Assembly (NCBI GenBank): GCA_016198905.1
Contig: JACQHR010000007.1
Coordinates: forward strand, 1-41,633
Reading direction: 5' to 3'
DNA length: 41,633 nt
DNA from: Candidatus Omnitrophota bacterium
GTDB taxonomy: Bacteria > Omnitrophota > Gorgyraeia > Aquiviventales > Aquiviventaceae
Shown: positions 1 through 41,633 of the stretch, piece by piece
Layout: the number at the start of each line of letters is the position of its first letter
How positions within the stretch are numbered: position 1 is the first letter of the stretch
The notes under the pieces: generated by a model
Databases searched by the model: none
Told to the model about the DNA's origin: nothing
Seen by the model: the letters and a program-made list of their open reading frames with translations, nothing else
Program-made: the position numbers and the translations under genes

Positions 1-24
1 ACCCGCGAACGATACTGTGAATCT

Positions 25-44
25 CCGAGGCCTAAAGGCCTCGG
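25..44 (-). repeat. Right-end hairpin of the IS200-type element
   Basis: CCGAGGCC-TAAA-GGCCTCGG is a perfect 8-bp stem with a 4-nt loop. The last codons and TAG stop of the transposase lie inside it, so the coding end and the recognition hairpin overlap. Confidence 0.8.
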
Positions 45-466
45 CTTCTATCCTGATGTGGCATACTGTCCGCGTTCTCTTGGATGTACCGCTTCACCGC
101 GGCGAAACTCCGGGCGCCCACCGTCTCGGCAAAATAGCCGTCCGCCCAGAAACTCCCGCCCCAGAGCGTCTCTTCCAACTCCGGGAACTCCTTGCGCAGC
201 AGATAGCTGGTGCCGCCTTTCAACCGCTGCACCACCTCCGCCACGGTCTCCGTCGGCGACACCTGGATCAACACGTGCACGTGATCCGGGAGGATTTTCA
301 TCTCCTCGATCCACCAGCGGTTCACCTTGCAGGCCTCGTAGAGCCAATGCCGCAGGCGGACGGCTATTTTGCCCCGCAGCAGCCGCTTTCGATACTTCGG
401 GATCCACACCAAGTGGTACAGCAACCGGTGCTTGGTCTGTCCGCCGGTCCAGTAGCGCAGGGCCAT
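32..466 (-). CDS. tnpA: IS200-like Y1 transposase TnpA
   Basis: A 144-aa HUH-superfamily tyrosine transposase that cuts and rejoins single-stranded DNA at the element ends. The metal-binding HUH motif is visible as HVHVLI at about residue 63. The single catalytic tyrosine is in AVKRYIQEN near residue 125. The N-terminal YHLVWIPKYRK block is typical of the family. Length is normal and the frame is intact, so the gene is probably functional. It opens with ATG about 30 nt inside the left-end hairpin. REP-associated tyrosine transposases belong to the same superfamily, but the paired end hairpins favour a true insertion sequence. Confidence 0.92.
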   Translation of the reverse strand: MALRYWTGGQTKHRLLYHLVWIPKYRKRLLRGKIAVRLRHWLYEACKVNRWWIEEMKILPDHVHVLIQVSPTETVAEVVQRLKGGTSYLLRKEFPELEETLWGGSFWADGYFAETVGARSFAAVKRYIQENADSMPHQDRSRGL

Positions 467-495
467 GCGGACAGTATGCCACGACTACGCTTCAT

Positions 496-515
496 CCCCA
501 CACTAAAGTGTGGGG
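496..515 (-). repeat. Left-end hairpin of the IS200-type element
   Basis: CCCCACAC-TAAA-GTGTGGGG is a perfect 8-bp stem with the same TAAA loop as the hairpin at 25-44. It lies upstream of tnpA, as expected for the left-end recognition structure. Confidence 0.8.
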
Positions 516-568
516 TTTTCTAAGGCGCGAATAAGATGTTTCGATGTCCGTGGAAGAATACGTTGACG

Positions 569-1255
569 TTAGGGACTCGATGCCGACGTCGGTGGAGTAG
601 GCAGCGGCGGGGTTTTGCTCGTCGCAGGCGATGCGGGAAGCGTCTTGGCGAGCGCGCGAAACTGCTCCAGGTCGAGCTTCACGTACTTCTTGGGCGCATC
701 GGTCGTCTGTTTGGATCCCGGATGGAGCAGCTCCACGATATCCAGCCACATGCCATCGCGCGAATAGGCGGCGATGTCGTGCCGCTGCGTATCCATCCGG
801 ATGGCGTCCTCCGGACAGGCCTCGACACAGTAGCCGCAGTAGACGCACTTGCCTAAATCAATGTCGAAGCTCCTGGCGTACTTCTCGACGTTGGGATCCG
901 GATGCTCGCCGGGCGTGATATAGATGCAGTGGGCCGGACAGATCGTCTCGCACATCATGCACGCCACACAGCGCGGGGTGCCGTCATCGCGCTGCGTGAG
1001 GCGATGGCGCGTGCGCAGCCGCGGCGAAGTCTGGCGCAGTTGATCCGGATACTGGATCGTGACCGACGCGGGCGTGTCTTTGAAGAGGCCGACGCGGTGC
1101 GCGATGTGGAGGAAGAGATTCCGCCAGAAATGCTTCGACGTCAGCCACAACCCCTGGGCCACGGCCGGCAGATAGGTTTGCTCCCACCACGTCAGCTGAC
1201 GGCGCGTGTGCGCATCTCGAATCCGATGGAGGAGTTGGTCGCTGAGCGTTTTCAT
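569..1255 (-). CDS. nuoI: NADH-quinone oxidoreductase subunit I
   Basis: This is the 228-aa complex I subunit that carries clusters N6a and N6b from the NuoG arm toward NuoB. Both ferredoxin motifs are present: CVACMMCETICPAHC and CVYCGYCVEACPEDA. The chosen ATG overlaps the nuoH stop as ATGA, indicating translational coupling, so the longer frame upstream is only the nuoH shadow. The protein is longer than the usual 150-180 aa and ends in a Pro/Ser/Thr-rich tail of about 20 residues. It is the last nuo gene seen; the IS element follows within about 45 nt. Confidence 0.95.
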   Translation of the reverse strand: MKTLSDQLLHRIRDAHTRRQLTWWEQTYLPAVAQGLWLTSKHFWRNLFLHIAHRVGLFKDTPASVTIQYPDQLRQTSPRLRTRHRLTQRDDGTPRCVACMMCETICPAHCIYITPGEHPDPNVEKYARSFDIDLGKCVYCGYCVEACPEDAIRMDTQRHDIAAYSRDGMWLDIVELLHPGSKQTTDAPKKYVKLDLEQFRALAKTLPASPATSKTPPLPTPPTSASSP

Positions 1256-2397
1256 AGGCGGCCGTGCTGATGGAGGAGCACCGCGATGACGCTTGTCACG
1301 GCAATGTTCGCCAGCGACAACGGGAACAACACTTTCCAACCCAGATGCATGAGCTGATCGTACCGGAATCGCGGCAGCGTCCAGCGGATCAGCATGAAGA
1401 ACCAAATGAACGCCACCACTTTCACCGTAAAAGACAGGAGCCCGAAGCCGACATAGGCCAGATGCGTCACCGGAACGATCGCGCCCCACGGAACATGGAA
1501 TCCATCCGGCTGAAGGTATGGCGTCTGCCAACCGCCGAAGAACAGCGTCGTCGTCAACGCCGATACCAGCACGACTTCGACGAAATCAGTCAAAAAGAAG
1601 AGGCCGAACTTCATCCCGCTGTACTCGGTGAAGTAGCCGATGATCTCCGGCTCGCCTTCCGGCAGATCAAACGGCACCCGTTTGGTTTCAGCCAGTGCTG
1701 CCGTCATGAACACGAGGCAGCCGATGGGCTGCACGAACACACCCCAGGCCGGCAGCCAGCCGCCAAGATACGTCCCGCCTTGACTGAGCACCATCTGTTG
1801 CAGATCCAGCGTGCCGTACCAGATGATGGCACCGATCAACGACACCCCGAGGGCGATTTCATACGCGAGCATCTGCGAAGCCGCGCGCAGCCCTCCGATC
1901 GTCGAAAGATTGTTGCCGGAGACCAGGCCGGCAAGAATGACGCCGTAGATGCCGATCGACGCTAACGCCAGCACGAAGAGCAGGCCGGCGTTGATGTTCG
2001 CCACTTGTAATGGAATGGATCTGCCCCACAGCATCAGCGTCGGGCCGATCGGAATAGCGACGAATGCCATTACCGCAAAGAAGACGGAAATCGCCGGGGC
2101 GAGCGTGTGCAACAACCGGTCGCCCTGCGCGGGAACGAAATCTTCCTTGGTGACGAGCTTGAGCACATCGGCCAGCGCATTGAGAATGCCCAGTCCGCCG
2201 AGTTTGCGCAGGATAAAATTCACCGGGACCCCACCCAGCCACCACGGAACGGTGAAGTAGGCTCGATTCGCGCCGACGCGATCCTGCATCAGCGCACTTT
2301 GCTTGCGCTCCAGCCACGTCTGCAGGCCGGCGAAGTTGAGGACCCCCAGCAACACCGCGAGGCTGACTCCGCACTTGATCGCCAAGTCGATTAACAT
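1252..2397 (-). CDS. nuoH: NADH-quinone oxidoreductase subunit H
   Basis: This 381-aa membrane subunit forms the quinone chamber and couples the peripheral arm to proton pumping. It has about eight hydrophobic helices and the conserved acidic loop as DLPEGEPEIIGYFTEYSG. Start chosen at MLIDLAIKCG, which begins the first transmembrane helix. An earlier in-frame ATG would add 14 residues encoded by the CCACGTGG repeat just upstream. It overlaps nuoI by 4 nt. Confidence 0.95.
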   Translation of the reverse strand: MLIDLAIKCGVSLAVLLGVLNFAGLQTWLERKQSALMQDRVGANRAYFTVPWWLGGVPVNFILRKLGGLGILNALADVLKLVTKEDFVPAQGDRLLHTLAPAISVFFAVMAFVAIPIGPTLMLWGRSIPLQVANINAGLLFVLALASIGIYGVILAGLVSGNNLSTIGGLRAASQMLAYEIALGVSLIGAIIWYGTLDLQQMVLSQGGTYLGGWLPAWGVFVQPIGCLVFMTAALAETKRVPFDLPEGEPEIIGYFTEYSGMKFGLFFLTDFVEVVLVSALTTTLFFGGWQTPYLQPDGFHVPWGAIVPVTHLAYVGFGLLSFTVKVVAFIWFFMLIRWTLPRFRYDQLMHLGWKVLFPLSLANIAVTSVIAVLLHQHGRL

Positions 2398-2411
2398 CTG
2401 TCGCTGCCACA

Positions 2412-2439
2412 CCACGTGGCCACGTGGCCACGTGGCCAC
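2412..2439. repeat. Tandem palindromic octamer CCACGTGG
   Basis: Three perfect head-to-tail copies of CCACGTGG plus a half copy fill the gap between nuoG and nuoH. Each unit is itself palindromic, so the tract can pair in several registers. This is an 8-nt unit, unlike the 7-nt arrays elsewhere in the window. Confidence 0.9.
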
Positions 2440-2448
2440 TGCGTTGTC

Positions 2449-4065
2449 CTACGCATGCAAGATCGCTCCCTGCTCCCCAATAATCTGATACGACAATCCT
2501 TGAAACGCCGGCTCTGCCTTGGCGAGGTCCGTAAAAATCGACGGCGCATCCGTGAAGGTTAGATTGAGGTTCAGTGTCGTCGCCAATGCAGAAAGGATTT
2601 CCCACTCCGCGCGCGCCTCGCCTAGCGGACTGAGCGCGGCATTGAGCCGCTGCACGCGTCCCTGGAAGTTGGTAAACGTTCCGTCTTTCTCGGCGTAGAC
2701 GGTGCTGGGCAGCACGACATGCGCGAGTTCTGCTGTCTTATTGGTGTTCGTGCCGATGAAGATCAGCTGCTCAAGCGCATTGGCCGCGCCGCGCAGTTGC
2801 GCGTCACCGACGATCTCGGTTAGATCCTGCGTGAAGACGATCAGCAAACGGAGCTGTTTCTTCGCCGCCTTCTCGAGCAACGGCTGCGCGCCTTCGGTGA
2901 TGCCAAGCGTTTGCGCGCCTTTGGCATTCGGCGATCGATCCGCCTGCAGCAACAACGCATCGCTGGCACCGGCCTTCGGCCGCTGAAAGACGACCTGTGT
3001 CACACCGAGTGTTGTAAAGAATCGCTTGGCCACATAGAGGTCTTCGTTCGTCAGCTGACTCGAGAGAACAACACCAACTTGATCGAGTTGCTTTCCCTGC
3101 TGCAACCGTTGCAAGGTTCCACCAACGAGATCAAGCGCCTCGCCCCACGCGCTGTTGCGCAATGTTCCATCCGTTTTGATCTGCACTGCGATCAATCGGT
3201 TCTCATCGATTGATTTATAGCCATAGCGGCCGGTGTCGCACATCCACCATTGATTCACATCGGCGTTGTAGCGCGGCTTTAATCGCATCACGCGCGCCCC
3301 ATCGGCGATGTGCGGACGGAGGTCGCGTTCGCGGTTGTTGTGAATCTGGATGTTGCAGCCGCGCGAGCAGCCAGGACACACCGAATTCGTTGAGCCGAGA
3401 TACCACACGCGGCACTTAAAGCGAAAGTCGCGGTCGGTGAGCGCTCCGACCGGGCAGATGTCGACGACATTGCCAGAGTAATTGTTGTCCAGCGTCGTGC
3501 CGGGATGGAGTCCAATTTCTGAGTGGTCGCCACGGTTGAAGATGCCAAATTCGCCGGTCTTGGTGATCTCATCGGTGAAGCGCACGCAGCGCGAGCAGAG
3601 AATGCAGCGCTCGGCATCGAGCATCACCGTCGGCCCCAGCGGTACGGCCTTGGGCTTTTTGTTCTTGGTTTCGTTGAACTTAGGATCATAGAGGCCATGC
3701 TGCATGTAGTAGTCCTGCAGCCAACACTCGCCCGCCTGATCGCAGACCGGACAATCGAGTGGATGATTGATGAGGAGGAATTCAAGGACGTCCTTGCGGC
3801 CGCTGAGTGTTTTGTCGCTCGTCGTGTTGACGACCATCCCCTCCGCGGCGCGTGTGTAGCAGGCGATCTGCAGCTTCGGGGTGTTCGCGACTTCAACGAG
3901 ACAGATGCGGCAGTTGCCGGCAATCGAGAGTCCTGGATGATAACAGTAGAATGGCACCGGGCTACCTGCCTTCTCGCAGGCTTGGAGAATGGTTGTTCCG
4001 TCCGGTACGGTTATCGGCTTGCCGTCAACGGTCAGTGTAATTTGCTTGCTCGTCGCATCAGCCAT
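2449..4065 (-). CDS. nuoG: NADH-quinone oxidoreductase subunit G, short form
   Basis: This 538-aa peripheral-arm subunit passes electrons from NuoEF toward NuoI. The N-terminal ferredoxin domain has GNCRICLVEV for N1b. HPLDCPVCDQAGEC follows, then CILCSRCVRFTDE and VDICPVGAL for the 4Fe-4S clusters. CPGCSRGC together with a distal Cys in WWMCDTGRYG resembles the extra N7 site. At 538 aa it is far shorter than the roughly 900 aa of enterobacterial NuoG, so the molybdopterin-like domain is truncated, as in several other phyla. An ATG at 4065 is preferred over a GTG 6 nt upstream. Confidence 0.95.
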   Translation of the reverse strand: MADATSKQITLTVDGKPITVPDGTTILQACEKAGSPVPFYCYHPGLSIAGNCRICLVEVANTPKLQIACYTRAAEGMVVNTTSDKTLSGRKDVLEFLLINHPLDCPVCDQAGECWLQDYYMQHGLYDPKFNETKNKKPKAVPLGPTVMLDAERCILCSRCVRFTDEITKTGEFGIFNRGDHSEIGLHPGTTLDNNYSGNVVDICPVGALTDRDFRFKCRVWYLGSTNSVCPGCSRGCNIQIHNNRERDLRPHIADGARVMRLKPRYNADVNQWWMCDTGRYGYKSIDENRLIAVQIKTDGTLRNSAWGEALDLVGGTLQRLQQGKQLDQVGVVLSSQLTNEDLYVAKRFFTTLGVTQVVFQRPKAGASDALLLQADRSPNAKGAQTLGITEGAQPLLEKAAKKQLRLLIVFTQDLTEIVGDAQLRGAANALEQLIFIGTNTNKTAELAHVVLPSTVYAEKDGTFTNFQGRVQRLNAALSPLGEARAEWEILSALATTLNLNLTFTDAPSIFTDLAKAEPAFQGLSYQIIGEQGAILHA

Positions 4066-4071
4066 GTTCAC

Positions 4072-4150
4072 TCAGACATCGGACTTCAGACCTCAGACAT
4101 CAGTGAATCGCCGCCATCCTGATGTCTGGTGTCTGAGGTCTGTGGTCTGA
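4072..4150. repeat. Heptamer array pair forming a 32-nt inverted repeat (nuoEF/nuoG boundary)
   Basis: The left arm (4072-4103) is built of TCAGACN-type 7-mers and the right arm (4119-4150) of their complements such as TGTGGTC and TGAGGTC. The two 32-nt arms are imperfect reverse complements separated by 15 nt, so the transcript can fold into a long hairpin. The right arm codes for the last residues of NuoEF beyond the family's usual end. Confidence 0.85.
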
Positions 4151-5956
4151 TAGGTTGCAGCGCTTCTCGCGGATGTGGAATTCAAACTCGTCGCGGAATT
4201 TCATGATGTAGCTCTGCACGGGCCAGGCGGCGGCGTCGGCAAACACGCAGATGGTTCGGCCCTCCATGCCCTGCGAGATCCCCAAGAGGTTGTCCAAGTC
4301 TTGCGGCCGGCCCTCGCCCTTCATGATGCGGTCGACGATCTTGAAGATCCAGCCCGTGCCCTCGCGGCACGGCGAACATTGGCCACAGGATTCGTGGCCG
4401 AAGAATTTGGAAGCGTACCAGAGTGCTTTGAGCATGCACGTCGTATCGTCCATGACAATGATGCCGGCGGAGCCCGCCATCGTGCCGGCCGCCAGCAGCG
4501 AATCAAAATCCATGCGCACATCAATCTCATCGGCTCGAAGAATCTTGGCCGAGATGCCGCCGGGAATCACCGCTTTGATGGCGCGCCCGTCGCCCACGCC
4601 ACCTGCCGCCTCGATGAGTTGACGCAACGTCACGCCTTGCGAGGCTTCATACAGACCCGGCTTCTTGACGTGCCCGCTGAGAGAAAACAGACGCGTCCCG
4701 CCGGCCTTGCCAAAGCCGAGCTTCGAAAACCATTCGCCGCCCTTGCGAAGAATCGGCGGCACGCACGCCAGCGTCTCGACGTTATTGATGACCGTCGGGC
4801 TGCCGAAGAGCCCTTCGATCGCCGGAAACGGCGGCTTAAGCCTCGGAAACCCTTTCCCCCCTTCGAGCGATGAGAGCAGTGCGGTTTCTTCGCCGCAGAT
4901 ATAGGCGCCCGCCCCGCGATGCACAACGACTTCCAGTTCATACTCGATGTTGAAGATCCGCTTGCCGATGAATCCGTAAGTGCGTGCCTCGTCGATGGCT
5001 TGCTGCAATATCCGAGTGGATTGCGCGTACTCTCCGCGCACATACACGTACGCCTTGTGGCAACCCGTCGCGTAGGCGGCGATGATGATGCCTTCGATGA
5101 GCCGGTGCGGATCCTTCGTGATGATGTAGCGATCCTTGATCGTGCCGGGCTCACCTTCATCCGCGTTGACGACGAGATACTTCAGCTTCGCACTCTGCTT
5201 CGGAATAAAGCTCCACTTTTTGCCCGTCGGAAACCCTGCGCCGCCCAGCCCGCGCAGGTTGGATTTCGTGACTTCAGCGATCACCTGATCCGACGTCATC
5301 TCCGTTACGGCTTTGCGCGCGGCTTGATAACCCTCATCGCGAAGATACGTATCGATCTTTTCCGCATCCGCCGTCGCGAATCGCGTGGAGATGACCGGCT
5401 CAACACCGCCAACGGTCCCTTGATACATGAGCGGCAACTCGGTCAGCGACTCTGGCGATCGTAGCAGCGTTTCAATCGTCGACGGCGTGATGGGCCCGAC
5501 GTAGCGGTCATTCACTTGCATCATCGGAGCCGCTTCGCAGGCGCAGAGACACTCGACAGTTGATAAGGTGTATTTCCCATCCGGCGTGGTCTCACCCGGC
5601 TTGATCCCGAGCCGCTCGGAAATGGCGGCGATGTGGTTGCTTGCCCCGCGCAAGGCACACGCGATATTGTTGCAGATTTGGATGTGGTGCTTACCGACGG
5701 GCTGCTGGTGAAAGAGCGAGTAGAACGTCACGACTTCGTGGACGTGCGATGGTGCAACGCCAACCTGTTGCGCCACCCATTGCTCGGCTTCGATCGTGAT
5801 GGAGCCGAACCGTTCCTGAATAAGGCGCAGCAGCGGCAGTGTCGCCGCCCGCCTTTGCTCGTACTTCGCGAGAATCGCCTGCGCTTCAGCGGCCAATGAT
5901 TCGAGTGGGAATCGACCTGATACTGTGTGCTGTGTGCTGTGTGCTGTGTGCTGCAT
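4100..5956 (-). CDS. nuoEF: NADH-quinone oxidoreductase fused subunits E and F
   Basis: A 618-aa fusion of the two NADH-input subunits. Residues about 12-165 are NuoE, with the N1a cysteines in CNNIAC and CLCAC. Residues about 185-605 are NuoF: a glycine-rich FMN/NADH site in RGLGGAGFPTGKKW, GEPGTIKDRY, HRGAGAYICGEETAL, and the N3 cluster ligands in SCGQCSPCREGT plus a later Cys in TICVF. The ATG abuts the nuoD stop with no gap. The first 11 residues (MQHTAHSTQHT) come from a heptamer array. The last 18 residues after HIREKRC come from the downstream array. Both ends are therefore repeat-derived additions to a normal core. Confidence 0.95.
   Translation of the reverse strand: MQHTAHSTQHTVSGRFPLESLAAEAQAILAKYEQRRAATLPLLRLIQERFGSITIEAEQWVAQQVGVAPSHVHEVVTFYSLFHQQPVGKHHIQICNNIACALRGASNHIAAISERLGIKPGETTPDGKYTLSTVECLCACEAAPMMQVNDRYVGPITPSTIETLLRSPESLTELPLMYQGTVGGVEPVISTRFATADAEKIDTYLRDEGYQAARKAVTEMTSDQVIAEVTKSNLRGLGGAGFPTGKKWSFIPKQSAKLKYLVVNADEGEPGTIKDRYIITKDPHRLIEGIIIAAYATGCHKAYVYVRGEYAQSTRILQQAIDEARTYGFIGKRIFNIEYELEVVVHRGAGAYICGEETALLSSLEGGKGFPRLKPPFPAIEGLFGSPTVINNVETLACVPPILRKGGEWFSKLGFGKAGGTRLFSLSGHVKKPGLYEASQGVTLRQLIEAAGGVGDGRAIKAVIPGGISAKILRADEIDVRMDFDSLLAAGTMAGSAGIIVMDDTTCMLKALWYASKFFGHESCGQCSPCREGTGWIFKIVDRIMKGEGRPQDLDNLLGISQGMEGRTICVFADAAAWPVQSYIMKFRDEFEFHIREKRCNLSDHRPQTPDIRMAAIH
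5923..5953. repeat. Heptamer array CTGTGTG x4 at the nuoEF start
   Basis: Four perfect CTGTGTG units plus CTG. Read on the coding (minus) strand the unit is CAGCACA. It lies inside the nuoEF reading frame immediately after the ATG and encodes QHTAHSTQHT. Confidence 0.95.
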
Positions 5957-7342
5957 TTATCGATCCAACTCCCCGCCGATCATGTTGACGGAGCCGAAGG
6001 TCGGCACGATATCGGCGAGCATGTCTCCCACGAGCAGCTCGCGCAGCGCGGACATGATCGTGAAGCATGGCGGCCGCACGCGCACGCGATACGGCCGATC
6101 CGACCCGTCGCTGATGACATAAAATCCGATCTCACCGTTGGCCCCTTCGACGGCGCTGTAATACTCGCCTTTCGGCGGGCGAATGCCGTGGCCGGTCATG
6201 ATGAGCTTGAAGTGGTTCATGAGCCCTTCGATGTTGCCGTAGGTGTCTTCCTTCGACGGCAACACGGCCCGTTTCTCGATGGCATTGACCGCATCGTGCG
6301 GTCCACGCGTGGAGCCTTCGAGCGTGGGATCTAATCGTACGTGCGCTTGCTTGAATCCGGCGACACGACCCATCTTCGCTTCATCGACCATGATGTCGGC
6401 AGGAATCACGTAGCCGTCCCAATCCACATTGAGCGGTCCTGCGGGAATCTGTGCGAGCGCTTGCTCGACGATGCGCATGCTTTGCTCCATCTCTTCCATG
6501 CGCACGAGGTAGCGGTCGTAGTTATCGCCGTGCTCGCCGGTGGGCACATCGAACGTCATGCGGTCATAGACAAAGTAGGGGTTGGCCTTGCGCACATCGA
6601 GCGCAACACCGGTCGACCGTAAGAACGGTCCGGTGATGCCGTAGCTAATCGCTTTCTCTTTCGAGATGACACCGGTGTTCTGCATGCGGTCGACGAAGAT
6701 TCGATTGCGCGTCAGTAGCGTGTCGCATTCAAGCAGCACCTTGCGCACATCCTCGAGCGCTTTTTTCGTGCGCGCCTCGAAGCCCTCCGGCAAATCCGCT
6801 TTGACCCCGCCGACCCGCCCGTAGGAGATCGTCAGGCGCGCCCCTGTGACCGCTTCAACCAATTCCCAAATCCACTCGCGCGCCTTGATCGTGTAGAGGA
6901 AGACGGTGAAGGCCCCCAGCTCCATGGCCGAAGCCCCGACGCAGGTGAGATGATCGCAGAGGCGCGAGAGTTCGCTCATGATGACGCGGATGTATTGGCA
7001 CCGCTCGGTCGCGTCGATGTTGAGCAGCCGCTCCACCGCAAGGCAGTAGCCGAAGTTGTTGATGAGCGGCGAAACGTAGTTGAGCCGATCCGTGTAGGGA
7101 ATCGCGTTGTTGTACGGGCCGACCTCGCAGTCTTTCTCGAAGGCCCGGTGCAGATACCCGATCTCGGTATCCAAGTCGATGACGCGCTCGCCATCCAGCT
7201 CGAGGATCAATTGAATGATGCCATGCATCGCCGGATGCGAGGGGCCCATGTTCAAAAACATGTGCCGCGTCTCTGTTCCTCTCGATGAAGTGAATGCAGA
7301 CTGCTGTTGCCCCCGCCCCGCGTCTCCCGCCCCCTGCCCCAT
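5957..7342 (-). CDS. nuoD: NADH-quinone oxidoreductase subunit D
   Basis: The 461-aa 49-kDa-type subunit, which with NuoB forms the quinone-reduction site at cluster N2. Diagnostic blocks are NMGPSHPAMHG near the N-terminus, GYLHRAFEKDCE, and the C-terminal DPTFGSVNMIGGELDR-like ending (here VPTFGSVNMIGGELDR). The ATG overlaps the nuoC stop as TGATG, so the long upstream extension is rejected. The first dozen residues ([12 protein letters not shown]) are low-complexity and come from a GC-rich heptamer array at 7308-7342. NuoC and NuoD are separate here, unlike in E. coli. Confidence 0.95.
   Translation of the reverse strand: MGQGAGDAGRGQQQSAFTSSRGTETRHMFLNMGPSHPAMHGIIQLILELDGERVIDLDTEIGYLHRAFEKDCEVGPYNNAIPYTDRLNYVSPLINNFGYCLAVERLLNIDATERCQYIRVIMSELSRLCDHLTCVGASAMELGAFTVFLYTIKAREWIWELVEAVTGARLTISYGRVGGVKADLPEGFEARTKKALEDVRKVLLECDTLLTRNRIFVDRMQNTGVISKEKAISYGITGPFLRSTGVALDVRKANPYFVYDRMTFDVPTGEHGDNYDRYLVRMEEMEQSMRIVEQALAQIPAGPLNVDWDGYVIPADIMVDEAKMGRVAGFKQAHVRLDPTLEGSTRGPHDAVNAIEKRAVLPSKEDTYGNIEGLMNHFKLIMTGHGIRPPKGEYYSAVEGANGEIGFYVISDGSDRPYRVRVRPPCFTIMSALRELLVGDMLADIVPTFGSVNMIGGELDR
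7308..7342. repeat. GC-rich heptamer array at the nuoC/nuoD junction
   Basis: Five 7-nt units of the family GCCCCGC / GTCTCCC / GCCCCCT, ending on the nuoD ATG. The same unit family recurs at 26208-26235 and 26314-26341. On the minus strand it encodes the glycine-rich NuoD N-terminus. Confidence 0.75.
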
Positions 7343-7923
7343 CAGTCCACCGGACCGATGAGCGGTTGGCGTTTGTTGAAGGGGTAATCCTTGCGCAGCG
7401 GGTGGCCTTCGAACTCGTCGTACATCAAGAGACGCCGCAGATCGGGATGGCCGGTAAAGCGAATGCCGAACATGTCCCAAACTTCCCGCTCAAACCAGTT
7501 CGCCCCTTCCCATAACGGCGTGAGCGAATCCACGACGGGGTCTGCGGCGGTCAGCGGAACCTTGACGCGAATGCGGCGGTTGTACCGCGTCGAATAGAAA
7601 TGGTAGACCACCTCGAAACGGTACTCGTCGTTTGAGACGCCTCGCTCCCACGCCTCTGCTACCGGCTTGGGTGTCATGTAGTATGGCAGGGGCGATGGAG
7701 TACGTAGTAGCGGCGCGCTGGCCAGCGACTTGCCGAACGTGAGGTAGTCCGCCGCCGTGAGGTCCATCAGGACATCGCACGCGATGGAGGGCTCGCTCTT
7801 CAAGAATCGCGCGACTTCCAGCAAACCCTCGCGCTTGAGCAACACGGTCTCCTGCCCGCGGTACTGATGCGTCCCGAGCACCATGGAGGCATATCGTTGT
7901 TGAAGCGTTGCCGTCGTGCTCAT
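7342..7923 (-). CDS. nuoC: NADH-quinone oxidoreductase subunit C
   Basis: The 193-aa 30-kDa-type subunit that packs against NuoD in the peripheral arm. The family signature near the C-terminus is clear: [14 protein letters not shown] followed by [16 protein letters not shown]. Its length is normal for an unfused NuoC. It overlaps nuoD by one base at the stop/start and lies 35 nt downstream of nuoB in the same operon. A central stretch around residues 65-90 is proline- and alanine-rich and probably a loop. Confidence 0.95.
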
Positions 7924-7958
7924 AATGGTTGTGTGATGACCGAGCCTGCGCGCGTTGA

Positions 7959-8498
7959 TTAGAGGTGGGCGTCAGGGCGATGCGGAACCCGAAACTCCCC
8001 AGAGCGGGTCGCCAGCTCTTGCGGTACTCTATGGTATTCTCCTTGCGCGATCTTCTCCTGAAGCTTGATCAATCCATCGAGGACGTTTTCAGGGCGCGGT
8101 GGGCAGCCGGGAATGTAGATATCGACGGGCACAATCGTATCGATCCCCTGCACCGTCGCATAGTTGTCGTAGAAGCCGCCGGTGCACGTGCACACGCCAA
8201 ACGCCACGACCCACTTCGGCTCGGCCATCTGATCATAAATGCGCTTGAGCACCGGCGCCATCTTGTGGCTGATCGTGCCGACGACAAACAGCACATCGGC
8301 CTGCCGCGGCGAAAAGCGCGGGAACCCCGCGCCGAAGCGATCCATGTCATAGTGCGCCGTCGCCGTCGCCATGTACTCCATGCCGCAGCACGCGGTCACG
8401 AACGGGTACTGGAAGATGGAAAACTTCCGCGCCCATCCCAGCGCCGCGTCCATCCGTGTTGTCATCCAGTTCAGTTTCGAGACGTCGACTGCGCCCAT
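7959..8498 (-). CDS. nuoB: NADH-quinone oxidoreductase subunit B
   Basis: The 179-aa subunit that holds cluster N2, the last cluster before quinone. The adjacent cysteine pair is in TACCGMEYM, a further Cys is in [15 protein letters not shown], and the fourth is in PGCPPRPEN. It is second in the operon, separated from nuoA by a heptamer-repeat hairpin and from nuoC by 35 nt. Confidence 0.96.
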
Positions 8499-8509
8499 GT
8501 CAGACCGCT

Positions 8510-8583
8510 GGGATGCTGGAAGTTAGAGGCTGGAAGCTAGAAACAACCAATTCCAGCTTCCATCTTCCAGCTTCTAGCATCGC
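8510..8583. repeat. Heptamer inverted-repeat hairpin between nuoA and nuoB
   Basis: Left arm units (GGATGCT, GGAAGTT, AGAGGCT, GGAAGCT) face right arm units (TCCAGCT, TCCATCT, TCCAGCT, TCTAGCA). The arms, about 34 nt each, are imperfect reverse complements around a 7-nt centre. A closely related unit family occurs at 32215-32305. Confidence 0.85.
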
Positions 8584-8588
8584 TAAGG

Positions 8589-8942
8589 TCACTTGAACTC
8601 AAGCGCTCCCTGTTTCCAGGCATAGATGAACCCTGCAACGATGATCAGTAGGAAGAACCCCATCTCGATCAGGCCAAACCAGCCCAGCGTCTTTGCCAGC
8701 ACCGCCCAGGGAAACAAGAAGACCAACTCCACATCAAACACCACGAAGAGCATCGCGGCCACGTAGAAGTGAACGGGCAGACGCCCAGCCGGCAGCGCGA
8801 TGGGGTCCTTGCCGCATTCGAACGGCTGCGATTTGATGGCGCTGGGTTTCTTCGGGCCTAGGAACGCGTTGGCGAAGAGCATCAGCAGCGCGATCCCCGT
8901 CGTCAGGACGGCCAAGATAAGGATGCTGGCGTATTCAATCAT
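8589..8942 (-). CDS. nuoA: NADH-quinone oxidoreductase subunit A
   Basis: This 117-aa membrane subunit with three transmembrane helices is the first gene of the nuo operon. The family motif FECGKDPI and the block HFYVAAMLFVVFDVELVFLFPWA are both visible (the latter spans residues about 55-78). The ATG gives a hydrophobic first helix immediately. The untranslated leader from the predicted promoter is about 75 nt. Confidence 0.95.
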   Translation of the reverse strand: MIEYASILILAVLTTGIALLMLFANAFLGPKKPSAIKSQPFECGKDPIALPAGRLPVHFYVAAMLFVVFDVELVFLFPWAVLAKTLGWFGLIEMGFFLLIIVAGFIYAWKQGALEFK

Positions 8943-9025
8943 GCGCTGAGGGGAAAGTCCGCGATGTGTTTCACAATCTTGGGGTTTGAAAATGGTTTCG
9001 GACGGAGATCAAGCGCCAAGCCGCT

Positions 9026-9054
9026 ACTATAGCACCCTTCCCGGGTGCTGTCTA
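9026..9054 (-). promoter_or_regulatory. nuo operon promoter with a palindromic spacer
   Basis: On the minus strand: -35 TAGACA (9054-9049), a 17-nt spacer, -10 TATAGT (9031-9026). The spacer is exactly GCACCC-GGGAA-GGGTGC, an inverted repeat. A dimeric regulator could bind between the two boxes, or the palindrome could be the end of an upstream terminator for the speD-like gene. No U tract follows it. Confidence 0.6.
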
Positions 9055-9077
9055 ACGGCTGCCAGGAAGGTGGGAGG

Positions 9078-9506
9078 CTACTTGTTGTAGTCGAGGCCGC
9101 GCTCGAGGAACTGCTCATCCATCCGCTTGGGCGCAAAATAGCTGCGGACGAACGTCTTCAGCGGCTCGACGTCGAATTGCCGGCAGCTGTAGATGTCAAT
9201 CGAGATGAACTCTTTGGGCGTGAGGGTGTGGATTTGAATCCCGCTTTCGACGAGAGGGATCCAGCCGCTGAGGCCCGCCTTATCGGGAAACCGTTTGCCG
9301 TCCGTCCGAAAGATGAAGGGTGGGGATTGCGGCTCGACTTTCAACACGCGCACAATCTCTTCGAGGAACTCGTAGCACAGCCCCAGGTCATCGCACGCGC
9401 CTTTCTTGCAGTCATACAGGTCCAGCAGCAGCTGGTAGCCAAAGGGGGCGACCTGCGATTTGGACTTGCTGACTTCTGCGACGGGGACTTCACACACTTG
9501 CGGCAT
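9078..9506 (-). CDS. S-adenosylmethionine decarboxylase proenzyme
   Basis: A 142-aa protein resembling prokaryotic SpeD/SpeH. These enzymes self-cleave to make a pyruvoyl cofactor and decarboxylate S-adenosylmethionine for spermidine synthesis. The cleavage pair Glu87-Ser88 lies in VESGIQIHT. His93 and Cys108 (DIYSC) follow at +5 and +20 from the serine, the spacing of the catalytic residues in characterised class 1b enzymes. Overall sequence is divergent and the N-terminus carries an extra 20 residues. The start was chosen at the ATG with GGAGGAG about 7 nt upstream. No spermidine synthase is adjacent, so the exact substrate is inferred. Confidence 0.75.
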   Translation of the reverse strand: MPQVCEVPVAEVSKSKSQVAPFGYQLLLDLYDCKKGACDDLGLCYEFLEEIVRVLKVEPQSPPFIFRTDGKRFPDKAGLSGWIPLVESGIQIHTLTPKEFISIDIYSCRQFDVEPLKTFVRSYFAPKRMDEQFLERGLDYNK

Positions 9507-9544
9507 GCCCACTCCTCCAGTGTCGTTGCACACGAACTAACATC

Positions 9545-9579
9545 AGAAAAACAGAAACCCCGACGACCGCGCGTCGGGG
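9545..9579 (-). terminator. Intrinsic terminator in the leader of the AdoMet decarboxylase gene
   Basis: On the minus strand an 8-bp stem CCCCGACG/CGTCGGGG with a 6-nt loop is followed by TTTCTGTTTTTC. It lies between the predicted promoter and the gene's ribosome site, so it looks like an attenuator rather than the end of an upstream gene. The upstream subtilase-like gene ends at 9739. Confidence 0.65.
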
Positions 9580-9657
9580 CCCTACGGCGTAGCAGTTTTC
9601 TTGATTCGAATGATCTTCTTCCATCCCCTCGTTGGGTGTGTGTCCTAATGCGGGCAT

Positions 9658-9683
9658 AGTATAGCAAGCACGGCGGCTGTCAA
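9658..9683 (-). promoter_or_regulatory. Promoter for the AdoMet decarboxylase gene
   Basis: A perfect -35 TTGACA (9683-9678) is followed after 14 nt by TATACT, or after 16 nt by TACTAT. The predicted leader of about 145 nt holds a terminator hairpin and a possible 44-codon upstream frame (9624-9490) that overlaps the gene start. Confidence 0.6.
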
Positions 9684-9738
9684 CAAGAATCAATTCTGGT
9701 AGAAACCGTTTTCATGTTTCATGCTTCGGGCCTACTCG

Positions 9739-12700
9739 TTATGGTCGTGGCTCCAATCGCGCATCGTCAAAATAGACCGTGCCCGAGGTCACACCAGAAC
9801 CCTCTGTCATCAATCGCACGCGTGCCTTGGTTGCATCGGGTGGTGCAACGAGAGACAGACTCAGCTGCGTCCAGTTCGTGGTCCCTTGTCTGTAGGGCGA
9901 CCAGTCAAAACGTGCTATTCCCCCGCCGGGGCGTAACCACTCGATCGCGATATAGGCTACAGCAGCCCCTCTCAAGTCGATCGTCTTTACAGCCGCGCTG
10001 AACTGGTAGCGCGCGCCTGCAACAACCGGGACAATGCGATGCGTCAGATTGCGGATCCGATGCTCCTTGATGCTGATCTTCGCCGCGGTTGTGCCCTCGG
10101 ATACCGTTTTAGTAGTCAACACTAGACGCGTTCCCCATCCGGACCATTCGGACTTGCCCAATTCAAATCCTCCATTCCCAAGCAAGTTCGCTGGTCGCAA
10201 TACCACAGCAATCTGAATGGTTTCAGAGTCGCTCAGCCCTGTCTGATCGTTCACGGTGAATGTGACGTCATACGTTCCCACCTGGCTGCTGGTGGGAGTC
10301 CAGCTAAAGTAGTGCGTGCTCGAATTGAAAGACGCTCCAGCCGGCAATGGGCTGGTCGAGAACGACAACGTATCGCCAGGATCAGGATCGCTCGCCGTCA
10401 CGGTCAAGCTGAGGAGCTGCCCTGTAACCACGGTCTGATTGCCGATCAAGGCCAGCACTGGAGGACTGGAGGGAGGAGGAAGCACGAGGATGGTCATGTC
10501 CTCGGCGTCCGTGAACTGCCCGTCGCTTACCTCGAAATGCACCCCGGGATAGGTCCCCGCTTGCGACGACGAGGGTGTCCAGGAGAAGAGTCCCGTGCTC
10601 GGATCAAAGCTTGATCCGGCTGGGAGATTGGTCGCACTCAAAGTCAGCGCATCGCCATCAGGATCACTCGCTGTTACGGTAAAGCTGAGGAGCTGCCCTG
10701 CGACTACGGTCTGATTGCCGATTGGCTGAAGTACCGGGGGGTGGTTACGACTGGCCAGATCATACAGGTAGATATCAGGTGCGGCAAAACTACTATCGTG
10801 CGGGTCACGCCGGTTATTCCGGCTATCCCACCACACGACACGACTCCCAGAAATCACTGGAGTTCCCTGACTGCTCGGATCAAAAGTAATCCGTTGCGTC
10901 TCACCGCTGGGGATGTCATACGCAAAGATATCCACCCCACTCACCGGCACTATGTCGCTTAATTGGCTCCAGACAACGTATGAATCAGAAACGTCTGGGT
11001 CACGCCGGCTATCGCAATCAACAGTGCTACGTAAACAAGGTTGTTTCGTTATTCTTCGCTCGGTATTGGTGGTTAAATCGTAGAGAAAAATGTCGCTCAC
11101 GGATCGCCAGTCTCTCCAGACGATCCAATTTCCCGATACGCGCGGTTTCCACTGGCCGTTCCGGTCGGTCGTGATCTGTCGTTCGGTGTTGGTCGTCAGA
11201 TCATAGAGATAGATATCGTAGTTGTTGTTGGAATTCGGAATATTGAGATTACGATTGTCCTCCCACACGATGCGGTTGCCAGAAATTGCTAGACCCCCCT
11301 TGTATGAGGGGCCAGTAGTGATCTGGCGCTCGGTATTGGTGGAGAGGTCGTAGAGATAAATGTCCGTGTTGCTATTCAGGGTATGGACCCAAACGATCTT
11401 ATCTCCGGAGATCGCGGGGCAGGCATAGTTTGAGCTGTCGGTGATCTGGCGCATGGTATTCGTTGTGAGATCGTAGAGCTGGACGGAAGAATACGACTCC
11501 CTCCAGATGATCCGGTTGTTGGACATATCGATGCACTGCTCTAGCCTGGGTCTGGCGCTCACGATTCGGCGCTCGGTCTTGGTGGAGAGGTCATAGAGAT
11601 AGATGTCCTTATAGACATCGAAGCCCCCGTTGCTATTCCGGCCATCGACCCAAACAATCTTATCTCCGGAGATGACGGGGCGGAGATAGCCCGTGAAAGG
11701 AACAGCGCTGTTGCTGGTGATGCGCGTCAGCGGTGGCTCCACACCAATAACGACGACATCCTGGAACTGCGCACCGCTATTGGCCGTCGCAACCAGTCTG
11801 AGAAAATACGTGTCCCCGATCGGGAGGGTGCTCAGATCCCAGGTCCCCAGCGTGCCGTGGACCATCGGAGTTCCGCTTGCGGTGCCAATCGGCATCCACT
11901 GAGTCTGAAAGGAGTTCAATCGTTTGTAGAAGAGCTCGTACCGCTGAAAGTTGGGACCTGCAGCCGTCCCAGTGATGGTCACGCTCCCTGCCGCCATATT
12001 GACGCTGGAATTATCGGCGGGGCTTTCAATCTTGACGTTGAGCACCGAATCCACTGTGAGCGCCCGGCTCGCGTTAAGGCGCCCGGCACCGCTATAGAGG
12101 TCAAATCCATGCCCACTGACATCATCCGCAGACGCGCGCAGAACCTGCCGGACTTCCTCGGGGGTGAAAGTCGGGTGATGGGCCAGCACAAGCGCGGCGA
12201 CCCCGGTCGCGTGGGGACTAGCCATCGAGGTGCCGGCCTGGCGCACGTAGTTCGTTCCGACAATGAGGTCTGTAGGACACATCTCAGGGTGACACGTCGC
12301 GGCTTTAAGCGAGAGGATGTTCCGAAAGGGTTCGAACGTCGGGGGTGGCGTCTCGCTCCCCCCGCCAGGAGCGGTGACATCGACGAGGTGGCCGAAGTTC
12401 GTGAAAAACGCGGGGGTATCATCCGGCGTGCTGGCCGCGACCACGATAGGTTTGGGATCGGTCATGTTCTCGGGACTCCCGAAGGCCACATCATCACTAC
12501 TGTTGCCTGCCGCAAAAACCACTACCACACCCAGTCCGTTGACAGTTCGAATCGCATCCTCGATGACCGGGTTGGAGGAACCGCCGCCGCCCCAGCTGTT
12601 GTTGATAACCTCGGCCCCGTTCTGGGCCGCATAAAGGAGGGCGCTAGCCAGCCAGCTACTTAGCCCCACCCCATCATCGTTCAAGCCTTTGACGGGCATG

Positions 12701-13758
12701 AGCTGTACCTTTGGGGCTACACCGATGATCCCGAGGTTATTGTTGCCGATAGCGGCGATGGTCCCCGACACGTGGGTGCCGTGGCCAACATGATCTATGG
12801 GATCATTACCAGGCATTTTTGGCACCGCACAGCCCAGAAAACCGTAGTGCGCGCAGGTCGTCGTATCCCATCCGCGGACGTCATCGATGAAACCGTTGCC
12901 ATCATCATCGATGCCGTTCTCTGGAATCTCTTGGGTATTGGTCCACACATTCGCGGCGATGTCGGGGTGGGCGTAGTCGAGCCCCGTGTCGACGACTGCC
13001 ACGAGCACTGGAGTTCCGTCCGGTTTCAACCCTTGGGTCACATCCCAGGCCTGCGCCGCTTGAATCTTCTTCAGCCCCCACAGGTCGTCATAGCCCGTGG
13101 GCGGACAGCCCTGGCCGAAGGAGTTACAAGAACTGTAGTAGGGGTCATTCGGGACAAAGGTGACTTCCATGAGGTAGTCGGGTTGGGCGTACTCGACATG
13201 GGGATCCTGCTGGTAGAGGGCAACGGCCTGTGCAACGTCGGTATCGTCAGGGACTTCAAGCGTGTAGACCTGCGTGAGGTCCGGCAGCGGAGTGTCCTTG
13301 GGTGCGCGGCGAGTGCGCTTGGGGAACTTCGCTTTGACCGTAGCGAGGCGCGCCTCGTGGCGCGTTTTCGCTTGCGCATTCGTGAGCCCCTCACGCTGCT
13401 CGAAGAGACCCTTGATCGCGTGCACCTTGAATCGCTTATTGAGTTGGTCTATGGAGTCCGAGCCATCTGCGGTCGCGGTCTGGAACTTCTTGCTCTTGGC
13501 GAGCAGGCCGGGGGCGCTATCGGTGAGAACGTGCTTGCCCTCGCTCTTAAACTTCACGATGAAGTGGCCCTTAGCGTACGGTGCCTCATGATGCAACTTT
13601 CCAGCCTTGTTGTCTTGGGAAGATGTGCGGTTAGGTCGCGATGACGATGGAGCTGCCTGAGGAGCGTCTTTGAGCACCGCTTCAACCGGTCCCGCTAGGA
13701 GTATGAGACTCCCGACCACCACCCATGCATACTGTTCGAGCCAGCCAGTTCGCCGCAT
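9739..13758 (-). CDS. Giant secreted subtilisin-like (S8) serine protease with propeller, Ig-like and C-terminal domains
   Basis: A 1339-aa exported protease. Signal peptide at about residues 9-27. I9-like propeptide region at about 60-200 (HFIVKFK). S8 catalytic domain at about 225-640, with triad Asp257 (VAVVDTGLD), His326 (GHGTHVSG) and Ser511 (GTSMASPHATG), and oxyanion Asn in FAAGN. At about 725-1010 repeated YDLTTNTERQIT-type blocks resemble TolB/WD-like beta-propeller blades. Two He_PIG-like Ig domains follow (NHPPVLQPIGNQ; SPPVLALIGNQ). A C-terminal NGGFELG...GWG domain of about 110 aa looks like a carbohydrate-binding beta-sandwich. Start chosen at ATG with AGGAGG 8 nt upstream; the longer frame would translate the riboswitch. 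Likely substrates are extracellular proteins or surface adhesins. Confidence 0.93.
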   Translation of the reverse strand: MRRTGWLEQYAWVVVGSLILLAGPVEAVLKDAPQAAPSSSRPNRTSSQDNKAGKLHHEAPYAKGHFIVKFKSEGKHVLTDSAPGLLAKSKKFQTATADGSDSIDQLNKRFKVHAIKGLFEQREGLTNAQAKTRHEARLATVKAKFPKRTRRAPKDTPLPDLTQVYTLEVPDDTDVAQAVALYQQDPHVEYAQPDYLMEVTFVPNDPYYSSCNSFGQGCPPTGYDDLWGLKKIQAAQAWDVTQGLKPDGTPVLVAVVDTGLDYAHPDIAANVWTNTQEIPENGIDDDGNGFIDDVRGWDTTTCAHYGFLGCAVPKMPGNDPIDHVGHGTHVSGTIAAIGNNNLGIIGVAPKVQLMPVKGLNDDGVGLSSWLASALLYAAQNGAEVINNSWGGGGSSNPVIEDAIRTVNGLGVVVVFAAGNSSDDVAFGSPENMTDPKPIVVAASTPDDTPAFFTNFGHLVDVTAPGGGSETPPPTFEPFRNILSLKAATCHPEMCPTDLIVGTNYVRQAGTSMASPHATGVAALVLAHHPTFTPEEVRQVLRASADDVSGHGFDLYSGAGRLNASRALTVDSVLNVKIESPADNSSVNMAAGSVTITGTAAGPNFQRYELFYKRLNSFQTQWMPIGTASGTPMVHGTLGTWDLSTLPIGDTYFLRLVATANSGAQFQDVVVIGVEPPLTRITSNSAVPFTGYLRPVISGDKIVWVDGRNSNGGFDVYKDIYLYDLSTKTERRIVSARPRLEQCIDMSNNRIIWRESYSSVQLYDLTTNTMRQITDSSNYACPAISGDKIVWVHTLNSNTDIYLYDLSTNTERQITTGPSYKGGLAISGNRIVWEDNRNLNIPNSNNNYDIYLYDLTTNTERQITTDRNGQWKPRVSGNWIVWRDWRSVSDIFLYDLTTNTERRITKQPCLRSTVDCDSRRDPDVSDSYVVWSQLSDIVPVSGVDIFAYDIPSGETQRITFDPSSQGTPVISGSRVVWWDSRNNRRDPHDSSFAAPDIYLYDLASRNHPPVLQPIGNQTVVAGQLLSFTVTASDPDGDALTLSATNLPAGSSFDPSTGLFSWTPSSSQAGTYPGVHFEVSDGQFTDAEDMTILVLPPPSSPPVLALIGNQTVVTGQLLSLTVTASDPDPGDTLSFSTSPLPAGASFNSSTHYFSWTPTSSQVGTYDVTFTVNDQTGLSDSETIQIAVVLRPANLLGNGGFELGKSEWSGWGTRLVLTTKTVSEGTTAAKISIKEHRIRNLTHRIVPVVAGARYQFSAAVKTIDLRGAAVAYIAIEWLRPGGGIARFDWSPYRQGTTNWTQLSLSLVAPPDATKARVRLMTEGSGVTSGTVYFDDARLEPRP

Positions 13759-13811
13759 CAGATGATCCTCCTGTTGTGTTCGCGCCATCCTAAGCAGGCT
13801 TCCATAAACAA

Positions 13812-13861
13812 AAGCCGGGTTTCCCTCGTACATACCTTTCGGTATCTTCGGAAACCCGGCT
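13812..13861 (-). terminator. Riboswitch-controlled terminator upstream of the subtilase
   Basis: On the minus strand AGCCGGGTTTCC pairs perfectly with GGAAACCCGGCT. A small inner hairpin ATACCgaaaGGTAT is present, and TTTTGTTT follows. The first strand nearly repeats the 3' part of the upstream aptamer (CCGGG-NTNCCGAAGATAC), so the two can compete for partners. This is the expected expression platform. Confidence 0.88.
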
Positions 13862-13876
13862 ATCTTCACTGGGCTC

Positions 13877-13958
13877 GTATCTTCGGCAGCCCGGCCATCT
13901 GTTGAAGACCCGTGGCTTTGCGTCCCCGCCTCACGACGGGTTTGCCTTTCTCGGATAC
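13877..13958 (-). promoter_or_regulatory. Cyclic-di-GMP-I (GEMM) riboswitch aptamer
   Basis: The minus strand reads, in order, the conserved GEMM-I blocks: GGCAAACC, then GGGGACGCAAAGCC with its tetraloop-receptor and ligand-contact segment, ACGGGTCTTC, and GATGGCCGGGCTGCCGA. The pair GTATC (13958-13954) and GATAC (13881-13877) closes stem P1. The aptamer lies just upstream of an intrinsic terminator and the secreted protease gene, so c-di-GMP should switch transcription of the protease. The direction of the switch cannot be told by eye. Confidence 0.93.
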
Positions 13959-13979
13959 TGCGATGAGTTGTCACTTACA

Positions 13980-14009
13980 AGTGAACCCGATGAAGCATCA
14001 AACTGTCAA
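13980..14009 (-). promoter_or_regulatory. Possible promoter for the riboswitch-protease transcript
   Basis: A perfect TTGACA (14009-14004) lies about 45 nt before the aptamer. The best -10, TTCACT with an 18-nt spacer, is weak and overlaps the 12-nt palindrome CACTTGTAAGTG (13983-13972). That palindrome could be an activator or repressor site. Confidence 0.4.
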
Positions 14010-14028
14010 GATCTGCGCCGTATATTTT

Positions 14029-14607
14029 TCAGATGTTGCGCAGCTCGCGACGCAGGAGCTCCATCGGCAGGCCGATGACATTGGTGCGCGAGCCTTCGAT
14101 GCGCGCGATGAGCCGGCCGCGATCGCCCTGGATCGCGTATCCCCCTGCTTTATCGAGCGGCGACACGCGCTGCAAGAGTCGCGCGATGTCTTCATCAGTG
14201 AGCTGCTGGAACGTAACCTTGGTCTTCGCGTAACTGGCGCGCATGCGGCCGGTCGTCGCGTCCCGCAGGCACACCCCGGTGTAGACCCAGTGGCTCCTGC
14301 CGCTTAACGCGCGCAACAATCGATGCGCCTGCCGCATCGTCTTGGGTTTGCCGATGACGCGTCCGCGGAAATACAGGAAGGTGTCCGCGCCGATCACGAG
14401 GCCGTGCGCGCCAGGCGGAAGCTTCGCCTTGCGGGCTTTGCCGATGGCGTTGCGCATCGCGTTGGCGGATGGGGAAACCGTGCGATGAACGACCTCACGA
14501 TGGGTGGAGCGGACAACACGGAAGGGGCGTTTGAGCTGCCGTAATAAGAATCGCCGTCGAGGAGATTGCGAAGCGAGGTATAACATCGGCTGATCGTGCC
14601 TGGACAT
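14029..14607 (-). CDS. maf: Maf-like nucleotide pyrophosphatase
   Basis: A 192-aa Maf/YhdE-family protein that hydrolyses non-canonical or modified nucleoside triphosphates. Family blocks in order: LASQSPRRRFLL (residues about 10-21), GADTF with the catalytic-site Asp, GKPKT, and DKAGGYAIQG followed by NVIGLPMELL near the end. The N-terminus may begin at the internal MLYLASQSP, 7 residues later; no strong ribosome site separates the two. It is last in a likely operon SRPBCC-dus-maf, 12 nt after the dus stop. Confidence 0.9.
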   Translation of the reverse strand: MSRHDQPMLYLASQSPRRRFLLRQLKRPFRVVRSTHREVVHRTVSPSANAMRNAIGKARKAKLPPGAHGLVIGADTFLYFRGRVIGKPKTMRQAHRLLRALSGRSHWVYTGVCLRDATTGRMRASYAKTKVTFQQLTDEDIARLLQRVSPLDKAGGYAIQGDRGRLIARIEGSRTNVIGLPMELLRRELRNI

Positions 14608-14619
14608 CTTCGCGCGTCG

Positions 14620-15570
14620 TCAAAACGCGTCGATGAGCGCGCGCATCTCTGCGACGGTGTGCGCCCGGTTGATGCGGTTGCGAAACTCCGCCACCCCCGG
14701 CACGTCCTTGAAGTACCAGCAGATGATCCGGCGCAAGTGCCCGATCGGCCACTCCTCGTAGCGCTCCTGCAGCTCGACATGACGCAACAACACCCGCTTG
14801 CGTTGCGCCAGATCTGGCGCTGCCGGACGCGCGCGCCCGGCGAGAGCGGCTTCGATGTCCTCATAGATCCACGGATTGCCCAACGCCCCGCGCCCCAACA
14901 TGACCCCGTCGCAGCCGGAGACGTCGAGCAATCGACGCGCACTGGCGACATCGACGACATCGCCGTTGCCGAACACCGGAATGGAGACGGCCGCCTTCAC
15001 GCGCCCGATCGCTTCATAGTTCGCGCTGCCGCAGTAGCCTTGCTCGCGCGTGCGTCCGTGCACGGCGATCGCATCGACCCCGCAGTCTTGCGCAATGCAC
15101 GCGATCGTCGCGGCCTCTGCGCCGCTGCTGTCACTGAACCCCAAACGCATCTTGACCGTCACCGGAACCCGCTTCACGGAGCGTACAACATTGGTGAAAA
15201 TCTGCTGCGCCATCGAAGGCTCGCGCAACAACATCGATCCTCCGCCTTTGCTCACGATCTTCGGCACCGGACAGCCGAGATTCATGTCAATGAGATCGAA
15301 TCCCATCGCTTCAATCTTCGCCGCCGCTTCCCCCATGACATCAGGGTCGCACCCGACGAGCTGGGCCCCCACGGGCCGGTCGTCCGGCGATGTCTGCATC
15401 AGTTCACGCGTGCCGCGGACATCGCGCACCAGCGCCTCGGAGGAAATCATCTCGAGAAACGCAAAACGCATCCCGTGGGCGCGCGCGATCAGGCGAAAGG
15501 GCAAGTCGGTGCAGTTCGCCATCGGCGATTGCACCACCGTCGGTAAGTCAAGCTGCTTGAGTCGAATCAT
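14620..15570 (-). CDS. dus: tRNA-dihydrouridine synthase
   Basis: A 316-aa FMN enzyme that reduces uridines in tRNA to dihydrouridine with NADPH. The TIM-barrel N-terminus has QSPMANCTDLPFR in place of the usual APMAGVTD. The catalytic Cys is in MNLGCPVPKIVSKGGGS, followed by HGRTREQGY, FGNGDV and GVMLGRGALGNPW for flavin phosphate binding. Length and motif set fit the DusB branch. Its ATG is one base from the stop of the upstream SRPBCC gene, indicating one transcript. Confidence 0.95.
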   Translation of the reverse strand: MIRLKQLDLPTVVQSPMANCTDLPFRLIARAHGMRFAFLEMISSEALVRDVRGTRELMQTSPDDRPVGAQLVGCDPDVMGEAAAKIEAMGFDLIDMNLGCPVPKIVSKGGGSMLLREPSMAQQIFTNVVRSVKRVPVTVKMRLGFSDSSGAEAATIACIAQDCGVDAIAVHGRTREQGYCGSANYEAIGRVKAAVSIPVFGNGDVVDVASARRLLDVSGCDGVMLGRGALGNPWIYEDIEAALAGRARPAAPDLAQRKRVLLRHVELQERYEEWPIGHLRRIICWYFKDVPGVAEFRNRINRAHTVAEMRALIDAF

Positions 15571-15571
15571 G

Positions 15572-16207
15572 TCAGGTCCTGTCTTCGCAGCGATGGATGA
15601 CTGCTTCGATGCTCTTGAGCATGATGCGGCGCTCCAGGAGACGCATCACCCAGCGCGGCGTGAAAAACGCCGGCTCAACTTCCACTTGATGGTCAACGAG
15701 CGTGCCATCTGAACGCGCCATTAACCTCCATTCCCCGTCGAATCGCCGAAAATCTCCGGCGATGGCGTGGAATTGAATGTTCTGCATCGGCTGCTCGCGT
15801 ATCTGGAAGGTCACCATGAACGGGCGGTGGAATACGAAGAGCGAGGCTTGTCCTTCTTGACGCAAGGTGACACGATTTTTGACCCTCTCCATCACGTGGC
15901 TCTTCGTCACAAATGGAACGAACGCGTCAAGATGCTCGTAGTCAGTCAGGACATGCCATGCCCGTTCTTGCGGCACTTGGATCAGGCAGCGCGCGTCGAT
16001 GTGCACGGCGCGCCCTGCACCGTTGCGCAGCGTAAAAGACACCTGGTGCCCACCAATCTCGACGACTGACACGGCGTCCGCGTGTGGTATAACCGGCCGC
16101 GCATCAGCCAGACGACTGGAAGCACCCAGCGCCACACTCATCCCGCACCAGAAGAACAGTCGCAGAAATTGCGCGCGCCTACCCTGGAACCTCGACGAGA
16201 TTTTCAT
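15572..16207 (-). CDS. Exported SRPBCC (START-like) domain protein
   Basis: A 211-aa protein with a basic N-terminus, a hydrophobic stretch (FLRLFFWCGMSVALGAS) and a probable signal cleavage near ADA at about residue 36. The remainder resembles Coq10/SRPBCC hydrophobic-ligand domains: IQVPQERAWHVLTDYEHLD is the typical opening helix and FVPFVTKSHVMER the next strand. Such domains bind lipids, quinones or polyketide-like ligands; the ligand here is unknown. Its start is only 17 bp from the divergent ABC exporter start, and the -10 elements overlap, so the true start might lie further in, for example at residue 23. Confidence 0.8.
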   Translation of the reverse strand: MKISSRFQGRRAQFLRLFFWCGMSVALGASSRLADARPVIPHADAVSVVEIGGHQVSFTLRNGAGRAVHIDARCLIQVPQERAWHVLTDYEHLDAFVPFVTKSHVMERVKNRVTLRQEGQASLFVFHRPFMVTFQIREQPMQNIQFHAIAGDFRRFDGEWRLMARSDGTLVDHQVEVEPAFFTPRWVMRLLERRIMLKSIEAVIHRCEDRT

Positions 16208-16215
16208 GTTATACT
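16207..16215 (+). promoter_or_regulatory. Extended -10 promoter for the ABC exporter
   Basis: TG-T-TATACT ends 9 nt before the exporter ATG at 16225, so transcription would start within a few bases of the start codon. No convincing -35 is visible, which suits an extended -10 promoter. The reverse strand reads TATAAC at nearly the same place (16213-16208), facing the divergent gene. Confidence 0.5.
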
Positions 16216-16224
16216 AGGCGCTCT

Positions 16225-18024
16225 ATGGTACAGACTCCCGTCGCAATGCACAAGCCGCAGCAGCCCGACCAAGCCTCCCGGCGCAGTTTGTCTCGGTTCC
16301 TCGCGTACGTGCGCCCCTATCGCGCACTCCTCATCCTCACCGTCCTCTTCGGAATCATCCGCTACCTGATCCCGCTCGCACTACCTTGGACGGTCAAAGT
16401 GCTGGTAGATGAGTTCTTCCATTCGGCGCACACGCGACCGCACGGCCAACTGCACCTGCTCATGATCGGACTGTGTGCACTGTATGCGGTGTATGCCGTC
16501 GTCAGCTACTGCCGCTCCTACCTCGCAGGCTTAGCCGGCCACCGCGTCATCTTCGATCTGCGCCAAGCGCTCTATCTGCACCTTCAGCGCATGAGCCTGA
16601 GTTTTTTCGATCGGCAGAAGATCGGCGCGGTCGTCTCGCGTATGACGACGGACATCGCCTCGGCGCAAAACTTCGTGGGGGCCGCATTCATCAATACGGC
16701 GATGGATCTGTCGTGCATCACGGTCATCATCGTTCTTCTCTTCGTGGCGAACCCGAAACTTGCCCTCGTCTCGCTCTCCGTGCTGCCCTTCTACGCTCTC
16801 GTCACGCAGCTCTTGCAGAAGCGCATTAAGGAAAAGAGCCGGCTCATGCATCACCAGCTGCAGGAAATGTCCGGCGATCTCCATGAACAGTTCGCCGGCA
16901 TCTCAACGATTCAAGCCTTCACCCAAGAAGAAGCCGTCGCCCACGAATTCAGAGCCCAGAGTGAAGAATACTTCGACACCGTGATGAGCAGCGTGAAGTT
17001 GCAATCCATTGCGCTGGGTGCCACGGGATTTCTCACGGCCATTGGACCCATTCTCGTGCTCTGGGTGGGGGCCACTGAAGTGTGGGCCGCTCGCCTGACG
17101 ATCGGTACGCTCATGGCCTTCTATGCGTATCTTGGAATGCTCTACCAGCCCATCCAGCGCATGACGGAACTGAACCTCATCCTCGCCAACAGCCTCGCGG
17201 CGATGGATCGCATCTTCGAAGTCTTCGACACCTTTCCGGAAGTGCAGGAGCGGCCGGGCGCTCAGCCGGTGGAACGTGCGAGGGGAGATCTCGTATTTGA
17301 GCAGGTGAACTTTCAGTATGAAGGTCGAGCGCCGGTGCTCAAGCAACTTGATTTGACGATTCGCGCCGGGACGACCATGGCCCTCGTCGGCCCCAGTGGT
17401 GCCGGCAAGTCGACGCTGGTGAAACTCCTGCCGCGCTACTACGATGTGACGGGCGGACGGATCACGCTGGACGGAGAAGACATTCGAGACATGACGCTCA
17501 AGTCGCTGCGGGAACAAGTCGCGATTGTCTCGCAGGAGCCGATCCTGTTTAGCGGCACGATCGCGGAGAACTTGCGCTACGGCAAGCCGATGGCAACGGA
17601 GCAGGAGGTGCGAGCCGCCACTCGCGCCGCGTTCGCGGACACGTTCATCGAGCAGCTGCCGCAGGGCTATCAGACGGAAATCGGCGAGCGAGGGGTACGG
17701 CTTTCCGGCGGCCAAAAGCAGCGGCTGGCCATTGCGCGAGCGTTTCTCAAGGATGCGCCGATCCTCATCCTCGATGAGCCGACCTCGGCGCTCGATGCGG
17801 AATCCGAAGAGCTCGTCAAACAAGCGCTGCACCGCCTCCTCGAAGGCCGCACCGCGCTGATCATCGCGCACCGGCTCTCGACCATCGAGCATGCGGATAT
17901 CGTCGTCGTGCTCGAGCACGGCCGCATCATCGAGCGGGGCCGGCACGCAGAGCTGCTCAAGCTTCCCGGCGGACTCTACCGCCGCTACGCCGAGCACCAG
18001 CTTGCGTCACACCCGATGGTGTGA
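16225..18024 (+). CDS. MsbA-like ABC exporter, fused membrane and ATPase domains
   Basis: A 599-aa half-transporter expected to act as a homodimer exporting a lipid, drug or other hydrophobic substrate. Residues about 20-325 are a six-helix type-1 exporter domain. The ATPase domain has Walker A GPSGAGKSTL (about 390), the Q-loop VSQEP, signature LSGGQKQRLAIARAF (about 493), Walker B ILILDEPTSALD (about 513) and H-loop IIAHRLST (about 548). All catalytic residues are intact. MsbA is the nearest assignment by architecture, but no lipid A genes are adjacent to confirm it. Translation may start at the ATG at 16225 or 18 nt later. Confidence 0.92.
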   Translation: MVQTPVAMHKPQQPDQASRRSLSRFLAYVRPYRALLILTVLFGIIRYLIPLALPWTVKVLVDEFFHSAHTRPHGQLHLLMIGLCALYAVYAVVSYCRSYLAGLAGHRVIFDLRQALYLHLQRMSLSFFDRQKIGAVVSRMTTDIASAQNFVGAAFINTAMDLSCITVIIVLLFVANPKLALVSLSVLPFYALVTQLLQKRIKEKSRLMHHQLQEMSGDLHEQFAGISTIQAFTQEEAVAHEFRAQSEEYFDTVMSSVKLQSIALGATGFLTAIGPILVLWVGATEVWAARLTIGTLMAFYAYLGMLYQPIQRMTELNLILANSLAAMDRIFEVFDTFPEVQERPGAQPVERARGDLVFEQVNFQYEGRAPVLKQLDLTIRAGTTMALVGPSGAGKSTLVKLLPRYYDVTGGRITLDGEDIRDMTLKSLREQVAIVSQEPILFSGTIAENLRYGKPMATEQEVRAATRAAFADTFIEQLPQGYQTEIGERGVRLSGGQKQRLAIARAFLKDAPILILDEPTSALDAESEELVKQALHRLLEGRTALIIAHRLSTIEHADIVVVLEHGRIIERGRHAELLKLPGGLYRRYAEHQLASHPMV

Positions 18025-18026
18025 TC

Positions 18027-18713
18027 TTAGCGCTTCTTGGAGTCCAGAAACCCGTAGTGGTACACGAGTCCCGCCACGGCCCCACCCAGAATCGGCCCCA
18101 TCCAGTACACGAGGTGATGCTCCCAGTACCCAGAGGCGAGTGCCGGGCCAAAGCTGCGCGCCGGGTTCATGGAGGCCCCTGTCAGCGGTCCTCCGACGAG
18201 GATGTCAAAGACCAGCACGCCGCCAATCCCGAACCCTGCAATCGCATTCCATGATCCCTTCGGATCGACCGCCGTCCCGAAGACGGTCAGGACCAGGAAA
18301 AAGGTGAGCACGGCTTCGAGGATGGTCGCTTCAAGGGTCATCATACCCGCACCTAAGGCAGGTGTGCCCAAATGCACCGCCTGCCACACCGGTTCGGGGA
18401 AAATGAAACGCAGCAGCATCGCGCCAACCGTCGCTCCCGCCAGCTGGGCCACGATGTAGCTGAGCGCTTTCTTCGCCTCGATCTTATCCGCGGTGAGCAG
18501 ACCCAGCGTCACCGCAGGATTGAAGTGGCCGCCCGAGATGTGGCCGAGCGCGGAGATCATGATGCCCAACACGGCGCCGTGCGCGATGGCGATTCCAAGG
18601 AGCCCGACGCCGCCGCCGCTCCATTCATTCGTGCAGATCGCCCCGGCGCCAATGAAACAGAGCGCAAAGGTGCCGATGAATTCTGCAACCAATGCCCGCC
18701 ACGCTCCTCGCAT
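18027..18713 (-). CDS. Aquaporin (MIP family), AqpZ-like
   Basis: A 228-aa six-helix channel. Both pore half-helices keep NPA: GHFNPAVTLG and ASMNPARSFG. The block GHISGGHFNPAV and the small TGASMNPAR loop favour a water-selective rather than glycerol-selective channel. The ATG at 18713 is preferred because AGGGAGG lies just upstream and the protein then begins directly with the first helix. It is the last gene of a putative receiver-sensor-secreted protein-aquaporin operon and converges on the exporter with 2 nt between stops. Confidence 0.92.
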   Translation of the reverse strand: MRGAWRALVAEFIGTFALCFIGAGAICTNEWSGGGVGLLGIAIAHGAVLGIMISALGHISGGHFNPAVTLGLLTADKIEAKKALSYIVAQLAGATVGAMLLRFIFPEPVWQAVHLGTPALGAGMMTLEATILEAVLTFFLVLTVFGTAVDPKGSWNAIAGFGIGGVLVFDILVGGPLTGASMNPARSFGPALASGYWEHHLVYWMGPILGGAVAGLVYHYGFLDSKKR

Positions 18714-18751
18714 CTCCACCTCCCTGTTGACGCCTCGCCGCGGTGTGTCCC

Positions 18752-19315
18752 TCAAAAAATGTCGATGAGCTCCTCATTCGGCGCCGTCCAAATGGCGTCG
18801 TTGGCAAATCGCACGCGGGTGGCAATCACCGCCACTTCATAGATATCCTCCACCCGCACGAGCTGCTCCCACTTGATCCGTTTCGTCGCACCTTTCGGCA
18901 GTGAGACGATGATCTGCTGCACCGCGTATGACTGTTGGGATGTCAGCGCGTGAATCGGCTGATGAAACGCATCAAGCGCGACGATGGCCAGGGCGATCGC
19001 TTCAACCGGCTGTGTGGACTTATTGGTACAGGAGACTTCGCCCTGCAAGACAAACGTCGACGGCGAGAGTCCGGCCCGATTGGCATAGCGGATCCGCGTG
19101 CCTTTGGTCTTGGCATCAGGCGTCCAGTATTGGGTGGGTGTCGCGAATACTTCGACGAGTGCGGCGGTGGCGCGCTGCAACTCGACGGGAGTCTTGGGAT
19201 AGTTGTGCGTCGTGGCCTTGAGGGGACGCTCCGACGCTGCCACTGATCCCGTGACACATACCGTGGCCACGAACAGTGCCGCCGTGAGACGACTGCGCCA
19301 GGAAGAGCGGATCAT
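18752..19315 (-). CDS. Secreted protein of unknown function in a sensor-aquaporin operon
   Basis: A 187-aa protein. After a basic start (MIRSSWRSR) there is a hydrophobic signal segment, with likely cleavage near VAASE at about residue 29. The mature part has no motif I recognise: it is mixed alpha/beta, with one Cys in EGEVSCTN-like context (GEVSCTNKS) and a predicted beta-rich middle. Start is fixed by an ATGA overlap with the upstream dCache sensor gene, so the two are translationally coupled. It could be the periplasmic partner of that sensor. Longer upstream frames are shadows of the sensor gene. Confidence 0.75.
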   Translation of the reverse strand: MIRSSWRSRLTAALFVATVCVTGSVAASERPLKATTHNYPKTPVELQRATAALVEVFATPTQYWTPDAKTKGTRIRYANRAGLSPSTFVLQGEVSCTNKSTQPVEAIALAIVALDAFHQPIHALTSQQSYAVQQIIVSLPKGATKRIKWEQLVRVEDIYEVAVIATRVRFANDAIWTAPNEELIDIF

Positions 19316-20388
19316 GGGGTTCGCTCTTCTGCCGATGAATTCGGTGTTGGTCCTTTCTTTAACATCTGTTGCTGCTGGAACTCTTTCAGGAGTTTGGTGT
19401 TCTGATTGAGCAGCTGCAAGCTCGACGCTTGCAGTTTCACCCACCGGGAACCGATAAGAATAAGGACCAGCGCGAGGAGCCCAACCAACACGCCCATCGG
19501 CCATAGGACTTGATGCAGCAGACGCAGGACTGCCCCCTCAGGTTGCACGGCGACCACGCGCCACCCTGTAGTCCCAATGGGATAGACCCCGGCCAACCAT
19601 TGCCGGTGACCCCGCGCATCGCGGAAGGTCAGCGTCTGCCCGTGCGCCGTCAATGGCTGGGCCACCGGCGGCCACTCCGAGACGACCTTGGGTTTCCCGG
19701 GCAGCACCTGAAACGGGTACACGACGAGCTGGTCGTGGTGATCGACAACGTAGAGAAAGCCTTCCGGATCGACGCGGATGCGCTGAATCCACGACTTCAC
19801 CGCCTCCACGCGATATTCAATGATCAGGATGCCCACGATTGCGTCGCCGTGATGAATCGGCAGCGAGACATCCACAAGCTTCTCCGTGAGATCCCCTTCA
19901 TCAACGTGGACGGCGGAGACGTATGGATGCCAACCATGTTCCTGAGCGCCGCGCATGCCGTCATCCAGCGCGGGATCGATTCCCGGCTGTGTTCGCAAGT
20001 GCGGATACGATCCAATGGTTGTGCCGTGAGGATCGGTGACCAGCGCCTTGGTCGCTCCGGGAATGAATTGCAGGGGCTCCTGCAGTTGCTGAGCAACCTG
20101 CTCCCCGTCCCGACGTACGACCGCATCCGTAAAAGCAGGTTGTCCTGCAATCAGCCGCTCACAGAGGAGGGTGGTTTCAAAGGTTTGGTCAATCGCTTGC
20201 GCAGCGAGACGCGCGGTGATGTGCAGATTATGGAGGGCTTGCTGGCGGCTGAGCCGCACATTGTAGTACTGTGTGAGTCCCACGATGGTCACGAGCGGAA
20301 GGACGACGAAGCCGAGGATGAAACTGAGCGGTCGCCGATAGGCTCGTAAGAGCCAAGAGGATACGACCGAGGAGAGTGCGCGAGGCAC
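19312..20388 (-). CDS. Membrane dCache sensor without a kinase or methyl-accepting domain
   Basis: A 358-aa protein with a transmembrane helix at about residues 22-43, a periplasmic region of about 245 aa and a second helix at about 292-312. The periplasmic part has double-Cache features: ALVTDPHGTTIGSYP, then WIQRIRVDPEGFLYVVDHHDQLVVYP and WLAGVYPIGTTGWRVVAVQP. The cytoplasmic tail is only about 45 residues and coiled-coil-like (SSLQLLNQNTKLLKEFQQQQ). There is no HAMP, histidine kinase, GGDEF or MCP module. It lies 26 nt after the receiver gene, so signalling may go through a separate partner. Confidence 0.85.
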   Translation of the reverse strand: MPRALSSVVSSWLLRAYRRPLSFILGFVVLPLVTIVGLTQYYNVRLSRQQALHNLHITARLAAQAIDQTFETTLLCERLIAGQPAFTDAVVRRDGEQVAQQLQEPLQFIPGATKALVTDPHGTTIGSYPHLRTQPGIDPALDDGMRGAQEHGWHPYVSAVHVDEGDLTEKLVDVSLPIHHGDAIVGILIIEYRVEAVKSWIQRIRVDPEGFLYVVDHHDQLVVYPFQVLPGKPKVVSEWPPVAQPLTAHGQTLTFRDARGHRQWLAGVYPIGTTGWRVVAVQPEGAVLRLLHQVLWPMGVLVGLLALVLILIGSRWVKLQASSLQLLNQNTKLLKEFQQQQMLKKGPTPNSSAEERTP

Positions 20389-20414
20389 GGATGCGAAGAG
20401 TGGACCCAGGGCCG

Positions 20415-20792
20415 CTATCCCTCCATGCCGAGCAGGACTTTGGTCAACACCACGGTTTCCAGGTATTCGAGGTTGAAGGGTTTCATCACGTAATCGTACG
20501 CGCCGGCATCGAGCGCTTGGCGGACGATCTGCTCTTCTCCCACCGCCGTCGCCATGATGACGGGCAGCTTGGGATGTGTTGCGCGGATCATGCGCAGCGT
20601 CTCGATGCCGCCCATGCCCGGCATGTTGACATCAAGGAGCACGACGGTCGGCTTCTTCGAGAGGGCCTTCAGGGCTTCTTCGCCGGACCCGACGGCATAG
20701 ACGGTGAGGCCGCGCAATTCGAAGAACGACTGCAAGAACCGCTGGATTTTCGGCTCATCTTCCACGATCAGTAAGGTTCCCGGAATCTGCAT
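20415..20792 (-). CDS. Receiver-only response regulator
   Basis: A 125-aa CheY-like protein. The acidic pair is in IVEDEPK, the phospho-accepting Asp54 in LLDVNMPGM, the conserved Thr in MATAVG and the Lys in MKPFN. No output domain follows. It is the first gene of the operon with the dCache sensor, a secreted protein and the aquaporin. A promoter preceded by two 14-bp direct repeats lies upstream. Confidence 0.92.
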   Translation of the reverse strand: MQIPGTLLIVEDEPKIQRFLQSFFELRGLTVYAVGSGEEALKALSKKPTVVLLDVNMPGMGGIETLRMIRATHPKLPVIMATAVGEEQIVRQALDAGAYDYVMKPFNLEYLETVVLTKVLLGMEG

Positions 20793-20825
20793 GGGGTTCG
20801 GTCACGATACGTGTGGTGCGTCCGC

Positions 20826-20884
20826 ATTCAAGCATGCACAGTAGCGCTTGTCAATTGTGAGTTGGACGACATTGTGAGTTGGAC
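20826..20884 (-). promoter_or_regulatory. Promoter with two upstream 14-bp direct repeats
   Basis: On the minus strand -35 TTGACA (20854-20849), a 17-nt spacer and -10 TTGAAT (20831-20826) precede the receiver gene by about 33 nt. Directly upstream are two copies of GTCCAACTCACAAT (20884-20871 and 20867-20854), 17 bp apart, the second touching the -35. This is the layout of an activator site. Confidence 0.6.
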
Positions 20885-20898
20885 AACCCTGACGCAGA

Positions 20899-20925
20899 AG
20901 CGGTTGATCTCTTCAACCAACCGCT
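20899..20925 (-). terminator. Hairpin downstream of the MoeB-rhodanese gene
   Basis: AGCGGTTG (20925-20918) pairs with CAACCGCT (20906-20899) around an 11-nt loop, about 50 nt after the stop. There is no U-run, so it is either a weak terminator or an mRNA-stabilising hairpin. Confidence 0.4.
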
Positions 20926-20933
20926 CCACACAC

Positions 20934-20968
20934 CTTGTCGCTTGTTGCTTGGTGCTTGGTGCTTGGTG
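20934..20968. repeat. Heptamer array CTTGGTG after moeB
   Basis: Five consecutive 7-nt units, CTTGTCG, CTTGTTG and three CTTGGTG, end 6 nt before the MoeB-rhodanese stop codon, in the 3' untranslated region. Confidence 0.9.
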
Positions 20969-20974
20969 CTGTCG

Positions 20975-22123
20975 TTAATACCGCGCCATCTCGTCATCGA
21001 CTTCGCAGGCCCAGGCATCGATGCCGCCGCGCAGGTGTTTGAGCTTCTTGAAGCCGAACGCCTCCAGCGTCTTGATCGCTTGCAGGCTGCGCTGGCCGTG
21101 GTGGCAGTAGGTGATGATCGTATCCGCCGTATCCAGCTCGTTGGCGCGCAGGTGCAGCTCGGAAAGCGGAATGAGCGTCGAGCCCTCGATATGGACGATG
21201 TCGTACTCGTGAGCCTCGCGCACATCAAGAAGGATCGCTTTCCGATCCTGTTCCAAGGCTCGCTTCACTTCACTCGGCCCCAAGTCGTATTCGCTGTGCG
21301 CGACTTCCGCTTCGCCGCCGCGCGTGACGCCACAGAACTCATCATAATCAACGAGTGCTTTCACCGTCGGATGATCGCCACAGACCGGGCAGTCCTGGCT
21401 GCGCCGCAGCCTCACCTCGCGAAACTCCATCTTCAGCGCATTGTAGATGAGCAGCCGCCCGATGAGCGGCTCGCCTTTGCCGATGATGAGCTTGATCGCT
21501 TCCGTCGCCTGAATGACGCCGATGATGCCCGGCAGCACGCCGAGCACTCCGCCTTCGGCACAGCTTGGGACCATCCCAGGCGGCGGCGGCTCAGGATATA
21601 AGCAGCGGTAGCATGGCCCTTTGAATGGGAAGAAGACCGTCGCTTGCCCATCAAAGCGAAAGATCGAGCCGTAGATGTTGGGCTTCTTCTGGAAAATGCA
21701 CGCGTCGTTGACCAGGTAGCGCGTCGGGAAGTTATCCGTGCCATCAATGACGACGTCGTAGTCCTTGATGATGTCCATGATGTTCTCGCGCGAGATCTTG
21801 GTGTTGAACGTTTGCACCTCGACGTCGGGATTGATCGCGTTGATGCGCTCTTTGGCGGATTCCACCTTGAGGCGTCCCACGTCTTCGGTGCGGTGGATGA
21901 TCTGCCGCTGGAGGTTGGTGAAGTCCACTGTGTCGAAATCAACGATACCCAGACGGCCCACGCCGGCTGCCGCCAGGTACAACCCGAGCGGCGAGCCCAA
22001 CCCTCCCGCTCCAATGAGCAAGATGCTAGCATCCCGCAGCTTCTGCTGCCCCTCAATGCCGACTTCCGGCATGATCAAGTGTCGGCTGTATCGCAGAATT
22101 TGATCGCGCGTGAGTTGTGCCAT
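20975..22123 (-). CDS. MoeB/ThiF-type sulfur-carrier adenylyltransferase fused to rhodanese
   Basis: A 382-aa protein. Residues about 1-250 are an E1-like adenylyltransferase: GAGGLGSPLG nucleotide loop, DFTNLQRQ, and zinc-binding pairs CYRC and CPVC. Residues about 285-380 are a rhodanese domain with active-site Cys in ITYCHHGQRS. This fusion activates the C-terminus of ThiS/MoaD/CysO-like carriers and passes them sulfur. No carrier gene is in the window. ATG at 22123 is chosen because GAGGAA precedes it; a TTG two codons earlier is possible. It closes the sulfite-reductase cluster. Confidence 0.93.
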   Translation of the reverse strand: MAQLTRDQILRYSRHLIMPEVGIEGQQKLRDASILLIGAGGLGSPLGLYLAAAGVGRLGIVDFDTVDFTNLQRQIIHRTEDVGRLKVESAKERINAINPDVEVQTFNTKISRENIMDIIKDYDVVIDGTDNFPTRYLVNDACIFQKKPNIYGSIFRFDGQATVFFPFKGPCYRCLYPEPPPPGMVPSCAEGGVLGVLPGIIGVIQATEAIKLIIGKGEPLIGRLLIYNALKMEFREVRLRRSQDCPVCGDHPTVKALVDYDEFCGVTRGGEAEVAHSEYDLGPSEVKRALEQDRKAILLDVREAHEYDIVHIEGSTLIPLSELHLRANELDTADTIITYCHHGQRSLQAIKTLEAFGFKKLKHLRGGIDAWACEVDDEMARY

Positions 22124-22138
22124 CTGCAATTCCTCTTC

Positions 22139-22549
22139 TTAAAAGGTCAACACCTTATCCGCCGCTGCGACATCTTCCAATAAGAACGCGGGCACGCCGC
22201 GCACCTCATCGATTTCCGGAATGAGGTCTTCCTTCTTCAAGCCGCAGATCGCCAGCGACGAGCTGCAGGCGTAATACTTCACGTCGCCCGAAGCTTTGAT
22301 GTCGCGGCAGAGTTTCTGCAGATCTGTCAAGTCCAACTTCTTGAGCCGTTGCTGCACTGCGCTATCCTGCGCGTAGGCCGCTGAGAGTTCCATGGCGTTG
22401 ATCTTCGCCGGTGTCAGCCGAAACAGCGACTCATCACGGAACAGTACCCGCGCCTTGATGTCCGAATGCACCGCCGCCATCAACACCGTCAAGACTTGTA
22501 TGAGATTGTTGGTGCTGCCGTTTGAGACGATCACCGCCAGCGACTTCAT
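22139..22549 (-). CDS. DsrE/DsrF-like sulfur-relay protein
   Basis: A 136-aa small alpha/beta protein of the DsrE/TusD type. The N-terminal strand-loop LAVIVSNGSTNNLIQVL and the central YYACSSSLAICGL are typical: the cysteines in the latter (about residues 95 and 102) are candidates for persulfide carriage. It ends 15 nt before moeB and lies in the same direction as the siroheme reductase gene. An alternative upstream ATG would add ten residues (MLYALCFVLT) read from a heptamer array, so the MKSLAVIVSN start is preferred. Confidence 0.8.
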   Translation of the reverse strand: MKSLAVIVSNGSTNNLIQVLTVLMAAVHSDIKARVLFRDESLFRLTPAKINAMELSAAYAQDSAVQQRLKKLDLTDLQKLCRDIKASGDVKYYACSSSLAICGLKKEDLIPEIDEVRGVPAFLLEDVAAADKVLTF

Positions 22550-22553
22550 CGTA

Positions 22554-22581
22554 AGCACAAAGCACAAAGCATAAAGCATAC
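22554..22581. repeat. Heptamer array AGCACAA/AGCATAA before the DsrE-like gene
   Basis: Four 7-nt units (AGCACAA twice, AGCATAA, AGCATAC), starting 4 nt upstream of the DsrE-like ATG. It occupies the place of the ribosome-binding site. Confidence 0.9.
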
Positions 22582-22608
22582 AGTAGTTGTCGCGTGTATT
22601 GCCTGCTG

Positions 22609-22634
22609 TCTGTGGTCTGTGGTCTGTGGTCTGT
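22609..22634. repeat. Heptamer array TCTGTGG at the end of the siroheme reductase gene
   Basis: Three perfect TCTGTGG units and a partial fourth touch the reductase stop codon. The unit differs from the neighbouring array at 22554-22581, so the 84-nt gap holds two unrelated heptamer families. Confidence 0.9.
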
Positions 22635-24283
22635 TAGTAGACGGGGCCATCAGCTTCCGGCACGTGGGATGTCGGCACATCGTCCGCATCGGCTAATGGG
22701 TGTGCGCTGCCGTTGGTCAAAAGTGCCGCGATCTGCTCATCGCCGACGCGTTCGCACCACTCGTTAAATGACTCGCGCTCCTTGCGCTGCTTTTTGAACC
22801 CTAGCAACAGCTGCTCAAGGCGCTTGGCGCATTCAGTCGCTGGAATCTTGCGCAGGACGGCGTGATTGAAGCGCGCTTTGCGTCCCATCTGCCCGCCGAC
22901 AAACATATCATAGGCGTCGACCACTTGCCCATCGATCTTGGTCTTGGAGCCCATCATGCCGATGTTCGCAATCTGATACTGCGCGCACGCATTCGGACAG
23001 CCGGTAATGTGCAGCCGCAGCGGCTCTTCCAGCGGCACGCGCTTTTCAAGATACTCCACGATCTGCCGCGAGCGCGCCTTCGTCTCCGTAATCGCCAGCT
23101 TGCAGAACTCGGTCCCCGTGCACGTCACGACGCTGCGCCGCACCGGATGCGCATTGATCGACAGCCCGACGTCGGACAAGCCGGCGAGCACTTTCTCCAC
23201 GTGTGACTCGGCGATATTCAGCAGCAAGATATTTTGCCGAACCGTCAGCCGAATCGTCTTGCCATCGCCATAGCGTCTGGACAAATCCGCGATCTTCTTC
23301 ATCTGCCGGCTTGTGATGCGGCCCACGAGCACCGGCGCGCCAATGTAGTAGAGCCCGTCTTGCTTCTGCGCATGCACGCCCACATGGTCACGAAAGGTGT
23401 CTGCCGGCTCTTGAACATCACTCGGCGTTTCCTCCAGCGCTTTGCCCATCCGCTCCTGCAGCGTCTGACGAAATTTCGCCACGCCCCAATCATGAATCAG
23501 GAACTTAAAGCGCGCATGGTGCCGCCGCTCGCGGTATTCCGGCGCATCTCGAAAAATATCCGTGATGTGCTGGACGACGTCAACGACATCCTCCGGCTTG
23601 ACGAACACGTTCAGCCGCCGGCTGAGAAACGGCTGCGTGGAGAGTCCGCCTCCGACACGCAGATCAAACCCGACAGCGGTCTGTCCGTTGATCGTTCGAC
23701 GTGTGGCGGTGAGTGCAACGCACTGAATCTCCGGATGCGAGCACCACGTGGTGCAGCCGGCAATACTGATCTTGTACTTTCTCGGCAGATTCGCATACGC
23801 TTGATTTCCAAGAAAGAGCGCATTCACCTGCTGGACGAGCGGGCCGCCATCGATGAGTTCGTCCTTGTCGACGCCGGCCACCGGACACCCGACGACGTTG
23901 CGCGTAATATCCCCACAGGCTCCGAGCGTGGAGATCCCGACCGCCTCAAGTTGCTTCAGAATCTCAACCGCCTGCGTGTGGTGCACCCAGTGCAGCTGGA
24001 AAGTCTGCCGCGTCGTGATGTCCGCATAGCCCTTATTCTTCTGTTCCGTGATTGCGGCGATCACCTCGAGTTGCTGCGGCGTCACATACCCATTGGGCTG
24101 GCGCGTGCGCAGCATGAAGTAGCCCTGCTCATGCCGATGCGTGTAGAGGCCGAGCCACTTACACATGAAGAGATCGTCTTCCGTCAAGGTGTCGTAGCCT
24201 TGGACGGCGGCGCGCTCAATGGCTTTGAGCACGTCAAAGGGATTGCCGTAACGCTGTTTAATCTCTTCGGCTTGATTCGCCAT
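22634..24283 (-). CDS. Ferredoxin-dependent siroheme sulfite/nitrite reductase
   Basis: A 549-aa NirA/Sir-type enzyme for six-electron reduction of sulfite to sulfide or nitrite to ammonia. Two ferrodoxin-like halves are visible (YADITTRQTFQLHW; GKTIRLTVRQNILL). The siroheme-4Fe4S ligands are in VVTCTGTEFCKLA (Cys-x5-Cys) and ITGCPNACAQ (Cys-x3-Cys). The neighbours MoeB-rhodanese and DsrE-like protein point to sulfite; NirA-like overall sequence leaves nitrite possible. The C-terminus has about 40 extra residues, acidic and proline-containing. The adjacent siroheme decarboxylase uses the same cofactor as its substrate. Confidence 0.9.
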   Translation of the reverse strand: MANQAEEIKQRYGNPFDVLKAIERAAVQGYDTLTEDDLFMCKWLGLYTHRHEQGYFMLRTRQPNGYVTPQQLEVIAAITEQKNKGYADITTRQTFQLHWVHHTQAVEILKQLEAVGISTLGACGDITRNVVGCPVAGVDKDELIDGGPLVQQVNALFLGNQAYANLPRKYKISIAGCTTWCSHPEIQCVALTATRRTINGQTAVGFDLRVGGGLSTQPFLSRRLNVFVKPEDVVDVVQHITDIFRDAPEYRERRHHARFKFLIHDWGVAKFRQTLQERMGKALEETPSDVQEPADTFRDHVGVHAQKQDGLYYIGAPVLVGRITSRQMKKIADLSRRYGDGKTIRLTVRQNILLLNIAESHVEKVLAGLSDVGLSINAHPVRRSVVTCTGTEFCKLAITETKARSRQIVEYLEKRVPLEEPLRLHITGCPNACAQYQIANIGMMGSKTKIDGQVVDAYDMFVGGQMGRKARFNHAVLRKIPATECAKRLEQLLLGFKKQRKERESFNEWCERVGDEQIAALLTNGSAHPLADADDVPTSHVPEADGPVY

Positions 24284-24313
24284 GCGATCTCACTTGGGGT
24301 TGGTCAGACTCAT

Positions 24314-25366
24314 TTACAAGTCAATACGGCTCCCGACCTCTTGCCACCATTCATCGAGAGCGGGCGTGAAATACTTGACGCGTTCCTTCTTATATTCCTT
24401 CGTACTGAAGAGATTCTTGTGCGGCAATGGCCCGACCCTTTCCTCGATCTGCTTGACGATCTCCATGCACGCCTCATGCGTCGGCGCGTGAATCATGGTG
24501 AAGAGCGCGTAGGGCCAATTCGGATAGACCGGACATTCATAGCAGTGGCTGATCGCGCGAAAGAGCGCTATCTGCTCGCCGACCACTGGCACCTGATCGG
24601 CGGGCACTTGCCACACGACAAGCGCATTGGCCAGAAACCCTGCGTTGCGGTGATGCAGGATCGCGGCGAACCGGCGCATGTAGCCGAAGTGCTCGGCGCG
24701 ACGCGCCCACGCGAATAGCTCCTGCTCTGTCGTCTCCGCTTGCTCCGCCAACACCGTGAAGGGCATCTCTAGAAGCGGTAATTCTTCCTGGAGCACCCGG
24801 ATGCATCGAATGTCTTGCTCGCTGAGCGGCGGTTTTGACGCCAGGTGGCGCTGGTCGTTGTAGATCTCTTCCTGATTTTCCAGCGAGGGCTCCTGGCCGG
24901 TCAGGTCGAGCTTCATGCCGACTTTGTAGATGCGCGCAATCGGCAGCATGATCGTCTCCTCCACCTTCGCCTGGGCGTGGAGGATGCGAATGACTTGTTC
25001 CAACGAATCGGTCGGCGGGACGGCGACGGAAAACCAGAGGTTGAAGGGATCGCTGCGCTGATAGGTATGCGAGACTCCCGGGTGCTGGTTGATGGTCTGC
25101 GCCGCGGCATCGACGCGGGACGGCTCAACCCGCATCGCGGCGAGCGTATGTTGATAGCCTAACGCCCGCGCATCAAAAATCGCGGAAATCTGCCGCAACA
25201 CCTGTTGCGTTTTCAGCCGTGTGACGCGATCCAAGCATTGCTGCTCCGAGATCCCAAGCTTTTCTCCCAGCACCTGAAACGGACGGTGATCGAGGGGAAA
25301 CCGCTTTTGCGCCTCCGTGAGGAGTGCTTTATCCAGATCGTCAAGCGTTTGGGTGGTGGTTGCCAT
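24314..25366 (-). CDS. ahbAB: Fused siroheme decarboxylase AhbA-AhbB
   Basis: A 350-aa fusion of two AsnC-fold proteins. The N-half (about 1-165) has LGISEQQCLDRVTRLK, QISAIFDARALGYQ and VSHTYQRSDPFNLWFSV. The C-half (about 185-335) has MRRFAAILHHRNAGFLANA and ISHCYECPVYPNWPYALFTMIH. These HYxR/CYE-type blocks mark AhbA/AhbB or NirD-L-G-H proteins, which convert siroheme to didecarbosiroheme on the route to heme b or heme d1. Usually AhbA and AhbB are separate genes. No AhbC, AhbD or d1 genes are in the window. It lies 30 nt upstream of the siroheme reductase gene. Confidence 0.88.
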   Translation of the reverse strand: MATTTQTLDDLDKALLTEAQKRFPLDHRPFQVLGEKLGISEQQCLDRVTRLKTQQVLRQISAIFDARALGYQHTLAAMRVEPSRVDAAAQTINQHPGVSHTYQRSDPFNLWFSVAVPPTDSLEQVIRILHAQAKVEETIMLPIARIYKVGMKLDLTGQEPSLENQEEIYNDQRHLASKPPLSEQDIRCIRVLQEELPLLEMPFTVLAEQAETTEQELFAWARRAEHFGYMRRFAAILHHRNAGFLANALVVWQVPADQVPVVGEQIALFRAISHCYECPVYPNWPYALFTMIHAPTHEACMEIVKQIEERVGPLPHKNLFSTKEYKKERVKYFTPALDEWWQEVGSRIDL

Positions 25367-25395
25367 GGCCTCAGAACCGGTTGGAACACGCGAGG

Positions 25396-26163
25396 TTAAT
25401 CAAACACCTCAGCAGGGATGCCGGTGATTGTCGTCAACCGATTGGCGATCTCGAGCAGCTGCTCGCGGGGCACTTCAGTAACGCCGGGGGCCGCCGTCCC
25501 TCGATCGACCGTATAGACCTGGACGGAAAGCGGCCGGATCGCTCCGACGGCACGAACCCACGCGGCCACATGCGCCTCGTCGGTGTTGTCATACGCGCCT
25601 TGGATGAACATGCTCTGCAAGATGATCTCCGGAAGCGTCTTCAGCGCGTCGACCATCCCCGTAAAGCCGATGGCACCCATCGGCTGATTGATGCGCCGCC
25701 AGGTCGCCTCATCGGCGGCGTCGAATTTCATGTAGCGCGTATCCAGCAACGCGAGGGTTGCGCGCACGCGCGGCCGCGTCACCTGCGTGGCGTCGGTGAG
25801 GATGCCGACACGGGCCGCTGAAAAGTACGCGTCTCGCAACCGCTTCAAGCCGATCACGACATCGTAGAGATCGGGGTGCAGCGTTGGCTCGCCGTTGCCG
25901 GCGATGGTGATGCAGTCAACCTGTGTTCCCTCGCGCGCGTGCTGCTCGAAGGCTTCACGAATCTCTGCCAGCAGGACGGGAGCTCGTTTCAACCGTTCTT
26001 GCGACGGGTTGGCCGGCGTCCATCCGTATTGGCAGTAGACGCAGTTTGACGAGCAGACCTTATGACTCACCGGCAGGACATTGATGCCGAGGGACGAGCC
26101 CAGGCGCCGGGATTGAATCGGCCCGTACACGGTCGTGTCTTGAAGCGGAATCGTCTCAGGCAT
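25396..26163 (-). CDS. Radical SAM protein, COG0731/TYW1-like
   Basis: A 255-aa radical SAM enzyme with VYGPIQSRRLGSSLGIN at the N-terminus and the cluster motif CSSNCVYCQYG (Cys-x3-Cys-x2-Cys). The GNGEPTLHP block is the SAM-binding GGE equivalent. The domain set matches the COG0731 group related to the wyosine enzyme TYW1; its substrate in bacteria is not known to me. It is not AhbC or AhbD by motif. ATG at 26163 is chosen because a strong promoter (TTGACC-17-TACAAT) ends 9 nt before it. It heads a same-strand run through ahbAB, the reductase, the DsrE-like gene and moeB. Confidence 0.85.
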   Translation of the reverse strand: MPETIPLQDTTVYGPIQSRRLGSSLGINVLPVSHKVCSSNCVYCQYGWTPANPSQERLKRAPVLLAEIREAFEQHAREGTQVDCITIAGNGEPTLHPDLYDVVIGLKRLRDAYFSAARVGILTDATQVTRPRVRATLALLDTRYMKFDAADEATWRRINQPMGAIGFTGMVDALKTLPEIILQSMFIQGAYDNTDEAHVAAWVRAVGAIRPLSVQVYTVDRGTAAPGVTEVPREQLLEIANRLTTITGIPAEVFD

Positions 26164-26172
26164 GATGCCGTC

Positions 26173-26201
26173 ATTGTAGGGGAGGACACCGTCGAGGTCA
26201 A
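26173..26201 (-). promoter_or_regulatory. Promoter of the radical SAM-ahbAB-reductase operon (leaderless)
   Basis: -35 TTGACC (26201-26196), 17-nt spacer, -10 TACAAT (26178-26173), then 9 nt to the ATG. The mRNA would start at or within a few bases of the start codon and there is no ribosome site. Confidence 0.7.
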
Positions 26202-26207
26202 TGATAC

Positions 26208-26341
26208 GCGGGGCGAGAGACGCGGGGCGTGGGACGAGCCATAGCACTAAAGCCAATAAAATACGAAGTAGTTTGTCTGCTCAAACGAAGAAAGCGCGGT
26301 GTGATGTTTCTTCCACCCCCGTCTCCTGCCCCGCGCCCCTG
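26208..26341. repeat. GC-rich heptamer arrays in inverted orientation flanking the operon boundary
   Basis: 26208-26235 reads GCGGGGC, GAGAGAC, GCGGGGC, GTGGGAC. 26314-26341 carries the complementary kind (GTCTCCT, GCCCCGC, GCCCCTG). The arms could pair over about 25 nt across an AT-rich middle of about 78 nt. The unit is the one seen at the start of nuoD. The 194-nt gap between the receiver gene and the radical SAM gene holds nothing else but the promoter. Confidence 0.75.
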
Positions 26342-26357
26342 CGCTAGGAATAGTCGA

Positions 26358-26759
26358 TCAGATGGCGGGGGCTCCCGGCTGTTTCGCGGCCCGTCGCTTG
26401 AAGGCGCGCTCGATCCGCATCAGGAGATCCTCGTGATCGAACGGCTTGATGACGTAATCCTCGATGCCTTCGAGCTCAAAGAGGTCCTTCATCCGGTCCC
26501 TCGCCGTCAAGACAATGATGGGCACTTTGCCCCGGCCGAATCTCACATTGAGCTCGCGCAAACAGGAGTAGCCATCCATGACCGGCATGAGCACGTCCAG
26601 AATGATCAGGTCGGGGTGTTCTTTCTCGGCAAGCTCCAGCGCAGCCTGACCATCCGAGGCCGTGACGACTTGATACCCCTTGGATTGCAACCGGATCTTG
26701 ACCGCCAGCGCCAGCTGCTGCTCGTCATCCGCGATAAGAATTTTCTTCCCCTCAGCCAT
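26358..26759 (-). CDS. Receiver-only response regulator
   Basis: A 133-aa CheY-like protein with acidic pair in LIADDEQQ, phospho-accepting Asp in IILDVLMPVMDGY, Thr in VLTARD and Lys in VIKPFD. The C-terminal tail is basic (KRRAAKQ) without an output domain. It overlaps the preceding receiver gene by 8 nt and is last in the five-gene phosphorelay operon. Confidence 0.92.
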   Translation of the reverse strand: MAEGKKILIADDEQQLALAVKIRLQSKGYQVVTASDGQAALELAEKEHPDLIILDVLMPVMDGYSCLRELNVRFGRGKVPIIVLTARDRMKDLFELEGIEDYVIKPFDHEDLLMRIERAFKRRAAKQPGAPAI

Positions 26760-27147
26760 CGGACGGTCCTCCTGCGCTATCCTTCGCCAACATGTCGTTT
26801 ATCACTACCAGGAGCTCTGCGGAATCAAACGGCTTATGCATCAATCGCACCGATGGCAGATCTTCGATGCGCTCCTCTTTCGCCTGCCGCGGCAGCGCGG
26901 TCAGCACGATGACGGGCACGCGCGACGTCTCGTGGCGCGCGCGAAGCCGCTGGACCATTTCGCAGCCGCCCATTTCCGGCATCAACAGATCGGCAATGAC
27001 CAGATCCGGGTGCCAGTGTTCGACTTTCTCCAAACCTTCTTTGCCGTTGGTCGCCACCTCGCATTGGAACCCCGCGGCATTGAGGCGCACAACGATCGCT
27101 CGTCGCAGTTCCGGCTCATCTTCAACGAGCAAGACGCGTTTCGCCAT
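26752..27147 (-). CDS. Receiver-only response regulator
   Basis: A 131-aa receiver: VEDEPE acidic pair, VIADLLMPEMGG with the phospho-Asp, VLTALP, and MHKPFD with the conserved Lys. No output domain. Its ATG is 2 nt after the hybrid kinase stop, so it is almost certainly co-translated with it and could be its direct phosphoacceptor. Confidence 0.92.
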   Translation of the reverse strand: MAKRVLLVEDEPELRRAIVVRLNAAGFQCEVATNGKEGLEKVEHWHPDLVIADLLMPEMGGCEMVQRLRARHETSRVPVIVLTALPRQAKEERIEDLPSVRLMHKPFDSAELLVVINDMLAKDSAGGPSDG

Positions 27148-27149
27148 CG

Positions 27150-29153
27150 CTAGCGCCTCACCCCCTGGCGCTGCAACAGCACTTCTCGCACTTTCGCCAG
27201 CAGGTCCTCCAACTGAAACGGCTTGGAGATGTAATTATACGTCGCCTGCTCCATGCCGAGTTGCCGATCTTTGCGCTCGCCCTTCGCCGTCACAATGATG
27301 ACGGGGACGTCCTTCGTCAGCGGATCTTCCTTCAGCAGATGGTACACCTCATAACCGTCCATGACCGGCATCATCAGGTCGAGCAAGATGAGATCGACCG
27401 GGTGGCTCCTCAACTGCTCGAGCGCATCCGGCCCGCTCGCCGCCGTCAGCACGTCGTACTCGCGCAACTCCAGCGCGTCTTTCAGGAACTGGCGGATCTT
27501 CGGTTCGTCATCGATGACCATCACGCGCATCTTCGGTTTGTCCTGCTCGTGCAGTTGACGTTCCGTTGCACGCAACAGTTCATCTTCGCTGCGCGCTTCA
27601 TCCGGATACGTCGCGGTGGCCGTCACGAGCGACACGTCCACCGATTGCGCGCCGATATGAAACGGTTTCTCGGCCACCACGTGTTTCATGCGCTCCGCGA
27701 TGGTCTGTGCCCCGCCGCGGTCGACCTCGGCAAGAATGATCACCATCTCGCCCCGTTGCCAGCGCACGACGATATCCCCCGCGCCGCGCCGCACGGTCTC
27801 ACGCAGCGCCATCTCAAGCTGCTTGAAGAGCCGGCTCGTCTCCTCCAGCCCATACAACGCCTTCAGCTCCTGGAAATTGGACAGCGCCGCCACGATGATC
27901 GAGCAGCGCGTTTGCTTGCGCTTGGCCTGCTCAATGCACGTCTTGATATATTCGCGAAACACTTCCTCGACCTGATACTTCGGCAACGTGAAGGAGAAGA
28001 TGCTCCCTTGTGCCACCGTACTCGTCGCCCAGATCCGACCACCATGCAGCTCGATCAACCGCTTGCAAATGGCCAGCCCAAGGCCGGTGCCTTTAGCACC
28101 CGTCGATTTGTTCATCCGGCGAAACTGCTGGAACTTCTCGAAGAGCTTCGGCAGATCTTCCGGCGCGATCCCCACGCCGGTATCCTCGACGTGAAATTCC
28201 AGCTCATTCGGTTGCTCGACCGCGCGGATCGTGATCGTGCCCGGCCCTTCAGTAAACTTCACGGCGTTGCCGATGAGGTTGGTCAGCACTTGCGCAATCT
28301 TGTCCGAGTCCGCAAAAACGCCCGGCAATCCCGCCGGCACCTTCACGTCGAGGGTCAGCTGCTTGCCTTCTGCCAACGGCTGCATCGACTGGACCACCTG
28401 GTCCACCATCGCCAACGGCTCGACGAACCCCCGGCTGAGCAGCACGCGTCCGGCCTCGATCTTGGCCATGTCCAGCAAATCGTCGATGATGCGCGAGAGG
28501 CGATCGACATTGCCTGTGATGATCGACAGATACTCGCGCTGATCCTGCGTCAACGGGCCGGCAATCCGGTCGGAGAGAATGGCGGTAAACTCTTTGATGG
28601 TCGCCAGCGGCGTGCGCAACTCGTGGCTGACCATGGAGACGAGATCCGATTTCATCTGGTCGACGCGCTTGAGCTCCTCATTGGCGCGCCGCAGCTCGGC
28701 GTTGCGCTCTTCGAGCAGCCGGGCGTGTTCCCAGAGCTCGGTCTGCAATTGCTCGCGCTCATCCTTGAGGTGCCGCCGCTCCAAGCCTTCGCGGATGACC
28801 AAGGGCAGCGCCGCCAAATGCCCCATGTAGGGCGATTTGACGATGTAGTCGTACGCGCCCAATTTCATCGCCTCGACCGCGGCAACTTCGTCCCCGTGCC
28901 CGGTCACAATGATGCACATCGCGTCGGGTTTCATCGTCATGATCCGCCGCAGGATTTCGACGCCCTGGATGTCGGGCAGCTTCATATCGATCAGATAAGC
29001 GTGGTAGTCCTTCTGCAGCAGACGATCAAGCCCCGCTCGCCCGGTTTGATAAATATCGATGAGGAACCCTTCCTGCTCGAGGGCTTCTTTCGTCAGGATC
29101 CCTTGCCCTTCGTCGTCTTCGAAGAGCAGCACCCACAGCGGTGTCGCAGCCAT
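27150..29153 (-). CDS. Hybrid histidine kinase REC-HisKA-HATPase-degenerate GGDEF-REC
   Basis: A 667-aa soluble protein. Residues about 5-125: receiver (LFEDDEG, YLIDMKLPD). About 140-185: coiled coil. About 190-260: HisKA with phospho-His in VSHELRTPLATI. About 300-410: HATPase with N box NLIGNAVKF and G boxes DTGVGIAP and GTGLGLAIC. About 415-535: a GGDEF-fold domain in which the active-site motif is RGEM (VVRWQRGEMVIIL), so it cannot make c-di-GMP. About 545-660: second receiver (VIDDEPK, LILLDLMMPVMDGY, SKPFQL). No transmembrane segment. It lies between receiver genes in the same operon. Confidence 0.92.
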   Translation of the reverse strand: MAATPLWVLLFEDDEGQGILTKEALEQEGFLIDIYQTGRAGLDRLLQKDYHAYLIDMKLPDIQGVEILRRIMTMKPDAMCIIVTGHGDEVAAVEAMKLGAYDYIVKSPYMGHLAALPLVIREGLERRHLKDEREQLQTELWEHARLLEERNAELRRANEELKRVDQMKSDLVSMVSHELRTPLATIKEFTAILSDRIAGPLTQDQREYLSIITGNVDRLSRIIDDLLDMAKIEAGRVLLSRGFVEPLAMVDQVVQSMQPLAEGKQLTLDVKVPAGLPGVFADSDKIAQVLTNLIGNAVKFTEGPGTITIRAVEQPNELEFHVEDTGVGIAPEDLPKLFEKFQQFRRMNKSTGAKGTGLGLAICKRLIELHGGRIWATSTVAQGSIFSFTLPKYQVEEVFREYIKTCIEQAKRKQTRCSIIVAALSNFQELKALYGLEETSRLFKQLEMALRETVRRGAGDIVVRWQRGEMVIILAEVDRGGAQTIAERMKHVVAEKPFHIGAQSVDVSLVTATATYPDEARSEDELLRATERQLHEQDKPKMRVMVIDDEPKIRQFLKDALELREYDVLTAASGPDALEQLRSHPVDLILLDLMMPVMDGYEVYHLLKEDPLTKDVPVIIVTAKGERKDRQLGMEQATYNYISKPFQLEDLLAKVREVLLQRQGVRR

Positions 29154-29172
29154 CGTCGTGACGTCCTTGCGT

Positions 29173-29616
29173 TTAGTCCGGGAATCGCACGATGTCGAGA
29201 AACAGCCCCAACGATTTCACGCGATCCTGGAACTCCTCGTACCGGATCGGCTTGACCACGTAACTATTCGCGCCCAACGCGTAGCAGCGATTCACTTCCA
29301 CCTGGTCATCCGTCGATGTCAACATGAGGATCGGAATCATCCGCAGCTGAGGATCGGACTTGATCTTCTCCAGGACGCCAAATCCGTCCATCTTCGGCAT
29401 CTTGATATCGAGCAGGATGAGCCCGGGCCGAGGCGATTTGGCCGGGTCCTGGTACTTGCCTCGGCGAAAGAGGTAATCGAGCGCCTCCTGCCCATCACGC
29501 ATCTCGATGAGTTCGTTGATGATCCCCCCCGCCCGCAGGTTCTCGCGGATCAACAACTGATGCCCCTCGTCATCCTCGACGAGCATGATGTAGATGGACT
29601 GCTTCGGCGTGCTCAT
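29173..29616 (-). CDS. Receiver-only response regulator, Rcp1-like
   Basis: A 147-aa receiver with VEDDEGHQLLIRENL, phospho-Asp in LILLDIKMPKMDGFG, LTSTDDQ, and Lys in VVKPIRYEEF. The insertion YLFRRGKYQDPAKSPRP and the overall pattern fit regulators that pair with bacteriophytochrome-type kinases. Start fixed by an ATGA overlap with the upstream membrane kinase; longer frames are shadows. It is the likely first acceptor of that kinase. Confidence 0.92.
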   Translation of the reverse strand: MSTPKQSIYIMLVEDDEGHQLLIRENLRAGGIINELIEMRDGQEALDYLFRRGKYQDPAKSPRPGLILLDIKMPKMDGFGVLEKIKSDPQLRMIPILMLTSTDDQVEVNRCYALGANSYVVKPIRYEEFQDRVKSLGLFLDIVRFPD

Positions 29617-31763
29617 CCCGTCACCCCCTGCATCGTTGCTGGCGTCATCGGCAATGTAAAGAAGAACGTGCTGCCTTGGCCTTTCTGCGATGTCACCCAA
29701 ATTTTTCCGCCATGTGATCGAAGGATCTTTCGCACATACGCCAGCCCCACACCTTCGCCGGGCACATCTATGGCCTGCAGGCGCGTGAACATCTGGAACA
29801 CGCGTTCTTGATCCTCCGATCCAATCCCGATCCCGGTATCGCGCACGTAACATTCCACGTGCTCCGCCTGCTCGCGCCCGCCGATCTCAATGAATCGCTG
29901 TTCCGCAGCTCCCATATAGTTGATGGCGTTGGCGATGAGGTTGGAAAAGACTTGGTTGATTTCATTCAACCGACACGGCACCTGGGTGGAGAGCGGATGG
30001 CGAATGACTTGAATCGATCGCTCTTTTAGTTGGTGATCGAAGGTGGCCAGCACGTCGTCAAGGATCGTATTCAGGTCATTCGGCCGAATCGGATCGGCCT
30101 TACGGCCCACGCGGGAGATCGCCAGCAGCGATGCCAGCAGCGCGTCCATCTTTTCTACGCCCTTGGAGATAAATCGCAGCGATTCGGCGAACCGCGCCTG
30201 CATCGTATCGCGAAACGTCTCCGTTTCGGTGCGCAATCCGTTGTCCTGGCTGCGCTCCGCCACGAGCGTGAGCTTCCGCAACGCCTCCTGTATCACCGGT
30301 TCCAGGCGCTTCGAAAATCCCTGAATGTTGATCAATGGAGCGCGTAAATCGTGCGACACGACCCGCAAGAGATCTTCCATCTCTTGATTGAGAGCCGAAA
30401 GCTCTTGCGTCGACTGTTCCAGCCGCTTGGTGTATTGCTCCAAATCGGCCTTCGATGTCCGGAGCTCCTCCACCATGTGATTGAAGGAGCGGGCAACTTC
30501 GCTGAGCTCATCCGTCGTCGTCACGGGCACGTGCTGGGAAAAATCTCCTCGCTCAGCGATTTGTCTCGCGGCCCGGGTCAATTCCGCCAAAGGAGTCGTG
30601 ATCCCACGGGTAAAATAGCGGCCAAAGAGAATGACCACAAAGAACACCTCGATCATCACGACCCACCCGAACCGCACATACCGATTTAAGGGAGCCGCGA
30701 AATCATTGGGAAACGCGATGGACATCAACATCCACGGCGGATCCACCAACTTCGCGAAGGCCACAACCCGGTGATACCCCACGCGATCGACCCAGACCCC
30801 TTCGCGACCCTGCACATGCGCCCTCGCATTGTACAATTGCTCCTGCTCGAGCCTGGTGAAGTTTCGGGGGTGCGGGGTTATGATGTGCCCTTCGCGATCG
30901 AGAATGAAGGCATAGCCATAGCGCCCCAGCACGGCGTCGCGAAGCAGTGCGGTGCGATCCTGCAGACGTTCAAACAACGCCACGCGTCCTGCGACCGCCT
31001 TGAGTTGCGTTAACGCGCGATCTTGCAGTTGTTCCTCTGTGACCAGTTGGCCGAGCGTGTAGGCCGCAGGTTGGAGCAGACACACCGCCGCAATCGCCAG
31101 CACGCAAGTCGTGGTCAGGAATTTCGCCGCAAGTGAGGTGTGTCGTAACGGCCGTGCTTGTTTCAATTGCACGCTGCACCACGCCACGACGGGATGCAGC
31201 GCACGCACCGTGCCGAAATAGCAGAAGGCCCCCATCATGCCACCGACCAGGGGAATCGCCGGCATGGTTTTGATCATCTCGCTGATCGGCTGGTTGGCTT
31301 GCCAGTGGACAACGCCGACACCCACCACGTAGCCGATGAACGCCGCGATGAACGATCCCACCGCCACCCACCACGGCAATTCGAGAGCGCGTTGATACAC
31401 GCGAATGCACTGCGAGCGATCCACCGACTCGCCCCGCGACCAGGCTGTGAGGGCGCGATGAATGGGCCGGTACGCCAGCCATGGAACAAGCAAGATGCAG
31501 AACCCTCCAATGAGCGGGACTTCGGTAAAGTACATCAGGAACGCCCATCGCCACTGCTTCTCGTTGAGCAGCCATGCCAACCATCCGTAGGTGATGGCCG
31601 GTCCGTAGCCAAAGACGGTGATGCCGATGAGCCACGTTCTGAAGAGGCGCGTGAGCGTCCGGCGCGGCGTGGGCAAATCGTACCGCGTCGTGGTATGTGT
31701 TGATACCGCCGAGACTGCGGTGGCGTGCTCGGTTTCGGCCGATGCGCCGGCTTCACCAGCCAT
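29613..31763 (-). CDS. Membrane histidine kinase with extracytoplasmic sensor and HAMP
   Basis: A 716-aa kinase. Five hydrophobic helices between about residues 40 and 245 form an N-terminal membrane module. A Cache-like sensor (YGYAFILDREGHIITPHP) follows, then a sixth helix at about 370-390 and a HAMP linker (ITTPLAELTRAARQIAERGD). A coiled coil leads to HisKA with phospho-His in VVSHDLRAPLINIQ, and to HATPase boxes NLIANAINY and DTGIGIGSED. The G2-type GEGVGLAYVRKIL is slightly atypical. The ATG at 31763 is preferred over a TTG two codons upstream because GGGGAG lies just before it. First gene of the phosphorelay operon. Confidence 0.9.
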   Translation of the reverse strand: MAGEAGASAETEHATAVSAVSTHTTTRYDLPTPRRTLTRLFRTWLIGITVFGYGPAITYGWLAWLLNEKQWRWAFLMYFTEVPLIGGFCILLVPWLAYRPIHRALTAWSRGESVDRSQCIRVYQRALELPWWVAVGSFIAAFIGYVVGVGVVHWQANQPISEMIKTMPAIPLVGGMMGAFCYFGTVRALHPVVAWCSVQLKQARPLRHTSLAAKFLTTTCVLAIAAVCLLQPAAYTLGQLVTEEQLQDRALTQLKAVAGRVALFERLQDRTALLRDAVLGRYGYAFILDREGHIITPHPRNFTRLEQEQLYNARAHVQGREGVWVDRVGYHRVVAFAKLVDPPWMLMSIAFPNDFAAPLNRYVRFGWVVMIEVFFVVILFGRYFTRGITTPLAELTRAARQIAERGDFSQHVPVTTTDELSEVARSFNHMVEELRTSKADLEQYTKRLEQSTQELSALNQEMEDLLRVVSHDLRAPLINIQGFSKRLEPVIQEALRKLTLVAERSQDNGLRTETETFRDTMQARFAESLRFISKGVEKMDALLASLLAISRVGRKADPIRPNDLNTILDDVLATFDHQLKERSIQVIRHPLSTQVPCRLNEINQVFSNLIANAINYMGAAEQRFIEIGGREQAEHVECYVRDTGIGIGSEDQERVFQMFTRLQAIDVPGEGVGLAYVRKILRSHGGKIWVTSQKGQGSTFFFTLPMTPATMQGVTG

Positions 31764-31838
31764 GCACAATCTCCCCGTTGGGCATCATGCTACGGTTCTT
31801 CATAGTGTTTTTAAGCACGATTAATCAGCAATGAGCTA

Positions 31839-31865
31839 AGTATACCTGAGGCGTTCGAGAGTCAA
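31839..31865 (-). promoter_or_regulatory. Promoter of the phosphorelay operon
   Basis: -35 TTGACT (31865-31860) and -10 TATACT (31844-31839) with a short 15-nt spacer, about 75 nt before the kinase ATG. The rest of 31770-31981 shows no gene or strong structure. Confidence 0.5.
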
Positions 31866-31981
31866 CAGTGCAGTGTGCAACATTCATCCCACTGATGCGT
31901 AAGCGAGTCCCCGGCCCGTCGGTGATGATTACCGGGGCGGGCTGCCGCCTGCGGGTATTGGAATGGACGATGCGGAAGGAG

Positions 31982-32209
31982 TTACAGCGATGCGGCCCAT
32001 TGAAGGAAATGTCCGAGGGCCCTTCGATGGGAAAGCGTGAATCGGAAGAATCGTGCGGGTGTTACGTCGTCGGCGTGCAGGAGGCGGCCGTGCTCGTCGC
32101 ATACACCGTAGGTCTCCATGCGCCAACGCAGCAGCGGCGACCGCCAGGGCGTCAGGAGATAGGGGCCGGCTAATCGAAGTGCGACCACTATCATGCGAAT
32201 CAGGAGCAT
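31982..32209 (-). CDS. Small conserved-looking hypothetical protein
   Basis: A frame of 75 aa beginning MLLIRMIVVALRLAGPY, with a hydrophobic N-terminus followed by LRWRMETYGVCDEHGRLL and a basic C-terminus ending HFLQWAASL. The RWRMETYGV segment reminds me of small uncharacterised bacterial proteins, but I cannot name a family. No strong ribosome site is seen, and a second ATG lies five codons later. Further upstream the frame is only heptamer repeat. It lies between the kinase promoter and the tpx gene, on the same strand as both. Confidence 0.45.
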   Translation of the reverse strand: MLLIRMIVVALRLAGPYLLTPWRSPLLRWRMETYGVCDEHGRLLHADDVTPARFFRFTLSHRRALGHFLQWAASL

Positions 32210-32214
32210 GCGAA

Positions 32215-32305
32215 TTGGAAGCTGGAATCTAGAGGCTGGAAATTGGAACAAAAATGCCGTTGACAGGACCTCCAGTTTCCAGCATCCAGCATCCAGCTTC
32301 CCAAC
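32215..32305. repeat. Heptamer inverted-repeat pair between the small ORF and tpx
   Basis: Five units on each arm: TTGGAAG, CTGGAAT, CTAGAGG, CTGGAAA, TTGGAAC at 32215-32249 and TCCAGTT, TCCAGCA, TCCAGCA, TCCAGCT, TCCCAAC at 32271-32305. The arms are imperfect reverse complements around 21 nt. The unit family matches 8510-8583. Confidence 0.88.
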
Positions 32306-32317
32306 ATGTTCGCAGAA

Positions 32318-32860
32318 TTACCTCGCGAGTTGCCGCGTCGCCGCGAGTGCGGCGTCGTAGTTCGGATGCGAGGTCACTTCAGGCACATATTCCACGTAGC
32401 GAACGGTGCCCGCGCCATCGACGAGCACAATCGCCCGGGTCAGGAGCCGCAGTTCTTTGATCAGCATCCCGTACGCCTTTCCAAACGAGGCGTCCTTGTG
32501 ATCGGACACCACCTTGACCTTGTCGATCCCCGCCGCTCCACACCAGCGCTTCTGCGCAAACGGCAGGTCCATGCTGACGGCCAAGATCTGGACGTTCGGG
32601 AGCTTCGCCGCTTCCTCGTTCAACCGCCGCGTCTGCGCGTCGCACACCGGCGTATCCAGCGAGGGGACGACGCTGATGAGGAGTGTCTTGCCCTTGACGC
32701 TGCTCAGCGTCACGGGAGATAAATCCTGTGCGATTGTTTGGAATTCCGGCGCTCGGGCGCCCACTGTAATTGCCGGTCCAATGAGTGTGAGCGGATTGCC
32801 CTTGAATGTGACGGCGCCGACGCGCTCTTGGGGCGAGCTCGACACGGTTGCTGTTGCCAT
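32318..32860 (-). CDS. tpx: Thiol peroxidase (atypical 2-Cys peroxiredoxin)
   Basis: A 180-aa Tpx reducing lipid and alkyl hydroperoxides with thioredoxin. The peroxidatic Cys73 is in PSLDTPVCDAQTRR, and the resolving Cys107 is in FAQKRWCGAAG, the Tpx arrangement. The N-terminal TFKGNPLTLIG and C-terminal YVEYVPEVTSHPNYDAAL also match. It has a good ribosome site (GAGGAGGATC) before its ATG. A promoter lies at 32901-32929. Confidence 0.95.
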   Translation of the reverse strand: MATATVSSSPQERVGAVTFKGNPLTLIGPAITVGARAPEFQTIAQDLSPVTLSSVKGKTLLISVVPSLDTPVCDAQTRRLNEEAAKLPNVQILAVSMDLPFAQKRWCGAAGIDKVKVVSDHKDASFGKAYGMLIKELRLLTRAIVLVDGAGTVRYVEYVPEVTSHPNYDAALAATRQLAR

Positions 32861-32900
32861 CAGTGATCCTCCTCGGTTGGTATCTCACGGCGGACATCTC

Positions 32901-32929
32901 ATGCTAGCGAAAGGCCAACGGAACGTCAA
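32901..32929 (-). promoter_or_regulatory. tpx promoter
   Basis: -35 TTGACG (32929-32924), 17-nt spacer, -10 TAGCAT (32906-32901), about 40 nt before the tpx ATG. A MITE-like element begins 27 nt upstream of the -35. Confidence 0.55.
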
Positions 32930-32955
32930 GGTAGCGCCATGCTTGTGTCGTGCTT

Positions 32956-33081
32956 GGTGATGGTCAAGTTTGGCGGGTCCTGCGACCGAGGCCGGGTACC
33001 CACGAAGTGGGTGGCCGATGGGAGTGCCGGAAGCCGTGAGGCAACGGCCCGCTGCGTCACCCACCAAACTTGACCACTACC
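32956..33081. mobile_element. MITE-like element with 23-bp terminal inverted repeats and 8-bp target duplication
   Basis: The ends (32956-32978 and 33059-33081) are inverted repeats over 23 nt with three mismatches; the core TGGTCAAGTTTGG is exact. The direct repeat TCGTGCTT flanks the element on both sides (32948-32955, 33082-33089). The interior has no open frame but folds well: ACCCAC-GAA-GTGGGT and GCCGT-GAGGCA-ACGGC hairpins. The 126-bp size and 8-bp duplication fit a non-autonomous derivative of a DDE transposon. The window contains no matching transposase. Confidence 0.75.
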
Positions 33082-33087
33082 TCGTGC

Positions 33088-33116
33088 TTGACGCCCCGTT
33101 GCCTCGACGGTAGAGT
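33088..33116 (+). promoter_or_regulatory. Promoter of the YgfZ-like gene (leaderless)
   Basis: -35 TTGACG (33088-33093), 17-nt spacer, -10 TAGAGT (33111-33116), then 8 nt to the ATG at 33125. The -35 begins inside the right target duplication of the MITE-like element. Confidence 0.55.
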
Positions 33117-33124
33117 AGCCCATC

Positions 33125-34225
33125 ATGGTCATTCCTCTGTTGTTACACGGCAAACATGCGACCGCGCCTGTGCTCTACCAACCTTTTGGCCCGTGGATTG
33201 TGCCGTGGCGCCATACCTCTCTCGCAAATGAATATGACGCGCTGCGCCGGACGGTCGGACTGATCGACGGCTCCACGCAAGCGCTCATCGAAGTGCGGGG
33301 AGCGGATCGCGTCAGTTTCTTGCATAACCTGCTCACCAACGACCTCAAGCGGCTCGTTCCCGGCACCGGATGCCAAGCCGCGCTGCTCGATGCCTCGGCG
33401 AAATTGATCGCGCCGATGCTCGTCCTCGCCGACGCGGACGCGTTGTGGCTGCTCTGCGAGCTTGACCGAGCGACCGTAGTTATGGCCGCGCTGAATCGGT
33501 ATCTTTTTGCGGAGCAGGTGACACTCGTGAATCATGAGCGACAACACGCCGTCTTGGCCCTCGAAGGACCTCGAGCGACGGAGCTGCTATGTCGCGCTGC
33601 AGATACTCCGATGCCGGAGCTGCCCAACGCAGGCGACCACGGCATCCTCATAGTCCAAGGCATCCCGGTGCGGGCGATCAGATATAGCCTCATCGGCGGT
33701 CATGGCGCGCTCTGCCTCGTCGCCCTGGACGACGCCCAGACGGTGTGGGAGCATCTTCAGCGAGTTGGCGTGCCGTTTGGCCTGCAACTCGTGGGGTGGG
33801 AAGCGCTCAACGTGGCCCGCATCGAAGCCGGCATCCCATGGTTTGGGATCGATATGGACGAAACGCATCTGCTGCCGGAAACCGGATTGCAAAACATGAC
33901 GGTCAGCGACACGAAGGGCTGCTACCTCGGTCAGGAAATCATCGCGCGGTTGCAGACGTACGGCTCCGTCAGCAAACGATTGGTGGGATTATTGGTCGAG
34001 GGGGATGACGTGCCGCGCACGGGAGATCGAATCGTCTCGCCGGGAAGCGACGAGACGCTTGGAAGCGTCACCAGTAGCTGCAATTCCCCCGCTCTTCATC
34101 GCCCCATCGCGTTGGGCTACGTGAAGCGCGGCGCGTACGATGCTGGAACGCGCGTCGACATCGTGTGCGGGAAGGCCCGCGTCCCCGCGACGGTCCAGGT
34201 GCCGCCGCTCGCGCCGTTCCGATAG
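33125..34225 (+). CDS. ygfZ: YgfZ/GcvT-like tetrahydrofolate-binding protein
   Basis: A 366-aa member of the YgfZ/IBA57 family, which uses folate to help make or repair 4Fe-4S clusters in certain enzymes. The family signature K-G-C-Y-x-G-Q-E is present as TKGCYLGQEIIAR at about residue 265. The GcvT-fold N-half has FLHNLLTNDLK and the lid domain ends ALGYVKR. It is not the glycine-cleavage T protein, which lacks the Cys motif. A role in maturing the many Fe-S enzymes encoded here (complex I, radical SAM, siroheme reductase) is inference. There is no ribosome site; see the promoter 8 nt upstream. Confidence 0.9.
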   Translation: MVIPLLLHGKHATAPVLYQPFGPWIVPWRHTSLANEYDALRRTVGLIDGSTQALIEVRGADRVSFLHNLLTNDLKRLVPGTGCQAALLDASAKLIAPMLVLADADALWLLCELDRATVVMAALNRYLFAEQVTLVNHERQHAVLALEGPRATELLCRAADTPMPELPNAGDHGILIVQGIPVRAIRYSLIGGHGALCLVALDDAQTVWEHLQRVGVPFGLQLVGWEALNVARIEAGIPWFGIDMDETHLLPETGLQNMTVSDTKGCYLGQEIIARLQTYGSVSKRLVGLLVEGDDVPRTGDRIVSPGSDETLGSVTSSCNSPALHRPIALGYVKRGAYDAGTRVDIVCGKARVPATVQVPPLAPFR

Positions 34226-34231
34226 GTGGGA

Positions 34232-34765
34232 TTACCCCTCTTGCCAGTAGCGGACGAACTCGTGCAGGTGGGTCAACGTCGCGAGTGTCGGCATGCGGTC
34301 GAGGAACACCTTGCCGACGAGATGGTCGCATTCATGCTGGATGACCCGCGCAAAGAACCCCTTCGCTTGAACGCGCACCTTCTCGCCCTTGCGGTTGTAC
34401 GCTTCCACCTCGAGTGCGTCCGCGCGCGGCACCTGCCCGCGGAACTCGTGGACGCTCAAGCATCCTTCCCAGTCGATCAGATGCTTCTTCGACATGCTGA
34501 GGATCTTCGGGTTGATCAGCACGGTCAGCGGCACCGGCCCCTCACCCGGATAGCGACGGTTCGAGGTGACTTCGATCACGGCGATCTGCTGCGACACATG
34601 CACCTGCGGCGCGGCCAGTCCCACGCCTTCGTACTCGCGCATCGTCTCGATCATGTCGTCGAGAAATCGCTGCACGCCGGCAGACGTGATCAGCTCCTTC
34701 GGGACGGGGGCCGACGGTGTGCGGATGACGGGGTGACCAAGACGCGCAACTTTTAAGATAGCCAT
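34232..34765 (-). CDS. def: Peptide deformylase
   Basis: A 177-aa metalloenzyme removing the formyl group from nascent N-terminal methionine. All three motifs are intact: GVGLAAPQV (about 47-55), EGCLSV with metal ligand Cys102, and HECDH with His144, Glu145 and His148. ATG at 34765 gives the normal start MAILKVARLGHPV; the seven extra upstream residues would come from the heptamer region. It converges on the YgfZ-like gene with 6 nt between stops and follows the acetyltransferase gene. Confidence 0.96.
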   Translation of the reverse strand: MAILKVARLGHPVIRTPSAPVPKELITSAGVQRFLDDMIETMREYEGVGLAAPQVHVSQQIAVIEVTSNRRYPGEGPVPLTVLINPKILSMSKKHLIDWEGCLSVHEFRGQVPRADALEVEAYNRKGEKVRVQAKGFFARVIQHECDHLVGKVFLDRMPTLATLTHLHEFVRYWQEG

Positions 34766-34774
34766 CTGCGAGTC

Positions 34775-34802
34775 GGCAACAAGCAACCGGCAACAAGCGA
34801 CA
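34775..34802. repeat. Heptamer array GGCAACA/AGCAACC upstream of def
   Basis: Four 7-nt units (GGCAACA, AGCAACC, GGCAACA, AGCGACA) fill almost the whole 39-nt gap between the acetyltransferase stop and the def start. Confidence 0.85.
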
Positions 34803-34804
34803 TG

Positions 34805-35125
34805 TTAACCAGAAATAAGAGGGTTGGAGGTTGGACCGCCGCGCTTGGTGAACGGTTCGTACTCTTTATGGCGCTTCAGATACGCGTCGGAAATGTACGA
34901 ACAGGATGGAATCACGGTGAGCTGCTTGGCCTTCGCGTATTCAAACGCCGCTTTGCAGAGTTTCTCCGCAATCCCGCGCCCGCGAAACACCTCGGGAACG
35001 TACGTGTGGTAGAGGTCAATGCTCTTCCCGTTCAGTCGATACATCACGCAGGCTTCGTAGCCTTGGAGCTTCACGAAAAATTTGCTCCCGGCTTGGTCGT
35101 GCTGCACCGTTACGTCTTCCGTCAT
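34805..35125 (-). CDS. Small GNAT-family N-acetyltransferase
   Basis: A 106-aa protein of the short YjdJ-like acetyltransferase group. The acetyl-CoA loop is FRGRGIAEKLCKAAFEYA, followed by KQLTVIPSCSYISDAYL, the two defining blocks. The substrate is unknown. A strong promoter (TTGCAA-17-TATAAT) places transcription start only a few bases before the ATG. A huge frame continuing upstream on this strand runs antisense through elp3 and is not coding. It is divergent from elp3 and leads into def. Confidence 0.88.
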   Translation of the reverse strand: MTEDVTVQHDQAGSKFFVKLQGYEACVMYRLNGKSIDLYHTYVPEVFRGRGIAEKLCKAAFEYAKAKQLTVIPSCSYISDAYLKRHKEYEPFTKRGGPTSNPLISG

Positions 35126-35134
35126 AACGCGGTT

Positions 35135-35186
35135 ATTATAGAGAGCCGGCCGACGGCTTGCAACGACCTCTTGTCTCAGGCATGAT
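35135..35186. promoter_or_regulatory. Divergent promoters sharing one palindromic -35 hexamer
   Basis: TTGCAA at 35158-35163 is its own reverse complement. Leftward it has a 17-nt spacer to TATAAT (35140-35135), which ends 9 nt before the acetyltransferase ATG. Rightward it has a 17-nt spacer to CATGAT (35181-35186), which ends 11 nt before the elp3 ATG. Both genes would be leaderless or nearly so, and polymerase could occupy only one direction at a time. Confidence 0.6.
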
Positions 35187-35197
35187 AGAGGCCCGCG

Positions 35198-36817
35198 ATG
35201 GACGCCGTCGGAATGCTCCTCAATCAAATTGCGCAGACGCTGCCGGAAAACCGCGCGCAGCTGCGCAAGCTCAAGACCGCGATCGCCTCGCAGGCGAAGC
35301 AGCCGCTCATCCGCAACGATGCGCTGCTGCATCGCTATCGAGCTGAACTCCTCGAAGGCCTGCGCAAACCCGATGAGCGGCTCTCGCAGATCCTGACCCT
35401 CAACGGCATCCGCTCTCAATCCGGGATCGCCACGGTCACGGTGATCACGAAGCCATTCGCCTGCCCGGGCCGATGCGTCTACTGCCCGACGGAAGCGCGC
35501 GCGCCGAAGAGCTATCTCACCAACGAGCCTGCGATCATGCGCGCGATCCGCAATGAGTACGACCCGTACGCCCAAGTGCGCAGCCGACTTGACGCGCTCG
35601 AGGAGACCGGCCACCCGACGGACAAAGTGGAGCTGATCATCAAGGGCGGCACGTGGTCGTTTTATCCGGAGTCGTATCAGCGTGAGTTCGTCCAGCGTTG
35701 CATCGAAGCGGCGAATGACTTCGGGCAGCACACAGCACACAGCACACAGCACACAGATCCGTGTCAGCAAGACGCAAGCCTGGAACTGACCCAACAACGG
35801 AATGAAGCGGCGAAGAACCGCATCATCGGCATCACGATCGAGACGCGTCCGGACTATGTTGATGCGGCGGAGATCCGTCGGCTGCGCGAACTTGGCGTCA
35901 CGCGCGTCGAGCTCGGCGTCCAGACGCTGGAAGAGTCGGTGCTCGACTTGATTGTGCGGGATCATGGTATTGCCGAAGTCCAGCACGCCACTCGCCTGCT
36001 GAAGAACGCCGGCTTCAAGGTCGCGTACCATCTCATGCCGAATCTTCCTGGGGCCACTCCGGCGAGCGACCTTGAGAGCCTGCGCACGCTCTTTACCGAT
36101 CCCGCGTATCAGCCGGACACGATGAAGCTGTATCCCTGTGCCGTCGTGGAAAGCGCCGAGCTGTACGAGTGGTGGCGGCAAGGCCGCTACACCCCGTACG
36201 ATGACGAGACGCTCGTTGAGCTGCTCATCGCAATGAAGCAGCTCGTGCCGCCGTACGTGCGCATCGAGCGCGTCATTCGCGACATTCCCTCGACCTCCAT
36301 TCAGGCCGGATCGCACACGACGAACTTGCGCGAAGAAGTCCACCGGCGCCTGCGCGCGCGAGGGCTGCGTTGCCGCTGCATCCGCTGCCGGCAAGTGCGT
36401 GACGATGCGACAGGATCGTTCGCACTGGTCAGGCGCGCATACGAAGCGTCCGGCGGGATGGAGATCTTCTTGAGCTTTGAGGATTCCACCACCGATCGGC
36501 TGGCCTCGCTGTTGCGCTTGCGCATCCCCTCTGCGCAAACCATTCCGCTTTGCTCGACGCTGCGCGATGCGGCACTCCTCCGGGAATTGCATTCGTACGG
36601 GCATCACGTGCCGCTGCACGAGACACGCGATCGCGCGGTCCAGCATCACGGCTTCGGTCGGCGCCTCTTGCTGGAAGCCGAACGCATGGCGCGAGACGAG
36701 TATGGGTTGCGCCGGATGGCGGTGATCGCGGGGGTGGGCGTGCGCGACTATTATCGAAAGTTCGGCTACGAACTGGAAGAGACGTATATGGTGAAGGAGC
36801 TTAGCGGGAAGCACTAA
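35198..36817 (+). CDS. elp3: Elp3-like tRNA uridine-34 modification enzyme (radical SAM + GNAT)
   Basis: A 539-aa homologue of the Elongator catalytic subunit, which builds carboxymethyl-type groups on wobble uridine. The radical SAM cluster motif is ACPGRCVYCPTEARAP (about 89-104), followed by KGGTWSFYPESYQ and GITIETRPDY. A lysine acetyltransferase domain (about 430-535) ends the protein (HGFGRRLLLEAER, VRDYYRKFGYELEETYMVK). Elp3 is common in archaea and eukaryotes and patchy in bacteria, where it acts alone. A heptamer array inserts QHTAHSTQHT at about residues 176-187, in a loop that varies among homologues. The stop codon lies in another array. Confidence 0.94.
   Translation: MDAVGMLLNQIAQTLPENRAQLRKLKTAIASQAKQPLIRNDALLHRYRAELLEGLRKPDERLSQILTLNGIRSQSGIATVTVITKPFACPGRCVYCPTEARAPKSYLTNEPAIMRAIRNEYDPYAQVRSRLDALEETGHPTDKVELIIKGGTWSFYPESYQREFVQRCIEAANDFGQHTAHSTQHTDPCQQDASLELTQQRNEAAKNRIIGITIETRPDYVDAAEIRRLRELGVTRVELGVQTLEESVLDLIVRDHGIAEVQHATRLLKNAGFKVAYHLMPNLPGATPASDLESLRTLFTDPAYQPDTMKLYPCAVVESAELYEWWRQGRYTPYDDETLVELLIAMKQLVPPYVRIERVIRDIPSTSIQAGSHTTNLREEVHRRLRARGLRCRCIRCRQVRDDATGSFALVRRAYEASGGMEIFLSFEDSTTDRLASLLRLRIPSAQTIPLCSTLRDAALLRELHSYGHHVPLHETRDRAVQHHGFGRRLLLEAERMARDEYGLRRMAVIAGVGVRDYYRKFGYELEETYMVKELSGKH
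35726..35756. repeat. Heptamer array CAGCACA x4 inside elp3
   Basis: Four perfect CAGCACA units plus CAG lie within the elp3 frame and keep it open. This is the same unit as at the nuoEF start, and both are read in the same frame to give QHTAHSTQHT. Confidence 0.95.
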
Positions 36818-36931
36818 GCACACAGCACAAAGCAAAAAGTAAAAACTGGAAGAAATAAAAACGCCTAGAAAATTTCTAGGCGTTTTACATTTTACTTTGT
36901 GCTGTCTGCTGTGTGCTTAGTGCTGAAGTTT
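36810..36931. repeat. Heptamer arrays flanking a bidirectional terminator
   Basis: Left units AGCACTA, AGCACAC, AGCACAA, AGCAAAA, AGTAAAA, ACTGGAA (36810-36851) face right units TTTTACT, TTGTGCT, GTCTGCT, GTGTGCT, TAGTGCT, GAAGTTT (36890-36931). The arms are reverse complements with few mismatches and surround a perfect terminator stem. Together they can form a hairpin of up to about 50 bp. The arrays include the stop codons of both convergent genes. Confidence 0.9.
36858..36886. terminator. Bidirectional intrinsic terminator between elp3 and the ferredoxin gene
   Basis: AAAACGCCTAGAAA pairs perfectly with TTTCTAGGCGTTTT around a single base: a 14-bp stem with A/T tails on both sides. It serves both convergent genes. 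Confidence 0.92.
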
Positions 36932-37244
36932 AGTTGACGAGCTTATTGCCCGGCCGCTTAGGCGGATCGTTCTTTGGACGCTCCGGAGCCGGCGGGTTGT
37001 TCTTATAGGACGGGGTGAGCTCTTTGTTGATCGCAGCGTAGGCCTTGTCCTCATCTTCGGAAGCGACGATGGCGCCGACCGGACACTCCGGCAGGCACAG
37101 GCCGCAGTTGATGCACACCTCGGGGTCGATGATCATGAACTCCTGCCCCTTGTAGTCGCCGGGATGAATGCATTCCACGGGGCAGACGGTGGCGCACACC
37201 CCGTACCGCTCGCCGAGACACTTCTCCGTAATGACATAGGCCAT
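36930..37244 (-). CDS. Ferredoxin with two clusters, FdxA-like
   Basis: A 104-aa electron carrier. The N-terminal cluster site is spaced Cys-x7-Cys-x3-Cys-Pro (KCLGERYGVCATVCPVEC), as in 7Fe ferredoxins. The second is the standard CINCGLCLPECPVGAI 4Fe-4S motif. The C-terminus is a proline- and lysine-rich tail (NPPAPERPKNDPPKRPG). A clear AAGGAGG ribosome site precedes the ATG. It is a plausible donor for the siroheme reductase or radical SAM enzymes, though not adjacent to them. Confidence 0.92.
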   Translation of the reverse strand: MAYVITEKCLGERYGVCATVCPVECIHPGDYKGQEFMIIDPEVCINCGLCLPECPVGAIVASEDEDKAYAAINKELTPSYKNNPPAPERPKNDPPKRPGNKLVN

Positions 37245-37327
37245 CAGGTTGCCTCCTTAAGGTTCGCGTGAAATTTCGTGTATCTTACAGAATCCGCTGC
37301 GGCTTCGTCAAGCGGCTCGTGTGCGCG

Positions 37328-37552
37328 TTACAAGACCAGGTGCGAATCCGTGTCACGAACCCCGCTCAGTTGGCGAATAGTGGAGAGAACCACCGCGAAC
37401 TCTTCGTAGGGCTCGGCGTCGATAAATGCGATCATGTCGTGCTCACCGGTAACCTGATAGACCATCTTGACGCCGGCGAGTTTCGATATGGCGTCCTGGA
37501 TCGCCGTCTCGCGTCCCGGTGTGACATCAATCATGATGAAGGCTTTCGGCAT
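37328..37552 (-). CDS. Stand-alone Lrp/AsnC ligand-binding (RAM) domain protein
   Basis: A 74-aa protein comprising only the RAM sensor domain of Lrp-family regulators: PKAFIMIDVTPG, then VKMVYQVTGEHDMIAFIDAE and DTDSHLVL. No helix-turn-helix is encoded. Such small RAM proteins form oligomers that bind amino acids or other small ligands. Start chosen at the ATG giving this standard domain; a promoter TTGAGT-17-TACAAT lies about 25 nt upstream, inside the longer alternative frame. Confidence 0.88.
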   Translation of the reverse strand: MPKAFIMIDVTPGRETAIQDAISKLAGVKMVYQVTGEHDMIAFIDAEPYEEFAVVLSTIRQLSGVRDTDSHLVL

Positions 37553-37576
37553 CGTCTCATCACCCCGTTTTGCGGT

Positions 37577-37605
37577 ATTGTAACCCAGCCTGTTGAGAAA
37601 CTCAA
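37577..37605 (-). promoter_or_regulatory. Promoter of the RAM-domain gene
   Basis: -35 TTGAGT (37605-37600), 17-nt spacer, -10 TACAAT (37582-37577), 24 nt before the ATG at 37552. Confidence 0.6.
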
Positions 37606-37659
37606 GCAACCGTCTCACACAGACATCCCATCCATTATTATTGAATGGCCACTATGCGC

Positions 37660-37790
37660 GGGTGGCGCAGCGCGGAGGCCCCCACGCCGCCCGCAGAGCC
37701 AGCGCGATAGTCGCTGGGCGAGGACGGTGTGGGGTCGCGCTGCGACAGGACCCGCGAACTGAACCCGAGCCAGGACCCGCCCACCAACTT
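37660..37790. other. GC-rich structured noncoding block
   Basis: The gap 37553-37862 contains a rod-like fold: CGCAGCGCG (37666-37674) pairs with CGCGCTGCG (37736-37744), CCCCAC with GTGGGG inside it, and CCAGCG with CGCTGG at the tip. It shares GCGGGTCCTG and a CCCACCAA-CTT end with the MITE-like element at 32956, so it may be a decayed relative or a small RNA. Nothing in it looks like coding sequence. Confidence 0.5.
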
Positions 37791-37827
37791 ATGAAGACCC
37801 TCAAACTAATCGATGAGCACATATCCG

Positions 37828-37856
37828 TTGAAGATTGGGAATGGGCGGCGTATTCT
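37828..37856 (+). promoter_or_regulatory. Promoter of the aldo/keto reductase operon (leaderless)
   Basis: -35 TTGAAG (37828-37833), 17-nt spacer, -10 TATTCT (37851-37856), then 6 nt to the ATG at 37863. Confidence 0.6.
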
Positions 37857-37862
37857 ACCGTC

Positions 37863-38975
37863 ATGACGATGCAGGGTGTCGCGTCCGTCTCGGGCACCGA
37901 ACGCTTCCGGCAACGATGCGCCTCCCTCCATCCCGACCATTTCCGGTCCCTGCACAATCTCTGGGTGTCCTCGATCGGCTTGGGCACCTATCTCGGAGAC
38001 GCGGATGACCAGACCGATGAGCTCTACGCGCTCGCGATTCAAGAGGCCCTCCGGCGCGGCTGCAACGTGCTGGATACGGCCATCAACTATCGGTGCCAAC
38101 GCAGCGAGCGCGTCATCGGACGAACGGTGGCCGCGCTCGTCGCCGGCGGGGCCCTCACGCGCGAAGAAGTCGTCCTCTGCACAAAAGGCGGCTACTTGCC
38201 TTTCGATGGCGCGGTGCCCGCAGATCCCGGCCGCTACGTCGTCGACACGATCATCGCCCCGGGCCTGGCCCGGTATGACGAGATCGTGGCCGGTTGCCAT
38301 TGCCTCGCGCCGGCGTATTTGGATCACGCGCTGCGCACCAGCCTGAGCAACTTGCGCGCGCAGACGATCGATGTCTACTATCTCCATAACCCCGAGCAAC
38401 AACTCGATGAAGTCAGTCGTGACGTTTTCATGGCTCGGCTTGCCGCCGCCTTCGAACTGCTGGAGCAACGCGTGCGGGATGGCGTCATTCGCTTGTACGG
38501 AACCGCCACCTGGAATGGGTTTCGCTGCAACCCCCACGCGCGCGCCTACCTCTCCTTAGAGACGCTCGTCGCGTGCGCCGAGCACGTCGGAGGCTCCGGG
38601 CACCATTTCCGTGCCATTCAACTGCCGTACAATCTGGCGATGCCCGACGCGTATTCGTTTCAGAACCAGACGGTCGACGGCGACACCATGTCGATCTTCC
38701 AAGCTGCGGAGCACTTGGGCCTCTCGGTCGTCGTCAGCGGCAGCCTCTTGCAGAGCCAGCTGACGCGCCTGCCCTCAAGCCTCGAAGCGTCGATCCCCGG
38801 TCTCGCGACATCGGCGCAACGCGCCCTGCAGTTTGTCCGCTCAACACCGGGCGTCACGACGGCCCTCGTCGGCATGAAACAACCGGCGCACGTCGAAGAG
38901 AACTTAGCGCTCGCCCGCCATCCGTCGCTTGGCGCCGAGCAGATCCGCCATCTCTTCGATCGCGCGGCACGGTAG
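37863..38975 (+). CDS. Aldo/keto reductase family protein
   Basis: A 370-aa TIM-barrel oxidoreductase using NAD(P)H. Catalytic-type residues are in NVLDTAINYRCQRSE (Asp and Tyr), LCTKGGYL (Lys) and YYLHNPEQ (His). TTALVGMKQPAHVEENLALA near the C-terminus is the cofactor-binding end of the barrel. It is longer than typical members, with an insertion around GYLPFDGAVPADPGRY. The substrate is unknown. Start chosen at MTMQGVASV because a good promoter ends 6 nt before it; longer frames run into noncoding structure. The NlpC/P60 gene begins 3 nt after its stop. Confidence 0.88.
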   Translation: MTMQGVASVSGTERFRQRCASLHPDHFRSLHNLWVSSIGLGTYLGDADDQTDELYALAIQEALRRGCNVLDTAINYRCQRSERVIGRTVAALVAGGALTREEVVLCTKGGYLPFDGAVPADPGRYVVDTIIAPGLARYDEIVAGCHCLAPAYLDHALRTSLSNLRAQTIDVYYLHNPEQQLDEVSRDVFMARLAAAFELLEQRVRDGVIRLYGTATWNGFRCNPHARAYLSLETLVACAEHVGGSGHHFRAIQLPYNLAMPDAYSFQNQTVDGDTMSIFQAAEHLGLSVVVSGSLLQSQLTRLPSSLEASIPGLATSAQRALQFVRSTPGVTTALVGMKQPAHVEENLALARHPSLGAEQIRHLFDRAAR

Positions 38976-38978
38976 CGC

Positions 38979-39968
38979 ATGCTGCCGCGACGCTTGACCT
39001 CTTCGCGCGGACGTCGCGTCCTCGCCGCCCTCGGGATCGTCCTCACGGGATGCGCGACGACAAAGCCGCTCATGGCCGTCAACGTTTCGTTGATCGATCT
39101 GCGATCACAGCCCCACACCGTCGCCGCACCCGTCGTCCATGATCCCCTTGAAGAAACGCAGCTCCTCTACGGCGAGCTGGTCACGGTCGTGAACACGCAA
39201 GAGGGCTGGTCGCATGTCGAAGCGATCGAGCAGCCCGAGCGGACGCACGAGAACCGTTGGCAGGGCTATCCGGGCTGGGTGCCGACGTCTGCGCTGACGC
39301 TGTGGCAGCCGCTGATGACGCCGACCATCATCGTCACCGAGCGATGGGCGCCGACCTGGCGCAACTCCTACAGGACAACATCGGCTCCATGGCATTTCTC
39401 GCTCGGCACGCGGCTGCGCGCCACCGACATGGCCGGCCAACTGTGGAAGGTGGAGCTGCTCAATGGTGAGACCGTCTGGATGTTGCATAAGGATGCTCGA
39501 CCGATCGGAGAGTTGATGGCGCTGCCAGACCTTGAGAAGCGGCGCGTGATCCTGCGCTCTGCGCAGTTGTTCCTCGGAGATCCGTACTATTGGGGTGGGC
39601 GCTCGCCGCACACGACGACGCTCAACGATCAAGTCACCGGCGTGGACTGCTCAGGGCTCGTCAACCTGGCGTATCGCGCAGCCGGTGTCGACATCCCTCG
39701 CGACGCCCATGAACAGTTTCTACGCGCGAAAACCGTCAAAGCCGTTCAGCCAGGCGATCTCATCTTCCTCTCCGAGCGTCATAACCCGAAGCACATCAGC
39801 CACGTGATGCTCTATGCGGGTGACGGCGAGGTCATCGAAGCACCCGGCACCGGCTTGGCGGTGCGCCGCATCGCGCTGAAGCAGCGGCTGGGGCAATCGC
39901 TGGATTGGTTGGCTCCGGGTGCCGTCGTCGAGGACCAAACCCTCTTTTTCGGCACGTATCTGCAGTGA
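38979..39968 (+). CDS. NlpC/P60 cell-wall hydrolase lipoprotein with SH3-like domains
   Basis: A 329-aa exported protein. The signal peptide ends in lipobox LTGC at about residues 22-25, so it is likely lipid-anchored. SH3-like regions at about 50-175 (ELVTVVNTQEGWSHVE; TRLRATDMAGQLWKVE). The NlpC/P60 domain follows: catalytic Cys in GVDCSGLVNLAYR (about 224), His in HISHVMLYAGDGEVIEA (about 273). Such enzymes cut peptide stems of peptidoglycan, often gamma-D-Glu-diaminopimelate. It is co-transcribed with the aldo/keto reductase. Confidence 0.92.
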   Translation: MLPRRLTSSRGRRVLAALGIVLTGCATTKPLMAVNVSLIDLRSQPHTVAAPVVHDPLEETQLLYGELVTVVNTQEGWSHVEAIEQPERTHENRWQGYPGWVPTSALTLWQPLMTPTIIVTERWAPTWRNSYRTTSAPWHFSLGTRLRATDMAGQLWKVELLNGETVWMLHKDARPIGELMALPDLEKRRVILRSAQLFLGDPYYWGGRSPHTTTLNDQVTGVDCSGLVNLAYRAAGVDIPRDAHEQFLRAKTVKAVQPGDLIFLSERHNPKHISHVMLYAGDGEVIEAPGTGLAVRRIALKQRLGQSLDWLAPGAVVEDQTLFFGTYLQ

Positions 39969-39976
39969 TCGTTCTG

Positions 39977-40018
39977 CGCACCTCACACACCTCGCACCGC
40001 ATCACGCGCACCGTATGT
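39977..40018. repeat. Degenerate heptamer array between the NlpC/P60 and DUF819 genes
   Basis: Six units of about 7 nt (CGCACCT, CACACAC, CTCGCAC, CGCATCA, CGCGCAC, CGTATGT), noisier than the other arrays. The period is visible mainly at the first and third positions. Confidence 0.5.
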
Positions 40019-40035
40019 CTTGACGGGTTGTTGGC

Positions 40036-41196
40036 ATGAGCGCGTGGTGGCCGGCGGTCGGGCTCGCACTCATCGTCGGTCTCGTTCTGCTCGCGCAACG
40101 CCTTCCGATGTGTGCGCCGCTGTTTCGCTGGCTGCCGATCCCGCTGTGGTGCTATGCCCTGCCCATGATGGCGGTCTCGATCGGCTGGCTGCCGTCCCGC
40201 GATCCCGCGTATCCGGCGTTGATCAATGGGGCACTACCCCTCGCGCTGGGACTGCTGCTGTTTGGAGTCGACCTCGCATCCATTGTGCGCACAGGTCCAC
40301 GCGCATTGCTGGCGGCCGGCGTCGGAGCGCTGGGCATCATCCTCGGCGCCGTACTCGGCACACTCCTCTTGCGCCCGTGGCTGCCGGCTGACGCCTGGAA
40401 GGGCGCCGGCACGCTGACTGCGACATGGACCGGCGGCACGATGAACCTGTTGGCCCTGCGCACGATCTTGGATACTCCGGAGTCCATCTTCGCCCCGCTG
40501 ATCATCGTCGACGCGATGATCGCCTACAGTTGGATGGCGTTGCTCGTCGCGATGTCCGGACGGCAGGGCTCGCTGAATCGCTGGTTGAGGGCTGATGCCG
40601 CGCCTTCGCGCGGTCGTCCTCATACCCTCGTCGTCTCTCGCTCAGTCCACCATGTCGGGTCAACGCTCGCCTGTTGTGTACTCGCTGCAGGTCTCTCATG
40701 GAGCGCGCGCGCCATCGCCGTCCATCTGCCTACCTCGTCGCTCATCAGCTCTGCCGCAGGATGGGTGGCCTTGCTGGTCACGACAGGGGGATTGAGCCTC
40801 GCGCTGATTCCACGCGTGCGAACCATCGGAGGTTCAGGTGGGCCCCTGGGGTATTATGGCCTGTATCTCGTCCTTGCGGCCACCGGCGCTCAAGCGAGCC
40901 TGCGCGCGCTATGGTCCGCGCCGGTTTGGCTGGCCTTCGCAGCGATGCTCGTCCTCACCCACGCGCTCGTGCTCGTGCTGGCAGGACGCGTCTGGCGCTT
41001 GCCTCTGGGTTTGTTGGCCACGGCCAGTCAGGCGAATATCGGCGGGGTGGTATCCGCTCCGCTCGTGGCCGCGGTGTACAGCCAAGAACTGGTCCCCATT
41101 GGCTTGCTACTGGCAATTGCTGGCAACGCGGTGGGAACATATTTGGGACTCGGTGCGGCCACGTTGTGTCACTGGGCCATGCAGGTGATTCGTTGA
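40036..41196 (+). CDS. DUF819-family integral membrane protein
   Basis: A 386-aa protein of about ten transmembrane helices matching the DUF819 (YjcL-like) family. Diagnostic features are TATWTGGTMNLLAL in the first half, the polar block IIVDAMIAYSWMALL, and SQANIGGVVSAPLVAAVY in the second half, giving an internal two-fold resemblance. The family is presumed to be a transporter but no substrate is established to my knowledge. It follows the NlpC/P60 gene by 67 nt. Confidence 0.88.
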   Translation: MSAWWPAVGLALIVGLVLLAQRLPMCAPLFRWLPIPLWCYALPMMAVSIGWLPSRDPAYPALINGALPLALGLLLFGVDLASIVRTGPRALLAAGVGALGIILGAVLGTLLLRPWLPADAWKGAGTLTATWTGGTMNLLALRTILDTPESIFAPLIIVDAMIAYSWMALLVAMSGRQGSLNRWLRADAAPSRGRPHTLVVSRSVHHVGSTLACCVLAAGLSWSARAIAVHLPTSSLISSAAGWVALLVTTGGLSLALIPRVRTIGGSGGPLGYYGLYLVLAATGAQASLRALWSAPVWLAFAAMLVLTHALVLVLAGRVWRLPLGLLATASQANIGGVVSAPLVAAVYSQELVPIGLLLAIAGNAVGTYLGLGAATLCHWAMQVIR

Positions 41197-41242
41197 AGGA
41201 GTAAGGAGAGAGCACGTGGGCGTGACTCGCGACGCCACGAGC

Positions 41243-41434
41243 CTAGCCACGATCCGTGTAGTCCTTCGGCATCGAGAGGGCTTCTTGATCTGTGGGGACC
41301 GTTAACGAGTGTCGATGGGCACGCAGGGGTGATACCGTACATTTCACGATCACTATGAACGCGACTATCGCAGCTATAAGGTACAGCACCAGTACCCCAA
41401 AGTTACGATCAAAATAATTAGGCAACCACATCAT
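41243..41434 (-). CDS. Possible small single-pass membrane protein
   Basis: A 63-aa frame beginning MMWLPNYFDRNFG with one strong transmembrane helix (LVLYLIAAIVAFIVIVKC) and a polar C-terminus. GCGAGGTGG lies directly before the two ATGs, though close. A TTG start would lengthen it to 74 aa. No family recognised; it converges on the DUF819 gene. Confidence 0.45.
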   Translation of the reverse strand: MMWLPNYFDRNFGVLVLYLIAAIVAFIVIVKCTVSPLRAHRHSLTVPTDQEALSMPKDYTDRG

Positions 41435-41467
41435 CCACCTCGCAATATTTCCAGGATAATCTTTCAA

Positions 41468-41633
41468 AGATTGGTAAGGCGCTGAAGGACATCTGTAGAA
41501 CCGGTTTCATAAATCCGCGCGAACCGCGTTGCGAGCGCCAGCGGGCCAGATGCCAGGAGCGACGACGACGGTGTACCCCCTGTGGTACTCCGAGGAGGAG
41601 CGACGCCGCAGCGGGCCCGCTGCCGCCGCAACC
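41468..41633. other. Right-end noncoding stretch with palindromes
   Basis: No convincing gene. It contains the 16-bp perfect palindrome GCAGCGGGCCCGCTGC (41608-41623), a GTACC/GGTAC hairpin near 41573-41588, and the direct repeat AGGAGCGACG at 41555-41564 and 41596-41605. The block continues off the window. Confidence 0.4.

Follow-up and report, generated by a model that had tools for sequence, protein, structure and literature searches.

A probable two-layer composite of mobile elements between tpx and a ygfZ-like gene in an Omnitrophota genome

The tpx-ygfZ intergenic region

The window, i.e. the whole stretch of DNA analysed here (41,633 nucleotides), is contig C40 of a draft Candidatus Omnitrophota genome (G000; 1.41 Mb, 80% complete). 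It contains tpx, encoding thiol peroxidase, in divergent orientation beside a gene for a folate-binding YgfZ/GcvT-like protein, an arrangement that recurs in 12 of 19 other loci. The second gene is called ygfZ below, after the name given in the original prediction for this region. A 126-bp element lies between the two genes, and the features of the region are as follows.

32318-32860, minus strand: tpx (thiol peroxidase), lacking the insert found in the Tpx of a relative
32901-32929, minus strand: divergent tpx promoter-like site TTGACG-17-TAGCAT, from sequence
32948-32955, no strand: left target site duplication TCGTGCTT, from sequence and a cross-pairing null test
32956-33081, no strand: composite MITE of 126 bp (60-bp MITE plus 66-bp inner element), from sequence and removal in silico
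32956-32978, plus strand: left terminal inverted repeat GGTGATGGTCAAGTTTGGCGGGT, which fits GGnnnTG, from sequence and an end-motif scan
32984-33049, plus strand: the inner element or core, 66 bp (GACCGAG...ACGGCC), a copy of an Omnitrophota coding palindrome inserted between CCTGC and CGCTG of the MITE hairpin
32990-32993 with 33013-33016, plus strand: core helix P2, from covariation
32998-33003 with 33007-33012, plus strand: core helix P3, from covariation
33026-33029 with 33045-33048 (span 33026-33048), plus strand: core helix P4 with an inner hairpin, from covariation
33059-33081, minus strand: right terminal inverted repeat GGTAGTGGTCAAGTTTGGTGGGT as read on the minus strand, from sequence and an end-motif scan
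33082-33089, no strand: right target site duplication TCGTGCTT, the last two bases of which lie inside the ygfZ -35 hexamer
33088-33116, plus strand: ygfZ promoter TTGACG-17-TAGAGT, kept in six relatives without the MITE
33125-34225, plus strand: the ygfZ-like gene

Direct reading of the sequence agrees exactly with the original prediction of a 126-bp element that has 23-bp inverted ends with three mismatches (GGTGATGGTCAAGTTTGGCGGGT and GGTAGTGGTCAAGTTTGGTGGGT are identical at 20 of 23 positions) and TCGTGCTT on both sides. The ninth base (G) of the duplication also matches, so that lengths of 8 and 9 bp are indistinguishable. The TCGTGCTT pair outscored all 28 cross-pairings made with flanks of other elements. 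The strongly structured interior that had been predicted is likewise evident, both strands folding far better than shuffled sequences (z = -4.7 and -4.1). What the prediction overlooked is that the MITE houses a second mobile element, which makes up this interior.

The right duplication does overlap the ygfZ -35 box, TT (33088-33089) being common to the duplication and TTGACG. The further proposal that the insertion had reshaped the ygfZ promoter does not hold, since TTGACG-17-TAGAGT, or a version one base off, stands at a nearly equal distance from the ygfZ start in six relatives (G023, G020, G021, G015, G022 and G013) that have no MITE at this promoter. The -35 box therefore predates the insertion, which left it intact because the duplication restored TT. 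What the insertion changed is the sequence upstream of the -35 box and how far that box lies from its tpx counterpart: by arithmetic, the gap between the two divergent boxes went from 24 to 158 bp. It is possible that the MITE insulates the ygfZ promoter from tpx. Another genome (G011) carries its own MITE just upstream of ygfZ, and in G018 a TGA stands in frame within the ygfZ ortholog (L230, contig C65).

Two other repeats were observed in the vicinity. Short repeats CTGGAAATTGGAAC and CCAGCATCCAGC, unlike the MITE or core families, lie downstream of tpx (32210-32310), and an Elp3-like open reading frame (35198-36817, plus strand) contains a low-complexity in-frame stretch, GQHTAHSTQHTDPCQQDASLE, that resembles another inserted repeat family.

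The outer MITE and its ends

The identification as a MITE, made originally from this single locus, is confirmed by many further copies with the same ends and with target duplications. G000 contains ten matches to the end motif GGTCAAGTTTGG and none to its reversed control, and GGTCAAGTTTGGYGGGT, with at most one mismatch, is present in 10 of 27 genomes of the same family, the controls again giving zero. Pairing of opposed ends yields 27 MITEs of 60-187 bp in seven genomes, a count that leaves out two pairs regarded as chance matches (L008:364-627 and L231). Target duplications of 7-9 bp with 0-1 mismatch flank about 20 of the 27, and most of these score above all 28 cross-paired controls. The copies are thus dispersed, with common terminal repeats and a target duplication of constant length; they also have the inner arms GGGTCCTGC and GGGTGACGC in common. 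Two of them (L202 and L209) contain a nested GCTTCG...CGAAGC hairpin, i.e. palindromes within palindromes.

The MITE termini, GGTGATG and GGTAGTG, both fit GGnnnTG, an end common to IS6-type and IS1-family elements (PMC6807381). These ends, the 8-9-bp duplication and the dispersed 60-187-bp copies are the same as in MITEs of the IS1 and IS6/IS26 types; the differences are the arms GGGTCCTGC/GGGTGACGC, a hairpin repeatedly occupied by a second element, and that no transposase gene with such ends was found here. We describe the outer element as a MITE whose ends are IS1/IS6-like, and do not call it a proven derivative of either family, because no transposase gene with the MITE ends was found.

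A transposase with matching ends had been expected by the original prediction. No gene with ends of this type (GGTRRTGGTCAAG) was found in G000 or the relatives examined; the assemblies are drafts, so that this absence weighs little. The search employed Pfam models of the IS1, IS1595 and IS6 families and the IS1-like protein of one relative. IS1-like genes (PF03400) of about 270 aa occur in a few relatives and IS1595 genes (PF12762) in eight, none with MITE ends, no gene exceeded the cut-off for IS6 (PF13610), and G000 has no transposase gene of the three families by these models. The MITE transposase may be extinct, or may have been lost in assembly gaps; several MITE copies sit at contig ends, for which reason an autonomous copy could have escaped assembly. 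Viral contigs contained no exact match to the MITE ends or to the core.

The inner element, its fold and its insertion sites

A search with the whole element located interiors without MITE ends in other genomes, and a covariance model of the core was built from 23 of them. The model finds about 150 matches, distributed over 21 of 27 Omnitrophota genomes of the same family; outside the family only 3 genomes of a 384-genome phylum sample contain the core. A pattern taken from the interior also matches several groundwater MAGs of Candidatus Omnitrophota; its scattered matches in other phyla do not extend to the remainder of the core and are probably due to chance. Searches against Rfam 15, at gathering and permissive thresholds, gave nothing relevant and no family match.

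All three helices covary among 111 aligned copies, in which 88.8% of cells pair and 440 double changes are observed. The covariation score is 0.46; slid controls reach no more than 0.067, and shuffles 0.11. The alignment was fitted to the model, but a MAFFT alignment of the seeds agrees with it. The unpaired GACCGA and CGAnGG are almost invariant across copies. That the helices covary while these unpaired bases stay fixed suggests that the core may be recognised as a folded single strand. The original prediction had taken RNA-type covariation as an argument against a mobile element; such covariation is indeed present, but it resides in the nested mobile element and is compatible with mobility. 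In many cores (e.g. L143, L120, L126, L138 and L145) a GCTTCG...CGAAGC hairpin is nested in the apical loop of P3.

The nesting can be reversed in silico. Once positions 32984-33049 (66 bp) are deleted, what is left is a 60-bp MITE identical, without gaps, at 56 of 60 positions to a 60-bp MITE on another contig of the same genome (C34). The left junction, CCTGC followed by the core, is common to 16 core copies, the same hairpin is unoccupied in 14 MITEs, and loci on G000:C5 and G011:C85 look like further composites of this kind. We infer that the core entered the MITE, rather than the MITE having formed around the core. The 16 cores at one junction could descend from one composite that later spread. 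By eye, the common MITE interior ('type A') had been suspected of homology to the core; the covariance model detects nothing there even with filters off.

Comparison of tpx between two congeneric genomes (G019 and G026) provides an empty site at the DNA level, since the flanks are otherwise nearly identical and the insert is exactly 90 bp (30 codons) between CTTCC and GAACG. A short CCGA repeat leaves up to 4 bp of this junction ambiguous. The ambiguity of the MITE-core junction is at most 1 bp, and therefore no constant target duplication can be assigned to the core. A C precedes the core in 109 of 116 copies. In long-form cores (12 copies), the first eight positions of the outer arms form 5.3 pairs, compared to 3.2 in cross-paired controls, and six or more pairs are formed in 7 of the 12, compared to 5% of controls. 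These numbers, from only 12 copies, suggest that long-form cores may have inserted at palindromes. The outer arms of L041, L042, L058, L060, L062 and other long-form cores vary between copies and are complementary within each.

Most of the 116 copies examined have no MITE ends and sit in other genes, tRNAs and spacers. When flanks were scored by codon usage, 40 copies had same-strand coding sequence on both sides, and 25 of the 40 keep the frame, where one third would be expected (P = 1.5e-4). The method misses some cases, the inserts in MiaB and ComM being scored as between strands. The core lies in frame inside about 20 conserved genes, among them those for MiaB, RecJ, UvrD, GatA, LeuRS and Tpx. 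Pfam domains that span the core or are split by it are UvrD, GatA, DinB, Redoxin/Tpx, COX15, CHASE2, MqnA, RecJ (two genomes, same site), GT9, DUF819, Cmk, MiaB, LeuRS, PdxJ, peptide deformylase, SAICAR synthetase, AddA-like helicase and Fmt. Because the spanning reading frames were chosen as open, this list alone is a biased test of frame, and the argument rests on the codon-usage count and the shifted cases. The frame-shifted cores examined lie between genes (ABC/SufB, YmdB/XseA, PBP/FtsW and PilZ/ACT) or the frame stops at the element, no frame-shifting intragenic copy being found among them. The in-gene copies are free of in-frame stops.

The Tpx of the window aligns with that of G026 over its full length except for a 30-residue gap, thereby representing an empty site at the protein level. 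In AlphaFold2 modelling with 13 Tpx sequences, residues 90-117 of the insert have pLDDT below 50 and the rest of the fold is mostly confident. The insert is presumably translated within the host protein as a loop of about 20-30 residues. Elsewhere, a core at the end of a NadA-like gene (L047, G021:C71) has a direct repeat of about 20 bp on its two sides, the last codons of the gene being part of the repeat, and three tandem cores lie between two domains of a TrpE/PabB-like protein (L150, G003:C18).

For tRNA genes, ARAGORN calls a tRNA spanning the junction of three copies once the core is removed in silico, two for tRNA-Gly and one for tRNA-Gln. The core-bearing tRNA-Gly genes may still be readable, because the tRNA is called even with the core in place. 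A second, intact tRNA copy follows two of the cores (L089 and L063), and the sequence after a third (L122) begins another tRNA-Gly. Other tRNA-like contexts (Pro and Glu), seen by eye, are candidates that ARAGORN did not confirm.

Interpretation and relation to known systems

We consider a two-layer composite of mobile elements, in which a non-autonomous MITE holds a nested structured palindrome, to be the best explanation of the locus, with a probability of roughly 88%. The MITE ends and duplications, the copy families, the nesting, the 90-bp empty site, the in-frame positions and the covariation of the fold are all seen directly. The outer layer would be a non-autonomous MITE, 60 bp long and bounded by 23-bp ends of IS1/IS6-like type. 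A DDE-type transposase absent from the assembly would have moved it in trans, making an 8-bp staggered cut, and the MITE would have landed between the back-to-back tpx and ygfZ promoters. The inner layer would be a 66-bp copy of the family-wide palindrome, inserted cleanly and with no target duplication. During movement, the core would be recognised through the fold that it adopts as single-stranded DNA or RNA. Copies within genes would survive if they keep the frame and contain no stop, the host protein gaining a loop of about 20-30 residues.

One could suppose that the core is a small intron-like RNA that is spliced or excised, and hence harmless in genes and tRNAs. The strong covariation and the insertions in tRNA genes would fit such an RNA. 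Splicing, however, would require neither the preservation of frame nor the lack of in-frame stops seen in the intragenic copies, nor an insert of exactly 30 codons in tpx; moreover, the tRNA-located cores adjoin another copy of the same tRNA and Rfam offers no match. We regard this explanation as quite unlikely. Very unlikely, too, is a plain MITE with ordinary structured filler, whose likeness to other loci would come from a family-wide interior. Every MITE copy does have a structured interior and the common arms GGGTCCTGC and GGGTGACGC, but in most MITEs the interior is of another kind, without a significant match to the core model, a core-free 60-bp MITE exists in the same genome, and most cores stand apart from MITE ends, one of them with an empty site in tpx.

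That the element acts on ygfZ or tpx as a cis-regulatory or non-coding RNA, its flanking repeats being coincidental, is in our view extremely unlikely. The intergenic position, strong fold and covariation agree with such a role, but the element lies upstream of the ygfZ -35 box and hence outside the predicted transcript, and its copies occupy dispersed, unrelated loci with target duplications. Furthermore, relatives lack it at the tpx-ygfZ site, as the original prediction had anticipated in proposing a search for an empty site.

Returning to the composite of two mobile elements, we note that in-frame coding palindromes have so far been reported mainly from Rickettsia and regarded as peculiar to that genus and its relatives. 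The core resembles the Rickettsia palindromic elements, or RPE (Ogata et al. 2000, 2002; reviewed in PMC2229807 and PMC10969869), in that both are small palindromes that lie between genes and in frame in unrelated conserved protein genes, both also enter RNA genes (tmRNA and M1 RNA for RPE, tRNAs for the core), and no target duplication is established for either. It differs in its GC-rich sequence, its occurrence in another phylum, its length (mostly 57-93 bp versus 105-146 bp), its covarying three-helix fold with the conserved unpaired GACCGA and CGAnGG, and its about 150 copies across many genera, some of them nested in MITEs. By its hairpin fold, its in-frame insertion in unrelated conserved genes and its insertion in RNA genes, the core seems to work like RPE; this is a likeness only, and kinship is not claimed.

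ERIC and Correia/NEMIS elements (PMC2229807) are also short inverted-repeat elements with some intragenic copies in frame, but they are single elements, most with 5'-TA-3' termini, whereas here a nested pair of separable families is found. REP/RAYT systems likewise consist of structured palindromes, possibly recognised as single-stranded hairpins; in contrast to these, Y1 transposase genes do not track the core across the 27 genomes. Y1 transposase (PF01797) was accordingly rejected as the mover, as its genes occur in 15 of 21 core-bearing and 4 of 6 core-free genomes, and no machinery for the core was found in the genomes examined.

A literature search, with most subscription journals outside its scope, returned no report of such elements in Omnitrophota. 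We tentatively propose, at somewhat less than even odds, that the core may represent a new mobile class: recognised by its fold and not by its sequence, free of target duplication and moving as single-stranded DNA or RNA, it would have seeded many housekeeping proteins of one Omnitrophota family with loops of 20-30 residues and would hitch-hike in MITEs. An apparently unrelated folded family in a distant uncultured phylum, spread over many genera and including essential enzymes and tRNA genes among its targets, would make such protein evolution by coding palindromes a general route. How such elements move becomes directly testable with this family: covariation can be read from about 150 copies, one insertion has a base-exact empty site in a congener, the boundary is defined, and the nesting in MITEs gives an order of events.

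Some minor features were also noted. A Y1 (IS200-type) transposase in a 150-aa frame lies at positions 74-433 of the window (minus strand) and is the only PF01797 match in G000. The window also contains a c-di-GMP-I-GGC riboswitch aptamer (13881-13955, minus strand, 76.6 bits), and a second aptamer of this class lies in G011 (L045:1342-1424), about 100 bp from a MITE-core composite.
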